Shown piece after piece: positions 1-64,000 of a stretch of 64,000 bases of DNA; position 1 is the stretch's first letter; each line of letters opens with the position of its first letter. The stretch is from NCBI RefSeq assembly GCF_001687335.1, contig NZ_MAGO01000001.1:186001-250000 (forward strand). Direction: 5' to 3'. The notes beneath the pieces were generated by a model. The model was given only the letters and a program-made list of their open reading frames with translations, searched no databases and was not told the origin of the DNA. The DNA is from Dissulfuribacter thermophilus (GTDB lineage Bacteria; Desulfobacterota; Dissulfuribacteria; Dissulfuribacterales; Dissulfuribacteraceae). A program made the translations under genes and the position numbers.

Positions 1-1191
1 AAGGCAGGAGCAAAGAGGGCCTTTTTATTCGAGATTGAAGTCTTCTTAAGTGAAGAAAGATCAATAGATGAGGAGTTTTCAAGGCTTAATAAGATATCAA
101 AGCGCTTAGCTTTGAGGATGCTTAGCACATTTGGCATAGATGATCTTCTAAAACGGTCTGGCATAGGAGATGACGTAGAGTTCCTAAATGCTTTGGAAAA
201 ATTGTCACGCCTTCGAGGCTATTCTAGGATATATGGGGTCTATGGACCAGGATTTAGAGATGAAGACAAAGATGGTCTGAGGTCGATCTTTAGAGGCGAG
301 TCAGTCTTTTTCTTTCTTAAAGAAGATGGGCCTTCTAGGAACTCATTAAATGATGTTGATGAAGCAAACGTCTTTTTTGAAACATCAAAAGAGACCCTCT
401 TCAAGATCAAAGTAAATATTTTTCAGGCCCTATTTTGGACTGCATTGCATGGAAGTCTATTAAAAGAAGGTTCTTTTTTCCAAACAGATTCTGTGACCTT
501 TCAGCTTGCAGGAGATGAATGTTTTGCTCTGGGAGATTTAAAAGCAGCCCAATATTACTATAAAAAGACTGTGAGACTTAATGAACAAAATGTAGAGGCA
601 TGGAACAGCCTTGGGGTGTGTTATGCCCGTTTAGGAAGGAAGAAGATGGCTGAGAGGGCCTTTGAAGAGGCCATAAAGCGTGCTCCTTCCGATTGCATGG
701 GCTACTATAATCTTGGGGAGATCTTTTTGACTCGAGGGGAAATTGAAAAGGCTATTGAGGTGTTGGCAAGAGCCCATGAACTCTGTAGAGATGAAGAGGC
801 AATCTCCACCAGATATCTTGAGGCCTTGATTGAAAATTATGATGATAGCGAGGCATCGAGGTTACTGAGTGAAATTAAAGCTAATTTAAACAATACAAAG
901 ATACCTTTTAGAATAGAGAGGGCCCTTGCCCGGGCAGAATTTCTTTTAGGGGACTTAAAGGCCGCATCAGTTAGGGCGAGAAGGGTTCTGTCTTCAAGAT
1001 CAACAGATCCCGAGGCATTATTTATTGTGGCGTTTGCCCTTTTCGCCCTTGAGGGCGAAAAAGATGCAGCTTATAAGTTGTTACGTCCTATTAAATTGTC
1101 AAATTTTTCCTCGAATAGAATGCGAAGTAAGTACATTGATTTTTTACGAATAGACGTCCTACCCTCCCAGAAGGGAGGGGATTTAAAGTAG
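1..1191 (+). CDS. TPR-repeat protein, C-terminal part (5' end outside window)
   Basis: The reading frame is open from base 1 with no stop, so the gene begins before the window; an internal ATG at 112 is not needed as a start. The visible 396 residues hold at least two clear tetratricopeptide repeats in the second half (around ALGDLKAAQYYYKKTVRLNE, then a repeat with WNSLGVCYARLGRKKMAERA and YYNLGEIFLTRGEIEKAIEV), followed by further helical repeats. The first half has no motif I can name with confidence; its pattern loosely recalls a degenerate GGDEF-like fold. TPR arrays mediate protein-protein contact, so a scaffold or adaptor role is inferred. The specific function is unknown. Confidence 0.75.
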   Translation, partial: KAGAKRAFLFEIEVFLSEERSIDEEFSRLNKISKRLALRMLSTFGIDDLLKRSGIGDDVEFLNALEKLSRLRGYSRIYGVYGPGFRDEDKDGLRSIFRGESVFFFLKEDGPSRNSLNDVDEANVFFETSKETLFKIKVNIFQALFWTALHGSLLKEGSFFQTDSVTFQLAGDECFALGDLKAAQYYYKKTVRLNEQNVEAWNSLGVCYARLGRKKMAERAFEEAIKRAPSDCMGYYNLGEIFLTRGEIEKAIEVLARAHELCRDEEAISTRYLEALIENYDDSEASRLLSEIKANLNNTKIPFRIERALARAEFLLGDLKAASVRARRVLSSRSTDPEALFIVAFALFALEGEKDAAYKLLRPIKLSNFSSNRMRSKYIDFLRIDVLPSQKGGDLK

Positions 1192-1289
1192 CTATGCCGT
1201 TAGCTGATGCGGCATTACCTCAAGACATCTTGCTGGTTCCTGTTTTCGTGAAAATACCCCTCTCATTCTGTACAGGGCCGATAAAAATT

Positions 1290-1502
1290 TACCTTGAAAA
1301 TACCCGTTGGGATAATTCGTCTAATATAACAGGTAGAAGGCAGAAGGTAGAAGGAAGAAGTAATCCCTGCCTGTACAAAAGCCAGAGGCTAAAGGGCGAA
1401 GACGCTATAAAAAGTTCAAGGTCCAAACTTCTCTTCCTTCAACTCAAAACTCAACACTTTTATACGGGGGTGACGAATTCGTTCGTCATGAAAGTTTGGG
1501 AT
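1290..1502. repeat. Dispersed repeat, family 2, copy A
   Basis: This gap holds a sequence closely matching 56522-56763 and more loosely 21892-22147. Shared blocks in order are GAAAATACCCGTTGGGATAA, an AGAAGGTAGAAGG purine tract, GCCTGTACAAAAGCCAGAG, CTCAAAACTCAACACTTTTA and GGGTGACGAATTC followed by CGTCATGAAAGTTTGGGAT. It has no convincing coding capacity; the open frame 1194-1535 across it is ignored. Confidence 0.7.
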
Positions 1503-1531
1503 GTAAAAGACAGAATAGGTATATTTTTAAA

Positions 1532-3565
1532 TTAGGATGGGGGCTTAGTTGTGAATTCATTCAGCAAAATAGGAGCGCCTGTAATGAATCCCTGTATATA
1601 GTCAACGCCAGTTTCTTCTAATAACCTTAGACAGAGTTCGTCTTCTACAAATTTAGCAACGGTCTTTTTTCCAAGGACATGGGCGACGTCGTTGATGGCC
1701 TTTACGACTGCGCGGTCAAGGCTATCAAAGCCTATATCTCTTACAATAGGTCCGTCTATCTTTACCAGGTCTATGGGTAATTCCTTTAAGTATGAAAAGG
1801 ATGAAAATCTTGCACCAAAATCGTCTAGTGCTGTCAGGCATCCGAGTTTTTTAAGACCATGAAGAAAACGTTTTATGGCCGCCAAATCGGAAAATACCGT
1901 TGTCTCTGTGATTTCAAAAACAAGTGTCTCTGGACTAATTAAAAAACCTTGGATTGTTTCTTCGATAACCTTTAGTAGGCCTTCATCATTAATAGCCTGT
2001 GCAGACAGATTGATTGAAAGGCGATTTATCTTTTTTTTCGCCTCAGAGTCCACTAGTAGTTTTATAGCATTTTTTATGACCCAGATGTCTATGTCTTTCA
2101 TGAGTCCAAAACGTTCTGCTGCCGGAATAAAACCACCTGGCATAATGATATGCCCTCGTTCGTCTTTCATACGCAAAAGAACTTCATGGGCATAGATCTC
2201 TTTAGACTTTACGTGGACTATTGGTTGAATGGCCAAGAGAAAGGCCTCTTTTTTGAGGGCAGTTTTAATCCTGTTGGACCAATTTATGTCAATTTTGACA
2301 TGGTCCATTTGATCTTTACTTTCGAGATTAAAGATTTTGACTGTATTTCTGCCTGCCTGCTTAGCTAGGTGACATGCAAAATCTGCTCTACTGAGAACAT
2401 CTTCAGAATTTTTGCAGTCAGGAGTAATCAATGCGATCCCGATGGAACAACCGATATTTATTTGTTTTCCATTGTATGAGAATACGTAGTCCATGATCCT
2501 TTGATGAAAGGACCTTGCAGCAGACTTGGCTCCCTCTTCATCACAATCATATAGTAGTATGGTAAATTCATCCCCTCCAAACCTTGAAGCCAAGCCACTG
2601 GAAAAACGGGCAAGCATATCTCCTTTTCTGGTTCTTTCCCTTAAAAGGTCTGCCACCTCTTTTAAGAGCTTGTCTCCAGCGCTGTGGCCAAAGGTATCAT
2701 TCACAAATTTGAATCTATCTAGATCGATGTACAGTACTGCACCAGAGGGCCTCTGAGACCTTTTAGTCCGTTCGACCAATCTCTCGAGTTCATCGATGAA
2801 GTGTTTTCTATTGTAAAGTCCTGTCAGTGGATCCCTTTGAGCCATATAGGTGAGCTTTTCAATAAAGGCCTTTTTCTCTGTAATGTCACTGACGAGAGCA
2901 GTCAGACAAGGAACACCATCGAGATTGGTCAGACGTATTTTTGCCTCTATAGGGAATTCGCGTCCTTGGCTGTCTATGCCAATTGCTTCCTTTTCTCTAT
3001 CATGATGATTCTTGAGAAAATCAAAATAGTCGATGGAATTGGTTTTTTCTAACTGATATTCTACTTCAGGAAAGCGAATATATTTAGTTAGTTGAGTGCC
3101 TAACATGTCCTTTTCTTTGCACTTAAACAGTTCTTCTGCCGCTCTGTTGACACTCAAAATTTCTCCATTGCTACCAAAGGTAACAATGCCTTCGGCAACA
3201 GAGTTTAGTATGGTTTCAAGCCTCTCTTTTATGGATTTTATCTCTAGATTGTCCGCCTCAAGTATCGCTACCTTTTTAACCTGTTTGATTGTGCTGAGGC
3301 TCAAATTGGTTATGAGAAACACGAAAATGCCACCACATCCGAATACCGTGGCAACTAGGAGATGGGTTGCAGTAGCCGTGGCGTCTAAAAAGGAGATTAT
3401 GAAGGCAAAATAGCCTGAAATAAAAAACAAAATTAGGCAAAAAAGGATTGTCCATCTGTTTTTTCCAGTTTGGATTTCTTTACATATTTTTTTTGTGTTG
3501 ATTGCTCCCAGGACGAGGAAGATGAGTCCAAGGAGGGTCGATATAAAAATGAGTAGAGTCAGAAT
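1532..3565 (-). CDS. Membrane PAS-GGDEF-EAL protein (diguanylate cyclase/phosphodiesterase)
   Basis: Cyclic-di-GMP turnover protein at the inner membrane. In order: N-terminal hydrophobic helices, a short linker, a PAS domain (LNSVAEGIVTFGSNGEILSV), a GGDEF domain with intact RFGGDEF, and an EAL domain with EVLLR in the EAL position plus ITETT and TALDDFGA metal/catalytic motifs. The usual ATG/GTG/TTG choice is the TTG at 3430, but the frame stays open to 3574 and encodes another membrane helix. A strong AGGAG lies just upstream of an ATT at 3565 (or CTG at 3562), so I prefer a non-canonical start there. Odd: the segment between the I-site-like RKGD and GGDEF is eight residues longer than usual (SSGLASRF inserted). 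No gene lies close on the same strand. Confidence 0.85.
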   Translation of the reverse strand: MLTLLIFISTLLGLIFLVLGAINTKKICKEIQTGKNRWTILFCLILFFISGYFAFIISFLDATATATHLLVATVFGCGGIFVFLITNLSLSTIKQVKKVAILEADNLEIKSIKERLETILNSVAEGIVTFGSNGEILSVNRAAEELFKCKEKDMLGTQLTKYIRFPEVEYQLEKTNSIDYFDFLKNHHDREKEAIGIDSQGREFPIEAKIRLTNLDGVPCLTALVSDITEKKAFIEKLTYMAQRDPLTGLYNRKHFIDELERLVERTKRSQRPSGAVLYIDLDRFKFVNDTFGHSAGDKLLKEVADLLRERTRKGDMLARFSSGLASRFGGDEFTILLYDCDEEGAKSAARSFHQRIMDYVFSYNGKQINIGCSIGIALITPDCKNSEDVLSRADFACHLAKQAGRNTVKIFNLESKDQMDHVKIDINWSNRIKTALKKEAFLLAIQPIVHVKSKEIYAHEVLLRMKDERGHIIMPGGFIPAAERFGLMKDIDIWVIKNAIKLLVDSEAKKKINRLSINLSAQAINDEGLLKVIEETIQGFLISPETLVFEITETTVFSDLAAIKRFLHGLKKLGCLTALDDFGARFSSFSYLKELPIDLVKIDGPIVRDIGFDSLDRAVVKAINDVAHVLGKKTVAKFVEDELCLRLLEETGVDYIQGFITGAPILLNEFTTKPPS

Positions 3566-3661
3566 AAAATTCTCCTATTTTTTTCTACTTTTCTCTTTGT
3601 AAAAAAGATATCGGAAATTTTCTTAAAACACTTTAATCTCCTAATTCCATGTTACAGTCAC

Positions 3662-3690
3662 TTGACAACTTAAATTTTGGCTATTAGATG
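3662..3690 (+). promoter_or_regulatory. Possible promoter of the por operon
   Basis: A perfect -35 hexamer TTGACA (3662-3667) is followed after about 16 bases by a weak -10 (TTAGAT). It lies about 30 bases before porG, which has a GGGGGAG ribosome binding site. The -10 is poor, so this is tentative. Confidence 0.3.
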
Positions 3691-3721
3691 AATACGAAAT
3701 TCAGTATTTGGGGGAGCATAA

Positions 3722-4270
3722 ATGAAAGAGGTAAGACTACATGGAAGAGGAGGTCAGGGCGGAGTGACCTCTGCAGAGCTTGTAGCCATTGCTGCCATTG
3801 AAGAGGGAAAGTACGCACAGGCCTTCCCCAGTTTCGGGCCAGAAAGAAGGGGGGCTCCTGTAGCTGCCTTCATCAGGGTAAGCGATGAGCCTATTAGAAC
3901 AAGGGAAAAGGTTTATCATCCAGATATCGTCCTTGTTCTAGATGCCGCTCTTCCCTCAATAGTAAATGTCCAAGCAGGGATGAAGGAAGACGGTATTACG
4001 ATCTTGAATTCTCATATGAGTGAAAAGGAAATTCGCGAGAAATTTGGCCTTAAGGGAAGGCTTGCTGTTGTAGATGCAAACAAGATTGCAATGGAAGTAT
4101 TGGGGCTTCCGATTACCAACACTACTATGCTTGGGGCACTTTTAAAGGCTACAGGTATAGTTAGTGTTGAGCCTCTTGAGGCAGCTTTAGAGAAGCGTTT
4201 TGGTAGGCTCGCAGAAAAAAATAAGGTTGCCATGAAAAGGGCAATAGAAGAAACAGTTGTAATAGATTAA
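3722..4270 (+). CDS. porG: Pyruvate:ferredoxin oxidoreductase, gamma subunit
   Basis: Gamma subunit of a four-subunit 2-oxoacid:ferredoxin oxidoreductase, which oxidatively decarboxylates pyruvate (or a related 2-oxoacid) to acyl-CoA, passing electrons to ferredoxin. The start HGRGGQGGVTSAELVAIAAI and the block PSFGPERRGAPVAAFIRVS are family signatures. At 182 residues the length is normal. The start is the ATG after GGGGGAG. It is first in the operon, followed by the delta, alpha and beta subunits with gaps or overlaps of only a few bases. Substrate choice (pyruvate versus 2-ketoisovalerate) cannot be fixed from sequence alone; the pyruvate name is the default. Confidence 0.92.
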   Translation: MKEVRLHGRGGQGGVTSAELVAIAAIEEGKYAQAFPSFGPERRGAPVAAFIRVSDEPIRTREKVYHPDIVLVLDAALPSIVNVQAGMKEDGITILNSHMSEKEIREKFGLKGRLAVVDANKIAMEVLGLPITNTTMLGALLKATGIVSVEPLEAALEKRFGRLAEKNKVAMKRAIEETVVID

Positions 4271-4294
4271 CCGGATTTGAGAAGGAGAAGAATC

Positions 4295-4591
4295 ATGGCT
4301 GTGCAAGACGCCATAATAGGCTGGAAGACTATAACACACGGGTGCCATGTGTTAGAGCCTGGCAGCACCAAGAATTTTCGTACTGGGGACTGGAGGTCCA
4401 TGCGGCCAGTCACGGACAAGGAGAAGTGTATCAAGTGTGGATTGTGCTATATATTCTGTCCGGACATGTGTTACTGCCAGACAGAGGAGGGGTACTTTGA
4501 GGCTGACATGGATTACTGCAAGGGATGTGGCATCTGCGCCAATGAGTGCCCTAAAGATGCCATAACCATGGTCCCTGAAGAGGAGGAATAA
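4295..4591 (+). CDS. porD: Pyruvate:ferredoxin oxidoreductase, delta (ferredoxin-like) subunit
   Basis: Small iron-sulfur subunit of the Por complex with two [4Fe-4S] motifs: CIKCGLCYIFCPD and CKGCGICANECPKD, near residues 45-90. It carries electrons from the catalytic subunits to ferredoxin. The start is the ATG at 4295, preceded by GAAGGAG; an in-frame TTG at 4277 would place the ribosome binding site inside the coding region and is rejected. It lies 24 bases after porG and one base before porA, consistent with translational coupling. Confidence 0.92.
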   Translation: MAVQDAIIGWKTITHGCHVLEPGSTKNFRTGDWRSMRPVTDKEKCIKCGLCYIFCPDMCYCQTEEGYFEADMDYCKGCGICANECPKDAITMVPEEEE

Positions 4592-4592
4592 G

Positions 4593-5771
4593 ATGGCTAA
4601 ACGTGTTGGTGTAGAAGTATCCATTGCAGTGGCAGAGGCGGTCAAGCTCGCCCAGGCAGAGGTGATAGCTGCATATCCAATTACTCCTCAGACTCACATT
4701 GTGGAGCATCTTTCAGAGTTGGTTGCAGATGGAGAACTAGACGCAGAATTCATACCAGTGGAGTCTGAGCATGCTGCACTCAGTACATGCTGTGGTTCAG
4801 TAGCAGCAGGGGCGAGGACCTACACTGCCACAAGTTCACAGGGACTCATGCTAATGAGTGAGGTGCTCTATGTGGCATCAGGCATGAGGCTTCCTATAGT
4901 TATGACAGTTGCTAACAGGGCACTTTCTGCTCCTATTAGTATTTGGAATGACCATCAAGATATTATGATCCAAAGGGATAGCGGTTGGATCCAGACCTTT
5001 GCTGAAAATGGCCAGGAAGCCGTGGATCTTACTATTCACGCATTCAGGGTGGCAGAAGATCGAAAGGTCTCTCTCCCTATAATCGTAAATATTGACGGGT
5101 TTACTTTGAGTCACGTGATTGAGCCTATTGAGATCCCAGATCAGGAAGATGTGGATAGATATTTACCACCATTTAAACCTAAATATAAGCTCGATCCTAG
5201 AAAACCAATTTCTATGGGCCCTGTAGGAATACCAGAAGTCTATACAGAGGCTAGAATGGCCCATGACCAGGCAATTAGAAATGCAAAGAGATGGATTGTA
5301 AAGGCCTGGGATGAGTTTGAGGAAGTATTTGGCAGACGTTATAACCCCGTTGAAGAATACAGGACCGAAGACGCTGAAATCCTTCTTGTTACCATGGGAA
5401 GTATTTCTGAAACTGCTATGACGGCAGTGGATAAGATGCGTGAAGAGGGTAAGAAGGTTGGTCTCTTGAGGATCAGATTGTGGAGACCATTCCCAGGGCC
5501 TGAATTCAGGAAGGCGGCCAAGGGTGCCAAGGTCCTGGCTGTTATTGATAGGACACTTGCCCCAGGGGCAGCCAGTGGGCCTGTCTGTGAGGAATTGAAG
5601 GCGGTGTTCTATAAAGTCCCAGGAGCCCCCAAGATCTTTAACTTCATAGCTGGTCTTGGTGGCAGGGATGTAACGGTTGAACGTTTTGAAGAGATAGTGG
5701 ATAAGGCTGCTTTCTATGCAAAGAAGCGGCCCAAAGAACTCTATGAAGTGATTGGAGTGCGTGAAAAATGA
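4593..5771 (+). CDS. porA: Pyruvate:ferredoxin oxidoreductase, alpha subunit
   Basis: Alpha subunit of 392 residues. The N-terminal pyrimidine-binding region is marked by AYPITPQTHIVEHLSELVADG and the ATSSQGL block; the C-terminal transketolase-like domain contains LRIRLWRPFPGPEFRKA. Together with the beta subunit it forms the thiamine-diphosphate active site. The gene has a GAGGAGGAA ribosome binding site inside the end of porD and overlaps porB by four bases (ATGA), which supports co-translation of the complex. Confidence 0.95.
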   Translation: MAKRVGVEVSIAVAEAVKLAQAEVIAAYPITPQTHIVEHLSELVADGELDAEFIPVESEHAALSTCCGSVAAGARTYTATSSQGLMLMSEVLYVASGMRLPIVMTVANRALSAPISIWNDHQDIMIQRDSGWIQTFAENGQEAVDLTIHAFRVAEDRKVSLPIIVNIDGFTLSHVIEPIEIPDQEDVDRYLPPFKPKYKLDPRKPISMGPVGIPEVYTEARMAHDQAIRNAKRWIVKAWDEFEEVFGRRYNPVEEYRTEDAEILLVTMGSISETAMTAVDKMREEGKKVGLLRIRLWRPFPGPEFRKAAKGAKVLAVIDRTLAPGAASGPVCEELKAVFYKVPGAPKIFNFIAGLGGRDVTVERFEEIVDKAAFYAKKRPKELYEVIGVREK

Positions 5772-6706
5772 TACCTGAATTCGAAAAATTCAAAGGTTTT
5801 TCAGCAAAGAGATTGCCTAAAGAAGAAGGAATTGCCCCAGGGCACAGAGGGTGTCAGGGGTGTGGAGAGGTTCTGGCCTTAAGGATGGTCATGAAGGCCC
5901 TTGGAAAAGACATCATTGTATGCAGTGCCACAGGTTGTATGGAGATTATCACCTCTCCTTATCCTCAGAGCGCATGGAATGTACCATGGATCCACATTGC
6001 ATTTGAAAATGCTGCCGCAGTTGCCTCTGGTGTGGAATCAGCCCTTAAGGTTTTGAAGCGCAAAGGTAAACTCTCAAAGAAACATATAGATGTAGTTGCA
6101 ATTGGTGGTGACGGGGCTACAGGTGATATCGGACTTCAGTGGATTTCCGGTGCCTTTGAAAGGGGGCACGATATGGTCTATGTATGCCTTGACAATGAGG
6201 CCTACATGAACACTGGAGTGCAGCGCTCTGGGTGTACACCCTATGGTGCAATGACCACTACAAGCCCTCCAGGCAAACAGAGTATTGGGCAGGTCACCTG
6301 GAAGAAGAATATACCGCAAATCATGGTAGCCCATAATATACCCTATGTGGCCACAGCAAGCCCGGCTTACTATCTTGATCTAATGAACAAGATCAAGAAG
6401 GCAGCAATGGTAAAAGGTCCTGCATATGTGCATATTTACGCCCCATGTCCAACTGGTTGGGGTTCTAAAGGAGAGAAATCTGTTGAATATGCACGTCTTG
6501 CTGTAGAGACCAAGGTATTTCCACTTTACGAGGTGATCGAAGGAAAATATATTGTGAGCAGAAAGATCACCAAGCCAAAGCCAGTCTCTGAATACTTGAA
6601 GGGACAAAGGCGTTTTCGCCACTTGACAGAAGAGAATATTGAATATATTCAAAAGAGGGTGGATGAGGAATACGAGAAGATCCTTAGACTTGCAGAACTG
6701 CCATAA
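5768..6706 (+). CDS. porB: Pyruvate:ferredoxin oxidoreductase, beta subunit (TPP-binding)
   Basis: Beta subunit of 312 residues. The conserved cysteine motif CQGCGEVLALRMV near residue 30 and the thiamine-diphosphate signature GGDGATGDIG ... DNEAYMNTG are complete; a further cysteine in YAPCPTGWG is typical of the family. It ends the porGDAB operon and is followed within 50 bases by a rho-independent terminator. No frameshift or missing motif is seen. Confidence 0.95.
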   Translation: MIPEFEKFKGFSAKRLPKEEGIAPGHRGCQGCGEVLALRMVMKALGKDIIVCSATGCMEIITSPYPQSAWNVPWIHIAFENAAAVASGVESALKVLKRKGKLSKKHIDVVAIGGDGATGDIGLQWISGAFERGHDMVYVCLDNEAYMNTGVQRSGCTPYGAMTTTSPPGKQSIGQVTWKKNIPQIMVAHNIPYVATASPAYYLDLMNKIKKAAMVKGPAYVHIYAPCPTGWGSKGEKSVEYARLAVETKVFPLYEVIEGKYIVSRKITKPKPVSEYLKGQRRFRHLTEENIEYIQKRVDEEYEKILRLAELP

Positions 6707-6754
6707 ATAAGAATATGAAATTTTCATCCACATAATGGATGCATTACTTTCAAG

Positions 6755-6781
6755 GCCTCCCCAAAAGGGAGGCTTTTTTTT
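6755..6781 (+). terminator. Rho-independent terminator of porGDAB
   Basis: GCCTCCC, loop CAAAA, GGGAGGC, then eight T residues. A strong intrinsic terminator 49 bases after the porB stop. Confidence 0.9.
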
Positions 6782-6872
6782 GGTAAGAAGTAGGTAGAGT
6801 ACAGAAAAACGGGTGCTCTGTAACCGTTTAGTAATGATTTTTTTTTAGGGTGTATTTTAGCGGGGTGCAAAC

Positions 6873-7793
6873 ATGAAGCATCTTCTTGGAATAAGGCAGC
6901 TTGAAAGAGAAGAAATAGAGGCAATTCTCAGGCAGGCAGAGGCCTTTAAAGAGGTACTCGAACGGCCAATAAAAAAGGTGCCAACCCTCAGAGGAAAGAC
7001 AGTAGTTAACCTATTTTTTGAACCAAGCACCAGGACGAAACTATCCTTTGAAATGGCTGCAAAGAGGTTGAGTGCAGATACTGTATCTATTTCTAAGTCC
7101 ATGAGCAGTATTGAAAAAGGGGAAGATCTAATAGATACAGTAAAAAATATCAAGGCAATGAAGACCGATTGTTTTGTGATAAGGCATCCTGCTACTGGTG
7201 CAGCACATATGATAGCTCGGTATACAGGTTGCCCGGTAATCAACGCAGGTGATGGCATCAATGAACATCCTACTCAGGCCCTTCTCGACTGTTTTACCAT
7301 AAAAGAACACTTTGGAGGCTTTAAAGGGCTAAGGATTGCCATTCTTGGGGATATTTTTCACAGCAGGGTTGCCCATTCAGACATCATGGCCCTCAAAAAA
7401 CTTGGAGCTGAATGTGTTGTTGCAGGACCTGGCACCATGTTGCCCCCGCATATTGAGGTACTGGGAGCAAAAGTTGAATATAGTGTAAAAAAGGCTGTTA
7501 AAGGTGCTGATTGCATAATCTGCCTCAGGATTCAGAGGGAGCGCCAGGGGGGAATTCCACTTTTTCCATCTGTCCGAGAATACGCCAACTTCTTTGGCCT
7601 TTATCCAGAAGTCCTAGAATTTGCAAAAGAGCAAGCTGTGATCATGCATCCAGGACCAATCAATAGAGGAGTTGAACTTGATCCTCAGCTCGCTGATAGT
7701 TCGAGATCTCTCATATTAGACCAGGTGACAGCAGGGGTAGCAGTTAGAATGGCAGTACTTATGATGCTACTGTCGGCAAGAGAAACACTATAG
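6873..7793 (+). CDS. pyrB: Aspartate carbamoyltransferase catalytic chain
   Basis: Transfers the carbamoyl group from carbamoyl phosphate to aspartate, the committed step of pyrimidine synthesis. The carbamoyl-phosphate loop FFEPSTRTKLSFEMA lies near residue 50; the signatures NEHPTQALLDCFTI and MHPGPINRGVEL are intact. Its 306 residues match the family. It is followed after 88 bases by pyrC, the next enzyme of the pathway. No regulatory chain (pyrI) is nearby. The 166 bases before it contain only the por terminator and an AT-rich leader. Confidence 0.96.
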   Translation: MKHLLGIRQLEREEIEAILRQAEAFKEVLERPIKKVPTLRGKTVVNLFFEPSTRTKLSFEMAAKRLSADTVSISKSMSSIEKGEDLIDTVKNIKAMKTDCFVIRHPATGAAHMIARYTGCPVINAGDGINEHPTQALLDCFTIKEHFGGFKGLRIAILGDIFHSRVAHSDIMALKKLGAECVVAGPGTMLPPHIEVLGAKVEYSVKKAVKGADCIICLRIQRERQGGIPLFPSVREYANFFGLYPEVLEFAKEQAVIMHPGPINRGVELDPQLADSSRSLILDQVTAGVAVRMAVLMMLLSARETL

Positions 7794-7795
7794 AA

Positions 7796-7860
7796 GTTTT
7801 GAGTGTTGAGTTTTGAATTGAGGGAATAAAAGCAATTTTATAAGTTTTGAGTTTTGACTA
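7796..7860. repeat. Fragment of dispersed repeat family 2
   Basis: The pyrB-pyrC gap is filled by TTTTGAGTGTTGAGTTTTGA-like sequence, the reverse complement of the AACTCAAAACTCAACAC core of the repeats at 1290, 21892 and 56522. No coding role. Confidence 0.55.
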
Positions 7861-7881
7861 CGCAATGGAGAACCAAGAAAG

Positions 7882-9192
7882 ATGCTTACAGTCTTTTTGA
7901 CCAATTGTAGGATAATTGATCCGTATAACCATAAAGATGAAATTGGTTCGATATACATCAAGGATGGAAAGATTGAGGGCGTTGGTCCTGATGTGCCTGA
8001 GCCTGAACAATGTCCCAAGCTCGATCTAAAGGGCAAATGGGTTTCCCCAGGACTTATTGATATCCATTGCCATCTTAGAGAGCCTGGAGAGGAATACAAG
8101 GAGACCATTGATACAGGCACAATGAGTGCAGTGGCAGGTGGATTTACCACTATATGCCCTATGCCCAATACAAAGCCTCCAAATGATTGCGCAGCTATAA
8201 CGCGTTTTATTTTGGATAGGGCAAGAGCAGTTGACAGGGCCAGAGTTCTTCCCATAGCAGCCATAACAAAGGGACAGAAAGGAGAGGAAATCACAGAGTT
8301 CGGAGACCTTATTTCCAATGGAGCAGTGGCTTTTTCAGATGATGGTGTCCCAGTTAAGAGGGCCAACGTAATGCGCCTAGCCCTTGAGTATTCTCTCAAC
8401 TTCGATTGTGTCATCATATCGCATTCAGAGGAACTAGAACTTGCTGGCAACGGGGTTATCAATGAAGGGAAGATGTCAATCCTCCTGGGGTTGAGAGGAA
8501 TACCAAATGCAGCTGAGGATATTTTCGTCTATAGAGATATCCGTCTTGCAGAGACCACCAATGGCAGGCTCCACATAGCTCATGTTAGCACAAAAGAGGC
8601 TGTAAAGATCATAAGGGAGGCCAAGGAACGCGGGGTAAAGGTGACATGCGAGACAGCACCCCATTATTTTTCTCTCACTGAAGATGCAGTGGATGGCTAC
8701 AATACCCTTGCCAAGATGAATCCACCTTTACGGACTGAAGAGGATCGACTTGCTATAATTGAGGGACTCAAAGATGGAACAATAGATTGTATAGCTACAG
8801 ACCATGCTCCCCATAGCATCCTTGAGAAAGAGTGTGAATTTGAGAGGGCAGCAAATGGCATAATAGGTCTTGAGACTGCGCTGCCTCTGGGGATTGAACT
8901 GGTTAGGAATGGCCAACTTTCCCCTCTTAAACTCATTAGTCTATTTACCAAAGGCCCATCAATGGTACTAAACCTCGATTTTAAGGGGTTCAAGGTAGGA
9001 GAAATTGCAGACCTAGTAATAATAGATCCAGAAAGGGAGTTTACAGTCACTCCCGAAAGCCTCTATTCAAGGAGTCATAATACTCCATTTCTGGGAAGGC
9101 AGCTCAAGGGAAGAGCTATTGCCACAGTTTATCACGGAAAGTGTTCTTTTGACTTGGATGGTATGCTGTCATCATGCGAGAGAAGATCTTAA
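7882..9192 (+). CDS. pyrC: Dihydroorotase
   Basis: Cyclises carbamoyl aspartate to dihydroorotate in the cytosol. It is an amidohydrolase-fold enzyme of 436 residues: the first metal-binding HxH is in SPGLIDIHCHLREPGEE, further ligands lie in the IISHSEE and LHIAHVST blocks, and the catalytic aspartate is in CIATDHAPH. This is the long, type I (allantoinase-like) class that often clusters with pyrB, as here. The last 19 bases overlap the start of a response regulator gene, so the three may be co-transcribed although not related in function. Confidence 0.95.
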   Translation: MLTVFLTNCRIIDPYNHKDEIGSIYIKDGKIEGVGPDVPEPEQCPKLDLKGKWVSPGLIDIHCHLREPGEEYKETIDTGTMSAVAGGFTTICPMPNTKPPNDCAAITRFILDRARAVDRARVLPIAAITKGQKGEEITEFGDLISNGAVAFSDDGVPVKRANVMRLALEYSLNFDCVIISHSEELELAGNGVINEGKMSILLGLRGIPNAAEDIFVYRDIRLAETTNGRLHIAHVSTKEAVKIIREAKERGVKVTCETAPHYFSLTEDAVDGYNTLAKMNPPLRTEEDRLAIIEGLKDGTIDCIATDHAPHSILEKECEFERAANGIIGLETALPLGIELVRNGQLSPLKLISLFTKGPSMVLNLDFKGFKVGEIADLVIIDPEREFTVTPESLYSRSHNTPFLGRQLKGRAIATVYHGKCSFDLDGMLSSCERRS

Positions 9193-10577
9193 TCGTAGAT
9201 GATGACAAGAGCCTGAGGGAATTTCTAGAGATATTCCTTGCTAGTGAGGGCTTTAAAACAGAGGCCTGCCATGACGGGATGACTGCCCTCTCTATACTCG
9301 AAAAAGGTGGAATAGACGTTGTTTTATCAGACATTAAGATGCCTGGTATGGATGGGGTCAGCCTCTTAAAGGAGATCAAGGCCAAGTGGCCTAAGATCCC
9401 TGTAATACTCATCACTGCCTTTGCATCTCTAGATTCGGCAATAGAGGCCATGAAAGAAGGGGCATGGGATTATGTTACTAAACCCTTCCAAATAGACGAA
9501 CTAAAGGAGATCATTGAAAGGGCCATAGCATCAAAAGAATCGGACACAACATATTCCGAAGAAAGTGAACCTCAGATAGACGAACATCCATATAGGCTTG
9601 GGCGAATGATAGCAAAGAGCCCTGCCATGAAGAAGATCTTTGATCTTATTCCTAAGATTGCCTCAAGTCCTTCTAGTGTCTTGATTACAGGAGAGAGTGG
9701 TACTGGAAAGGAGTTGGTTGCCAGAGCAATCCATAATTTTGGTGCTAGGAAAGACAAACCATTTGTAGTGGTAAATTGTGGGGGAATACCAGAGACGCTC
9801 TTAGAAAGTGAACTGTTTGGTTATGTAAAGGGGGCCTTCACCGGAGCCAATAGTGACAAAGAAGGGCTTTTCCTCAGGGGCCACAGGGGAACTGTATTCC
9901 TCGATGAAGTGGGGGAATTACCCCCTACTCTACAGGTAAAGCTCTTGAGGGTACTCCAGGAAAAGAGCTTTTCTCCCCTTGGAAGCACTATTGAAAAAAA
10001 AGTCGATGTTAGGATTGTGGCGGCAACAAACAGGGATTTAGAAAAAGAGGTCATAGAGGGTAGGTTTAGGGAAGACCTCTATTACAGATTAAATGTGATT
10101 CACATACACATTCCACCTTTGAGAGAGAGACCAGAAGATATACCGATTCTAGTCCAGTATTTTTTGGAAAAATACAGCAGGGAGCAAGGAAAGCCTGTTC
10201 AGGGGATCTCAAGATATGCGATGGAGGCCCTAAAGAATTATCCTTTCCCTGGAAATGTCAGGGAATTGGAAAATATAGTGGAGAGGAGTGTGGCACTCTC
10301 TCCTACAAATCTCATCCTTCCAGAGAGCCTCAACCTTGCCAGATTTAAAGAGGGAAAAAAGGAAGACACAATACCAGAGGACCCAGAGGAAATTTTGGGC
10401 CTGATTTCAATTCCTGAAGGAGGAGTGGATCTGGAAAGGCTCATGGACTGTCTTGAAAGGCATCTTCTTAAGCAGGCCCTTGATAAGGCCGGAGGTTCGA
10501 AACAAAAGGCCTCCAAACTCCTTGGTATTAACCTACGTTCTCTTCGATACAGACTCGGGAAACATGGCCTCTTATAA
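9174..10577 (+). CDS. Sigma-54-dependent response regulator (PilR/NtrC type)
   Basis: Transcription activator of 467 residues: receiver domain (acidic pocket VDDDK, phospho-acceptor D53 in LSDIKMPGMDG), AAA+ domain about 145-380 with Walker A GESGTGKELVARAIH, the sigma-54 contact loop GAFTGA, and a C-terminal Fis-type helix-turn-helix ending LGINLRSLRYRLGKHGLL. When phosphorylated it should remodel sigma-54 RNA polymerase. It overlaps the next gene, a PilS-like kinase, by 14 bases, so the two are surely a pair. PilR is the best guess from the kinase topology, but no pilin gene is visible in the window. Confidence 0.9.
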   Translation: MREKILIVDDDKSLREFLEIFLASEGFKTEACHDGMTALSILEKGGIDVVLSDIKMPGMDGVSLLKEIKAKWPKIPVILITAFASLDSAIEAMKEGAWDYVTKPFQIDELKEIIERAIASKESDTTYSEESEPQIDEHPYRLGRMIAKSPAMKKIFDLIPKIASSPSSVLITGESGTGKELVARAIHNFGARKDKPFVVVNCGGIPETLLESELFGYVKGAFTGANSDKEGLFLRGHRGTVFLDEVGELPPTLQVKLLRVLQEKSFSPLGSTIEKKVDVRIVAATNRDLEKEVIEGRFREDLYYRLNVIHIHIPPLRERPEDIPILVQYFLEKYSREQGKPVQGISRYAMEALKNYPFPGNVRELENIVERSVALSPTNLILPESLNLARFKEGKKEDTIPEDPEEILGLISIPEGGVDLERLMDCLERHLLKQALDKAGGSKQKASKLLGINLRSLRYRLGKHGLL

Positions 10578-12186
10578 TATCTCCCCTCGCCTATTCCATG
10601 CCCTTACAGGTGGAAGACTTTTAATACTTTTGATACTCCTTATTGGAACCCTATTTTTTGAAGGATTCGGTCATGAATTACCAACAGGATCTATTTACAA
10701 GTTTTCTCTGCTACTTGCATTTGCCTTTTCAGTAACTGCGATTGTTACCATCTGGTATAAAAAAAAGAGGCTTTCATTACCATTTGTATATGCATATATC
10801 TTTACTGATCTGCTGATTGTTGCAGGTGTGGTATATCTTACAGGTGGGACACAAAGTCCTTTGACATTTCTTTTCATGCTGGTCATCTTATCGTCCTGTT
10901 TTTTTGAATACCATCTAGGACCAAACATTTCAGCTATTGCTGCTACCATAATTTTCATATTGCTTGGGGCCATTGATGCAAAGCGTTTGATGGCCCCAGA
11001 TGTACTAGCCTTTACATTTTTTACCAATATGGCAGCATTTTGGCTGGCGGCCCTCCTCGGGTCTATCTTGGCAAAGAGGCTTTTGGCTTCGAGAGAAGAG
11101 GTAGACAGACTCAAGGCCATACAAGATACAGTGCTGGATTCTCTCTCTTCTGGTCTCATTTTAATCGATGCTGATGGGACAATAATTTTTGTAAATAAGG
11201 CTGCTTTAAATATATTGAATGGTGTAATCAAAGTTCAGGTTGGAATGAAGTTGAGATCTAATTGGCATGAGTTGTGGAGACTCAAGGAAGATGCAGAAAA
11301 GGATGGATATTTGACCAGGTATGAGTTGACCCTTTCAACTCAACATGGGGAAAAAAAGATTATTGGTATGTCAATCTTTCCTCTATTAAGGCACAACTCC
11401 ATGGAAGGGGATGAAGGGCAGTACCTAGATACCCTGGGCTATGGATTCATATTTCAGGATATAACTCAATTAAAGGAGCAAGAGCAACGTCTTCAGAGAA
11501 TGGACAGGCTTGCAGCCCTGGGCCAGATGGCAGCAGGTCTGGCCCACGAGTTGAGAAATCCCTTAGCCTCCATGTCTGGAGCGGCCCAATTCCTTGCAAA
11601 AAAGGGGCATATGGATGAAAATTCAAAGAGATTATTGGAAATTATTCAAAGAGAGGCGGAAAGGCTCGATTCCATCGCTGAATCATTTCTTTTATATGCA
11701 CGTCCTGAAAGGGTTTCCAACGAGGCGGATTCAGACATTGTGGTGGTAATAGAAGAGGTGTTGTCTCTACTTGAGCGAAAGAAGGGACTTCCTGAGGTCA
11801 TTGTTGAAACAGAATTCAAGGTAAAACAAAGGGTTGCTGTCCCCCAAGGGGCTTTAAAACAGGTTGTTCTAAATCTTCTAATGAACGCCTATGAGGCAAT
11901 GGGGGAAGATGGAGGCAGGATAAGGATCAGCGCAAGGCACCGCCAGGACAGAGACGATGTTGAACTCATTATAGAAGATTCGGGTTCAGGCATAGAAGAA
12001 AAGGATCTTCAAAGGATTTTTGATCCCTTTTATTCCACAAAGCCCAAGGGTACTGGGTTGGGGCTTGCCATTGTGCATAGCTTAGTCACATCCTGGGGCG
12101 GGGAAATAGATGTATGGTCTCAAAAGGGCGAGGGCACAAGATTCACCATAACTCTCCCAATGAGCGCCTCACTCGTGGTCCTGTAA
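10564..12186 (+). CDS. PilS-like membrane sensor histidine kinase
   Basis: Partner of the preceding regulator. About six membrane helices occupy residues 15-175 (for example LLILLILLIGTLFF and FTFFTNMAAFWLAALLGSIL), as in PilS. Then follow a PAS domain (LSSGLILIDADGTIIFVNKA), a HisKA domain with the phospho-acceptor in GLAHELRNPLASM, and an ATPase domain with N box VVLNLLMNAYEAM and G boxes EDSGSGIEE and GTGLGLAIVHSL. The start is the ATG at 10564 inside the regulator; a longer frame from 10453 has no homology to support it. Confidence 0.9.
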   Translation: MASYNISPRLFHALTGGRLLILLILLIGTLFFEGFGHELPTGSIYKFSLLLAFAFSVTAIVTIWYKKKRLSLPFVYAYIFTDLLIVAGVVYLTGGTQSPLTFLFMLVILSSCFFEYHLGPNISAIAATIIFILLGAIDAKRLMAPDVLAFTFFTNMAAFWLAALLGSILAKRLLASREEVDRLKAIQDTVLDSLSSGLILIDADGTIIFVNKAALNILNGVIKVQVGMKLRSNWHELWRLKEDAEKDGYLTRYELTLSTQHGEKKIIGMSIFPLLRHNSMEGDEGQYLDTLGYGFIFQDITQLKEQEQRLQRMDRLAALGQMAAGLAHELRNPLASMSGAAQFLAKKGHMDENSKRLLEIIQREAERLDSIAESFLLYARPERVSNEADSDIVVVIEEVLSLLERKKGLPEVIVETEFKVKQRVAVPQGALKQVVLNLLMNAYEAMGEDGGRIRISARHRQDRDDVELIIEDSGSGIEEKDLQRIFDPFYSTKPKGTGLGLAIVHSLVTSWGGEIDVWSQKGEGTRFTITLPMSASLVVL

Positions 12187-12201
12187 CTTTCTCTGTGTAA
12201 C

Positions 12202-12230
12202 TTGACATAAAGAAAGTCTTCTAACATTAT
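12202..12230 (+). promoter_or_regulatory. Possible sigma-70 promoter upstream of yedF
   Basis: TTGACA (12202-12207), 17-base spacer, CATTAT. It would give a leader of roughly 130 bases before the yedF start. The match is good for -35 and fair for -10. Confidence 0.4.
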
Positions 12231-12370
12231 TAGAATAAATAGGTTTGAAAGCAAAATCCTATAGTTTATTTGATCTGTATTAGATTTTTCAATAGCTAAA
12301 TTGAGAAGAATATTCTGCAACTGGTAAATTTAGCAATTGAAGCATTCCAGATATAAGGAGATCTAAAAAA

Positions 12371-12988
12371 ATGACTGAAAAGATTTTGGATTGCAGAGGA
12401 CTGTCTTGTCCAAAACCTGTATTGGAGACAAAAGATGCACTTGACACTATAGAGCCTGGTTCAGATACAGTGTTAACAGTCATAGTAGATAACGAGGCAG
12501 CAAAGGGAAATGTAAAGCGATTTGCAGAGAGCCAAGGGTGTGAAGTTGAGATTAAAGAGGAAGGAGAAAGACAGTTTAGACTGTTTATAAAAAAGGGAGA
12601 AAAATTCAAGAAGACCCCTTTTGAGATTTCATGTGATACCTCCCCTACCCTGGCATCGTCTGCAGTAGTCTTTTCTTCTGATGTTTTGGGCCATGGTGAC
12701 GAAGATCTGGGCAAAACCTTGATTGACGCATTTTGCCATACCCTTTTAGAGATAAAACCACTGCCCAGTTTTATAGTCTGTTACAATCGAGGGGTCTATC
12801 TAGCAGTTCAAAGCTCTATCGTCTTGGATGCATTGAGGGAATTTGAGAGAAAAGGAGTGGAGATCCTGGTGTGCGGCACATGTCTAAGACATTATGGCCT
12901 TGAAAAAGATCTGGGAGTGGGCAAGGTTTCGAATATGTTTGAAATACTCGAGGCATTATCAAAGGTCTCTAAGGTCATAAATCCGTGA
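12371..12988 (+). CDS. yedF: YedF-type sulfurtransferase-like protein (TusA + DsrE-like)
   Basis: A 205-residue fusion. The N-terminal 75 residues are a TusA domain with the conserved cysteine in DCRGLSCPKPVLETK, the persulfide carrier site. The C-terminal half is DsrE-like, with cysteines in VCGTCLRHYGL. Proteins of this architecture are annotated as selenium-metabolism YedF and occur widely in selenium- and sulfur-using anaerobes; the exact reaction is not established. The ribosome binding site AAGGAG precedes the ATG. The stop overlaps the next start by four bases (GTGA). Confidence 0.9.
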   Translation: MTEKILDCRGLSCPKPVLETKDALDTIEPGSDTVLTVIVDNEAAKGNVKRFAESQGCEVEIKEEGERQFRLFIKKGEKFKKTPFEISCDTSPTLASSAVVFSSDVLGHGDEDLGKTLIDAFCHTLLEIKPLPSFIVCYNRGVYLAVQSSIVLDALREFERKGVEILVCGTCLRHYGLEKDLGVGKVSNMFEILEALSKVSKVINP

Positions 12989-14148
12989 CGGGTACCACAT
13001 TTAAATTTTTTGCAGCAGTCCCTCCTGGGCTTGAAGATATCGCAAATGCCGAGATTAAGGCCCTTGTAAAAGATACAAACATAGTCCCTGGAGGGGTTGA
13101 ATTTGCCGGAGATTTAAGGCTACTTTTTAAGGCTAACCTCCTTTTAAGGGTCCCTTCAAGAATCCTTTTGAGGGTGGCCCGTTTCAGAGTAAAGGATTTT
13201 AATAGTCTTATTTCAGGAGTTTCTAAGTACCCATGGGAAATCTATCTTACCCATGGGGTTTCAATAAAAATCAGGGTTACTTCTAAAAAGTCCAGGCTTT
13301 GGCACTCTGACGCAGTTAAGGAGAGGATACAAAGGGGCATAGAAAGGCGACTCAAGCGCACGATAAAACTAATTGATAATCAGGAACAAATTGAGCCATG
13401 GCGTTATCAGTTGATTGTCTGTCGGTTAAATAGAGATATTTGTAGCTTAAAGGTCGATACCTCTGGAGACTTTCTTTTTCACCGAGGATACAAGCTCATC
13501 CACGGGCCTGCCCCTTTGAGAGAAAACCTCGCTGCAGCCATTATTAAGGCATCCAAATGGGATAAATTGTCTCCTTTCCTTGATCCATTCGCTGGATCTG
13601 GGACAATTCCAATTGAGGCAGCCCTTATAGCCCATGATATCCCTCCAGGACTGAACAGGAGTTATCCTTTTGAGCGCTGGAAGATCTTTGATAGCAGTCT
13701 CTGGAAAGGTGTAAAAAAAGAAGTTATTGGCCATATAAAAGACATTGCAGGTGACCCAAAAATAATAGCCCAGGACGTCGATGAAAAAATGCTAAAGGCG
13801 CTCAGAGAAAATGCACGTAAGGCACTGGGAGCCTATTGTAGTAATCTTGGAGATATGCTTGAGGTACGAAAGGCCTCCTTTGAAAAGACACTTCCCCCTG
13901 TAAAAGGACCTGGTTGGATAGTCACAAATCCTCCCTTTGGAAAAAGGCTTTTTAGCGAAAGAGATGAGAGTAAATTTCTTCTTTCCATAAAGGAACACCT
14001 ATTAAGACATTATAAGGGTTGGAAAGTCTTTTTACTCGTACCCTCAGAGTATGAGAGACTATTAAATAATAGCCTGGAAAGGCCCCTACGATTTAGACAT
14101 GGAGGGCTTAAGGTGTCTCTTGTGCAGTTGACATCCTCTCCCCAATAG
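12985..14148 (+). CDS. THUMP-domain class I SAM-dependent RNA methyltransferase (RlmL-type)
   Basis: Predicted 23S rRNA guanine-N2 methyltransferase of 387 residues. A THUMP RNA-binding domain covers roughly residues 50-160; the Rossmann methyltransferase domain has the SAM-binding block PFLDPFAGSGTIPIEAA and the catalytic motif VTNPPFGKRL. It has only the N-terminal half of the two-domain E. coli RlmL, as in the shorter YpsC-like members. The GTG start overlaps the yedF stop, so the genes are translationally coupled. The exact target base cannot be read from sequence. Confidence 0.88.
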   Translation: MTGTTFKFFAAVPPGLEDIANAEIKALVKDTNIVPGGVEFAGDLRLLFKANLLLRVPSRILLRVARFRVKDFNSLISGVSKYPWEIYLTHGVSIKIRVTSKKSRLWHSDAVKERIQRGIERRLKRTIKLIDNQEQIEPWRYQLIVCRLNRDICSLKVDTSGDFLFHRGYKLIHGPAPLRENLAAAIIKASKWDKLSPFLDPFAGSGTIPIEAALIAHDIPPGLNRSYPFERWKIFDSSLWKGVKKEVIGHIKDIAGDPKIIAQDVDEKMLKALRENARKALGAYCSNLGDMLEVRKASFEKTLPPVKGPGWIVTNPPFGKRLFSERDESKFLLSIKEHLLRHYKGWKVFLLVPSEYERLLNNSLERPLRFRHGGLKVSLVQLTSSPQ

Positions 14149-14157
14149 ACCAGCACT

Positions 14158-14655
14158 CTACTTACCTAATATTTTGAGGCAAAAGTCTGCGATCTTGTCT
14201 ACTTCATCAAAGGAAAAACTTGGATTAAAGGCAGGGGCCTCTTCATCTGTAACTAAGGCCCTGACGTTTGCTATTTTGTGGAAAAGATAGCCCTCGCTTA
14301 TTCCCTTTCGATGAACCTCTATCTTGGGGATATGGTCTATGAATTTGAATCCTTCCAAGAGCATTGCTTCTACCTGGAAAATTTGCCCAATTTTTTCTAG
14401 ATAATCAGCTTCCTTTTCGAGAAAGATCGAGACACCATCTTTTGCAACGATGGCATGAGGGAATAAACCGTCTCTTTTAAATTTTCCGGAATCAGTGTTT
14501 CCCGATTCTAGTTCTAGGAGTGAGTGCTTAGTACTCTTTACAATCCCGATCCTGATCCCCTTATCTTTGAGTATCCTCGAAATCGTTCTCAACAGAGTGG
14601 TCTTGCCGGAGTTATGAAAACCTACGAATGAAAGGCAGGGAATATTACCAGACAC
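14158..14655 (-). CDS. mobB: Molybdopterin-guanine dinucleotide biosynthesis protein MobB
   Basis: GTP-binding accessory protein for making the bis-MGD cofactor from molybdopterin; it assists MobA. The P-loop VGFHNSGKTTLLRTI is at the N terminus, followed by KSTKHSLLELE and EGFKFIDHIPKIEVHR, all MobB signatures. Its 165 residues are normal. The cell has a plausible client in this window, the molybdenum enzyme TtrA at 47-50 kb. It overlaps the end of the upstream AAA+ gene by 11 bases, so the two form one minus-strand transcript. Confidence 0.9.
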   Translation of the reverse strand: MSGNIPCLSFVGFHNSGKTTLLRTISRILKDKGIRIGIVKSTKHSLLELESGNTDSGKFKRDGLFPHAIVAKDGVSIFLEKEADYLEKIGQIFQVEAMLLEGFKFIDHIPKIEVHRKGISEGYLFHKIANVRALVTDEEAPAFNPSFSFDEVDKIADFCLKILGK

Positions 14656-16900
14656 CTCTTAGACCTTCTTCCCTTCTTATTTTGTCCAATCTTCTCTCGA
14701 GGTCTATACGCCATTCTGCATGGATTCTGGCCGCAGGTGGAGTGATTAGTTCAGGGAGGCCGTAAACAAGCCTGTTTGCTGCGTGGCTCGCTTCTATTAC
14801 TGCCTCTATAGACCTTGCCCCAAATTTGTATTTTGCTATTAGGAGCCTTAAAAGTAGGCCCGAGGTCTTTCTCGCTGCCTTTTTCCAGTGGCTATTCATT
14901 TGGTGAGCGATTATGAAGGCGCGCTTTAATAGCAGGCGTCTGAGCTCTCTGAGTTCTTCTTCCGAAGCTGAATCCCTTAAAAGTTCATCTGGAATATCAA
15001 TGCCTTCAATATCCAGTACAACTCTAAGCCTGCTCATAAAGTCTGGGACCTTTAGGGTCTTCATCATCTGGACCGCTTTTTTGTCTTCCTGTACCAGTAG
15101 TTTTTCCATGGACTCCCAGGATTCCTTGACTCCGCCAGCAAAGACAAAGACGCTTCTTCCGATGTACCTAGGGATGCCGTGGACAAAGGTGACACCGTCT
15201 TGCATACTGGGTAGGAAATAACGCAGATAACCAAATTCATTGCCATCATATCTACAGTCAAATTCGTCCCAGAAGGCAATGGGTACCTTGCCCTTGGCCA
15301 CTGACGCCCTAACCAAGTCGATGGCAGAGTTGATTTCCTCAGGTCCAGAGAACTGGGTTAGATTGAATTCAAAGAATTCAAACGGATTGTGCTCGAATCG
15401 TTTTGATATTACTCGTGCGACCTCTTTTACGGCAAAAGATTTACCTGAGCCTGGCGGTCCAAATACGCCTATACAGAGTGGCCTTTTTACTTCTTCTCTT
15501 GTTACATAGTTGTCCATCACCCTTTGAAGGGTTATAACCGGGGCAATTTCCACAGGGTCAGTAGTTCTTAAGTTCCCCACCTGAAAAAGTCTAAGCCCCT
15601 CAAAACCTTTATCTCTATTTACTTCCTCCTTTAGGTGTTTAAGAACAGATAGAATAACTCCAATGTATCCTAGCCTTTCCTCAAGATTCTTTTCAGGGAC
15701 TCCATATGGACACGATGGCTGTATTTCAAAAAAGGTTCGAATAGCGGCCTTCCTATCAGATGTCCAATCTTGACTTGAAACTGCGCTTAGCACCTCGTCA
15801 AAATCGCTTCTTATGTAAGAGAGTTCAAAAAAGGCAGGGTCAATCTTTGTTTCTAACAAGGAACAGGGTATCCCCCCTGGATAAGTGGATGAAAAATCCA
15901 TGTTTGGAAATTCTAATTCGTCGGAGAAGTAGTAGCCATATTGTTCGAGGAGATTCCAATTATTTAGTACGCGTTTTGAAAAATCAAAGAAATAACTCCT
16001 ATTAAAGGGTATCGTGTCCATTGCAAGGGCATCTACAGTAAGCATTGAGACTATCAAGGTGTCGTAACAGGGCACAGAGCCGTAGCGATGCATTTTCCCT
16101 ATGCCAGGAAGTGTTCCATCTCTGTGTCTAAATAGGGCTGTATTTGGACCGAGATAGAGAAGCCCGTCAGGAAACATTTCAACAATAATGTGGCATTTGA
16201 AGCGTCCTGTCTTCTTGTCCCACAGGCCGACCTCTTCGGATTTTAAGGCCCTGATGGTCATGGCAACAATGGACTCCCATACCACGGCGCTGTCCATTTC
16301 CATGCGGGTGGTCTCGAGGTCGTTTAATCTGCAAAAGAGAACGAAATTTTTCCCAAAGGTCTTTGCCCACTTTTCCCAATGGGCTGCACTAATTCCAAGG
16401 GCGAAGACCCAGGCCTTAGGACTGAATTTTTTAAGCTCTTGAGCAACTTGAGGTGGATTACCGCTGTCATCTATTATTATAAAGCCATTTGCCTTGGTAA
16501 GTTCTTCTTTTTTTATTTCATTTATGGAAAAGGTCTCTGGTTTAGAGGTCCTTCCACCAGGAGGCAGGATCTGATGTACCATAAACCAGCCATGGTTTTT
16601 ATTTCCAGGGATATCTTTTAGCTTTTTGAAGATTTGAAAGACCTGTCTGTCCTCTCCATAAGTGTAGGTATGAATCTTGGGGGCAAGGCCGGACGGAGTG
16701 AGAAATGACGATAACCAAGTGAGGCACTGTTCCAAGCGCCCTTCTTCTTTGGTGACACGTCCTGCAAGCAGTTCAATAAAATCACCAGGATCATAACCAT
16801 ACGAAGGCAGGCTACCCTGGGATAAAAGGCTTACCTCTTTGATGGGAAGGTTTGTTATAGAAGCCCGCGAGCCAATAAGTATTATTTTTTTTTCTTTCAT
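14645..16900 (-). CDS. Large AAA+ ATPase of unknown function
   Basis: A 751-residue protein. The N-terminal 450 residues show no motif I can name firmly; the alternating alpha/beta pattern (including WVFALGISAAHWEKWAKTF and IIVEMFPDGLLYLGPNTALF) vaguely suggests a sugar-kinase-like fold. The C-terminal third is a P-loop ATPase: Walker A GVFGPPGSGKSFAVKEVA, Walker B KVPIAFWDEFDC, and a sensor-1-like strand RSVFVFAGGVKES. The unusual FWDEFD Walker B and the following YLRYFLPSMQDG block recall a poorly characterised bacterial AAA family sometimes found with RyR-domain proteins; that link is from memory. It sits upstream of mobB with an 11-base overlap. Confidence 0.8.
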   Translation of the reverse strand: MKEKKIILIGSRASITNLPIKEVSLLSQGSLPSYGYDPGDFIELLAGRVTKEEGRLEQCLTWLSSFLTPSGLAPKIHTYTYGEDRQVFQIFKKLKDIPGNKNHGWFMVHQILPPGGRTSKPETFSINEIKKEELTKANGFIIIDDSGNPPQVAQELKKFSPKAWVFALGISAAHWEKWAKTFGKNFVLFCRLNDLETTRMEMDSAVVWESIVAMTIRALKSEEVGLWDKKTGRFKCHIIVEMFPDGLLYLGPNTALFRHRDGTLPGIGKMHRYGSVPCYDTLIVSMLTVDALAMDTIPFNRSYFFDFSKRVLNNWNLLEQYGYYFSDELEFPNMDFSSTYPGGIPCSLLETKIDPAFFELSYIRSDFDEVLSAVSSQDWTSDRKAAIRTFFEIQPSCPYGVPEKNLEERLGYIGVILSVLKHLKEEVNRDKGFEGLRLFQVGNLRTTDPVEIAPVITLQRVMDNYVTREEVKRPLCIGVFGPPGSGKSFAVKEVARVISKRFEHNPFEFFEFNLTQFSGPEEINSAIDLVRASVAKGKVPIAFWDEFDCRYDGNEFGYLRYFLPSMQDGVTFVHGIPRYIGRSVFVFAGGVKESWESMEKLLVQEDKKAVQMMKTLKVPDFMSRLRVVLDIEGIDIPDELLRDSASEEELRELRRLLLKRAFIIAHQMNSHWKKAARKTSGLLLRLLIAKYKFGARSIEAVIEASHAANRLVYGLPELITPPAARIHAEWRIDLERRLDKIRREEGLRGVW

Positions 16901-17097
16901 AAGGTGAGATGACCCTGAAATTAATTTTTGGCCAATAATTATAAAAAAATAATAGCATCTTGTGTTATTCTTACAAGGAAAAATACATTACACAGTTTAA
17001 AGTATGCATTACCACAGAATGCATTGACCTTGAATGGGGATTTCACACGTGGTAAGAAACAAGATTAATTGGGATTTCTTTTTATATAGGGGGCACT

Positions 17098-18528
17098 ATG
17101 GAATTTGAAGCTGTTATAGGTTTGGAGGTACACTGTCAGCTACGTACTAAGAGCAAGATATTTTGTTCCTGCTCTGCAGACTTCGGAGCACCGCCCAATA
17201 CTCATACATGTCCGGTGTGTCTAGGGATGCCAGGAGTCCTTCCTGTGCTGAATAAAAAGGTGGTAGAATTTGCCTTAAGGTTAGCCCTAGCAACTAACTG
17301 TACTATAAACCGTAGGAATATCTTCGCGAGAAAACACTACTTTTATCCGGATCTACCGAAAGGATATCAAATCTCCCAGTTTGAGGCCCCAATAGCCGAA
17401 CACGGATGGATAGAAATAGAAACGGAAAAGTTGGGTAAGAGAAGGATTGGGATTACCAGAATCCACATGGAAGAAGACGCTGGAAAGCTCATTCATGACG
17501 ATGCAAGACCTGTTAGCTACGTAGACCTCAATAGGACAGGGACACCTCTCCTTGAGATAGTCAGTGAACCAGACATCCGCACGCCAGAAGAGGCAGGAGA
17601 ATATCTGAAGCGATTGAGAGAGCTTGTGCGTTACCTTGGGATAAGTGACGGAAACATGGAAGAGGGAAGTCTTAGGTGTGATGCCAATATATCCCTGCGT
17701 CCAAAAGGTGAGACAAAGCTTGGTACAAAGGCCGAATTAAAGAATATGAATTCATTCCGTCATGTCCAAAGGGCCCTTGAATACGAGATCAGAAGGCAGA
17801 CAGGCCTTCTGTTGGACGGTAAGGAAGTGGTTCAGGAAACCAGGCTCTGGGACGAAGCAAGAGGCGTTACTCTGCCAATGCGCGGTAAGGAAGAGGCCCA
17901 TGACTATCGCTATTTCCCTGATCCAGATCTAGTTCCCGTAGAAATAGATGAGGAATGGATAGATAATGTAAGAGCTGGGCTCCCAGAACTTCCCCATGAG
18001 AAGCGTACGAGATTCGTAGAAGAATATGGTCTTGGAATAGATGATGCCAAGGTCTTAACATCTTCACGGGAACTTGCAGATTACTTTGAGGAGTGTGTTA
18101 AGGGCTTTAATCAGCCTAAAAAAGTGGCAAACTGGATAATGGTTGAGCTCATGAAATTTCTCAATCAGGATGGTATTGAGATTCAAGACTGCAAAGTCAG
18201 ACCAAATCACCTTTCTGAGCTATTGAGCCTTGTAGATTCTGGTGCCATCAGTGGAAAGATGGCCAAAGATATTTTGGAAAAAGTTTATAAAACGGGAACT
18301 TCACCCAAGGAGATAGTGGAGACCGAGGGGCTTAGTCAGGTAAGCGACGAGGATACCTTAAGAACGGTATGTAACGAGGTGTTGACAGAGAATCCAAAAG
18401 AGGTGGAAAAATACAAGGCTGGAAAGACGAAGGTCCTAGGCTTTTTAGTTGGTCAGGTTATGAGGAAGACCAAGGGGAAGGCAAATCCCAAGAAGGTAAA
18501 TGAACTCTTGGTAGAATTATTGAAATAG
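17098..18528 (+). CDS. gatB: Aspartyl/glutamyl-tRNA amidotransferase subunit B
   Basis: Subunit of the GatCAB complex, which converts misacylated Glu-tRNA(Gln) and/or Asp-tRNA(Asn) to the amide forms. Family signatures are present: [20 protein letters not shown], the zinc cysteines around FCSCSADFG and [25 protein letters not shown] and the [10 protein letters not shown] block; the C-terminal YqeY-like tail ends [16 protein letters not shown]. Full length at 476 residues. The gatA and gatC genes are not adjacent. It runs into mtnA with a five-base gap. The 197 bases upstream form the divergent promoter region shared with the AAA+ gene. Confidence 0.96.
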
Positions 18529-18533
18529 AGGTT

Positions 18534-19625
18534 ATGAAAGATCCAATTTCAGTACTGAAAGAAAAGGGTGGTTCTTCTATCTCTCCCTTGAGATGGGAAG
18601 GTGGAGTTTTAAGGCTTATTGATCAGCGGTTAGTCCCCTATGAAACCAAGTGGTTAGACCTTAAATCGTGGGAGGAAGTTCGAGATGCCATAAGAGACAT
18701 GGTGGTGCGGGGTGCACCAGCCATTGGCATCACAGCTGCTTTTGGTATGGCCCTTTGCGCTATTGGATTCGAGGGTGATGGAGGCGATGAACTTTTAGAG
18801 GTTTTGGAAGAGGCTGGCAGGGGATTGAATGATGCTCGTCCAACTGCAGTAAACCTCTCATGGGCAGTCAAAAGGATGCTCAATGCGGCTCAAAGCGCCA
18901 AAGATGCTGGTCATTCCGTAATGGAAATCAAGGGCCTTTTAGAGAAAGAGGCCATAAATATCTGGATGGAAGATGTGATTTCCAATCTCGAAATGGGGAA
19001 ATTCGGTGCACAACTTATTAAAGATGGCTCCACTATTCTTACACACTGCAATGCTGGTGCCCTTGCCACAGGTGGCTATGGCACTGCACTGGGGGTAGTG
19101 AGGTATGCTCACTTTTCAGGTAAGCGCATAAAGGTACTTGCAGATGAGACGCGGCCTTGGCTTCAGGGGATCAGACTTACAGCATGGGAGCTCTTGGAAG
19201 ACGGGATAGAGGTAGAGGTGATTTGCGATAATGCTGCAGGCTTCTTCATGAAAAGAGGAGAGGTAGACTGTGTAGTGGTAGGGGCAGACAGGATTGCCCT
19301 GAATGGAGATGTTGCAAACAAGATTGGTACCTATTCTGTGGCTGAACTTGCAAAAGCGAATTCCATTCCCTTTTATGTTGCAGCACCTTTTTCAACTATC
19401 GATATTTCCACAAGAAGCGGTGAAGACATCCCGATTGAAGAGCGTAGCTCAATTGAAGTGACAACCATTAAAGGTATAACCCTTGGTCCAGAAAACGTCA
19501 TTGCAAGGAACCCGGTTTTTGACGTTACACCCAATGAGCTTATAACAGCCATTATAACTGATAGGGGGATCCTTAGCCCTCCGTACGAAGATGCAATTGA
19601 GCGGTGTTTACGAAAATCCTCTTAA
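18534..19625 (+). CDS. mtnA: S-methyl-5-thioribose-1-phosphate isomerase
   Basis: Isomerises methylthioribose-1-phosphate to methylthioribulose-1-phosphate in methionine salvage. Signatures: the phosphate-site VRGAPAIGITAAFGMAL, the catalytic cysteine in ILTHCNAGALATGGYGTAL, DETRPWLQGIRLTAWEL and VVGADRIALNGDVANKIGTY. It is 363 residues, normal for the family. An initial-factor eIF2B-like relative is a theoretical alternative but the MtnA-specific motifs decide. The following GAF gene starts inside its last 35 bases. Confidence 0.93.
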   Translation: MKDPISVLKEKGGSSISPLRWEGGVLRLIDQRLVPYETKWLDLKSWEEVRDAIRDMVVRGAPAIGITAAFGMALCAIGFEGDGGDELLEVLEEAGRGLNDARPTAVNLSWAVKRMLNAAQSAKDAGHSVMEIKGLLEKEAINIWMEDVISNLEMGKFGAQLIKDGSTILTHCNAGALATGGYGTALGVVRYAHFSGKRIKVLADETRPWLQGIRLTAWELLEDGIEVEVICDNAAGFFMKRGEVDCVVVGADRIALNGDVANKIGTYSVAELAKANSIPFYVAAPFSTIDISTRSGEDIPIEERSSIEVTTIKGITLGPENVIARNPVFDVTPNELITAIITDRGILSPPYEDAIERCLRKSS

Positions 19626-20457
19626 GGTCTTTGTAGAAACTGTCCAGAACTGTTTTGACGCTCATACAGCAGCGGTTTTTGTCAATACTGGCCATGATAC
19701 TCTTAAACTTTTGGCGTATTCGAGTCTAAGCGACAAGATTATCTCCGAGGCTTTTATAAAAAGTGGCCAAGGTCTAGTTGGGTGGTGTTTTAGGCACAAA
19801 AAATTCATACATGCAACAGATTTCAGCCGTGACACTCGTACCCTAGGTTTATACAAAACAGATGTTGGCATAAAGTCCTTTATGGCTGCTCCCATAGGTT
19901 CGGCAAAAGGGGTAATCATGGTGGATTCCAAGGGCCAGTATGCATTCTCTGAAAAAAAACAGGGCCAGTTTAAGTCCTTTGCCAATCTATCAGAAAATCT
20001 CGTAGATGCCTTTTTCCATGAACAGAGATTAGGGTATCTAAATCGTTTTTTAGAGAACTATTTTTTGCTTAAGGGCCCTCCTTCTAGGATTTTAGAAGCA
20101 CTTTTAAATATTACAGACCTTGAGATTGCCCTGATGATTAGGTTGAGAGGACATCATATTGGAGTGGAGTATTCACTCCCTCAAGGCATCCTGCGTATAA
20201 ATGAAGCCCTCTACAGGGATGTAAGGGCCTTTGGAGCATGGTTGTTTAAACACAAAAAGCCTGTTGTAACCAACAGATTTAAGGCATTGACGAGGTTGGA
20301 ACACCTTAAGGGATTAGGGCCAACTCTTCTGGGACTGTTGACCGAGCCTGATGCAGACGGGATTAATGCATGGGTACTTTCTGGGAAAAAACACCTTTTG
20401 GGATGGCCCAAGGGGCTGGAGCAGGTTCTGTGTGATGTTATAAAAGTTTTCGAATAA
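19591..20457 (+). CDS. GAF-domain protein
   Basis: A 288-residue soluble protein. A GAF domain covers about residues 10-150: SGQGLVGWCFRHKKFIHATDF is the typical central motif and SFMAAPIGSAKGVIMVDSK the following strands. The C-terminal 130 residues may be a second, degenerate GAF-like unit. There is no attached kinase, GGDEF or helix-turn-helix output, so it is a sensor or adaptor whose partner is not evident. The start at 19591 gives a 35-base overlap with mtnA; a TTG at 19597 is an alternative. Confidence 0.75.
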   Translation: MQLSGVYENPLKVFVETVQNCFDAHTAAVFVNTGHDTLKLLAYSSLSDKIISEAFIKSGQGLVGWCFRHKKFIHATDFSRDTRTLGLYKTDVGIKSFMAAPIGSAKGVIMVDSKGQYAFSEKKQGQFKSFANLSENLVDAFFHEQRLGYLNRFLENYFLLKGPPSRILEALLNITDLEIALMIRLRGHHIGVEYSLPQGILRINEALYRDVRAFGAWLFKHKKPVVTNRFKALTRLEHLKGLGPTLLGLLTEPDADGINAWVLSGKKHLLGWPKGLEQVLCDVIKVFE

Positions 20458-20543
20458 ACTTTAGTTGCTCATCTTTTTTCTTTCTTCCTATGGAAGTCAA
20501 GGTCCAATCAATTGATGAAAAAGACTCTCTTCTACATATTTAT

Positions 20544-20770
20544 TTGAACGTGTTTTGCGATAATATATATATGAAGGAGGAGGTACGGGGTAAGTCACTT
20601 AAAGGGGCACCAGCAGGTATCATATAATTAGAAACTGTCCTGTAAGCGCTTACAGGGAGTCCCAAATACGAGGGGTATGGCATGATGAGCCTACTTTGAG
20701 GAGGATCCCTCGTCGCCGACTGTTAAGAAGAACCAGACCCCCTGTGGATACTTATGCATGAGGAAGGTAT
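20544..20770 (+). ncRNA. Possible structured RNA or long mreB leader
   Basis: The 316-base gap before mreB has a promoter-like pair (TTGAAC at 20544, TATATA 16 bases later) and then about 190 bases with structure: a perfect 18-base palindrome CCTGTAAGCGCTTACAGG at 20639-20656, and a stem CGAGGG (20669) with CCCTCG (20707). No open frame of size is found on the plus strand. I could not match it to 6S, SRP or any riboswitch consensus. It may be a free small RNA or the mreB leader. Confidence 0.35.
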
Positions 20771-20773
20771 ACA

Positions 20774-21796
20774 ATGGGATTGTTACGGTCGATAGTGAGA
20801 AAAGATCTTGCCATGGATCTTGGGACTGCAAATACCTTGGTCTATGTGGCAGGAGATGGAATTGTCCTAAATGAACCCACATGTATTGAAATAGATCATG
20901 AGGGAACTCCAGTTTGTTTTGGGGAAAATGCCTATGAACGTCTGGGCAAGACCCCAGATGGACAAAGGGTGATCCGTCCCTTAAAGCACGGAGTGATCAA
21001 TGATTTTGAGGCAGCAACTGCACTTGTCCGAAATTTTATTAAAAAGGCAAAGGGTAAGAAGGGAATTCTTCCTCCCAGAGTATTGATTAGTGTCCCATCA
21101 AAGATGACGCAACTTGAAAAGCGCTCTGTTTTAGAGGCTGCCAGAGCTGCGGATATCAAGGATCCGTATCTTATTGAGGAGACTATGGCAGCAGCAATAG
21201 GGGCCGGACTAGAGGTGTTCGAGACTCATCCCAGGATGGTTGTGGATATTGGCGGCGGGACTACTGAGGTGGCAGTGATTGAACGAGGAGGTTTTGTGGA
21301 AAGTGATTCCATTAGAATTGCAGGAGATGAAATGGATGAAGCAATCAAAAGATTCATGAAGCAAACCTTGGGGATTCACATTGGCTCACGAAGTGCAGAG
21401 AGGATAAAGTGTGAACTAGGCACTGCAGTGTCCGATGTCTCATGGGATGAATCTATCAGTACTGTTACAGGAAAGGATTTGAATACAGGACTCCCCAAAA
21501 TCATCTCCATAAGTGCAGCAGATTTGCGCCCTGCCCTTTTGCCCATATTAGATGAGATAGCCTATTTTATCCGAGATTTTATAGGAATATTACCTGAAAG
21601 AGTTCGAGACATTATTAAAACAGATGGTTTTCTATTGACTGGAGGAGGGACTCTGCTCAAGGGGATAGACAGATACCTTGCACAAGAGACAGGAATGCCT
21701 GTGTGCCACGCCCCTCAGCCTCTGTTGACAGTAGCAAAAGGGGCGGGCCTGGCAATAGAGAACTTGAAAATCTACAGGGGCGTATTTTCAAATTAG
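20774..21796 (+). CDS. mreB: MreB-type actin-like rod-shape protein
   Basis: Bacterial actin that forms filaments under the inner membrane and guides side-wall synthesis. The ATP-binding actin-fold signatures are intact: MDLGTANTLVYVAGDGIVLNE (phosphate 1), MVVDIGGGTTEVAVI (phosphate 2) and DGFLLTGGGTLLKGIDRYL (adenosine). The basic N-terminal segment GLLRSIVRKDL may help membrane contact. It is 340 residues. mreC and mreD do not follow, so this may be a stand-alone paralogue (Mbl/MreBH-like) rather than the main copy. Confidence 0.9.
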   Translation: MGLLRSIVRKDLAMDLGTANTLVYVAGDGIVLNEPTCIEIDHEGTPVCFGENAYERLGKTPDGQRVIRPLKHGVINDFEAATALVRNFIKKAKGKKGILPPRVLISVPSKMTQLEKRSVLEAARAADIKDPYLIEETMAAAIGAGLEVFETHPRMVVDIGGGTTEVAVIERGGFVESDSIRIAGDEMDEAIKRFMKQTLGIHIGSRSAERIKCELGTAVSDVSWDESISTVTGKDLNTGLPKIISISAADLRPALLPILDEIAYFIRDFIGILPERVRDIIKTDGFLLTGGGTLLKGIDRYLAQETGMPVCHAPQPLLTVAKGAGLAIENLKIYRGVFSN

Positions 21797-21891
21797 CCCC
21801 TGTTTATCCCAAATTATGCACTGCGAAAGGGGGCAAAAATGTTTTTTCTTTTTTTTAAACCGTGTGGTTTCTGCATCAATAAATGTTACCG

Positions 21892-22147
21892 TGAAAATAC
21901 CCTTTGGGTAATTCGCTAATATAACAGGTAGAAGGAAGACGGTAGAAGGAAGAAGCAAGCCCTGCCTGTACAAAAGCCAGAGGCCGAAAGGCGAAGACAT
22001 CAAAAAAAGTTAACTCAAAACTTAAAACTCAAAACTCAACAGTTCTGAAGTGCTCAACACTTTTAAAAAGCTTCTGCCTTCTACCTTCTTCCTATTCTCA
22101 TTTTCATCCACGCGGGTGACGAATTCCGTCGTCACGATCATTTGGGT
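21892..22147. repeat. Dispersed repeat, family 2, copy B
   Basis: Most of the 402-base gap between mreB and lon is a diverged copy of the repeat at 1290 and 56522: GAAAATACCC, an AGAAGG purine tract, GCCTGTACAAAAGCCAGAG, several ACTCAAAACTCAACA words, then GGGTGACGAATTC and CGTCAC. This copy has an internal pyrimidine block (CTTCTGCCTTCTACCTTCTT) that could pair with the purine tract. Nothing else is recognised in the gap. Confidence 0.6.
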
Positions 22148-22198
22148 TTATGTGTTTATGGAGGCGCCTATATATGGCGCCGTTTACCTTCTTTATCC

Positions 22199-24625
22199 TT
22201 AATGCGCCCTTATTTCATCCTGACAGGGCGATGGAAGTGAGAACAAATCCGGTGCCTCTGCAGGGCTAGGTCCTTTAAACAGGCTCTTAGGATCATCGAG
22301 CTTCAGGGCCTCTAAAAGGACCTCATCCATGTGTTCCACAAGGACGATTTCTAGGCTTCTAGTGATCTTTTGCGGAATTTCCTTTAAATCCTTTTCGTTT
22401 TCTTTTGGAACTAGGACCTTTTTGATTCCCATTCGCCTTGCAGCAAGGAGTTTTTCCTTGAGCCCGCCTATGGCAAGTACTCGTCCCCTAAGAGTGATCT
22501 CTCCTGTCATGGCCACTTCGTGCCTTACAGGTATTTTCAAGAGTGCCGAGGTAATGGCAGTGGCTATTGTGATTCCGGCACTCGGGCCATCTTTTGGTAT
22601 GGCTCCCTCTGGTACATGTACATGAATGTCTACTTTTTGATAAAAGTCCCAGGGGAGATCAAACTGGCAGGCCCTTGCCCGTACGTAACTCATTGCGGCT
22701 TGAGCTGATTCTTGCATCACATCACCGAGTTTTCCAGTGATGGTCAGATGGCCTTTTCCAGGCATCACTGCAGACTCTATGTGGAGCACAGTGCCTCCAG
22801 TTTCCGTCCAGGCAAGCCCAGTGGCCACACCAACTAGATCTTGGTCTTCTGTCTCCCTATTCTTGTATTTGGGCACTCCCAGGTATTTTTGGAGTGAAGT
22901 CTGGTTTATACGTTGGCTCCAATTCTCTTGTTTTTCTTTGTTCTTGACGAATTCTTTTGCAACTTTTCTGAGAATAGACGCAATGGCACGTTCCAGACTT
23001 CTAACTCCAGCCTCTCTTGTATAGGAGCGAATTATTTCGAGGAGGGCTCCCTGGCTGAATTGAACCTGATCGGGTTTCAGTCCATGGGCTTCCAACTGCC
23101 TTGGAATGAGATAGCCCTTGGCAATTTCCAGCTTTTCCTCCTCGGTATAGCCTGGGATTTCTATTATTTCCATTCTATCTTGAAGGGGTAGGGGTATGGT
23201 GTGTAGGGCATTGGCAGTAGTTATAAACAGTACCTCTGAAAGGTCATAATCCAGATCGAGGTAATGGTCGTTAAAGGCATAGTTCTGCTCTGGGTCAAGT
23301 ACCTCCAATAGGGCAGCAGCAGGATCGCCTCTAAAATCAGCGCTCATCTTGTCCACTTCGTCTAGACAGAATACAGGATTGCTACTTTTGGCCTTTCTGA
23401 GGGACTGGATGATTTTACCTGGCATTGCCCCTATGTAGGTACGCCTGTGGCCGCGTATCTCGGCCTCATCTCTTACGCCACCTAGGGAAAGTCGGACAAA
23501 GTTTCTCCCCAGTGCCCGTGCAACTGAGCGGGCAAGGGAGGTTTTACCAACTCCTGGAGGGCCAACTAGACACAGTATTGGCCCCTTCATCTTTTTTACT
23601 AGACTTTGAACCGCTAGATATTCGAGTATTCGTTCTTTTGGCTTTTCTAGGCCGTAGTGGTCTTCATTGAGTATGCGTTCGGCCTCTTTAATATCGTGTT
23701 TATCCTTGGTTTTGTCGTACCAGGGAAGGGCCAAGATCCAATCAATATAGTTTCTTACTACAGTGGCCTCTGCAGACATTGGGGCCATGAGTTTTAACTT
23801 TTTAAATTCTTGCCTTACCTTCTGGGCCGCTTCCTTTGGAAGCCTTTTTTTCTTTATTCGGCGTTCAAGTTCTTGAAGATCGTTCTGGGCATCGTCTTTT
23901 TGCCCCATTTCCTTTTGAATGGCGCGGATCTGCTCATTGAGGTAGTAGTCCCTCTGATTCTTCTCCATCTGTTTTTTGACCCGCTCTTTTATGCGCTGCT
24001 CCACCTGAATAATCTGGGTCTCGTTGCGCATCATAGTGTAGAGGCGTTCCAGACGCTTCCCTGGCTGTGTAATCTCGAGGATCTGCTGCTTGTCGCTCAC
24101 CTTAAGGGGAATGTGGCCCGCAATGGTATCAGCAAGCCTGTCTGGGTCAGATATGGAGGATATGGACAGGGCTACCTCAGGAGGGATCTTTTTGTTGAGT
24201 TTTACATATTCATCAAAGGCCTCAATGGTCATTCTGATGAGGGCCTCTACCTCTGGACCATGGGCCTCAACCCTGGGAAGTGGTTCTACTTCCACTGCAA
24301 AATATTCATCTTCAGGGAGAAATCGTAGAATTTTCGCTCGTCTCTGACCCTCGATCAAGGCCTTTACTGTACCATCTGGAAGGCGAAGGAGTTGAAGGAT
24401 TGTGCCAATGGTGCCGATCTGATAGATGTCTTTTGGCTTTGGATCATCTATCTTGGCATCCTTTTGAGCTGCTAGAAAGATCTCGTGTTTTTCAGCCATG
24501 GCCTTTTCAATGGCCTGGACACTTTTTTCTCTACCCACAAAAAGTGGGGCCACCATATTGGGAAAAATGACTATATCTCTAAGGGGTAAAAGTGGTGCAA
24601 TAATACTTTCCTGGTGTTCTTTCAT
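22199..24625 (-). CDS. lon: ATP-dependent protease Lon
   Basis: Cytosolic AAA+ serine protease that degrades misfolded and regulatory proteins. The 808 residues run: LON substrate-binding domain ([20 protein letters not shown]), coiled-coil, AAA+ module with Walker [18 protein letters not shown] and Walker [12 protein letters not shown], then the protease domain with the serine in [14 protein letters not shown] and the lysine near [14 protein letters not shown]. It is the last gene of the tig-clpP-clpX-lon group, 174 bases after clpX, so it probably has its own promoter as well. Confidence 0.97.
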
Positions 24626-24799
24626 GGGAAACTATGCGAGTTTTAGGGCTCGCCAGCCCATAGAATTTTTCACCTAAATTCTGCAAACCCAAAGGGTGCT
24701 GAATGTGAGTAATCTTTTGGAATATCAAATTCATTTGATTTTAGGATACTAATATAGTTAGCATAAAAACAGTTTTGCCAACCCCTCAAAAACAGGAGA

Positions 24800-26062
24800 C
24801 TAAGATGCCTTAGCCTGTTCTTCCTGTTCAAAGAGGAGTATTGGCTCAGCCTTATTCTCTATGACGTCCTCACTAATAATACATTCCTTTACTCCTTCCA
24901 TAGAAGGCAATTCATACATCAGATCCAACATGGCCTCTTCAAGAATGGCCCTAAGGCCTCTCGCACCTGTCTTTCTCTTCAGTGCTTCTCTTGCAATGGC
25001 ACGTATTGCACCGTCAGTAAAATTGAGATCAATACCGTCCATTGCAAAAAGCTTTTGAAATTGCTTTATAATTGCGTTTTTGGGCTCTTGGAGAATACGG
25101 ACTAGGGCCTCTTCATCAAGCTCTTCCAGGGTGGCTACTACTGGTATCCTTCCAACCAGCTCAGGTATGAGACCGTACTTTATTAGGTCTTCGGGCTGGA
25201 CATGGGTCAATACTTCACCCAGAGTCATGTCTCTAGCACCCTGTACGTCCGCCCCAAATCCTATGGAGCGTTTTCCTAGCCTTGATTTCACGATTGAGTC
25301 AAGGCCTACAAATGCTCCACCTGCAATAAACAGTATATTTGTTGTGTCGATTTTGACGTATTCCTGCTGTGGGTGTTTCCTCCCACCTTTCGGAGGGACA
25401 TTACATAAGGTCCCTTCTATAATCTTTAGGAGAGCCTGTTGGACTCCTTCTCCTGAAACGTCCCTTGTTATGGATGGGCTGTCGCTCTTTCTGGCTATTT
25501 TGTCGATTTCATCGATATAGACGATTCCACGGGAGGCAAGCTCTACATCATAATCTGCAGCCTGAAGGAGGTTCAAAATAATGTTTTCTACATCCTCACC
25601 AACATATCCTGCCTCTGTAAGGGTTGTTGCGTCAGCAATGGCGAATGGAACGTTTAATATCTTTGCAAGAGTCTGTGCAAGAAGTGTCTTTCCACTCCCT
25701 GTGGGACCGATGAGGAGTATGTTGGACTTTTGGAGTTCCACGTCTTCCATGTCAACTGAGCTATCAATTCTCTTATAGTGATTGTGAACGGCAACGCTCA
25801 GGATCTTTTTGGCCTGCTCCTGGCCAATCACGTATTCATCTAAAAGGGCCTTAATTTCAGAGGGCTTCAAGATGTAACCGGACTGAGTATCATCTTCGCG
25901 TTCTTCATCCTCTGCGATTATGTCGTTACAGAGCTCAACACATTCGTCACAGATGTATACGCTTGGCCCTGCTATGAGTTTTTTAACTTCCTGGTGCCCT
26001 TTCCCACAGAATGAGCACTTGAGTTTTTTCAAAAGTTCTAAATCTTGGTCGTTTTGGTTCAT
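24800..26062 (-). CDS. clpX: ATP-dependent Clp protease ATP-binding subunit ClpX
   Basis: Unfoldase partner of ClpP. N-terminal zinc-binding domain [17 protein letters not shown] ... CDECVELC, then AAA+ with Walker [18 protein letters not shown], Walker [11 protein letters not shown], and the [14 protein letters not shown] sensor-2 region. The length of 420 is standard. It lies two bases downstream of clpP with an obvious shared transcript. Confidence 0.97.
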
Positions 26063-26064
26063 AT

Positions 26065-26664
26065 TTAGTTGTCCTCCTGGACTTCTCTTTTTTCTATGAC
26101 ATGGTCTACAATGCCATAGGCTTTGGCCTCGTCACCACCCATGAAGAAGTCCCTTTCGGTATCTTTCTGAATGCGGTCAATTGGTTGCCCTGTATGTTTA
26201 GAAAGAATCTCGTTCAAACGCTCTCTCAGTCTTAGTATCTCTTTTGCGTGAATATCAATATCTGTAGCCTGTCCCTGAAATCCACCCATTGGTTGGTGAA
26301 TGAGAATTCTAGCATTGGGGAGGGAATAGCGTTTGCCCTTTGCTCCAGCTGCCAAAAGGAGTGCTCCCATACTTGCAGCCTGCCCAAGGCACAGGGTTGA
26401 GACATCGGGTTTTATGTACTGGATGGTGTCATAAATAGCGAGTCCCGCTGTCACTACCCCACCTGGGGAATTAATATACAGAGTTATGTCTCTTTTAGGG
26501 TCTTCTGCCTCCAAAAAGAGGAGTTGAGCGATAATGAGGTTTGCCACCTCATCGTCAATGGCGGTGCCAAGGAATATGATGCGCTCCTTGAGGAGCCTTG
26601 AATATATGTCATAGGCCCTCTCACCGCGAGAGCTCTGTTCAATGACCATTGGAATTAAAGGCAT
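26065..26664 (-). CDS. clpP: ATP-dependent Clp protease proteolytic subunit
   Basis: Self-compartmentalised serine protease. Catalytic triad: serine in [14 protein letters not shown], histidine in [18 protein letters not shown], and the downstream aspartate in [19 protein letters not shown]. 199 residues, full length. The gene directly abuts tig (start at 26664, tig stop at 26665) and precedes clpX by two bases, the conserved tig-clpP-clpX order. Confidence 0.97.
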
Positions 26665-27945
26665 TTATTTTTCCTCCTCCACAATTTCCGCATGTTCCAA
26701 TAAAAAGTCAATAGTATTTTTTGCCCTAAGTTTCGGTAACACATACTCTGAAATAGCAGCTCTTATCTGATTTGGGTCAAGATTTCTATATTCCGGGGCC
26801 ACTTCCATATAACGCATGAGTTCCTCGTTCGAGACAGTGATGTCCTCCTTGTCTGCGATCTTATCGAGCACTATTTCCATTTTCACCTGGCGCTCAGCAT
26901 CTTCTCGCATCTTTTCCTTTAATCTTTCTTCGCTCATCCCTGTGCTCTGAAGGTCCATTCCCCTCTCATTGAGGTGAGAAATCACGTTGTCTACCATCTG
27001 GACAAGCTTTTTTTCCACAAGGCTCTCAGGCAGCGGGAAATCCACTTCGCTTAAAAGCTTGTCAATCAGCTGTTGTCTGATGGCCCTTTCCTGAGCCTCT
27101 TTTTTGTCCTGTTCCAGCTGATTTCTCATCCGTTCCCTTAAATCATCAATGGTCTTGTATTGGGGACCAAACTTTTGGGCAAATTCATCGTCAAGTTCAG
27201 GGAGGATTCTCTTTTTGATTTCCTTTACTGTAACTTTATATGTAATGGTCTTTCCTGCTACATTTTCATTTAGGGCGTCTTCTGGATAGGTTACTTCAAT
27301 CTCTTTTTCCACACCTTTTTCTGTGCCTATGAGCTTGGTTTCAAATTCCTCATTGAAATAGCCTGAACCTACTTCTAGATAGTAATTTTCCTCTTTTAGG
27401 CCTTCTACGGGCTCTCCTTCAAAAAATCCCTCGAAATCGACGATAACAAGATCACCCTCTTGTACTGGTCGATCCTCTTCAAGGGATTCAACGGAGCCAA
27501 AGTGTTTTCTAAGGGCCTCCATCTGCTCGTCTACTTCTTCTTCTGTCACCTCATATGGTGGCTTTTCGAGCTTTATGCCCTTATATTCTGGAAGGTCGAA
27601 TTCTGGCCAAAGGTCAAGTAGTGCAGAATAGCTAAAGGGTTCGCCTTCTTTTAGATCCCCGGCATTTTCAAGCCTTGGTTCGGTGATGAGTTTAACGTCT
27701 AGCTCTTCAAGGGCCTTTGGAAAGGTCTCTCTAATAAGGCTTTCTAAGACTTCTTCTCTGATGGAGTCTCCATGATACCTTTGAATTAAAGACTTGGGAG
27801 CCTTCCCCTTCCTGAAACCCTTAATTTTTACGTGCCTTCCAATTTTCTTGCACGCTTTGTCAAACTCAAGAGCTACTTGCTCTCCAGGTATTTCTACCTG
27901 GAGCTTTTTTTGAACAGGGGTTACATCTTCAACTGTTACCTTCAT
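26665..27945 (-). CDS. tig: Trigger factor
   Basis: Ribosome-associated chaperone and peptidyl-prolyl isomerase of 426 residues. The ribosome-binding tail loop is in KGFRKGKAPKSLIQRYHGD, the FKBP-type domain lies near residues 155-240 (QEGDLVIVDFEGFFEGEPVEG), and the C-terminal helical chaperone region follows. It leads the clpP-clpX operon. The tRNA-Leu gene lies 84 bases upstream on the same strand. Confidence 0.95.
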   Translation of the reverse strand: MKVTVEDVTPVQKKLQVEIPGEQVALEFDKACKKIGRHVKIKGFRKGKAPKSLIQRYHGDSIREEVLESLIRETFPKALEELDVKLITEPRLENAGDLKEGEPFSYSALLDLWPEFDLPEYKGIKLEKPPYEVTEEEVDEQMEALRKHFGSVESLEEDRPVQEGDLVIVDFEGFFEGEPVEGLKEENYYLEVGSGYFNEEFETKLIGTEKGVEKEIEVTYPEDALNENVAGKTITYKVTVKEIKKRILPELDDEFAQKFGPQYKTIDDLRERMRNQLEQDKKEAQERAIRQQLIDKLLSEVDFPLPESLVEKKLVQMVDNVISHLNERGMDLQSTGMSEERLKEKMREDAERQVKMEIVLDKIADKEDITVSNEELMRYMEVAPEYRNLDPNQIRAAISEYVLPKLRAKNTIDFLLEHAEIVEEEK

Positions 27946-28028
27946 ATCTCTTTCCTCTTACACTTTGGGATTTGTATTTGGAATATGTCTTCCCTGGCGG
28001 GTCACCTAAGGGACATGTACCATTAAAA

Positions 28029-28113
<85 letters not shown>

Positions 28114-28209
28114 ACATCCTGAGAAAATCTAATCTAGGCAAAATTGTACGTCAAGATGTTCTACTACCTTGACTCCATCCTTGTCCATAATTAGAGTCAT
28201 CCATTGATC

Positions 28210-29880
28210 ATGCTCCGGGAGCTAATCCTCGAAAATTTTGTATTAATTAAACGGGCTCACATCTTCTTAGATGATGGGCTTACCGTATTTACAGGTGAGA
28301 CAGGGGCCGGTAAAAGCCTTCTCGTCAGGGCTGTGAAGCTCCTTTTGGGTGAAAGACAGGTACCTGGCCTCATATATCCTGGGGCAGAACGTGCAGTTTT
28401 ACAGGCAATATTTGATCCTCCCCTATGGCTAAGGGAACTAATGGAAGAGTTTGGCCTTTCAACTGATGAAGGGCTCATAATAAAACGTATATTTTCTAGG
28501 AAAACAAAGGCTCGCACCTATGTAAATGGTCATGCTATGACCCTTTATGAATTAAAGCAGTTGACTGGCGGACTTTTAAGTATAGCAGGACAGCACGAAT
28601 ATCAGGGACTGTTGAAGAGAGGGAGCTATATTGGATGGCTTGATCGTTTTGCGGGCCTTATCGATGAGCGAAAAAGGCTAAACAAGATCTATGAAGATTT
28701 GAGGGCATTAGAGGAGGAGGAAAGAAGGCTTTATTCTAGGATAGGCGATTTGCAGGCTCGAAAAGAAATTTTAGAGGCGGAGCTTGGAGAGATAGAAGAA
28801 ATCGATCCAAAAGAGGGTGAAGAAGAGGTAATTTTGAGGGAACTAGAGTTGCTTCGTTCATCTTCAACCCTTAAAGAGCTTGGACAAGCCGCATACGCAA
28901 AACTGTATTCATCCCGTGGCTCTTGTGAGGAGCTTCTATCTGAGGCAATGGATGCCATTTCGAAGATGTCCAGTATTGATTCGAGGTTAAATGAAATTTC
29001 CAAGCGTCTTGACTCTGCCCTCACAGAGATTCGTGAGGTGGCCTATGAGATTAGAGACTATACAGATGACATAACAGGTGACCCGCAGAGGATCGATGAG
29101 CTTGAGTCAAGGTTACAGAGGCTTAGGAAGCTGCTTTTGAAGCACGGGCCCACAGTCGAGGATTGTCTGAGGAAAAAGGAGCAGATAAAGGCACAGCTAA
29201 GTGCCCTAAACAGCCCCAAGGCCTTCATGGCCGAAATTAAAGCGAGGTTAGAGGAAAAGAGAAAAGAACTTTTAGATGCGGCATTGAACCTTTCCGAGAT
29301 GCGAAAAGATGCGGCAAGGCAGTTTGAAAGTGCTGTGAATAGAGAGCTGGAAGGTCTCTTCATCCATGATTGTTTGTTTAGCATCCGGATTGAGACCCCA
29401 GATGAACCTTCATATAAAGACGTTGGACCGGACGGTATGGACAAGGTGTTTTTTTGTTTCAGGCCAAACCCAGGACTTTCTCCGAGACCCTTAAATGAAA
29501 TTGCCTCAGGAGGAGAGCTATCCAGGGTTATGTTGGCTTTGAGGGTTGCTCTTTCAGGTAGATTAGAAGGTACAACTATTTTGTTTGATGAAATAGATGC
29601 GGGCATTGGGGGGGAGACAGCCAATTTCGTGGGAGAAAAGTTGAGGTCCCTTGGCGAGGCTATGCAGGTACTGTGTGTTTCGCATTTTCCCCAGGTCGCA
29701 TCAAGGGCAAGTGGGCATTTTGTAGTCAAAAAAATACAGGATAGTAATCAAACATGGACTGAAATTTTCGAGGTGAGAGGCGAAACGAGGGTCCAGGAGA
29801 TTGCAAGAATGCTAGGGGGAAGTGGGCCTGAGGCACTGGGATATGCCAGATCTCTTTTAGATATGGGGGATAAAGAGTGA
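28210..29880 (+). CDS. recN: DNA repair protein RecN
   Basis: SMC-like ATPase acting in double-strand-break repair. The N terminus has LRELILENFVLIKRAHI and Walker A FTGETGAGKSLLVRAVKLL; central coiled coils cover roughly residues 150-350; the C terminus carries the ABC signature ASGGELSRVMLALRVAL and Walker B TTILFDEIDAGIGGETA. About 556 residues. The start is the ATG at 28210 (a TTG two codons earlier is possible). It overlaps the next gene by four bases (GTGA). Confidence 0.95.
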   Translation: MLRELILENFVLIKRAHIFLDDGLTVFTGETGAGKSLLVRAVKLLLGERQVPGLIYPGAERAVLQAIFDPPLWLRELMEEFGLSTDEGLIIKRIFSRKTKARTYVNGHAMTLYELKQLTGGLLSIAGQHEYQGLLKRGSYIGWLDRFAGLIDERKRLNKIYEDLRALEEEERRLYSRIGDLQARKEILEAELGEIEEIDPKEGEEEVILRELELLRSSSTLKELGQAAYAKLYSSRGSCEELLSEAMDAISKMSSIDSRLNEISKRLDSALTEIREVAYEIRDYTDDITGDPQRIDELESRLQRLRKLLLKHGPTVEDCLRKKEQIKAQLSALNSPKAFMAEIKARLEEKRKELLDAALNLSEMRKDAARQFESAVNRELEGLFIHDCLFSIRIETPDEPSYKDVGPDGMDKVFFCFRPNPGLSPRPLNEIASGGELSRVMLALRVALSGRLEGTTILFDEIDAGIGGETANFVGEKLRSLGEAMQVLCVSHFPQVASRASGHFVVKKIQDSNQTWTEIFEVRGETRVQEIARMLGGSGPEALGYARSLLDMGDKE

Positions 29881-30854
29881 AGCGTAGAGGACTTGTACTA
29901 TTTTCTGGAGGACTAGACAGTATATTGGCCTCAAAGGTCTTAGAGGCCCAGGGAATAGAAGTAATTTGCATAAAATTTATCACTCCTTTTTTTGGTCAGC
30001 GGGCATTGAAAGACCCAGAGCGAGAAAAGGCTCGGGTAAAGGAAAAGTATGGTCTTACATTAGAGCTGATTGATATAAGCCAAGAATTCATCGAGATGCT
30101 GCATGACCCATCCCATGGATATGGTAAATATCTAAACCCGTGTCTCGATTGCAAGATCCTAATGGTAAGAAAGGCGGTTTCTCTTTTAGAAGACTTTGGA
30201 GCATCATTTGTTGCAACAGGTGAGGTCATAGGGCAAAGGCCCATGAGTCAGAGAAGGGACGCCATGAGGATCGTCGAAAGGGATGCCTGTGCAGATGGCC
30301 TACTTTTAAGACCTCTATGTGCAAAACACATGCGCCCCACCAAGGCAGAAATTGAGGGGATTGTAGACAGGTCCAGGCTGCTCGGTATCTCTGGCAGGGG
30401 AAGAAAGGAGCAGATGCGTCTTGCCGAGACCTTTGGCATTAAAGACTATCCAACCCCTGCAGGAGGGTGCTTACTTGCAGATCCAATCCTTTCAGGCCGT
30501 TTCAAGGAGATCATGGATAGATATAGGGATCCTGATACCAATGATTTTCTACTTGCCCAGACAGGTAGGCACTTCTTCCTAGAAGACGGCTCTTGGTTGG
30601 TAGTTGGTAGAAATCAGGGAGAAAATCGGCAGATAGAGGCGTTGTCTAGAAAGGACGATATAATAATTAAAGCGAAGAATGCGCCAGGACCAACGGCCTT
30701 ATGGAGAAACTATAAAGACAAGGCCTCAAAAGAGGAGGTATTGGCGATTTTCCGAAGATATGTAAAAAAGGCCCCAGAAGATCTGTGTATAGTGATGAAT
30801 GTTTTGTCGGCTGAGGCTAGAGAGGATGATAGCAATCTCGGGCATGAGCAATAG
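29877..30854 (+). CDS. ThiI/MnmA-like PP-loop tRNA thiolation protein
   Basis: A 325-residue PP-loop ATP pyrophosphatase. The adenylation motif VLFSGGLDSILASKVLEA is at the N terminus; cysteines in NPCLDCKILMVRKA and the block PTPAGGCLLADP are features of sulfur-inserting enzymes of this kind. The C-terminal hundred residues (RHFFLEDGSWLVVGRNQGEN) resemble an NFACT-R-like RNA-binding domain. Such proteins are usually annotated as tRNA 4-thiouridine or 2-thiouridine synthases; which base is modified is uncertain. It is coupled to recN by a four-base overlap. Confidence 0.8.
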   Translation: MKRRGLVLFSGGLDSILASKVLEAQGIEVICIKFITPFFGQRALKDPEREKARVKEKYGLTLELIDISQEFIEMLHDPSHGYGKYLNPCLDCKILMVRKAVSLLEDFGASFVATGEVIGQRPMSQRRDAMRIVERDACADGLLLRPLCAKHMRPTKAEIEGIVDRSRLLGISGRGRKEQMRLAETFGIKDYPTPAGGCLLADPILSGRFKEIMDRYRDPDTNDFLLAQTGRHFFLEDGSWLVVGRNQGENRQIEALSRKDDIIIKAKNAPGPTALWRNYKDKASKEEVLAIFRRYVKKAPEDLCIVMNVLSAEAREDDSNLGHEQ

Positions 30855-30997
30855 GCTGAATTCGTCCGGTGAGTCGGCTGAATTGATGGTAATTTAACCC
30901 TATTTTGGGATTTACAGGGTCCAAAAATTCCTTTAAGATGCGCAAGTCCAAACTTTCATTTGATAAATTATTCTAGATAATATTTTGGGAGACCTCC

Positions 30998-32887
30998 ATG
31001 CTTGATGTTATAAGGCGAAATGCTGGCTCATGGCTGCTCAAAATAATTCTTGGGGCCATTGTGGTTGTTTTTGTGTTTTGGGGGATAGGATCATTTAGGT
31101 CTCAGAGGATGAGTGTAATTGCCAAGGTAAATGGTGAAGACATCCTCCAAGAACAATATCAACAGGCATATGCTCAAGCTATTGAAAGATACAGTAAGAT
31201 GTTTGGGGGGAGTATCCCCGCAGGACTTCTAAAGCAGCTTAACATCAAAAAACAGGTCCTTGATTCTCTTATAGATGATGCGCTGGTGCGTCAGGCTGCG
31301 AGTGATGTAGGGATTAGGGTGAGCGAAGAGGAGATAAGGAGGGTCATACTCTCATTTCCCAACTTTAAAAGAAACGGCGTTTTTGACAAAAAGCTCTATG
31401 ATCTGGCATTGAGGGAGGCGCATCTGACTCCTATCGCCTTCGAAGGGCTGATCCGGCAGCAGCTCATTACAGATAAGCTGAGAGAAATGTTGTTTTCTGG
31501 GATTATAGTTCCAGATGCAGAGGTAGCAGAATACTATAGATTCCAGAACGAAGAAATAAATGCCGAATTCGTAAAAATCCCCTCCTCCAGTTGTGAAGAT
31601 GATGTGAATGTTACTGATCAGGCATTGAAGGGTTGGTTTGAAGAAAATAAGGCCAGATACGAGACTAAACCCAAAATCAAGATTAGATATGTGGAATTTT
31701 CTCGCGACGAGGTGTTGAAGGGGGTAACGGTTACGCCAGATGCCATACAGTCCTATTATGAAACTCATAAAAAGGATTATGAGGTTAAGGAAAGAAGGCG
31801 TGCAAGACATATACTCATAAAGGTTCCACCTGGGGCAGATAATGCAACGACTGCAAAAAAGAGGGAAAAGGCCCTGGAGATACTGAAAAAGGCCAAGGCT
31901 GGAGAAGATTTTGCCGAATTGGCCAAAAAGTATTCTGAGGATCCTGGCACTGCAAAGTCCGGAGGAGACCTTGGCTTCTTTACAAAGGGTATGATGGTCA
32001 AACCCTTTGAGGAAAAAGTGTTTTCCATGAAGGAAGGGGAGATAGCCGGGCCAATTCGGACTCAGTTCGGATTTCATGTGGTTAAATTGGAAAAGGTGGA
32101 GCCATCAAGGGTTAAGAGTCTTGAAGAGGTAAAGGAAGAAATAGAGAAGAAGTTAAAAGACCAGAAGGCCAATGACATTCTCTGGGAGATGGCCAATAAG
32201 GCTTATGATGAAATAATTGGTCTTGGTGGTCTTGATGTATATGCCAAGGGTGCAAATATAGAGTTAAAAGAAACAGGACTTTTTTCAAAGGATGCTCCTC
32301 CACCATTGGTAGGGTTTTCGCAACAAGTGTTAAATTCGCTTTTTGCTCTTGATAAGGGAGAGTTGAGTTCCCTTCTGGAGGTGCCAAAAGGGATAATAAT
32401 TGCGGAAGTCGTTGAAAAGCGGCCTCCGGAGATCCCAGAGTTTGACACCATAAAATCGCAGGTGAGAAGGGACTTTGTCAGGGAAAAGGCCCAAGTCGTC
32501 TGTGAAGAGAAGGCAAAGGATCTGTTGGCAAAGGCCAAGTCCGAGGGGCTTGAAAAGGCAGCCAAATCCATGGGGTTAGAGGTAGAGGAGACCGGCTTTT
32601 TTAAGCGTTCAGGTCTGGCAAAGGCAAAGGGGGTTCCTAGGTCTGTGGCAAAGGCAGCTCTGGCCCTTTATGAAGATAAGCCCCTTTGTGAAGAGCCTAT
32701 GAAGGTCCAAGACGAATTTTATGTCTTTGCCTTTAAGGAGAGAAAGGCTGTGGATATGTCTGGACTCGACAGCCAAAAAGATCAGATTAGACAGACATTG
32801 CTGAATAAGAAGAAGAGCGAGGCCTTTAGCCAATGGCTCAATCATCAAAGGCAAAAGGCTGAGATTGAGATTTTGAGGAACCTTTAG
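30998..32887 (+). CDS. PpiD/SurA-type periplasmic peptidyl-prolyl isomerase
   Basis: Membrane-anchored foldase of 629 residues. One N-terminal membrane helix (LLKIILGAIVVVFVFWGIGSF) is followed by a SurA-N chaperone domain (VNGEDILQEQYQQAYAQAIE) and a parvulin domain near residues 265-365 (RRARHILIKVP ... SGGDLGFFTKGMMVKPFEEK ... FGFHVVKLEKVEP). A further helical region with weak parvulin likeness ends the protein. This order is that of PpiD. It likely assists folding of exported proteins. A ribosome binding site GGGAGACC precedes the ATG. Confidence 0.9.
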   Translation: MLDVIRRNAGSWLLKIILGAIVVVFVFWGIGSFRSQRMSVIAKVNGEDILQEQYQQAYAQAIERYSKMFGGSIPAGLLKQLNIKKQVLDSLIDDALVRQAASDVGIRVSEEEIRRVILSFPNFKRNGVFDKKLYDLALREAHLTPIAFEGLIRQQLITDKLREMLFSGIIVPDAEVAEYYRFQNEEINAEFVKIPSSSCEDDVNVTDQALKGWFEENKARYETKPKIKIRYVEFSRDEVLKGVTVTPDAIQSYYETHKKDYEVKERRRARHILIKVPPGADNATTAKKREKALEILKKAKAGEDFAELAKKYSEDPGTAKSGGDLGFFTKGMMVKPFEEKVFSMKEGEIAGPIRTQFGFHVVKLEKVEPSRVKSLEEVKEEIEKKLKDQKANDILWEMANKAYDEIIGLGGLDVYAKGANIELKETGLFSKDAPPPLVGFSQQVLNSLFALDKGELSSLLEVPKGIIIAEVVEKRPPEIPEFDTIKSQVRRDFVREKAQVVCEEKAKDLLAKAKSEGLEKAAKSMGLEVEETGFFKRSGLAKAKGVPRSVAKAALALYEDKPLCEEPMKVQDEFYVFAFKERKAVDMSGLDSQKDQIRQTLLNKKKSEAFSQWLNHQRQKAEIEILRNL

Positions 32888-32960
32888 GTCAATCCTTGAC
32901 AGTTAATTTTTCGGAGTGTATGAAACGACACCCTTTAATTAGAAAAGGAGAGAAGTGGAG

Positions 32961-33095
32961 ATGAAGCGTACATTTCAACCAAGCAATATCAAACGTAAGC
33001 GTACCCACGGATTCAGAAAGAGAATGAGTACCAGGGCTGGAAGAAAGGTCTTGGCAAGGCGTAGAGCAAAGGGACGCCATAGACTTACGGTCTAA
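32961..33095 (+). CDS. rpmH: 50S ribosomal protein L34
   Basis: A 44-residue, very basic protein beginning [20 protein letters not shown] and ending GRHRLTV, an almost textbook L34. The ribosome binding site GTGGAG lies directly before the ATG. It opens the conserved rpmH-rnpA-yidD-yidC-jag-mnmE cluster. dnaA is not next to it here. Confidence 0.97.
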
Positions 33096-33098
33096 TCC

Positions 33099-33437
33099 TT
33101 GAATCGCCAGACCCTTAGGCCCTGGGAGCGAATTCGAAATAGCGCGGATTTTACCAGGTGTTTTAAGGCTGGAAAGCGTAAGAGGCTTCCAGGGCTTACG
33201 GTTGTGTATGCACCAAATTCCAGAGGCTACAGGCGAATAGGATTAAGCGTGGGAAGGCGCATTGGGCCAGCAGTTAAGAGGAACAGGGTTAAGAGGATAC
33301 TACGGGAAATATTTAGGCGAAATAAGACGATCTTCCCAGACGGCTACGATTTCGTCTTTGTGCCCAGAGAGGACTTTTTAGAGATTAAATGGGAAGAACA
33401 TATTCGGCATTTAAGAGATGCATTTTACTCTTCATAA
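33099..33437 (+). CDS. rnpA: Ribonuclease P protein component
   Basis: Protein subunit of RNase P, which matures tRNA 5' ends. The conserved basic motif [16 protein letters not shown] is present, after [12 protein letters not shown]. 112 residues from a TTG start three bases after the rpmH stop, giving [18 protein letters not shown]. The last 49 bases overlap yidD. Confidence 0.94.
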
Positions 33438-33769
33438 GTGCATATAGATGGTTTATAAGCCCAATACTACCAAAAAGTTGTAGGTTCTATCCCACATGTT
33501 CTCAATATGCCATGGAGGCAATAGAGACCTTTGGCATAGGCAAAGGTCTCTATTTGGCTATTAAGCGGCTTTTAAGATGCCATCCCTGGAGCCTCGGTGG
33601 CTTCGACCCAGTGCCCTTACCCCCAAAAAAAATAAGTAAAAAGAGGAAACAGAAGACTGGATATGGAGTGGAGAGCATTTTTAGCAATTACACTTTCAAT
33701 TTTTGTTTTATTGGCCTTTCAGGTCTTTTTTCCAGAACAACAAAATGCGACGGCACCTCAAGGGAATAA
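33389..33769 (+). CDS. yidD: Membrane protein insertion efficiency factor YidD
   Basis: Small membrane-associated helper of YidC. The core [28 protein letters not shown] ... [13 protein letters not shown] is complete, split here only for citation. The only good start is the ATG at 33389 inside rnpA. Unusually the frame continues about 50 residues past the normal end and overlaps yidC by 107 bases; that tail ([12 protein letters not shown] onward) has no YidD homology and is effectively an out-of-frame reading of the yidC start. Confidence 0.88.
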
Positions 33770-35264
33770 GGCTAACACAGAACTAGCGCAAAAAGCCCCT
33801 TCTAAAGTCGAACATCACACAAATGGGGCGATGAAACAAGAATCCATAGGGACCCGCACCCGTAAGCCCCTTCGTCAACCTAAGGACGTAGTTATTGAAA
33901 CAGATCTTTATAAGGCAGTCTTTACTGAGGAAGGTGGGGCTGTAAAGGCATTTTATCTCAAAAAATATAGGGAAACCGTAGAAAAGGATTCACCACCTGT
34001 AAATTTGGTTAATGCCGTTCCACCAGTTTTACCCCTTGCAATTGGCTTTACTGGTAAAACCTCAGGGTCCTTTGAGCCAATATTCATGGATGCCCAAAAG
34101 GGAGAGGATACCCTCACGTTTATAGGGGAAATCGAAGGCGGCACCAAGGTCAAAGAGGTCTTCAAGTTTAAGAAAGATTCGTATTGGATAGATCTTGAAA
34201 TTGAAGTGCTGGGACAAGGTAAGGATTTTCCAGTAATTGCACTTTCGAACAGGCCGGTATTGAAGAGTTCACGTTATAGCTTTCAGGGTATCTCCTATTA
34301 CGGAAAAGACGGACTTCAAGAGGTCAAGCTAGATAAGGGCGAGACCAAAACATATCATGGGCCAATTAAATGGTTGGGGATAGGGGATAAGTATTTCATG
34401 GCAAGCGTCATCCCCCTAACCCCTGAGGTCCCAGAATGGCAAGTAAGCATGAGCCTGATTGAAGGCGATGGATTAAGTACTGCCTGGCTTTCTCCAAGGT
34501 TCGCTGGCAAGGCACCGCAAAAGCTCAGCCTAGGACTCTACTTTGGGCCAAAGGAGATAGATGTCCTAAAGGCCGTGGACCATAGTCTAGCAGAGGCAAT
34601 AAATTTTGGGTGGTTTGACGTCCTGGCAAAGCCCCTACTCTACTTTCTCAAATTCCTCTATAAATTTACGCACAACTACGGTGTAGCCATAATAATCGTC
34701 ACAGTGCTAATTAAGATTGCCTTCTGGCCCCTTGCCCACAAGAGCGCAAAGGCCATGAAGACCATGCAAAAACTGCAGCCAAGGCTTCAAAAGCTTAAGG
34801 AAAAGTACGGCGATGATAAAGAGCGTTTGAATAAGGAACTCTTACAGCTCTACAAGACATACAAGATAAACCCCATGAGCGGCTGCCTTCCAATGCTACT
34901 TCAGCTACCCGTGTTTTTCGCTCTCTATAAAGTCCTTTTGCAGGCAATTGAGTTGCGCCATGCTCCATTCATGCTCTGGATAAATGATCTTTCTGCACCA
35001 GATAGGTTAATGATACCCGGCGTTGACATACCGATGGTGCACGGGATCCCGGTCCTCACCATTCTCATGGGAGTCTCTATGTGGGGGCAACAAAAAATGA
35101 GCCCTGCATCTCTTGATCCAACCCAGGCAAAGATGATGCAGTTTTTGCCGGTGATCTTTACCTTCATGTTTTTGACATTTCCATCAGGATTGGTGCTTTA
35201 CTGGTTGGTGAACAACATTCTTTCAGTAGCGCAACAGTACTACATAAACAAGTTTACTGATTAA
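33663..35264 (+). CDS. yidC: Membrane protein insertase YidC
   Basis: Inserts and folds inner-membrane proteins, alone or with SecYEG. 533 residues: N-terminal helix ([18 protein letters not shown]), a large periplasmic beta domain (about 60-320), then the conserved C-terminal core with [40 protein letters not shown] and [20 protein letters not shown]. The Gram-negative long form confirms a two-membrane organism. The ATG at 33663 lies within the yidD frame. Confidence 0.96.
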
Positions 35265-35301
35265 TGAAGCGGGACAAATTGCTAAAGAGGAGTTTAGGGC
35301 A

Positions 35302-36144
35302 ATGGAGACACAAAAAATCTTCGAGGGAAAGACCGTTGATCATGCTATTGAAGATGCATGTAAATACTTTAACTGTACCAGAGATGCACTAGATGTAGAA
35401 ATCATAACAAAGGGATCAACTGGAATCTTTGGAATAGGAGGAAGAAAGGCCCAAATCAAGGTCACATACAAGGCGCCAGAAGAGCCAATAATAGATCTTG
35501 AGGAAAAAATAGAGGCTGAGAAAGAGATCCAAGAGGATCAAACTGAGAAGGAGGCCTTTAGTGTAAGCGGCGTTGAAGAGGATGTAAAAGCAGAAGATGC
35601 AGGCCAAAAAGATGCCGAGCCTTTGATGGAAGAGGCTCGTAACATACTTGAAGAACTCATCTCAAGGTCCAACATCCAGGGAAAAGTCAAGGTCCACATG
35701 GATCCCTCCACTGGACCCTATTTAAATGTCGAAAGTGATGAACTCTCGTTAATTATAGGGAAGAATGGGCAAAACCTTAATGCGTACAAATTTATCGTCA
35801 ATTTAATATTGAAGAGACGCCATCCAGATTGTCCCAATATCGAGGTCGATGCGCAAGGCTATCTAGAAAAACGTAGGGCTGCAATAGAGAATACGGCCAG
35901 GCGCATGGCAGAGAAGGCCAAAAAGATTGGCAGATCCGTATCTCTTGACCCCATGAACGCCAAAGAAAGGCGAATTGTGCACCTTGCAATCAAGAAGATA
36001 AAGGGGGTAACCACGAAGAGCGTTGGAGAAGGGGCCTCTAGGCGGGTAGTGATAGTGCCTCAAAGGAGGCGTAGCGGTTCTAGGTCCAGATCGAGGCAAA
36101 GGACCATGAATAAATCAAACTATCCTAGAGGCAGGAGACATTGA
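35302..36144 (+). CDS. jag: Jag/SpoIIIJ-associated RNA-binding protein (KH-R3H)
   Basis: 280 residues: a Jag-N domain (FEGKTVDHAIEDACKYFNC and GSTGIFGIGGRKAQIKV), an acidic linker, a KH domain with LSLIIGKNGQNLNAYKFI, and a C-terminal R3H domain (RRIVHLAIKKIKGVTTKSVG). The tail is arginine/serine-rich. It follows yidC by 37 bases, as in most genomes. The mechanism of Jag is not settled; RNA binding linked to membrane or envelope functions is known for relatives. Confidence 0.92.
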   Translation: METQKIFEGKTVDHAIEDACKYFNCTRDALDVEIITKGSTGIFGIGGRKAQIKVTYKAPEEPIIDLEEKIEAEKEIQEDQTEKEAFSVSGVEEDVKAEDAGQKDAEPLMEEARNILEELISRSNIQGKVKVHMDPSTGPYLNVESDELSLIIGKNGQNLNAYKFIVNLILKRRHPDCPNIEVDAQGYLEKRRAAIENTARRMAEKAKKIGRSVSLDPMNAKERRIVHLAIKKIKGVTTKSVGEGASRRVVIVPQRRRSGSRSRSRQRTMNKSNYPRGRRH

Positions 36145-36145
36145 C

Positions 36146-37600
36146 TTGTCCCTGCTTGAGAGGGAAAAGGACACAATCTGCGCTATTGCAACTCCGGTTG
36201 GTCCTGGCGGTATAGGGATTGTCAGGATAAGCGGGGCAGATGCATCCAAAATCCTGAAAAACGTCTTCAAACCTAAGAGAAATATAACGGATTTTGAATC
36301 CCATAGGCTTTACTATGGACACGTCCAGGATCCTCATTCCCATGAGATCATAGATGAGTGCATGGCCGTTCTCATGCGTGCCCCGCATAGTTACACCAGG
36401 GAAGACGTGGTGGAACTCCAGAGTCACAGCGGCCATGCAGTCCTAAAGCGGATCCTAGACCTTGCCATAGCCCAGGGGGCAAGACTTGCAGAACCAGGTG
36501 AGTTCACCAAAAGGGCATTTATAAATGGAAGGATAGACCTTGCCCAGGCAGAGGCCCTGATGGACCTCATTAATGCCCAGACAGAGGAAGAAAGAAGGCT
36601 GGCTGTCTCCACCCTCATGGGAAAGGAGGATTCTGAGACTGAGAGGATTCGAAACGTACTCCTAGAACTTCTCGCCCACCTGGAGGTGGCCATTGATTTT
36701 CCAGATGAAGACGTAGAAATTCTAGACGAAGGGCATTTGGCCTCAAGGCTGGAAAACGATGTCCTTACTCCAATAAGACAGCTTATTCAATCATATGAGC
36801 AGGGTCGAATCCTCAGAGAAGGTGCCCTCGTGGTCTTTGGCGGAAGACCAAATGTGGGAAAATCCAGTATATTCAATGCAATCCTTGGAATGGGCCGCGT
36901 TATAGTAAGCCCTATCCCAGGTACCACAAGGGATATTATTGAAGAGGCGGTGGATATCGAGGGGCTTAGGATTGTACTTGTAGATACAGCCGGTATAAGG
37001 GCAAAGGAAAAGGTGGGTGAGGATACAGGTGTAGACATAGTTGAGGCCCAGGGGATTGAGCTTTCTTTGAGCAGGCTAAAGGATGCCAATCTTGTATTGG
37101 TAGTGTTCGACCTTTCTGAAGACTTAAAAGATGAGGACTTTGAGGTCTTCTCTTATCTACCGGAAGATGCGCCATTTCTCGTGGTATTTAACAAGGCCGA
37201 TCTTGTAGATGATCCAGAGGGCCGTTTTAAGAAAATGGAAGAGGTCCTGGCATCAATGTTCCCGTCTTATGCAAATAAGAGAGGTTCTATTCTAGTCTCA
37301 GCTCAGACTGGTCTTGGACTAAAGGAACTTAAAAAGGCCCTTTTTAAGGCAATTATTGGGGAAGAGGGATCGACTTTAAAGAGGCATGGATTTATCCCCA
37401 ATCTCAGGCAGAAGGAGTGCCTAGAAAGGGCATTTGCCTTTGCAGAGAGGGCAAAGGAGGGCCTTGATAAGGGAAGGCCCCTTGAAGTGGTTGCAATGGA
37501 CGTTAGAGACGTCCTAAGGGCCTTTGAGGAGGTAACGGGTAGAGGCATTGAAGGGGATCTTTTAGATAAGATTTTTTCCAACTTTTGCCTTGGGAAATAG
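36146..37600 (+). CDS. mnmE: tRNA modification GTPase MnmE
   Basis: With MnmG it places the (carboxymethyl)aminomethyl group on wobble uridine 34. The N-terminal domain begins DTICAIATPVGPGGIGIVRI; the GTPase domain has G1 FGGRPNVGKSSIFNAI, G2-region GTTRDIIEE, G3 VDTAG and G4 NKAD; the conserved C-terminal cysteine motif is FCLGK at the very end. 484 residues from a TTG start one base after the jag stop. Confidence 0.96.
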   Translation: MSLLEREKDTICAIATPVGPGGIGIVRISGADASKILKNVFKPKRNITDFESHRLYYGHVQDPHSHEIIDECMAVLMRAPHSYTREDVVELQSHSGHAVLKRILDLAIAQGARLAEPGEFTKRAFINGRIDLAQAEALMDLINAQTEEERRLAVSTLMGKEDSETERIRNVLLELLAHLEVAIDFPDEDVEILDEGHLASRLENDVLTPIRQLIQSYEQGRILREGALVVFGGRPNVGKSSIFNAILGMGRVIVSPIPGTTRDIIEEAVDIEGLRIVLVDTAGIRAKEKVGEDTGVDIVEAQGIELSLSRLKDANLVLVVFDLSEDLKDEDFEVFSYLPEDAPFLVVFNKADLVDDPEGRFKKMEEVLASMFPSYANKRGSILVSAQTGLGLKELKKALFKAIIGEEGSTLKRHGFIPNLRQKECLERAFAFAERAKEGLDKGRPLEVVAMDVRDVLRAFEEVTGRGIEGDLLDKIFSNFCLGK

Positions 37601-37602
37601 CT

Positions 37603-37720
37603 AAGAAGTGTTGAGTGTTGAGTTTTGACTTTTGAGCATTTCAGAAGTTTTGAGTTATGAGTTTTGAGTTTTGAGTTGAACGAAGAATGATTCAAGGTTC
37701 TATGTCCAAGGTTGGAAACA
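37603..37720. repeat. Fragment of dispersed repeat family 2, reverse orientation
   Basis: The mnmE-IMPase gap is largely GTGTTGAGTGTTGAGTTTTG and similar words, including TTTTGAGCATTTCAGAAG, the reverse complement of the AACTCAAAACTC...CTTCTGAAATGCTC part of copy C at 56522. Confidence 0.55.
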
Positions 37721-37785
37721 TAAAAATTGAACTTTAATCATTGGAATTGGCATATTTTGACAAGGCCTTAGCGGGAGGACTGAAT

Positions 37786-39024
37786 ATGGCAAAGCGCTCG
37801 GATTATGCCTCTTTTCTGGATTCGCTTACAAAGGGTGCAGGCAAGATCCTTAGAGAACTATTCGGTACCGGAGTGGGTGTTAGACACAAGGGAGAGATAG
37901 ACCTTGTTACAGAGGCAGATACAAGGAGCGAGGAGTATCTCCTCAAAAGGATCGAAAAGGAAGATCCCCAGGCAAAGGTCTTGAGCGAGGAATTTCACAG
38001 TGCCTATGAAGAAGCGAAACATGGAGATGTGGGCCCTGACCTAGGGGACTGTTGGATAATCGATCCCCTTGACGGAACCACTAATTTTGCCCATGGATTT
38101 CCGTGGTTCGCAGTGTCTCTTTGCAGATACGAGGCTGGACGTCCGGCAGCCGGCGCGGTTTATCTACCAATGCAAGACGAGCTCTTTTTGGCAGAGGCAG
38201 GAAAAGGTGCTTTTCTCAATGGTGCACCAATAAAGGTTTCAAAGGAAAATATCCTTCAAAATGCGCTGTTTGCCACAGGTTTTCCCTACGATATCCATCA
38301 GGCCCCAACTCTTGTCATGGAGGCGCTTAAGGTCATGATAACAAGGGTCCAGGGTGTGAGGAGAGCCGGGGCCGCAGCCATTGATATGGCATATGTTGCC
38401 TGTGGAAGATTTGACGGTTTTTGGGAACAAAAGCTAAAGCCATGGGATACTGCGGCAGGAATGCTCATTTGTGAAGAGGCAGGCGGTAGGGTTTCTACCT
38501 TTTCCCTCAAATCCTATAATCCCTTTGTTCCAGAGGTCCTTGCTACTAATGGCAAAGTTCATGAGGCTGCTGCTCAGATCCTCAAGGATTACTCCATTCT
38601 TGAGCAAGAAAAGGCTTTGAGGCCGAAGCCGAGGAATCCTGTCCCCACAGTGGACATAATTATAAGGATCGGCAGTGAGGAAAACATAGTGTTGATTGAG
38701 CGAAAGAATCCCCCTCATGGATGGGCGTTACCTGGGGGATTTGTGGACTATGGCGAGAGCCTCGAAGAGGCTGCAAAGAGAGAGGCCTTTGAAGAGACAG
38801 GACTCAGGGTTCAGCTCAAGGGCCAGTTTCGTACCTATTCTGATCCAACAAGGGATTTACGTCTGCACACCATATCTACTGTGTTTATCGCAGATGCCGA
38901 AGGAGATCCAAAAGGTGGAGATGACGCCAAGAATGCGAGGATTTTTAATATAAAGGAGCTTCCTTCACCTCTATGTTTTGATCATGACAAGATCTTAAAG
39001 GACTATAAAGAGAGCATTTGTTAG
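37786..39024 (+). CDS. Inositol monophosphatase-family / Nudix hydrolase fusion
   Basis: Two enzymes in one 412-residue chain. The N-terminal 265 residues are an IMPase-family phosphatase with metal motifs [30 protein letters not shown] and [17 protein letters not shown]. After a short linker ([14 protein letters not shown]) a Nudix domain follows with a full Nudix box, [20 protein letters not shown] then ETGL. Substrates are not predictable; the fusion suggests linked clean-up of a phosphorylated or nucleotide-linked metabolite. The start is the ATG at 37786 behind GGGAGG; an earlier TTG at 37741 lacks a ribosome binding site. The end overlaps the convergent Mth938-like gene by four bases. 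Confidence 0.9.
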
Positions 39025-39371
39025 CACGTCAGGTGAAACGCTCCTGAAACCTGATCTTTGCCGAGTTCCTTAAAGAGTTGATTAAAGACCTTTACTGCTT
39101 CAGCGGTGGGAAAAGCGCGACATTCAATTCCAAGAGAATTGAGCTCTTCCATAACCGTGGATGGAATCTTCATAACTCCATATGCCCCTAAGCCCACTAT
39201 GAGAAGCTTGGGCATTGCTTCAGTGATGTCTTTTATGTCCTCAAGGCATAGACTATGGCCTTCTTTTCGCCACCAATTGGGGTGTATTTCCCCTCTTATT
39301 ATCTTCAGGTCACTGGTATAGGTGTGGCCTTGAATCGTCATTCTTCCAAAGCTATAAGATTCGATGATCAT
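39021..39371 (-). CDS. Mth938-like domain protein (DUF498)
   Basis: A 116-residue protein with the Mth938/NDUFAF3 fold signatures [24 protein letters not shown] and [16 protein letters not shown]. The family's biochemical role in bacteria is not established. Its ATG start abuts the 5-bp target duplication (ATAAT) of the 258-bp element at 39375, so its original upstream region has been displaced; no proper ribosome binding site remains. Confidence 0.85.
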
Positions 39372-39374
39372 AAT

Positions 39375-39632
39375 CCCAGATTATGCACTTCAAATGCCTG
39401 ATAAAAGAATTTTTTCTGAATAATTTAATAGTTACCTGCATCTTTTTTAGTTGGTGCCTTCACCCAAGAGGTGGAACTCTATCAATCAATTTAATCTCAG
39501 ACATTTGAAGCCGCAAGGGGCTCGCAATTTTACCGAATCTGCTGCGTTGTCGGGAACTTGAAGTACCCTATAGTACGTCTGCGTACCCTCCGCCTCGCAT
39601 CTTCGGCAAACTTGCGAGCTGCGTAATCTGGG
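39375..39632. mobile_element. 258-bp inverted-repeat element (MITE), copy 1
   Basis: Begins CCCAGATTATGCA and ends TGCGTAATCTGGG, giving imperfect 13-bp terminal inverted repeats. It is flanked by ATAAT on both sides (39370-39374 and 39633-39637). Copy 2 at 43204-43461 has exactly the same length. The right part contains GCTCGCAATTTTACCGAATC, TGCTGCGTTGTCGGGAACTT and TTCGGCAAACTTGCGAGC, which can fold on itself. No coding frame: a non-autonomous element. Confidence 0.88.
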
Positions 39633-39649
39633 ATAATGGACCTCCGTTA

Positions 39650-40579
39650 TCAATTGTCTAAGGGGCTTCTTACTCCTAAAATATTCTTTTTTGCCACATG
39701 AGTGTAAATCATCGTTGTCTGAACGCTTTTGTGCCCAAGGAGTTCCTGAACCGTTCGGATGTCATAACCATCCTCTAGGAGATGGGTGGCAAAGCTGTGT
39801 CTGAGCGTATGTACTGTTGCATTCTTTGTAATTCCAGAGGATTTTAGTGCCTGTTTGAAAGAACGTTGGACGCCAGTAGGATTAATATGGTGTCTTCTAA
39901 TAACAAGCGAAAGAGGGTCGACAGAAAGCCTTTGAGATGGAAAGATCCAGAACCACGCCCATTCCTTGCCGGCCTCAGGGTATTTTCGTTCTAGGGCATC
40001 AGGCATTTTTACTCCAGCAATACTGTTCTGCCTATCGCTTTTATATAGTTTTTTTACAGTTTTAAGGTGAGATTTCAAATCTTCCAAAATGGCTTCTGGG
40101 AGCAACGTGATTCTGTCTTTACCCCCCTTCCCTTCCCTAACATTTATAATCCGTCTTTCTTCGTCAATATCTTTAACCCTTAATCTAATCGCTTCATTGA
40201 GCCTAAGGCCCCCTCCATACATGATCCTTCCAATAAGGCCGTAAACCCCTTTCAAATTATTGAGGACCAATTGCACTTCGGTCTTTGTTAATACCACCGG
40301 TAGCCTACGCCTTTCTTTTGCTCTAACCGCATCGATATATGGTTCGATTTCCCTATCGAGAACATGGCGGAAGAGGAATACAAGGGCATGCAATGCCTGG
40401 TTTTGGGTGGAACCTGCAATTCTTTTTTCAACAACTAAATAGGTGAGGAAGTCCTGAACATCTGTGCCGCTAATTTCATCTACTGGTTTCTTCGAAAAAA
40501 GCTTAAACCTATCAATCCATGCTAAATAGGCCTGTTCAGTCCTATATGATCTCCTTTTAAGGCGCAATTTATGTTTCAT
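39650..40579 (-). CDS. intI: Integron integrase (IntI type), N-terminally damaged
   Basis: Tyrosine recombinase with catalytic R in GGGLRLNEAIRLRVKDID, HTLRHSFATHLL (HxxR), LLGHKSVQTT and the nucleophile in MIYTHV. The integron-specific insertion is present: PEAGKEWAWFWIFPSQRLS then DPLSLVIRRHHINPTGVQRS, which separates IntI from phage and XerC/D recombinases. The ORF starts at ATG 40579, but the same frame upstream encodes sensible IntI sequence (RQADEAIKLYNYFLSQLN) up to an in-frame TAA at 40697-40699 and beyond it (FLKKISSKFSE), so the N terminus has been interrupted. It may be inactive. Confidence 0.88.
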   Translation of the reverse strand: MKHKLRLKRRSYRTEQAYLAWIDRFKLFSKKPVDEISGTDVQDFLTYLVVEKRIAGSTQNQALHALVFLFRHVLDREIEPYIDAVRAKERRRLPVVLTKTEVQLVLNNLKGVYGLIGRIMYGGGLRLNEAIRLRVKDIDEERRIINVREGKGGKDRITLLPEAILEDLKSHLKTVKKLYKSDRQNSIAGVKMPDALERKYPEAGKEWAWFWIFPSQRLSVDPLSLVIRRHHINPTGVQRSFKQALKSSGITKNATVHTLRHSFATHLLEDGYDIRTVQELLGHKSVQTTMIYTHVAKKNILGVRSPLDN

Positions 40580-40810
40580 CTCTTCAACAGTTTTATCCCA
40601 TTCATTGGACGCAATAATTTTATTTGCCTCTGCTTTGTTAAGCTGTGAAAGAAAATAGTTATATAACTTAATCGCTTCATCTGCCTGTCTAATCTGTTAT
40701 TCACTAAATTTAGAGGAGATTTTTTTAGAAACCTTTCTTTTTGTGCTGAGGATAAAGAAACGCTGGGTTCAATTTTTGAAAATTTTAGGGCGTTTTCTAC
40801 CCAAAGTACT
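40580..40810 (-). pseudogene. intI: Separated N-terminal part of the integron integrase
   Basis: Same frame as the integrase, upstream of its ATG. Residues read LWVENALKFSKIEPSVSLSS, then QKERFLKKISSKFSE, stop, then QIRQADEAIKLYNYFL and so on into the ORF. No ATG, GTG or TTG in frame gives a convincing start. A single base change (stop to sense) would restore most of the gene. Confidence 0.55.
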
Positions 40811-41070
40811 AATGTAGATATTGAATAGTAATAATAATGATAAAAATTTTATATTTATACAGATAATATTATAAATATAAGAGTGAAAAATAAGAAACTA
40901 ACAACAAGTTTGAATTTATAAGAGAAAAATAAACTTTTTATTGTATTAATTAAATTAGTTTCATTATCCATCTAATAATAGCCATAGACGAATGCTTGAT
41001 TATTTAAAAATTATGATACTCAAAAAAATATTAATTCTAGCAGGAGATGGGAATATCTAATAAACAATAT

Positions 41071-41077
41071 GTTAGCC
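41071..41077 (+). other. Integron core site GTTAGCC: attI/cassette 1 boundary
   Basis: GTTAGCC 20 bases before cassette ORF 1. In an integron the TTRRRY half at a cassette's front should be complementary to the R'' core of the cassette's own attC. Here TTAGCC is the exact complement of GGCTAA in the GGCTAAC at 42332. The 260 AT-rich bases between the integrase frame and this site would hold attI; nothing else is recognised there. Confidence 0.6.
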
Positions 41078-41096
41078 CCTTAATACAGCTTTGATA

Positions 41097-42326
41097 ATGT
41101 CTCTTAAAGAAAAAATCATCGCCAGATGTGTTAAAGATTATGCTGGCAATGAGCCAATTATTGATGTAGGTAGTATCTTCCTAAAATTATTACTCTTTGA
41201 GTCATTTATTTTAGATTCTATTAGATTAAAAGAATTTAAAGTCTTAGTTGAGGCAATTGGCATTGAGCAAACATTACTTCTTCTTGATTCAGGAATATTG
41301 AAAATCAATTGTGATCCATTAACTATCGGCCAGACTGGTCAAGCAGGAATCCTAGAGAAACGTAAAAAAAAAGGAATATTACCTTTGGGATCATTTTCTC
41401 TCGATCTAATACAGATGGCTGATAAAAAAGCATTTATTAGCGACTGTTTACGAAATATACGTCCAAGAATTTTTGTTTCACGAAAGGACTTCAAAAAATT
41501 AAAATTAGCTATAGTAAACAAACTGATTGTTACGCCTTCTGGAATAGGGAAGGATGCATTAATCGGTATTAGAACAGATCTGTTAGGAAATGCAAATCTT
41601 ATTCGAAAATCTATTTCTCTATCAATACTTTCCCATCTCAACAAAAAAATACCCCCGGATTCTTTATCTGTTAAAGTAGAACAGATAGATGACAATGATT
41701 ATAGGCTTGAGTCTAATCTTGAAAAGAATTTAATGCTCTCAAAAGTAGATGCTCATAAGATTCTCGAACGTGGGATTTTGGGCATAGGTGGCCTCAATCT
41801 AAAAATCGCTACAATGAAACATTTTGATGCCTTGACTGGTTTTAAAGAGCAAGAAGTATATCTTTTTGATGAGAAATTAAAATTTTTATTTAATCGAGTG
41901 TTTCCTCATGAGTTTGAGAGACGATTCACAAGTTTGCTTTCCATAGTTGATCTGCCAAATTTCGACGGAGTAGGAACAGAATTTACCATAAATATAGAAA
42001 AATTTTTGAAGATAAGAGACTCTCAAGAATGCAAAGAATTTAGGTCATGGCTAATAAATTTGGATCAAATTGATGAAAAAGAAATTAAAGAGAGAATTTT
42101 ATCACTAAGAGCAAAAGTTTCTAGGCTCATAAGCTCGAAAACTGGCACAACAGTCAAGACTCTCGTAATCTCTGGAATAGGCCTTATTCCTGCACCTGCG
42201 GCTTCTTTTATAGGCTTAGGCTTAGATTTTTTGAGTTCATTTATAGCGGACAAATTTTTTAAAAAAGATGGAGTTGCCACATTTATTGGCCAGCAATATC
42301 CATCTATTTTTATGGAAAAACAATAA
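41097..42326 (+). CDS. Integron cassette ORF 1, protein of unknown function
   Basis: A 409-residue protein that I do not recognise. The first 340 residues are lysine/isoleucine-rich and helical, without signal peptide. Near the C terminus TVKTLVISGIGLIPAPAASF then IGLGLDFLSSFIADKFF forms a glycine-rich hydrophobic hairpin that could enter a membrane, followed by a short polar tail. Codon use is strongly AT-rich compared with neighbouring housekeeping genes. It is bounded by a core site 20 bases upstream and an attC immediately after the stop, the layout of a gene cassette. The ATG at 41097 is preferred to the TTG at 41091; neither has a good ribosome binding site. Confidence 0.75.
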   Translation: MSLKEKIIARCVKDYAGNEPIIDVGSIFLKLLLFESFILDSIRLKEFKVLVEAIGIEQTLLLLDSGILKINCDPLTIGQTGQAGILEKRKKKGILPLGSFSLDLIQMADKKAFISDCLRNIRPRIFVSRKDFKKLKLAIVNKLIVTPSGIGKDALIGIRTDLLGNANLIRKSISLSILSHLNKKIPPDSLSVKVEQIDDNDYRLESNLEKNLMLSKVDAHKILERGILGIGGLNLKIATMKHFDALTGFKEQEVYLFDEKLKFLFNRVFPHEFERRFTSLLSIVDLPNFDGVGTEFTINIEKFLKIRDSQECKEFRSWLINLDQIDEKEIKERILSLRAKVSRLISSKTGTTVKTLVISGIGLIPAPAASFIGLGLDFLSSFIADKFFKKDGVATFIGQQYPSIFMEKQ

Positions 42327-42331
42327 GTTAT

Positions 42332-42417
42332 GGCTAACAATTGGGTCCACCTGACCGCCATTCCGCTGCGGGCTTCGCCCTTGCGTCTTGTTGGCAAGTG
42401 ACCCTCGTCGTTGAGGC
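42332..42417 (+). other. attC site of cassette 1 (R' core interrupted by IS)
   Basis: R'' GGCTAAC (42332-42338) six bases after the stop; L'' GGGTCCAC (42343-42350) pairs with L' GTGACCC (42398-42404) leaving one unpaired C, the extrahelical base typical of attC; an imperfect stem with GGGCTTCGCCC lies between. The R' core starts at G42410 and is broken after GTT by an IS. The expected GTTAGGT reappears at 44474. Confidence 0.65.
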
Positions 42418-42511
42418 TGTAGAAAAATCCTTAAGCGCGCTAGATTATTGCATTTTTTTTCTGGGAGGTGTGGTATATAACTGTTAATGACATTGAGTAA
42501 AGGATTGACTA

Positions 42512-44310
42512 ATGGCGCGTTTTAAGAAGTATTCATATAAGCAAGGTAAGTTTATTCCTATACATTTCGAGAAGCAAATTCTTCCAGGTACTTTTGAATA
42601 TGTACTCCATTATTTGATTGATAATGAAGTAGACCTTTCTGTATTCATACAGCGCTATAAGAATGATGAAGTGGGTGCGCTGCCTATGATCCAGCTATTC
42701 TGCTCAAGATTATTTTGTCTGCATATTCTAAAGGAATAGTTTCCAGCAGGAAAATAGCCCAGTGTTGTCGAGAGAATGTAATCTTCATGGCCCTATCTGC
42801 TGATACAAGACCTCATTTTACCACCATAGCCAATTTCATCTCTTCACTGGATCAAGAAGTGGTCCAGTTGTTCCGTGACATTCTCCTTGTATGTGACGAG
42901 ATGGGACTAGTGGGTAAAGAGATGTTTGCACTGGATGGGTGCAAACTTCCATCCAATGCATCAAAAGAGTGGAGCGGTACCAGGGCTGACTTTGAGAAGA
43001 AGTGTAAGAAGTTGGAACATGCCATCCAGGCCATGATAGACAACCACAGGGAACTGGACCTGAAAGAGACAGACCATGAGCTTATCTCTCGTGAGAAAAA
43101 GTACATAGAAAGCCTTAAAAAGCAGGTAAAGAAGATAAGGGACTGGATGGATAACAATGATGACAAGCCAGGCAGAGGTGGAGGAATAAGGAAGAGCAAT
43201 ATACCCAGATTATGCATTTTAAATGCCTTAGAAAGGGATTTTTTCTGAATAATTCAATAGTTAGCTGCAACTTATCCAGTTCGTTCTTTCACCAAAAAGG
43301 TACGGCTTCATCCGGTGTTTATATCTCAGGCGTTTGAAGCTGCAAGGGGCTCGCAATTTTACCGAATCTGCTGCGTTGTCGGGAACTTGAAGTACCCTAT
43401 AGTACGTTTGCGTACCCTCCGCCTCACATCTTCGGCAAACTTGCGAGCTGCATAATCTGGGATATAAACGACAACGAAAGTGCAAAGATGAAGACCTCTA
43501 AGGGAGTGATTCAGGGTTACAATGGCCTGGCCATGGTAGATGCCAAGCATCAGGTGATAGTACATGCAGAGGCCTTTGGAGATGGGCAGGAGCAACACCT
43601 GTTGGAGCCCATGATAGAAGGGACCAGCAAGCACCTTTAAGGTGCTGTCTTCTGATAAAGATATTTTTAAAAAAGCAAAGTTGACTGCTGATGCTGGATT
43701 TCACACAAAGAAGAACATGGAGATGGTCTTCAGCCAGGGGATAGACGCCTATATAGCAGACAGACATTTTCGCAAACGAGATCCCAGGTTCAGGGATCGA
43801 AATCGTTTCAAACAAATAGCTCGAAAGGAGAGAAAATCCCGCTGGTTCACGTCCAGAGATTTTATTTTTGATATGGAGCAACAGATCTGTATTTGTCCTG
43901 CCTGGAAACATCTTTATGTAAAGAACAAGAATTTTGTAACTAGAAATGGTTACAAGGCCATAGCCTTTATGGGTAAAAAGACCGAATGCAGGGTCTGTAA
44001 GCTTCGTGAGCGATGTCTGCGATATCCAGACAGGACCGAGATTCGGCAGGTACACTTTTTTATGGCAAGGAGAATAGTGCAGGCAGCACCTTCATAGAAA
44101 AGATGAAGGGGAAGATAGATTAAAGTCGTGGCCGTTTGTTTACAGCAAGCGCATAGGTACAGTGGAACCGGTATTTGCTCACATCTGTTCAGTGCTTGGT
44201 CTTAACCGTTTTACCCTCAGAGGCAAGCGCAAGTAAATACCCAATGGCTTTTTTACTGCATAGTGTACAATACCGTCAAAATTCACCGATATGCACCTGG
44301 ATTTACTTGA
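42512..44310 (+). pseudogene. IS1182-family transposase, frameshifted and interrupted
   Basis: Pieces in order: MARFKKYSYKQGKFIPIHFE ... NDEVGAL (frame 42512); after a one-base loss near 42680, AYDPAILLKIILSAYSKGIV and SSRKIAQCCRENVIFMAL to IRKSNI at 43203; the 258-bp element; then INDNESAKMKTSKGVIQGYN from 43464 to a stop at 43640; a frame change, then KLTADAGFHTKKNMEMVFSQ and CRVCKLRERCLRYPD to 44097; and finally YSKRIGTVEPVFAHICSVLG and NTQWLFYCIVYNTVKIHRY with further stops and shifts. At least three frame changes besides the insertion: clearly dead. Confidence 0.85.
43204..43461. mobile_element. 258-bp inverted-repeat element (MITE), copy 2, inside the transposase
   Basis: Starts CCCAGATTATGCA, ends TGCATAATCTGGG: perfect 13-bp inverted repeats. 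Flanked by ATATA at 43199-43203 and 43462-43466. Deleting the element plus one ATATA rejoins the transposase frame exactly (...KSNI then NDNESAKMKTS). Same length and about the same internal sequence as copy 1, with the right half most conserved. Confidence 0.92.
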
Positions 44311-44473
44311 TAGGAATATCTTGAACATGAAATGAGGTTGGTATAAAAAAGGAAAAATAAGGATGGAGTTGGGTTCCTCACGGTTCCCACCATTATTTCT
44401 GTAACTAGATTTTTTGAGGGGAATAGATGCCCAGAATGGAATCAGGCTGAAATTTATATTTTTATACAGACTT

Positions 44474-44480
44474 GTTAGGT
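44474..44480 (+). other. Integron core site GTTAGGT at the front of cassette 2
   Basis: GTTAGGT fits the GTTRRRY consensus perfectly and stands six bases before the ATG of the HEPN-like ORF. It directly follows the IS right end, so it is the displaced R' core of the attC of cassette 1. Confidence 0.55.
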
Positions 44481-44485
44481 GAAAG

Positions 44486-45034
44486 ATGAATTATAAGATG
44501 ATGACAGATTTAGAACTTTTGAAACTTAGTATTCCAGATAGGTACTTTAAATATTCAAAAGCCTATGGTAGTGCTGCGAAAATTCTTGCAGAAAGAATAG
44601 TCAAAGATAAGGATCAAGCAACTTGGCCGAACGCCGCTGTAATATTGATGCTCACAGCTCATTCTGTAGAGCTATTTCTCAAAGGCGCCATATTAAAAAA
44701 AGATTCAAAAGCCGACCGAAAGATAAGGCATCATCATATTGAGTCTCTATATGAGATGTATTGCGAGATATATAAAGATGAAAAATATAGTTTTAATTTG
44801 CCATTTAAAACTGAGTACTTGGGTATGTCTCAAGCGGAAATAGATGTGTTGAAAAAAAATAGAAATAAAAAAAATAGAAATAAATATTCAGAACCGAGTG
44901 TATTATACAGGTACCCAACTGCATCAGGTGAGAGCGAATGGGAAGGTGTATATGCATTTGAGGCTTCCTCTTTCTTTTCTAAGATATGTCAATTATTAGA
45001 AGATATTCATAGGTTGAGAAAATCTTTCACATAA
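44486..45034 (+). CDS. Integron cassette ORF 2, HEPN-like protein
   Basis: A 182-residue, AT-rich gene. The segment NAAVILMLTAHSVELFLKGA and the following IRHHHIESLYEMYCEIYKDE resemble the two-helix core of HEPN-superfamily proteins (the LELFLKA-type helix followed by a histidine-containing segment), which include RNase toxins and defence proteins. The canonical RxxxxH is not clearly present, so activity is uncertain. It has no signal or membrane helix. GTTAGGT immediately upstream and ACATAAC spanning its stop mark it as a gene cassette. A toxin/defence role is possible but only inferred. Confidence 0.65.
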   Translation: MNYKMMTDLELLKLSIPDRYFKYSKAYGSAAKILAERIVKDKDQATWPNAAVILMLTAHSVELFLKGAILKKDSKADRKIRHHHIESLYEMYCEIYKDEKYSFNLPFKTEYLGMSQAEIDVLKKNRNKKNRNKYSEPSVLYRYPTASGESEWEGVYAFEASSFFSKICQLLEDIHRLRKSFT

Positions 45035-45060
45035 CAAATCGCTATCTTTAGGCTAAATTT
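45029..45060 (+). other. Truncated attC of cassette 2
   Basis: ACATAAC (45029-45035) overlaps the stop of the HEPN-like gene. The front core of this cassette is TTAGGT, so the R'' should be ACCTAAC; the observed site differs at one base. No L'/R' partner is found downstream, so the rest of the attC appears lost. Confidence 0.4.
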
Positions 45061-45090
45061 GTCACGCCTCGCCTGAGAGGTATACAGAGT

Positions 45091-45237
45091 TTACATAAAT
45101 ATCTTTCTTTCAAGTCCGAGGGTGAGATGGTTCCAAACTGTCGATGCCACCATGTTTCGTCGGTCATGCCCCTTGGGGTTGGGTAGGTATTGCCATACTT
45201 TATCGGGCATGTTGGGAACTCCCGGGCTCAGTGACAT
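45091..45237 (-). CDS. Short unrecognised ORF, possibly the 5' fragment of a gene
   Basis: 48 residues starting MSLSPGVPNMPDKVWQYLPN, behind a good ribosome binding site AGAGGAC seven bases from the ATG. The composition (KGHDRRNMVASTVWNHLTLG) looks protein-like rather than random. It ends at the edge of the cassette region, so it may be a truncated gene divergent from ttrB. Unknown function. The rest of the 45035-45554 gap holds the ttrB leader and nothing else recognised. Confidence 0.3.
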   Translation of the reverse strand: MSLSPGVPNMPDKVWQYLPNPKGHDRRNMVASTVWNHLTLGLERKIFM

Positions 45238-45554
45238 GTTGTCCTCTTTATGGTTCTTCTGTCTCGCTGGAAGTATAGAGGCCATTTTCCCATATTTTCT
45301 TCACTGATCTATAGCCACTAGCCCAAAGGCGATGGTCCTTTTTCAGGACTGGTCTAATTCATCAAAACTCAATGAGTTAATAAAAAAAACTCCTGATTGT
45401 TTAAAATGGTCTTTAAACCGCATTAATTTGGGTTTAATAGTGTTTTTGAAAGGAAAGAAGTCATGGATAGTTCCCGCAGGAAATTTCTCGCACACTCCAT
45501 TGAAAAAGACAAAAAAATGCCTTTTCTTCCACTTCACATGGCCCACGTTGGGGC

Positions 45555-46175
45555 ATGATTATAGACCTGAGAAAATGCATAGGTTGCCAGGCATGCACGG
45601 TGGCCTGTGCCATGGAGAACCAGGTTCCGTTTACCCATTTTCGTACTATCGTTTCCACTTACGAGATAGACACGGATGGGATTGCGCAACGGGCCACCCT
45701 CCCCAGGCTGTGTAATCACTGTGAAAACCCACCCTGCGTCCAGGTATGTCCGACTCAGGCCACATACCAGCGGCCAGACGGCATTGTTGTGGTGGACAAC
45801 ACTGTGTGTGTCGGTTGCGGTTACTGCATCCAGGCCTGTCCCTACGATGCCAGGTTCATTAACCCTCAGACGCGTACAGCAGACAAGTGCAACTTTTGTA
45901 TCCAGCGAGTCGATGCCGGGCTCTTGACCGCCTGTGTGGAGACCTGTGTTGGGGGCGCTCGGATTTTCGGAGATCTGAACGATTCCGATAGCGATATCTC
46001 CCGGCTGTTGCGAGAGTACCCAACTCAGGTATTGAAGCCGGCCATGGGTACTAATCCGAGGGTCTTCTACATCGGTCTGGAGGCCTGGTTACAGGCCAAG
46101 GTGGTTGGCGAACAGGCCCCGTGGTCCAGAGAAAAACTGCTGGCGGATGTTAAAAATGCAGATGCAAATCTTTGA
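45555..46175 (+). CDS. ttrB: Tetrathionate reductase-type iron-sulfur subunit B
   Basis: Four-cluster ferredoxin subunit: CIGCQACTVAC (residues 8-18), CNHCENPPCVQVC, CVGCGYCIQAC and CNFCIQRVDAG with TACVETC. It shuttles electrons from TtrC to TtrA, as in the TtrBCA/PsrABC group. The open frame begins at ATG 45555, but RWG precedes it in the same frame (HGPRWGMIIDLRKCIGC is the usual context), and a typical start MDSSRRKFLAHS with a ribosome binding site occurs at 45463 one frame away. The two frames meet near a run of seven A (about 45510-45520). Either a frameshift mutation or slippage is possible. Overlaps ttrC by 20 bases. Confidence 0.85.
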   Translation: MIIDLRKCIGCQACTVACAMENQVPFTHFRTIVSTYEIDTDGIAQRATLPRLCNHCENPPCVQVCPTQATYQRPDGIVVVDNTVCVGCGYCIQACPYDARFINPQTRTADKCNFCIQRVDAGLLTACVETCVGGARIFGDLNDSDSDISRLLREYPTQVLKPAMGTNPRVFYIGLEAWLQAKVVGEQAPWSREKLLADVKNADANL

Positions 46176-47208
46176 AATCATAAATGTGACCCGTGAAATA
46201 GTCTGGGGTATCGGCGACACGCACTACTTCTTCATGATAGGGGCCAGTGCGGGAGCCCTTTTTCTAGCCTCGCTGTATCACGTCTTTCGTATTGAACGAT
46301 ACAGAGATTCTGCTTCTACTGGGTTGGTTGTAGCCCTGTCACTGGGACTGGCTGCCCCTCTGAACCTTATTGTCAACCTCTATCAGCCGGGTCGTTTCTA
46401 TTCATTTCTCTATCACACCCATGTCACCTCACCCATGTCATGGGGGACATTCATCCTCTCGTTTTACCTGCTCTCGCTTATCATCTATTCGTGGTGTGTC
46501 TTTCGCAAGAAGAGTTTTGAAATCAACCGATGGACAGGAGCGGTGGCGCTTCTTTCCGCCATAGTAGTCATAACCTATACCGGGGTTGAAGTAGCCGCTG
46601 TCAGGGCTGTTCCTCTCTGGCATTCGATAATGGTCCCTATTCTGTATCTTTGCACCTCGCTTGTCAGCGCCATCGGGCTGACTGTGCTGGTTTGGCGGGC
46701 CGAAGGCGGGATGAAGGACAAAAGCTCTGGAAAGGCCTTGGGTAATCTCTTGCTCTGGTCCCTGCTGGCCGTTTTCTTTTTGCAGATTGTCTGGATCGTT
46801 GTGGAAATCGGATTCGGCACTCGTGACGCCCGCATAGCTGGTCAGTATCTCCTTCGCGAGCACTGGATCGCCTTTCTGGTCTCAGGGATGGGCGTGACTG
46901 TTGTCTTGCCCGCATTACTGCTTGTTCCAGTTCGGCTGCGGCAGGCGGCAAGAGGCCTTGTGCCGGCATCTCTTCTGGCAGTGCTAGGCGCCTGGTTGTT
47001 CCGCTGGAATGTGGTGGTAACCGGGCAGGAAGTCCCAAAAACGTCGGCTGGATTTTACCATTATTTTCCGGCGATTACGGGCCACGATAGCATAACAGAG
47101 GTCGTGGCCAATATGGCCTTTGCCTTTTTTCTACTCATTGTCCTGACCTGGCTTGTCCCGGTTGGAAGAGATAACAGGATAAAACACACGGAAATAGAAG
47201 AATCATGA
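46156..47208 (+). CDS. ttrC: Tetrathionate reductase-type membrane subunit C (NrfD-like)
   Basis: Integral membrane quinol-oxidising subunit of about 350 residues with eight to nine helices, for example YFFMIGASAGALFLASLYHV, GTFILSFYLLSLIIYSWCVF and NLLLWSLLAVFFLQIVWIVV. NrfD/PsrC family features include WGIGDTHYFFMIGASAG and the LNLIVNLYQPGRF loop. It hands electrons from menaquinol to TtrB. I choose the ATG at 46156 (MQMQIFEIINVTREIVWG); the frame reaches back to 46105 inside ttrB. The stop overlaps the ttrA start by four bases. Confidence 0.88.
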   Translation: MQMQIFEIINVTREIVWGIGDTHYFFMIGASAGALFLASLYHVFRIERYRDSASTGLVVALSLGLAAPLNLIVNLYQPGRFYSFLYHTHVTSPMSWGTFILSFYLLSLIIYSWCVFRKKSFEINRWTGAVALLSAIVVITYTGVEVAAVRAVPLWHSIMVPILYLCTSLVSAIGLTVLVWRAEGGMKDKSSGKALGNLLLWSLLAVFFLQIVWIVVEIGFGTRDARIAGQYLLREHWIAFLVSGMGVTVVLPALLLVPVRLRQAARGLVPASLLAVLGAWLFRWNVVVTGQEVPKTSAGFYHYFPAITGHDSITEVVANMAFAFFLLIVLTWLVPVGRDNRIKHTEIEES

Positions 47209-50200
47209 AAGTATCCAGACGTAATCTTTTAAAGGGCATAGGGGCAGCTGGTGCCCTGGGTGTCTTCAGCGCCGGCTACAAGGGACCACTGCAATATATC
47301 ACCAGAGGTTGGTGGGCCGGTGAAAGGCCTCGTAACGCTCTCAGCGGAAATGCCCCTGAACCGGAATTTCGGGTGGATAGTAAGACCGGAAAGGTCATTG
47401 TCAATCCAGATCAGTATGTTGCCAACACTGTCTGCGTTGGATGTACAAGCCTGTGTGGCGTTAGGGTGCGGGTGGATAAAAAGACCGGGAGGGTCCTGAG
47501 GGTAACAGGCAATCCGTATCATGTCCTTGCGGCATCTCCTGCTCTCCCCTATGAGACTCCAATAATAGAAAGTTACCTCTCTATTAGCAGGTATCGTAAC
47601 AGTGGGCTCAGGTATCGTGCCACTGCCTGCGGCCGGGGAAATGCGGTGTTGGATAAACTCTATGACCCGTACCGTATCCGGACGCCGCTCAAACGCGTAG
47701 GCCCAAGGGGCAGTGGTCGCTGGAAACCCATTTCATTCGAACAACTAGTAAGGGAAGTAGTAGAGGGTGGAGACCTCTTTGGTGAAGGCCAGGTAGATGG
47801 CCTGCGGGCCATACGCGACCTGGAAAACCCCATAGACCCGGAGGCCCCTGAACTGGGCCCCAGAGCCAACCAACTGGCGTTCATAGCGGGCTTTCACGAA
47901 GGGCGTCTGCCCCTTGCCAAGCGTTTCATCATGTCCTCCTTTGGCAGTATCAACTTTACCGAACATGGGGGCAACTGTGGTCTGAGCATGCGGACCGGTT
48001 ATGCTGCCCTGCTTGGAGACTGGGACAAGTATCCTCATCTGAAACCCGATTTTCGGAATACTCGCTTTCTCTTGAGCATAGGCACGGCCCCAGCCAACGC
48101 TGGAAATCCCTTTCAGCACCAGGGCAAACTGGTCGCCGAGGGACGTAGTGACGGTGATCTCACCTACGTAGTCGTGGACCCGGTGCTGACGAATACCAAC
48201 AGTTTGACCACAGGGAAACGCAGTCGCTGGATACCTATCAATCCGGGCACGGATGGGGCGTTGGTTATGGGCATGATAAGGTGGATACTGGAAAAACGGC
48301 GCTACAATGCCGCCTTTCTAAGCCAACCGGGTGCCAGGGCTGCAGAAAATGCTGGTGAGGCGAGTTGGAGTAATGCCACCCACCTGGTCGTGGGGGATCC
48401 AACTGATGAGGACTACGGTAGATTTCTGCCAGCTCATCGGCTCGGGTTGGCTGATGCGAACAGACACGACGTCTTTACGGTCATTGATAAGGCAAGCGGA
48501 AGGCCCGTGGCCCATGACAATGCCTCTTCTCCGGCCGTGCTTTTTTATAAGGGCACTGTGGTGGATATGTCGGGTCGGTCTGTGGCAGTAAAGAGCAGTC
48601 TCCAACTCCTATTGGAAGAGGCGCAAAGGCACAGTCTGGACGAATACAGTGCTGCCTGCGGTACCCCGGTGGAGACGATCATTGGCCTGGCAGAGGAATT
48701 CACATCATACGGACGCCATGCTGTAGCAGACTGTCACGGAGGCACCATGCACAGCAACGGTTTTTACACTGCCTATGCCATCGTGATGCTCAATGCCCTG
48801 ATAGGAAATCTTAACTGGAAGGGTGGCACCAGTGTGGGCGGAGGCCGCTACGCAGCAGTGAGTCGAGGTCCACGTTATAATATGGTGGACTTCCCAGGTA
48901 AGGTAAAGGCACGGGGCGTACGGATTAGCCGCCGAGGCTTCCGTTATGAGGACACCACTGAGTTCAAGCGAAAAAAGCGGGAGGGTCGCTCTCCATATCC
49001 GGCCGAGGCCCCATGGTATCCATTGTCTCACAGCCTCCAGTCTGAATATATTCCGTCGGCTTTAAACGCCTATCCGTATTCCATAAAGGCCATTATTTTC
49101 TGGAATACCAATCCGCTATACGGCCAGGCTGGTTTATACGACCGTTGCAAAAAAGACCTTGCCGATCCCAAAAAGGTACCTCTGATCATTTCCATAGACC
49201 CGTTTATCAACGAGACCAGCGCCTTTGCTGACTATATTGTACCCGACACCGTACTTTATGAAACCTGGGGGGATACCGGACCATGGGGTGGATATTTGAC
49301 CAGGGCCAATTCTGTTCGCTGGCCAGCTATTGACCCTTCAGTGGACAAGACCCCGGCGGGTGACCCGATCTGTATGGAGAGCTTTCTCATTGCCGTGGCG
49401 AAACGAATGAATCTGCCCGGATTTGGCGACAGTGTCATTTCTGATGCCAACGGCGACCTTTATCCTCTGAATCATCCAGAGGACTGGCATCTGCGCGTGG
49501 CAGCCAATATCGCTTTTGACGCCGAACCCGTGCCAGATGCACCGGACGAGGAACTTATCATGACCGGCGTGGACCGCATCTGGGATAAGATCAAGGCAGT
49601 ACTTAAGCCAGAAGAACGTCGTAAGGTGGCATATGTGTTGGCCCGTGGCGGTCGCTTTGAAGGCGAGGATCATGCCTATGATGGCGATTGGTTGACGCAC
49701 CGCTACGACAAACCAGTGCAGATTTACAACGAGAAATTGGGCACATCGCGCAATAGTCTAACTGGAAAGCGTTTTATCGGTACACCTACTTGGATACCTC
49801 CTGTATTCGCGGACGAGACACCTCTTGAGTCAGTTTACAAGCCTGAGGAATGGCCATTTAAGACCGTCTCTACCAAGTCGCAATTGATGTCATCTGGGGT
49901 CATTGGCACGCCGAAGCTAGAAGAGATTCATCCAAATAACGCTATCATTATTCATGTAGATGATGCCATGGATTTGGGTATTCGTAGCGGAGATAGGGTG
50001 CGGCTCACCAGTCCTGGTGGCAGCGTGGAGGGCATCGCTTCAGTGCGGCGGGGCATTCAACGCGGCGCCATTGGTATTGAGCATGGCTATGGTCACTGGG
50101 GATTGGGAGCACGCAAAGAGCAGATCGGAAACAAGGTCTGGCGTGGCAGTGGACTTCGTGCAGCAGGTGTCGCCAACAATCGTCTAGGTATCAGCGATCC

Positions 50201-50288
50201 TGTCCGCAAGGGCATCTCGACCCTCGGTGACTTTGTTATTGGTTCTAATGCCCGTCAGGGGATACCTGTGAAGGTGGAAAAGGTATGA
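47205..50288 (+). CDS. ttrA: Tetrathionate reductase-type molybdopterin catalytic subunit A
   Basis: Large catalytic subunit, 1027 residues, exported by the Tat route (SRRNLLKGIGAAGALGVFS). An iron-sulfur cluster is bound by C77, C80, C84 and C142 (CVGCTSLC ... TACGRG), and the GGNCG cysteine (C258) is the likely molybdenum ligand. The C-terminal bis-MGD binding domain includes HVDDAMDLGIRSGDRVRLTS. Gene order ttrB-ttrC-ttrA matches the Salmonella ttr operon, but no ttrRS regulators are near. In sulfur-metabolising relatives such complexes may reduce tetrathionate or act on polysulfide or thiosulfate; the substrate is not certain. GC content and codon use are clearly higher than in the flanking genes. 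Confidence 0.87.
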   Translation: MKVSRRNLLKGIGAAGALGVFSAGYKGPLQYITRGWWAGERPRNALSGNAPEPEFRVDSKTGKVIVNPDQYVANTVCVGCTSLCGVRVRVDKKTGRVLRVTGNPYHVLAASPALPYETPIIESYLSISRYRNSGLRYRATACGRGNAVLDKLYDPYRIRTPLKRVGPRGSGRWKPISFEQLVREVVEGGDLFGEGQVDGLRAIRDLENPIDPEAPELGPRANQLAFIAGFHEGRLPLAKRFIMSSFGSINFTEHGGNCGLSMRTGYAALLGDWDKYPHLKPDFRNTRFLLSIGTAPANAGNPFQHQGKLVAEGRSDGDLTYVVVDPVLTNTNSLTTGKRSRWIPINPGTDGALVMGMIRWILEKRRYNAAFLSQPGARAAENAGEASWSNATHLVVGDPTDEDYGRFLPAHRLGLADANRHDVFTVIDKASGRPVAHDNASSPAVLFYKGTVVDMSGRSVAVKSSLQLLLEEAQRHSLDEYSAACGTPVETIIGLAEEFTSYGRHAVADCHGGTMHSNGFYTAYAIVMLNALIGNLNWKGGTSVGGGRYAAVSRGPRYNMVDFPGKVKARGVRISRRGFRYEDTTEFKRKKREGRSPYPAEAPWYPLSHSLQSEYIPSALNAYPYSIKAIIFWNTNPLYGQAGLYDRCKKDLADPKKVPLIISIDPFINETSAFADYIVPDTVLYETWGDTGPWGGYLTRANSVRWPAIDPSVDKTPAGDPICMESFLIAVAKRMNLPGFGDSVISDANGDLYPLNHPEDWHLRVAANIAFDAEPVPDAPDEELIMTGVDRIWDKIKAVLKPEERRKVAYVLARGGRFEGEDHAYDGDWLTHRYDKPVQIYNEKLGTSRNSLTGKRFIGTPTWIPPVFADETPLESVYKPEEWPFKTVSTKSQLMSSGVIGTPKLEEIHPNNAIIIHVDDAMDLGIRSGDRVRLTSPGGSVEGIASVRRGIQRGAIGIEHGYGHWGLGARKEQIGNKVWRGSGLRAAGVANNRLGISDPVRKGISTLGDFVIGSNARQGIPVKVEKV

Positions 50289-50301
50289 AGTCAGTCGAAT
50301 T

Positions 50302-50325
50302 ACTGGGGAAATATTCCCAGTTTGT
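50302..50325 (+). terminator. Weak hairpin after ttrA
   Basis: ACTGGG, loop, CCCAGT followed by a short T-rich stretch, 14 bases after the ttrA stop. A short stem and poor T tract make it a weak terminator candidate. Confidence 0.35.
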
Positions 50326-50528
50326 TCCAATTTTTATATGAATGGCCATCTGCTGGCTTTGTCTAATCCACCATTTTTCGCTTGGCCGACCTACACAGCA
50401 TCCATGCACGCTCCCCTCTGCCTTCATGGGGCTTCGGGCCTTTTTAGCTCCAAATGTTGGATTCGGCTGAATCGTTTCTTATAGGAGCACATCCGTATTC
50501 AGACTACACTACCTGTTGTCTTATCTTG

Positions 50529-50700
50529 AATCCAAACTGTTCAGCTCACAAGTTTGCCGAAGATGCAAGGTGGAGGGCACACAGACGCACTTATGCACTT
50601 AAGCTGCCCGACAACGTTAGCCCCATTCGGTAAAATTGCAAGTCCCTATGACATGAAGTTTGCACTTTTTCTCGGGCACTTGAAGTACATAGTCTGAGGT
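50529..50700. mobile_element. Degenerate reverse-oriented relative of the 258-bp element
   Basis: Within the 656-base gap after ttrA. CAGCTCACAAGTTTGCCGAA, GGTGGAGGGCAC, CCCGACAACG and TTCGGTAAAATTGCAAGT match the reverse complement of the right half of the 258-bp copies; GGCACTTGAAGTACATAGTC resembles their other end. The interior is shorter and diverged. Its ends are no longer sharp and no target duplication is seen. Confidence 0.6.
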
Positions 50701-50742
50701 GAAGGGCTTTGGGATAAGGATAAGGTACACCTCTTTGTAGTT

Positions 50743-50912
50743 TGATTTGGTTGATAGCAATATCTTGAACATGAGATGAGATTGTTATAAAAAATAATAA
50801 GGATGGAGTTGGTTTTCCCATAGTTCCCACCATTATATCTGTAACGATTTTTTTAGTGGAATAGATTTTCAAAAAGGAATCAGGCCTGGAACTTCTATTC
50901 TTATTAAGACTC
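50743..50912 (+). mobile_element. Right-end fragment of a second IS1182-like copy
   Basis: Matches the last 160 bases of the IS at 42413-44473, in the same orientation: GATAGCAATATCTTGAACAT, AATAAGGATGGAGTTGG, TTCCCACCATTAT, CTGTAAC, GGAATCAGGCCTGGAA and ending TTATTAAGACTCC. The rest of this copy is gone. With the first IS it brackets cassette 2 and ttrBCA. The stretch 50326-50528 holds nothing I recognise. Confidence 0.7.
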
Positions 50913-50944
50913 CTTCTCCTTATTCCATTTGCTTGGGGGCAAAT

Positions 50945-51337
50945 ATGAAAAAATTATTGATTTTCTTTTCAGCAGGTTGTTTGGGGGCATTGGCCAATAG
51001 TTTAACAGTATGGCTGTTTGGATACTTCGGTATTACTTCATTCTTTGGTGTGTCAATTGCCCCGTCCTTATCAGCAAATTGGCTTTATCCCCGAATTGTA
51101 TGGGGAGGCATTTGGGGGCTTCTTTTTATCCTTCCAATATGGGAATCCAAACTACTACTGAAAGCCACAGCGCTCAGCCTATTGCCTACTGCAGTTCAAT
51201 TGTTTGTGGTGTTTCCTTTAAAGGCCCACAAGGGTATAGCTGGCCTTGACTTGGGGCTATTGACTCCATTTTTTGTGTTGTTTTTCAACTGGGTGTGGGG
51301 GGCTGTTACGGCCATTGCAATAAAGTGTGCAAGATAA
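50945..51337 (+). CDS. Small integral membrane protein of unknown function
   Basis: 130 residues with four predicted membrane helices: LLIFFSAGCLGALANSLTVW, the WLYPRIVWGGIWGLLFILPI segment, ATALSLLPTAVQLFVVF and LLTPFFVLFFNWVWGAVTAI. The motif LYPRIVWGG between helices looks conserved in character, but I cannot name the family. The ATG at 50945 has GGGGG eight bases before it; the TTG at 50933 is unlikely. It lies just beyond the IS fragment and is AT-rich like the chromosome, so it is probably native. The 51338-51576 gap shows nothing. Confidence 0.65.
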   Translation: MKKLLIFFSAGCLGALANSLTVWLFGYFGITSFFGVSIAPSLSANWLYPRIVWGGIWGLLFILPIWESKLLLKATALSLLPTAVQLFVVFPLKAHKGIAGLDLGLLTPFFVLFFNWVWGAVTAIAIKCAR

Positions 51338-51576
51338 ATAGACTAATCAGGTAAAGGATGGGGTCGCCTATTCCCCGTACACCTCGCTGGATGTGGGGCC
51401 GCACCGGACGTTTGGCTGACTTGGTATGCACTGTACCTTGGATCTAGAGCAAAATATTTCTTATCGAGGCAAGCCCGAGTAGAGTGAATCGTTTGTCATA
51501 GCCCTTTGGGTATCCTGCGTATCTGTTGGATTTATTCCATCCCCATCCTAAAAACGCTTGAATTCAGAGAATGTTC

Positions 51577-52437
51577 TTATGCTGTCATTACTCTGTTTCT
51601 TCCAGTTCGCTTTGCATGGTAGAGGGCTATGTCTGCCTGTTCCACCAGGCCTTCTACATCCAGGTCGTCTCCGTCGTAGGCACTAACCCCAATACTTACG
51701 GTTATTGGGATCTCTTCACCGCTCTTCACCCTTATGGGGCTTTTTGCCACCTCTTTTCTGACACGCTCTGCCACCTTAATGGCTCCAGGAAGGTCGGTCT
51801 CTACCAGAAAGAGAACGAATTCTTCTCCACCGAACCTTGCAAGGAGGTCAAAGTCACGGACACAGGACTTTATTCTCTGGGCCACTGCAATGAGCACCTG
51901 ATCCCCTATGAGATGGCCATGGACGTCGTTTACTGCCTTAAAGTGGTCTATGTCTATTAGGAGACAAGCGGCACTTCGGCTCTTGCGCCTGAGCTTTTGC
52001 ATCTCTCGTTCTGCAACAACGAAAAAGTGGCGACGGTTGTGGATCCCTGTTAGGGGATCTGTAAGGGCCATGAGCTGAGTCTCAAGGCTCAGGCGCCTTG
52101 CTCTGAGGAGTATTTCGATTCTTGCTGCAAGCTCTACCTTTTCTATAGGGGTGAGTATGATCTCATCAAGGGTGACCCAGAGCTGATTTGTGATGTATCG
52201 GACCTTTTCTCGGTTTGTAACCAGGAGGACCGGTAAAAAAACTGGACCCTCGGCCTCCTTCCTGGATTTTATGAGCTCGCGGTGTTCTTCGAATACTTGG
52301 CCATCCACGATGAGAAGGTCAAATTCTTTTCCGATGTCCTCGGGTTTCTCCATAACAGCCACCTGGTACTTTGTGCTGATCCAGTTGACCAGGAGCTCGA
52401 GATTCTTTTTATTTTTTACGCTCAAAAGTACCTTCAT
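51577..52437 (-). CDS. Response-regulator-type diguanylate cyclase
   Basis: 286 residues: an N-terminal receiver-like domain (LLIVDGQ in the phospho-acceptor position, PVLLVTNREK) and a C-terminal GGDEF domain. The active site is FGGEEFVLFL, with the inhibitory I-site RDFD five residues before it, so it should make c-di-GMP under product feedback. DPLTGIHNRRHF and DIDHFKAVNDVHGH are complete. It overlaps the preceding receiver gene by four bases and ends a three-gene operon with a KaiC-like ATPase. Confidence 0.9.
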   Translation of the reverse strand: MKVLLSVKNKKNLELLVNWISTKYQVAVMEKPEDIGKEFDLLIVDGQVFEEHRELIKSRKEAEGPVFLPVLLVTNREKVRYITNQLWVTLDEIILTPIEKVELAARIEILLRARRLSLETQLMALTDPLTGIHNRRHFFVVAEREMQKLRRKSRSAACLLIDIDHFKAVNDVHGHLIGDQVLIAVAQRIKSCVRDFDLLARFGGEEFVLFLVETDLPGAIKVAERVRKEVAKSPIRVKSGEEIPITVSIGVSAYDGDDLDVEGLVEQADIALYHAKRTGRNRVMTA

Positions 52438-52796
52438 GGCTCAAGATCCCCAAGGAGATTCTTTACAACTGAAAGGAGAACCTTTGGGTTAAGGGGCTTT
52501 GTGAGTACGGCGCTGGATCCAACGGGAGCGGTAGCCCTACCCTTTGCCTCTGGTGGGTAGATGACTAGAAAGGGGAGTTTTTTCTCCAATAGCTCGTTTA
52601 AGAATGTCCAGATTGAACGGGCATATCCGCTTACATCCACTAGTACCAATGAAACCCCCTTTCCAGATACAGATGAGGCTTCTGTCAAGTCCTGTACGCC
52701 AAAGGCATCAATCCCGTTTTTTTCCAAAAAGTCCGTTAATAATTCTAGATTCTTTTTGTTTCTCCCAACCAAAAGGACCCTTCCGCTGTCTTTCAT
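52434..52796 (-). CDS. Stand-alone receiver-like protein
   Basis: A 120-residue single domain with the CheY-like fold: RVLLVGRNKKNLELLTDFLE, the acceptor aspartate probably in SLVLVDVSG, and LTKPLNPKVLLSVVKNLL at the end (KP pair). The N-terminal acidic pair is replaced by GR, so phosphorylation may be impaired. Its opening closely resembles that of the next gene (VKNKKNLELLVNW), suggesting that the two arose by duplication. Second gene of the operon, three bases after the KaiC-like gene. Confidence 0.8.
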   Translation of the reverse strand: MKDSGRVLLVGRNKKNLELLTDFLEKNGIDAFGVQDLTEASSVSGKGVSLVLVDVSGYARSIWTFLNELLEKKLPFLVIYPPEAKGRATAPVGSSAVLTKPLNPKVLLSVVKNLLGDLEP

Positions 52797-52799
52797 GAT

Positions 52800-54239
52800 C
52801 TATTCCTTTTCCCCTACGAAAACCGGAGTACCAGAGAGGATATTTCGAAGGTTTGAAAGGGGTTCTCCCACCTTTATGCCAAAGCGAGTAATTTTGAATT
52901 CCCTGAGGGTCTTTTCAAAGTCACTAAATTTCTTTTTGAGAACACCTATGGCGCGCCTCATCTCTCCACCTATCTCTAGGTAGCGGAGGAATACGATGTT
53001 GTCTGCAAGATAACTTATGTGGTGGTCAGAGATCTTGAATTCGCCTGTGATGTTCCTTACCTCTGTGGGCAATATGACCAGGACCCCCATGTTGGCAAGG
53101 TATCTACAGACTGCATGGAGGTGTGCTCTCGGGTTTTCCCCACCCATGGCCATCTCATAGCCAGAGGTGGAATCTATCATAACAACCTTTGCACCTCCCT
53201 CTTCAACGTCCCGTTCTATAATGTTTGCGAATTCGTCTGGAAGCAGCGCAAGCGGCTCCACGTGTCTTATTTTTAGCCTTCCGCTCTCTATCATGGCCCT
53301 TGCTGGTATATTTACTGACTCGCACCTCGAGAGTATCTTTTCAGAGGTTTCTTCAAAGGCATAGACCACTGAGTTCTCGCCGCGGCCTGCCGCTTCTTTC
53401 AGGAAAATCATGCCCATGGTGCTCTTGCCAACACCGCTTGGGCCGCTTATCAGGGTGACGGTGCCGCGTTCGAGCCCTCCGTTCAAAAGCTCGTCGATTT
53501 CTGGTATGCCAGAAGAGAGTAGATCAAAAGAAAATTCAGCAGTGTGGAGTTCAGGCACTAGCCGCGGAAAGATCGTGATCCCCCCATAGCCAATGGTGTA
53601 GGAGTGAAGACCAGAGAGGAAGGATGAGCCCCTGAACTTTGTCACCTCGATAGTTCGGATCTCTTCCTTCACTCTGAGGTTTATTATTCCATCGCTCAAA
53701 AACATGAGGTCGTCGTCAGGGGCCTCGGCGCTTGCCTCTGAGGTAAAGAGGATGGTGCCGCCGTGTTCAGCAAGATAGCGGATGAAGCTGAGTGCCTGTT
53801 TCCTGAATTGGAAGGTGTCGGGAGCAAGGTAGCGGAACTGGGTCATTGAATCTATGAAAACCCTTTGTGGTTTTATGGATTCTACTGCGTTTATGATCAT
53901 CTTTGTAACAGGCTCTCTTTCCACATCGGCAGGACTGAAGATGTCGTAGCTTTCGACTTGAGCGAAGAAATCAGGTGTTGGACTCAAATCAAGGAACTCC
54001 ACGCCCTCAAGGTCTAGGCCAAAGGCCGCTGCGTTTTGGATCAGTTGCTCTTTCTTCTCTCCAAGGGTTATGAAAAGGCTCTTTTCGCCTTTTTTTACTC
54101 CTTCGGTCAAAAAGTGGTATCCAATTGTAGTCTTTCCAGCACCTGGCCCTCCTCGGAGAAGATAGGCCCTCTTTTCTATAAGGCCACCATTTAAAATCCT
54201 GTCGAGACCCTCTATACCTGTTGAGATCCTGACCGGCAT
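52800..54239 (-). CDS. KaiC-like double-domain ATPase
   Basis: Two RecA-type KaiC modules in 479 residues. Module 1: RISTGIEGLDRILNGGL, Walker A RGGPGAGKTTIGYHF, Walker B QRVFIDSMTQF. Module 2: SGIPEIDELLNGGLERG, Walker A SGPSGVGKSTMGMIF, the catalytic glutamate pair YAFEETSEKI and Walker B KVVMIDSTSGYE. Module 1 has LGEKKEQ where the glutamate pair would be. No KaiA or KaiB is present, so this is not a clock but a KaiC-family signalling ATPase, as often found with receivers and cyclases. The start is the ATG at 54239 behind AAGGGG; the TTG at 54275 is not favoured. Confidence 0.88.
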   Translation of the reverse strand: MPVRISTGIEGLDRILNGGLIEKRAYLLRGGPGAGKTTIGYHFLTEGVKKGEKSLFITLGEKKEQLIQNAAAFGLDLEGVEFLDLSPTPDFFAQVESYDIFSPADVEREPVTKMIINAVESIKPQRVFIDSMTQFRYLAPDTFQFRKQALSFIRYLAEHGGTILFTSEASAEAPDDDLMFLSDGIINLRVKEEIRTIEVTKFRGSSFLSGLHSYTIGYGGITIFPRLVPELHTAEFSFDLLSSGIPEIDELLNGGLERGTVTLISGPSGVGKSTMGMIFLKEAAGRGENSVVYAFEETSEKILSRCESVNIPARAMIESGRLKIRHVEPLALLPDEFANIIERDVEEGGAKVVMIDSTSGYEMAMGGENPRAHLHAVCRYLANMGVLVILPTEVRNITGEFKISDHHISYLADNIVFLRYLEIGGEMRRAIGVLKKKFSDFEKTLREFKITRFGIKVGEPLSNLRNILSGTPVFVGEKE

Positions 54240-54400
54240 TTCATCCCCCTTTTTTATGAGTGTTATTCCAGACAATGCAATCCTCGTTTCTAACTCGCTA
54301 TGGTCTTTAGTAATATCGGTAAAACAACTGTTTTTTTAAAGAATACCTCCTTTCTTCATAAACGGATTTATTCTAATAGACGTGGAAGGAGGCATCTAGA

Positions 54401-54586
54401 ATGGAAAAGTATATCAGGCAAATGGCAACAGAACCAGATGAAAACTTTTATGAAAAGGATTTTATTCGCTTCGGATGTCTCTGCTTGGTGCTACGTTTTT
54501 CTCACCAAGTTGGTGTTTGTCATTTTGCTTTGAATCGTCGCAACTTGTTGCCTCAGAGAAAAAAAGTGGTAAAGCATAATGTTTGA
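54401..54586 (+). CDS. Possible small protein with a strong ribosome binding site
   Basis: 61 residues starting MEKYIRQMATEPDENFYEKD, behind AAGGAGG eight bases upstream. The first 25 residues look protein-like, but the rest (CLVLRFSHQVGVCHFALNRR) does not suggest a fold. No homologue recognised. The remainder of the 54240-54653 gap holds the divergent promoter region and nothing else visible. Confidence 0.3.
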   Translation: MEKYIRQMATEPDENFYEKDFIRFGCLCLVLRFSHQVGVCHFALNRRNLLPQRKKVVKHNV

Positions 54587-54653
54587 AACACAGTGTTAGT
54601 CTTTAATAGAGGACGTATTAACTAATGAAATTTTTTGAAGGAGGAAAGGTTTT

Positions 54654-55004
54654 ATGAAGACAAAAGTAGTTTTTCATGTTAATCGGGACGATCAGGAATC
54701 GCTGCTCATTGCTCTTGGCAACATGGAGAATCTCCTAAAGGTGGTGCCCCCAGAGGAAGCAGGGGTCTATCTACTTTCCAATGGTAAGTCTGTAAAATTG
54801 TTCCAACGTGACAGGGCTTCTGAATATGCTTCCACTGTAAAAAGTCTGTCTGAAAAGGGTGTGCACTTCTTGGTCTGCAATAATTCACTCAATAAGTTTG
54901 GTATAAAGCCCGATGAACTTATAGAGGTATGTGAAGTTGTACCAGCAGGTATTGTGGAACTCATTAAATTACAGTCCGAAGGATGTGCCTATGTAAAACC
55001 GTAG
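54654..55004 (+). CDS. DsrE-like protein
   Basis: 116 residues with the DsrE/YchN fold pattern: KVVFHVNRDDQESLLIALGN, a middle VYLLSNGKSVKLF strand, and FLVCNNSLNKFGI with a cysteine in the position used for sulfur relay in active members. Such proteins carry or sense sulfane sulfur. GGAGGAAA eight to ten bases upstream is a strong ribosome binding site. A clear terminator follows, so it is monocistronic. Confidence 0.82.
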   Translation: MKTKVVFHVNRDDQESLLIALGNMENLLKVVPPEEAGVYLLSNGKSVKLFQRDRASEYASTVKSLSEKGVHFLVCNNSLNKFGIKPDELIEVCEVVPAGIVELIKLQSEGCAYVKP

Positions 55005-55063
55005 TTGAATTTCAAGAAGAATTTTTTGTGATTCTTCGTGTGTATTGGAACTAATTTGTAAGC

Positions 55064-55102
55064 TGATGGCTCTTCTTTTCAGAAGAGTCCATCAATTTTT
55101 TT
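55064..55102 (+). terminator. Rho-independent terminator after the DsrE-like gene
   Basis: TGATGG-CT-CTTCT, loop, AGAAG-AGT-CCATCA, then AA and seven T. Good stem and T tract 60 bases after the stop. Confidence 0.88.
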
Positions 55103-55270
55103 GAAAATATTGATTGGGATTTTTAAATATCCTCATTGACTATTCTGAGGGAGTCCATCATGGTTAATGTGTTGTTTAATTCATCTTAAATTTTCAGAGA
55201 AAATTTACATTTAACCTCGGAGAAGGTTAAAAAATAGCTAAACTTGAAATATACTAATTTTATAGCCTTT

Positions 55271-56509
55271 ATGAATTTAAAAAAAAATATCGTATATGCC
55301 ATCCTAATATGGACCACCTTAGTAGCCGTTTCATTCACTATCAATTATCTGAACGCAATAAAAGAACAAAAAAGAATAGCCATTGAGACTGCTAGATGCG
55401 TTTTCGACATTATTCTCACTACCCGTATGTGGAATGCCAGTCATGGGGGCGTTTATGTAGTTGTTAATGATAAAGTCAAACCAAATCCATATCTCAAAGA
55501 TCCCATGAGGGATTTAGAACTTGATAATGGATTGAAGCTGACAAAAATTAATCCTGCCCTTATGACCAGACAAATTTCTGAGTTTGCAAAGGGAAAAGAA
55601 GGCATAGTATTCCACATTACCAGTCTTCGGCCAATCAATCCTTTAAATAAGCCAACTCCCATTGAAGAACGATTCCTCAAAGAATTTGAAAAAGGTGTAA
55701 AAGAGAGGGGCATTTTTATTAAGAGGGATGGAAAGACTTTTTACTTATATATGGCTCCCTTAATAACTAAAAAGACATGTCTTAAGTGTCATGCGCGGCA
55801 GGGCTATAAAGAAGGTGATATCAGAGGAGGTATAAGCATAACGCTTCCTTTCGTCATGGAGATGCCATGGCTACCTCTGGTGCTAGGACATATCGTCATA
55901 TGGGTGGTGGTTTTATGTGGGATTGTAATTGCTGGAAATAAATTAAACAACGCCTATGAAGAATTGAGAAGGCAAGCCGTGTTCGATTCTTTGACAGGTG
56001 TTCCCAATCGTAACAGCTTATTTAGACGTCTGGTTGAAGAATACAGACGATGCCAAAGATATAGCCAGCCTCTATCAGTGATTATGTGCGATGTGGACGA
56101 TTTCAAGGCATACAATGATGTCTACGGACATGTTAAGGGAGACGAATGTCTAAAAAAAGTTGCGCAGACCATAAGATCATCACTCAAAAGGCCTGGAGAT
56201 TTTTGTGCTCGCTATGGAGGCGAAGAGTTTGTAGTACTTTTACCAGACACATCTCTTGAAGGGGCATTACATGTAGCTGAAAGAATACGAGCGAATGTAG
56301 AAAAGATGGCAATTCCACATATAAAGTCGCCTATCCAGGTAGTGACTATAAGTCTCGGGGTCGCTGCTGCTGAATGTAATACTTCAATTTCACACTATGA
56401 GTTGATAAAGCGCGCTGATATCGCATTATATCTCGCAAAACAGCAGGGAAAAAATCAGATACAACCCTATATTGAAAGCGATCTAAAAGAGGAGACAGTC
56501 AATACCTAA
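55271..56509 (+). CDS. DUF3365 (Tll0287-like) haem-binding sensor with GGDEF domain
   Basis: 412 residues: membrane helix (IVYAILIWTTLVAVSFTINY), a periplasmic DUF3365 domain of about 150 residues with the c-type haem motif CLKCH preceded by APLITKKT, a second helix (LVLGHIVIWVVVLCGIVIAG), then a GGDEF domain with YGGEEF and an I-site RPGD five residues before it. It should make c-di-GMP in response to redox state or a haem ligand. The ATG at 55271 is preferred; a TTG at 55244 would add nine residues, and neither has a strong ribosome binding site. No operon partner. Confidence 0.88.
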   Translation: MNLKKNIVYAILIWTTLVAVSFTINYLNAIKEQKRIAIETARCVFDIILTTRMWNASHGGVYVVVNDKVKPNPYLKDPMRDLELDNGLKLTKINPALMTRQISEFAKGKEGIVFHITSLRPINPLNKPTPIEERFLKEFEKGVKERGIFIKRDGKTFYLYMAPLITKKTCLKCHARQGYKEGDIRGGISITLPFVMEMPWLPLVLGHIVIWVVVLCGIVIAGNKLNNAYEELRRQAVFDSLTGVPNRNSLFRRLVEEYRRCQRYSQPLSVIMCDVDDFKAYNDVYGHVKGDECLKKVAQTIRSSLKRPGDFCARYGGEEFVVLLPDTSLEGALHVAERIRANVEKMAIPHIKSPIQVVTISLGVAAAECNTSISHYELIKRADIALYLAKQQGKNQIQPYIESDLKEETVNT

Positions 56510-56521
56510 TCGGTTCTCATA

Positions 56522-56763
56522 ATTTACCGTGGAAATACCCGTTGGGATAATTCGCCTAATATGACAGGAAGAAGGTAGAAGGTAGAAGGAAGAAGCAAGC
56601 CTTGCCTGTACCAAAGCCAGAGACTGGAGGGCGAAGACGTTATAAAAAGTTCAAGGTGCAAAGTTCTCTTCCTTCAACTCAAAACTCAAAACTCAACACT
56701 TCTGAAATGCTCAACACTTTTATACGGGGGGTGACGAATTCGTTCGTCATGAAAGTTTGGGAT
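56522..56763. repeat. Dispersed repeat, family 2, copy C
   Basis: The whole gap between the DUF3365-GGDEF gene and argJ. It closely matches copy A: GGAAATACCCGTTGGGATAA, an AGAAGGTAGAAGGTAGAAGG tract, GCCTGTACCAAAGCCAGAG, CTCAAAACTCAAAACTCAAC, CTTCTGAAATGCTCAACACT and GTGACGAATTCGTTCGTCAT at the end. Confidence 0.7.
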
Positions 56764-57980
56764 TAACTTCTATAGTCTGCGTTTATTGACACATATTCCC
56801 TTGAAAGATCTGTGGTGAGGATTGAGGCCTTGCCTTTTCCAAGCCCAAGATCCAGGATGAGTCGAAAAGAGGTTTTCTCCATGGCGGATCTTGCACGTTC
56901 CTCTGCTTCCTTTCCTAGGCCCAAGCCATTGTCAACAAGTAGATGGTCATCAATCCATAGCTTTATCTTGGATTCATCCATGGGAATCAGGGTCTTGCCT
57001 GCACTTGCAAGGACCCTACCCCAATTGGGATCCTGGCCAAAAAATGCGGTCTTTACAAGTGGTGAATTTGAGATTGCCTGTGCTATTTTTATGGCATCAT
57101 CCTGGCTCTTTGCGCCTTTTACAACCACTTCTACTGCCTTTGTCGCTCCCTCACCATCTTCAACAATCATTCTGGAAAGTTCCATACATATTGCATCTAG
57201 TGCATCCTTAAAGGCAAATAGATTGTCAGAGCCATCTTTGAGGACGTCCCCACCTGAGAGTCCATTTGCCATCACTAGTACTGTGTCGTTAGTACTTGTG
57301 TCTCCGTCGACTGTTATCCTATTAAAGCTCTTTTCACATGCATCTTGAAGGAGCTCTTGGAGAAGACCGCCACGAACTCTAGCATCGGTAACAATAAAGG
57401 CCAACATTGTTGCATGCGGCGGACCGAGATTTGGGCCGATCATTCCGGCCCCCTTGGCCATGCCGAATAGGCTGATACTTGTGCCATCAAGGTCAAGGCG
57501 CATGCCCTTTGTTTTTTCTCTGGTATCTGTTGTGAGTATTGCCTTGGAAACTTCCAGAAGCCCGTCTTCTGTGAGGTTTTCCAAGAGTTCTGGTATGGCG
57601 TTTACTATCTTTTCGGCTGGAAGCTGTTCTCCGATGACGCCTGTGGATGACATCAGGACCATGTCTTGATCCACACCCAATTCCTTGGCTAGGGCATCTA
57701 AAATAAGATTAGTCCGCTTGATGCCGAGTTCTCCTGTACAGGCATTGGCATTTCCGCTATTTACCAAAAGAGCCTTGAGGAGTACCTCTTTTTTTTCTTT
57801 AAATCTTTGAATACCAATTTTTACAGGGGCTGCCTTTACTGAATTTTTAGTAAAGCATGCTGCAGAGACTGCTGGAACGTCTGATACTATCATGCCTAGG
57901 TCTGGCCTACCCTGGTATCTTATGTTTGCGATTGTAGCTGCCCCTCTAAAACCTTTTACTTTAATCGCAGATGTATCCAT
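56763..57980 (-). CDS. argJ: Bifunctional glutamate N-acetyltransferase / N-acetyltransferase ArgJ
   Basis: Transfers the acetyl group of N-acetylornithine to glutamate in the cyclic arginine pathway; many members also use acetyl-CoA. The self-cleavage site is in GPPHATMLAFIVTDA (cleavage before the threonine), with LLVNSGNANACTGELG and VDGDTSTNDTVLVM as further signatures. 405 residues, full length. An ArgA-like acetyltransferase lies 2.7 kb away. The gene is 18 bases after secA on the same strand, so they may share a transcript. Confidence 0.95.
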   Translation of the reverse strand: MDTSAIKVKGFRGAATIANIRYQGRPDLGMIVSDVPAVSAACFTKNSVKAAPVKIGIQRFKEKKEVLLKALLVNSGNANACTGELGIKRTNLILDALAKELGVDQDMVLMSSTGVIGEQLPAEKIVNAIPELLENLTEDGLLEVSKAILTTDTREKTKGMRLDLDGTSISLFGMAKGAGMIGPNLGPPHATMLAFIVTDARVRGGLLQELLQDACEKSFNRITVDGDTSTNDTVLVMANGLSGGDVLKDGSDNLFAFKDALDAICMELSRMIVEDGEGATKAVEVVVKGAKSQDDAIKIAQAISNSPLVKTAFFGQDPNWGRVLASAGKTLIPMDESKIKLWIDDHLLVDNGLGLGKEAEERARSAMEKTSFRLILDLGLGKGKASILTTDLSREYVSINADYRS

Positions 57981-57998
57981 CAGAGCGTCCTTTCGTAA

Positions 57999-60536
57999 TT
58001 ATTTCCTGCCGCAGCATTTTTTATACTTTTTGCCACTTCCGCAGGGACACGGGTCATTTCTACCCACTTTTTTCCCTTGGCGCCGGTAGGTTTGTGGTTT
58101 TTGAGCTTCTTCTTCGCCATGACTCAATTTTAGTTTTTCCTGCTTGCGACGCCTTTCTTCTTCAAGACGTTCTATCTCCACCTCGCGCATTGGACGTATT
58201 CGTAGAAGAAGACTGAGGGATTCCTCCTTGAAGCGATCTACCATATCAAGGAACATCTGGTAACCTTCCCTCTTGTATTCCTGCAATGGGTCCTTTTGAC
58301 CATATCCCCTCAGTCCAATACCCTCTCTTAAGTGATCCATGCTGAGAAGATGGTCTTTCCAGAGGTTATCAAGGGTCTGAAGCACAATGAAGCGTTCGAC
58401 TTGGCGCATCTCTTCACTGCCAAATCTTGCCTCTTGTTCTTCATAGGCCTTAAACAAGGCTTCTCTTATGACCTTTTCAAGTTCTTCTTTGGTAAAGGCA
58501 TCTATTTCCGAAGGCGAAATGGAAAGTTCAACGCCGAATCCACCGTATAGCCTTTCCTTGAGGGCCTTCCAATCCCATTCTGATGGAGGCGTCTTTTCAT
58601 CTCCGTAGGTGTCTGCAAGTTTTTCTGCTACCTCTTCAGCAAAGCCCAGTACTGTATCTCTTAGGCTTCCTCCTGCCAGGATTTCCCGCCTCTGAGAGTA
58701 GACCACTGTCCTTTGAGTATTCATTACGTCGTCGTATTCGAGGAGGTGCTTTCTTATCTCAAAGTTATGGGCCTCAACCTTTCTCTGGGCATTTTCAATG
58801 GCCTTGGAAAGCATTGGATGCTCTATGGGCTCCCCTTCCTCCATACCCAGTTTATCCATCATCTTTTGGATTTTGTCACCGCCAAAGATCCTCAAAAGAT
58901 CGTCTTCAAGGGATAGATAGAATCTTGAGGAGCCGGGATCTCCTTGCCTACCTGCACGTCCACGGAGCTGGTTGTCAATGCGCCTTGATTCATGGCGCTC
59001 TGTGCCTAGAATGTGTAGGCCGCCCAGCTCTCTTACCCCTTCTCCGAGGACAATGTCAGTACCGCGCCCCGCCATGTTGGTGGCAATGGTGACTTTGCCT
59101 TTTTCACCTGCGTGTTTTACGATTTCTGCCTCTCTTTCATGGTGTTTGGCATTCAATACCTCATGAGGGATGCCACGCTTTTTGAGCATCTTTGAGAGCA
59201 TCTCAGAGTTTTCCACGCTGGTGGTACCAACGAGGACTGGCCTTCCGATTTTGTGGAGCTCTTCAATTTCCTTTACTGCTGCCTCAAACTTTTCCCTTAC
59301 TGTCCTGAAGACAAGGTCTGGGTAGTCTTCCCTTATCATGGGTTTGTGCGTGGGGATGACCACCACGTCAAGATCGTAAATCTTTTTGAATTCCTCTGCT
59401 TCTGTATCGGCTGTACCAGTCATACCGGCAAGCTTTTCATACATTCTAAAGAAATTCTGAAACGTTATGGAAGCGAGGGTCTGGTTTTCGCTTTCTATCT
59501 TTACCCCTTCTTTGGCCTCCAGGGCCTGGTGGAGGCCGTCAGAATAACGCCTTCCAGGCATTAGACGTCCAGTAAATTCATCTACAATTATGACTTGGCC
59601 GTCCTTTACTATGTAATCTACGTCTTTTTTAAAGAGTACATGGGCCTTTAGGGCCTGTTGTACGTGGTGTAGGAGTTCTGTATTTGCCGGGTCGTAGAGG
59701 TTATCTATCTTTAACAATTTTTCGCACTGAGCTACGCCTTCTTCGGTGAGGGTTACTGTTCTGGCCTTTTCGTCTATGGTATAATGAAGTTCGTTTTTAA
59801 GGTGTGGAATAATGCGATCTACCCTGTAATAGAGCTCTGTAGACTCTTCTGAGGGGCCTGAAATGATCAGAGGGGTCCTCGCCTCGTCGATGAGAATACT
59901 GTCTACTTCGTCTACGATAGCATAGTAAAACTCCCTCTGTACCATATCCTCAAGGGAGTATTTCATGTTGTCTCTCAAATAATCAAAGCCAAACTCGTTA
60001 TTAGTGCCGTAGGTTACGTCGCACAGATAGGCCTCTTTCCTCTCTGCATCGTCGAGCCCATGTACGATCACTCCCACTGTAAGGCCAAGGAATTTATAGA
60101 CGGCCCCCATCCACTCCGCGTCTCTTTTGGCCAAATAATCGTTAACAGTAACAACATGTACGCCACGGCCGGTGAGAGCATTCAGATATACAGGCATGGT
60201 GGCCACAAGTGTCTTACCTTCACCTGTCTTCATTTCAGCAATTTTCCCCTGGTGAAGGACAATGCCACCTATTAATTGGACGTCGTAGGGCCTCATGCCC
60301 AAGACCCTCTTTGAGGCCTCACGTACAACTGCAAAGGCCTCTGGAAGAAGGGAATCTAAAGATTCGCCCTTTTGAAGGCGTTCTTTAAATTCCTGGGTCT
60401 TTTTAGATAACGCAGCATCATCCAGTTTGGATACTTCTGGTTCAAGGGAGTTTATCTTGTCCACTATTGGACGAATACGTTTTAACTCGCGATCGTGCTT
60501 TGTCCCTATTATCTTTGTGAGCAGCTTTGCCAGCAT
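57999..60536 (-). CDS. secA: Protein translocase ATPase SecA
   Basis: Motor of the Sec export pathway. 845 residues: nucleotide-binding domain 1 with Walker [18 protein letters not shown] and the DEVD box [20 protein letters not shown], the preprotein cross-linking and helical-wing domains, [17 protein letters not shown] in domain 2, and the C-terminal zinc-binding SEC-C motif [17 protein letters not shown]. All parts are present. The ribosome binding site region is AGGAG, upstream of the ATG. Confidence 0.97.
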
Positions 60537-60695
60537 ATTATGATATTCTCCTGTATTCTCCTAGCTAAATCCTGCATGGTGAATGCGGGAAAAATTTTAA
60601 CACGATGGGATTCACCCGAAAAGTGAATTATCGTTCTTGGGCCAACAGCTTTTAACCTGTTATGGTTTACTCATTCGCCATGAAGGATCTAGGTC

Positions 60696-61148
60696 CTATA
60701 ATTCTATCATGAGAGCCACTTCATCGCAGTCTGGAAATTTAGGGCATTTTAGACAATCTGACCAGACCTTGTGTGGCAGGATCTTTTTGTCCACTTCTTT
60801 GAATCCCATTTTTTTGAAAAAGATGGGTTGATAAGTGAGGGTAAAAACTCGATAGATTTCTAGTGTCAGAGCCTCGGAAATAGCAAATTCTACTAGAGCG
60901 GAGCCGATGCCTCGTCCTTGAAACTGCTCCATTACAGCGAGGGACCTGATCTCAGCAAGGTTTTCCCAGGATATGTGTAGTGCGCAGGTTGCAACTATGT
61001 TACCTTCCTCATTGACGAACACGGAATAGTCCCGTAGGTGGTCATAGAGATCACTTAGGGACCGAGGTAGCAATAGCCCCTTGTCACCAAAGTGAGTCAG
61101 GATCGAGTGTATGTTGGGTATGTCACTAATTTTGGCCTTTCTGATCAA
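60696..61148 (-). CDS. GNAT N-acetyltransferase (short ArgA-like)
   Basis: 150-residue GNAT protein. The acetyl-CoA binding motif A is RSLAVMEQFQGRGIGSALVE. The C-terminal cysteine block CLKCPKFPDC is typical of short acetyltransferases that deltaproteobacteria often use for N-acetylglutamate synthesis, so a role next to argJ in arginine synthesis is likely but not proved. It follows the SPOR gene by two bases. Confidence 0.82.
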   Translation of the reverse strand: MIRKAKISDIPNIHSILTHFGDKGLLLPRSLSDLYDHLRDYSVFVNEEGNIVATCALHISWENLAEIRSLAVMEQFQGRGIGSALVEFAISEALTLEIYRVFTLTYQPIFFKKMGFKEVDKKILPHKVWSDCLKCPKFPDCDEVALMIEL

Positions 61149-61150
61149 GG

Positions 61151-61843
61151 TTATCTCACAGGAATTATATATGATTTTTGCTTAAATTTTTTTATGAGTT
61201 CCTCTGCCCCCTTCTTGGCCTCCTCTATTGATGGATACCTGCCAATACAGACTCTGTGCCAGATGCCCTTCTTTGGACCTAGGTCGATCTTTTTTACAAA
61301 TGCCTCAAAGCCCCTGTTCCGCCATCGAAGAACCTCTCGTTGCGCATGCTTCATATCACGAAAAGAGGCGACCTGTAATGCAAAATATGGTCTTGGTTTA
61401 CTTCTGGATAGATTCTTGCTTGGCTTAGAAACCTTGTGAACGATATTTTCCTGAGGCCTCTGCGGGGTCGATTTGACTTCTGGTTTAATATCTTCTGTAA
61501 TGAGAGTTTCCTGCGATGTATGAGATTCAGCCTGTTTTTCTTCTTTAAGGACCAAAGATTTTGACGTGGAGTCGTCTTTTTTATGGTTGGAAGACGATTC
61601 CTTCATTGTAAAGAGAGGTTTTTCCTCAGAAGGCCTGGCATCGTATGATTCTCTAGACTGAATTTGGGACTCAATAGGCGGGTTAAGGAGTTCTCTGGCT
61701 GGGGTTGTAACCTTTTTCCCCACCCAAACCCCTAAGACAAAAGTCCAGATAATAGCTGCAAGGCCGCCGGTTATTACAGCCATAAGGCCTCCCCAACCCA
61801 TCTCAAGCCTAAAGGGCGGCCTTTTTTTTGTCTTTTTTGCCAT
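61151..61843 (-). CDS. SPOR-domain membrane protein
   Basis: 230 residues: a basic cytosolic tail (AKKTKKRPPFRLEMGW), one membrane helix (AVITGGLAAIIWTFVLGVWV), a long polar linker rich in S, E and K, and a C-terminal SPOR domain (YFALQVASFRDMKHAQREVL ... HRVCIGRYPSIEEAKKGAEE). SPOR domains bind denuded peptidoglycan, typically at the division septum; the specific function is unknown. Likely co-transcribed with argS upstream. Confidence 0.85.
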   Translation of the reverse strand: MAKKTKKRPPFRLEMGWGGLMAVITGGLAAIIWTFVLGVWVGKKVTTPARELLNPPIESQIQSRESYDARPSEEKPLFTMKESSSNHKKDDSTSKSLVLKEEKQAESHTSQETLITEDIKPEVKSTPQRPQENIVHKVSKPSKNLSRSKPRPYFALQVASFRDMKHAQREVLRWRNRGFEAFVKKIDLGPKKGIWHRVCIGRYPSIEEAKKGAEELIKKFKQKSYIIPVR

Positions 61844-61926
61844 TTGTTTCGCCTTTTGCCTACATCATATGCTACATTTGTAGCAGGTAACGGTGCAATC
61901 CCCGAAAAAATCTATCATATTGAAAT

Positions 61927-62036
61927 GTATTTGCTTTCAGGGGCGCCGTAGATACAAGGCGGAGGGCGCGAAGTCGTACTCCCTGTACGTCGAGCGCCCG
62001 ACAACGCAATAGATGCGGTGCCCTGGAAGCAAATAC
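61927..62036. mobile_element. 110-bp inverted-repeat element after argS
   Basis: Left end GTATTTGCTTTCAGGGGCGCC, read with the right end GGTGCCCTGGAAGCAAATAC, forms about 20-bp imperfect inverted repeats. The interior AAGGCGGAGGGCGCGAAGTC, GTACTCCCTGTAC and CGCCCGACAACGCA resembles the interior (reverse strand) of the 258-bp elements: GGCGGAGGG, CGTACT, CCCGACAACGCA. It touches the argS stop codon and could also act as a transcription barrier. Confidence 0.7.
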
Positions 62037-63706
62037 TACATTGTTTCTGGCGCTTCTACCCCCAGAAGAGCAAGTCCGTTTCTTAAGACTTGTTTTACTC
62101 CCCTGGCCAGATAGAGGCGGGCAAAAGTAAGTTCTTCTTCATCCGTAATGAATCTATGTTTGTTATAATAGCCATGAAGCTTTGATGCAAGCTCGGTGAG
62201 GTAAAAGCTGAGTCCGTGCGGTTCAAAATTGATTGCACATGACTCTACTATTTTGGGAAAGGCCTCCAGCGCTTTTAGTATCGTAAGTTCCTCTTTGGTG
62301 TTTAAGAGCTCCACTTTGGGCTGGTCTTTGAGTTCATCGGGATTAATTCCCTTTTCTCTTGCCTTTTCAAATACGCTTGAAAGCCTGGCATGAGCATATT
62401 GTACGTAATAAACTGGGTTTTCTTGACTCTTCTTCCGAGCGACCTCCAGATCAAAATCTAGGTGGCTGTCTGAGCGCCTGGTGAGAAAGATAAACCTTGC
62501 GGCGTCCTTTCCCACATCTTCTAGGACTTCTCTTAGGGTGACAAACTCACCTGCCCTGGTGCTCATGGCCTTCAATTTCCCACCTTCTAGGAGGTTTACA
62601 AGCTGAACAAGTATTACCTTTAATCCTTCTGGGTCTTTGCCAAGGGCTTCTATGGCTGCCTTGACCCTTGGAACATAACCGTGGTGGTCAGCGCCCCATA
62701 TGTCGACGAGTATATCGAATCCACGTTCGCACTTATTTCTGTGATAGGCTATGTCTGCAGCAAAGTAAGTGGTAACGCCATTTGAGCGTCGTACTACCCT
62801 ATCTTTTTCATCCCCAAAGGCCGAGGATCTAAACCACAATGCCCCGTCCTTTTCATATATATGACCGCTTGCACGTAATTCCTCTATGGTTTGTTCAACA
62901 AAACCTGAGTCATGTAAGGTTTTTTCACTAAACCAATTATCAAAAAGACAGTTAAAGTCCTCGAGGTCTTTTTTGATGCCGAGGCTAATGTCTTTTACTG
63001 CAACCTCAGTGAAAAAATCGAGGCACTCTTCTAATGGAACGTCAAGAAACTTGTCGCCCTGGGTCTCAACGACCTTTTTTGCAATTTCTCGTATGTATTC
63101 CCCTTGGTAACATTCCTTTGGAAATTCGATTTCACGTCCAAAGCATTCTTGATATCTAAGATAAACGCTTTTACCAAGGGTGTTCATCTGATTCCCGGCA
63201 TCGTTAATGTAGTATTCTCTCTGGACTTCATAGCCGGCAAAGTCAAGGATCCTGGCCAGACTGTCTCCAATGGCGGCACCTCTGCCGTGGCCAACGTGAA
63301 GCGGGCCTGTGGGATTGGCGCTTACGTATTCTACTAGTACCCTCTTGCCCTGTCCGGTGTCAGTTCTGCCGTATGCATCGCCTTGGGACAAGATGTTCTT
63401 CAAGTGTTGTTGCCAGTATGACTCAGCAATGAAAAAGTTTAGAAAACCTGGACCTGCTATCTCGATTTTTTTGAAGATTGAGTCCTTTTCAAGTAGGCCT
63501 TTTAAGATTTCGCCAATGGCCCTTGGGGGCATTTTTAAAGGCCCTGCCATGGCTAGTGCGATATTGCTGGAGTAGTCTCCATGGGCCTCTAGCTTTGGGG
63601 TAGAGATTTGGTGCCTGGGTTGAGCACCAGTTTGGGGCAAATCCCCATTTTCTACAGCGGAATTAAACGCCTCTATGACCTTATTATAAATAATTTTTTG
63701 TATCAT
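62036..63706 (-). CDS. argS: Arginyl-tRNA synthetase
   Basis: Class I synthetase charging tRNA-Arg. 556 residues: N-terminal Add-1 domain, the HIGH-type motif SANPTGPLHVGHGRGAAIGD, the KMSKS-type loop GKLKAMSTRAGEFVTLREVL, and the DALR anticodon-binding domain with YVQYAHARLSSVFEKA. Complete. Divergent from cysS across 157 bases. Confidence 0.97.
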   Translation of the reverse strand: MIQKIIYNKVIEAFNSAVENGDLPQTGAQPRHQISTPKLEAHGDYSSNIALAMAGPLKMPPRAIGEILKGLLEKDSIFKKIEIAGPGFLNFFIAESYWQQHLKNILSQGDAYGRTDTGQGKRVLVEYVSANPTGPLHVGHGRGAAIGDSLARILDFAGYEVQREYYINDAGNQMNTLGKSVYLRYQECFGREIEFPKECYQGEYIREIAKKVVETQGDKFLDVPLEECLDFFTEVAVKDISLGIKKDLEDFNCLFDNWFSEKTLHDSGFVEQTIEELRASGHIYEKDGALWFRSSAFGDEKDRVVRRSNGVTTYFAADIAYHRNKCERGFDILVDIWGADHHGYVPRVKAAIEALGKDPEGLKVILVQLVNLLEGGKLKAMSTRAGEFVTLREVLEDVGKDAARFIFLTRRSDSHLDFDLEVARKKSQENPVYYVQYAHARLSSVFEKAREKGINPDELKDQPKVELLNTKEELTILKALEAFPKIVESCAINFEPHGLSFYLTELASKLHGYYNKHRFITDEEELTFARLYLARGVKQVLRNGLALLGVEAPETM

Positions 63707-63796
63707 GACGCTTGAAATTAAGATTGTGGCGTCTGAATGTCAAGACTGGATATTTCATATTTGCCCCCTTGAATCTTCAATTGTGCCAACGTGACT

Positions 63797-63826
63797 TTGA
63801 CGCATCCCTGAGATTTAAATTAACAT
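63797..63826 (+). promoter_or_regulatory. Possible cysS promoter
   Basis: TTGACG (63797-63802) and TAACAT 18 bases later, giving a leader of about 30 bases. A second TTGACA at 63829 has a poor -10 (TATGAG) close to the start codon. Tentative. Confidence 0.3.
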
Positions 63827-63863
63827 TCTTGACATTACAAAAAAAAAACACTATGAGACCAGC

Positions 63864-64000
63864 ATGGCTATTACAGTATATTCATCGCATTTGAAAAAGA
63901 AGATCCCTTTCTCCCCTATTGAAGAGGGAAAGGTGCGAATGTATGTATGCGGAATTACCGCATATGACAGGTGCCATATTGGCCATGCCCGTTCCGCAGT
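63864..64000 (+). CDS. cysS: Cysteinyl-tRNA synthetase, N-terminal part (runs off the window)
   Basis: The last 137 bases encode [20 protein letters not shown], then [20 protein letters not shown]. The zinc cysteine in VCGIT and the HIGH motif HIGHARSA identify CysRS. The alternative ATG at 63853 is out of frame and soon stops. The rest lies beyond the window. Confidence 0.92.

What the first reader, a model, noticed from the sequence alone, without database searches (positions are those of the whole stretch)
43199..43466. A 258-bp non-coding element cleanly inserted in a transposase gene, with perfect ends and a 5-bp duplication
The element begins CCCAGATTATGCA and ends with its exact complement. 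ATATA flanks both sides. Removing the element and one ATATA restores the transposase reading frame through the join (KSNI-NDNESAKMK). This proves it moved after the IS arrived. It has no ORF, so a transposase must act in trans. Ends starting CCC and a 5-bp duplication might suit an IS1380-like or related DDE transposase, but that is only a guess.
Basis: partly seen in the sequence, partly recalled or inferred. Interest (0 to 1): 0.8.

Follow-up and report, generated by a model that had tools for sequence, protein, structure and literature searches.

The report
IS1380-type MITE inside an IS1182 transposase
The 258-base insert is a miniature, gene-less transposon, one of dozens of relatives in this genome, that was almost certainly moved by the transposase of a full-size IS1380-type element now surviving here only as a decayed fragment; it is a well-made but ordinary kind of bacterial mobile DNA.

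Summary
Observation confirmed: 43204-43461 (258 bp), perfect 13-bp terminal inverted repeats (CCCAGATTATGCA), 5-bp ATATA duplication, transposase frame restored on excision. Uninterrupted homologues exist elsewhere. It is a MITE: about 20 full-length copies and about 30 fragments lie in the same 2.52-Mb genome, mostly with their own 5-bp duplications (target WTNAW), and the family recurs in 29 of 46 genomes of the order. One inference fails: this copy did not demonstrably jump after the IS reached this site. A second IS1182 copy carries the MITE at the same base, and MITE and IS have diverged equally (93.4% against 94.7/92.7%), so the MITE was inside before the IS spread. Extra: the interior forms a branched, base-paired structure whose arms covary across the family without strand bias, pointing to DNA palindromes rather than an RNA. 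The host IS1182 copies mostly sit at the 3' core of integron attC-like sites. New member of a known kind.

The parts
43204..43461 (+). IS1380-type MITE, 258 bp, no ORF of its own
   Evidence: 49 DNA matches in home genome
43204..43216 (+). left terminal inverted repeat CCCAGATTATGCA
   Evidence: 89 exact CCCRRATTATGCA sites genome-wide against 0 in control
43449..43461 (-). right terminal inverted repeat (exact complement); extended end CCCAGATTATGCAGCTCGCA matches the upstream end of IS1380 copies in the order
43199..43203 (.). target duplication ATATA (left)
43462..43466 (.). target duplication ATATA (right)
43349..43448 (.). right hairpin arm (GCTCGCAATTTTACCGAA ... TTCGGCAAACTTGCGAGC), covarying across the family
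42413..44473 (+). host IS1182-family element (DUF772 / DDE_Tnp_1_6 transposase, frameshifted, interrupted by the MITE); ends inferred GAGGCTGTAGAAAAA / TTTTTATACAGACTT
   Evidence: (NF033551, partial match below cut-off)
39375..39632 (+). second full-length MITE copy (86% identical), TSD ATAAT, beside an integron integrase gene
   Evidence: L003

Best explanation
[quoted passage not shown] A DDE transposase of the IS1380 family, supplied in trans by a full-size element, recognised its CCCRRATTATGCA ends and inserted it into an A/T-rich WTNAW pentamer, duplicating five bases (ends, duplications and matching IS1380 ends are shown; the enzyme's action is inferred). This insertion happened once, in an ancestral IS1182 transposase gene; that interrupted IS was then copied to other places, one being this window (supported by equal divergence). 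The home genome has lost the helper except for a relic, so the family is probably immobile there today (inferred). The interior keeps a branched palindromic fold by compensatory change, most likely at DNA level (covariation shown; reason inferred).
For: Perfect TIR, TSD and frame restoration. Multi-copy with independent TSDs, 13 of 14 exact TSDs fitting WTNAW against 2.6% background. Same ends with exact 5-bp TSD in 41 of 54 elements across other genomes. IS1380 transposase genes in G029, G011, G017, G019 and G009 have ends such as CCCAAATTATGCACTTC, CCCGAATTATGCAGCTC and CCCAAATTATGCAGCTCGCA; NF033539 above cut-off for L079. Intact IS1380 in G111 (L078): CCTGAATTATGCAC ends, 1816 bp, TSD TTTAA. 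IS1247 (IS1380) makes 5-bp DRs (PMC3281130). Home relic: C9:118674-118877 with a degenerate end TCCAAATTATGTAGCAC about 200 bp downstream. All seven order genomes with this IS1380 lineage, the relic included, carry the MITE.
Against: No intact IS1380 with exactly CCCRRATTATGCA ends was found; the in-order ones are truncated or decayed. Similarity between MITE and IS1380 is limited to the terminal ~17-20 bp, so the MITE is not a plain deletion derivative of any IS seen. No transposition was observed.
Confidence: 0.9

Rival explanations
1. A MITE with these ends but mobilised by a different transposase family (for example an unrecognised DDE element), the IS1380 end similarity being convergent.
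For: No intact exact-match IS1380 partner found in the home genome or order; the match is confined to the ends.
Against: Both MITE end types (CACTTC and CAGCTCG) are found on IS1380 elements of the same order, a decayed IS1380 bounded on both sides by such ends exists (L163, 1672 bp), and the 5-bp TSD agrees.
Confidence: 0.07
2. A structured non-coding RNA gene that happens to be mobile (the conserved fold acts as RNA).
For: Strong covariation: 91.5% of cells paired, 177 double-changed cells against 54 in shuffles, partners slid by 1-3 columns drop to 30-40%.
Against: G-U and A-C intermediates are equally frequent (151 against 144), i.e. no strand preference; no Rfam match; elements in other phyla with the same ends have unrelated folds or none.
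Confidence: 0.04
3. An ordinary insertion/deletion polymorphism of coding sequence, not a mobile element.
For: None beyond position inside an ORF.
Against: Homologous transposases lack the segment; the unit recurs at many unrelated loci with its own duplications.
Confidence: 0.005

Closest known systems
IS1380 family (ISEcp1, IS1247, ISPme1)
   Same: CC-starting inverted repeats of about 13-16 bp; 5-bp A/T-rich target duplication; end sequences shared with IS1380 copies of the same order
   Different: No transposase; interior unrelated to IS1380
Bacterial MITEs (e.g. MITEPye1, MITEAba12, QMITEs)
   Same: Short, non-coding, TIRs plus TSD, multi-copy, dependent on a helper IS, folds on itself
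   Different: I found no described IS1380-driven MITE in the searchable papers; three-branched fold with compensatory change
Integron-flanking MITEs of Acinetobacter
   Same: MITE copies lie near an integron integrase in this window
   Different: Unrelated sequence (judged from the descriptions, not aligned); no sign here that MITEs move the integron as a unit

Membership tests
MITE | short, no transposase gene | tested here: met
   258 bp; only chance ORFs crossing its borders
MITE | terminal inverted repeats and target duplication | tested here: met
MITE | multiple copies at unrelated sites | tested here: met
MITE | ends shared with an autonomous element | tested here: met
   IS1380 copies in G029, G011, G017, G019, G009; those copies are truncated or decayed, so met for ends, not for an intact partner
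MITE | moves in trans | not testable with these tools
   needs a mobility assay
IS1380-derived | CC-starting TIR and 4-5-bp duplication | tested here: met
   5-bp DR for IS1247 in PMC3281130
IS1380-derived | IS1380 helper in the same genome | tested here: inconclusive
   PF13701 absent; only a 71-residue relic with one stop
IS1380-derived | interior derived from the IS | tested here: not met
   no convincing DNA match to the fetched IS1380 loci beyond the ends
Structured RNA | one-strand (G-U biased) covariation | tested here: not met
   151 G-U against 144 A-C cells

The most novel reading that the evidence does not exclude
The three-branched palindromic architecture is itself under selection as DNA (extruded or single-stranded hairpins) because it promotes transposase action or survival of the element, giving structured MITEs that keep their shape while their sequence turns over.
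Probability: 0.25. Interest if true: 0.5.

Novelty: new member of a known kind. Interest (0 to 1): 0.33.

Why it matters
It gives a clean, orderable example of nested mobile DNA (MITE in IS in integron site) and ties a widespread MITE family, found largely in uncultured Deltaproteobacteria, to IS1380, a family best known for spreading resistance genes. The covarying, strand-neutral palindromes make it possible to test whether hairpin shape matters for MITE movement or merely arises by palindrome-correcting mutation.

Tried and rejected
Coding-sequence reading: rejected by uninterrupted homologues. RNA-gene reading: no Rfam match in the window, no strand bias. Internal-deletion derivative of IS1380: no interior similarity. 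Intact helper with exact ends: not found in 46 order genomes or about 400 phylum genomes; other IS1380 copies in the phylum mostly have other ends. Phage carriage: no match in viral contigs with the exact paired-end pattern. A universal fold for all elements with these ends: rejected; Acidobacteria and Ignavibacteria elements form one long hairpin, Bacteroidia ones little structure.

Full report
Observation. The sequence at 43199-43466 reads ATATA-CCCAGATTATGCA...TGCATAATCTGGG-ATATA; the element proper is 43204-43461, 258 bp. The 13-bp ends are perfect complements. Removing the element and one ATATA restores the IS1182-type reading frame ...RKSNI|NDNES.... The host gene is an IS1182-family transposase (DUF772, DDE_Tnp_1_6; partial match to NF033551), already frameshifted elsewhere. 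Uninterrupted homologues with 64-68% identity across the join exist in other genomes of the phylum.

It is a repeat family. The home genome (2.52 Mb, 27 contigs) has 49 DNA matches, about 20 of them full length, the others 77-94% identical to this one. Exact CCCRRATTATGCA occurs 89 times against none for the reversed control. Of 21 full or nearly full copies, 14 have exact 5-bp duplications and 5 differ by one base; the two others share an eroded IS1182 flank. 13 of 14 exact duplications fit WTNAW (background 2.6%). Relatives: 29 of 46 genomes of the order. An exact paired-end scan of about 85,000 species genomes returned 53 stretches, mostly Deltaproteobacteria MAGs but also Bacteroidia, Ignavibacteria, Acidobacteria, Chitinivibrionales and Campylobacteraceae; 41 of 54 elements there have exact 5-bp duplications. 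Thirteen of them, most from those other groups, share the ends but not the interior.

Helper. PF13701 has no hit in the home genome. Within the order, IS1380 transposase genes of one lineage occur in G029, G011, G017, G019, G013 and G009, and where their flanks could be read they end in CCCAAATTATGCACTTC (L079), CCCGAATTATGCAGCTC (L092/L162), CCCAAATTATGCAGCTCGCA (L163), CCCAAATTATGCAGTTCGAA (L164) and so on. These are the two end types of the MITE: CACTTC on the left, CAGCTCG on the right. L163 is a complete but decayed 1672-bp element with such ends on both sides. An intact IS1380 in a more distant genome (L078) has CCTGAATTATGCAC ends and a TTTAA duplication. A home-genome relic (C9:118674-118877, 47% identity over 71 residues, one stop) lies about 200 bp from TCCAAATTATGTAGCAC. 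Five-base duplications are documented for the IS1380 member IS1247 (PMC3281130). The helper assignment is therefore strong, though no intact exact partner was found.

Timing. A second IS1182 copy at C16:23823-25826 carries the MITE at the same base with the same left ATATA but lies in a different place. Identity between the two is 94.7% (IS left), 93.4% (MITE) and 92.7% (IS right). The MITE thus predates the split of the two IS copies; transfer by gene conversion between copies is a less simple alternative. A third partial copy, C16:19487-20680, looks recombinant: its MITE left half belongs to another subfamily beside a tRNA gene, its right half is 97.8% identical to the C16 neighbour and continues into IS1182, so MITEs also appear to serve as recombination sites here.

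Structure. Forty-two diverse elements were aligned. The common fold has the TIR stem, a left arm, a tiny central hairpin and a right arm. 91.5% of cells pair against 30-40% when partners are slid, and double changes number 177 against 54 in shuffles. The clearest case is a second subfamily in which CTTCAAATGCCTGAG / CTCAGGCATTTGAAG becomes CTACGAAAGAGGGCA / TGCCCTCTTTCGCAG, and GGCTCGCAATTTTACCGAA / TTCGGCAAACTTGCGAGCT becomes GATTGGCGATTTTGCCCAA / TTGGGCAAACTCGCCAATT. Cells count sequences, not events, so the number of independent changes is smaller, and the structure was derived from the same sequences. G-U and A-C intermediates are equal (151 and 144), which argues for DNA palindromes and against an RNA product. 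Selection on hairpins and quasi-palindrome correction during replication (own knowledge) are both possible.

Verdict. A confirmed MITE, apparently undescribed as a family but of a known kind. The IS1380 guess is supported; the claim about when it moved is corrected.

Noticed in passing
42335-42412, 42413-44473, 44474-44480; L158, L159, L160, L161: The IS1182 copies of this genome mostly lie at the 3' core of integron attC-like sites (left flank ...TCGTT|GAGGCTGTAGAAAAA, right ...TTTTTATACAGACTC|GTTRGGY). This looks like an attC-targeting IS1182 group, comparable to IS1111-attC; the IS1182-related IS1272 is reported to target inverted repeats (PMC5678879).
   Followed up: partly
39650-40579 (-) and 40600-45050: Integron integrase (TIGR02249, 402 bits) with only a remnant of a cassette array beside it; a MITE copy (39375-39632) abuts its 3' end.
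   Followed up: partly
L158 (C16) 5487-6756: Chimeric MITE joining a tRNA-side MITE subfamily to an IS1182-borne MITE: evidence of MITE-to-MITE recombination.
   Followed up: yes
L161 (C14) 6469-6800: Another MITE end (TGCATAATTTGGG) abuts an IS1182 fragment at a different internal position, with the rest of the IS missing; possible independent insertion or deletion.
   Followed up: no
L108, L121, L104, L129: Acidobacteria and Ignavibacteria elements with the same ends form nearly perfect long hairpins (-119 to -158 kcal/mol as RNA) with unrelated sequence.
   Followed up: partly
L160 (C20) 2558-2984: Group II intron domains next to attC-like sites.
   Followed up: no
home genome, C1:30747-30823, C1:319406-319498, C2:79156-79254, C22:2509-2567: Paired MITE-type ends only 59-99 bp apart: probably deletion derivatives of the MITE.
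   Followed up: no
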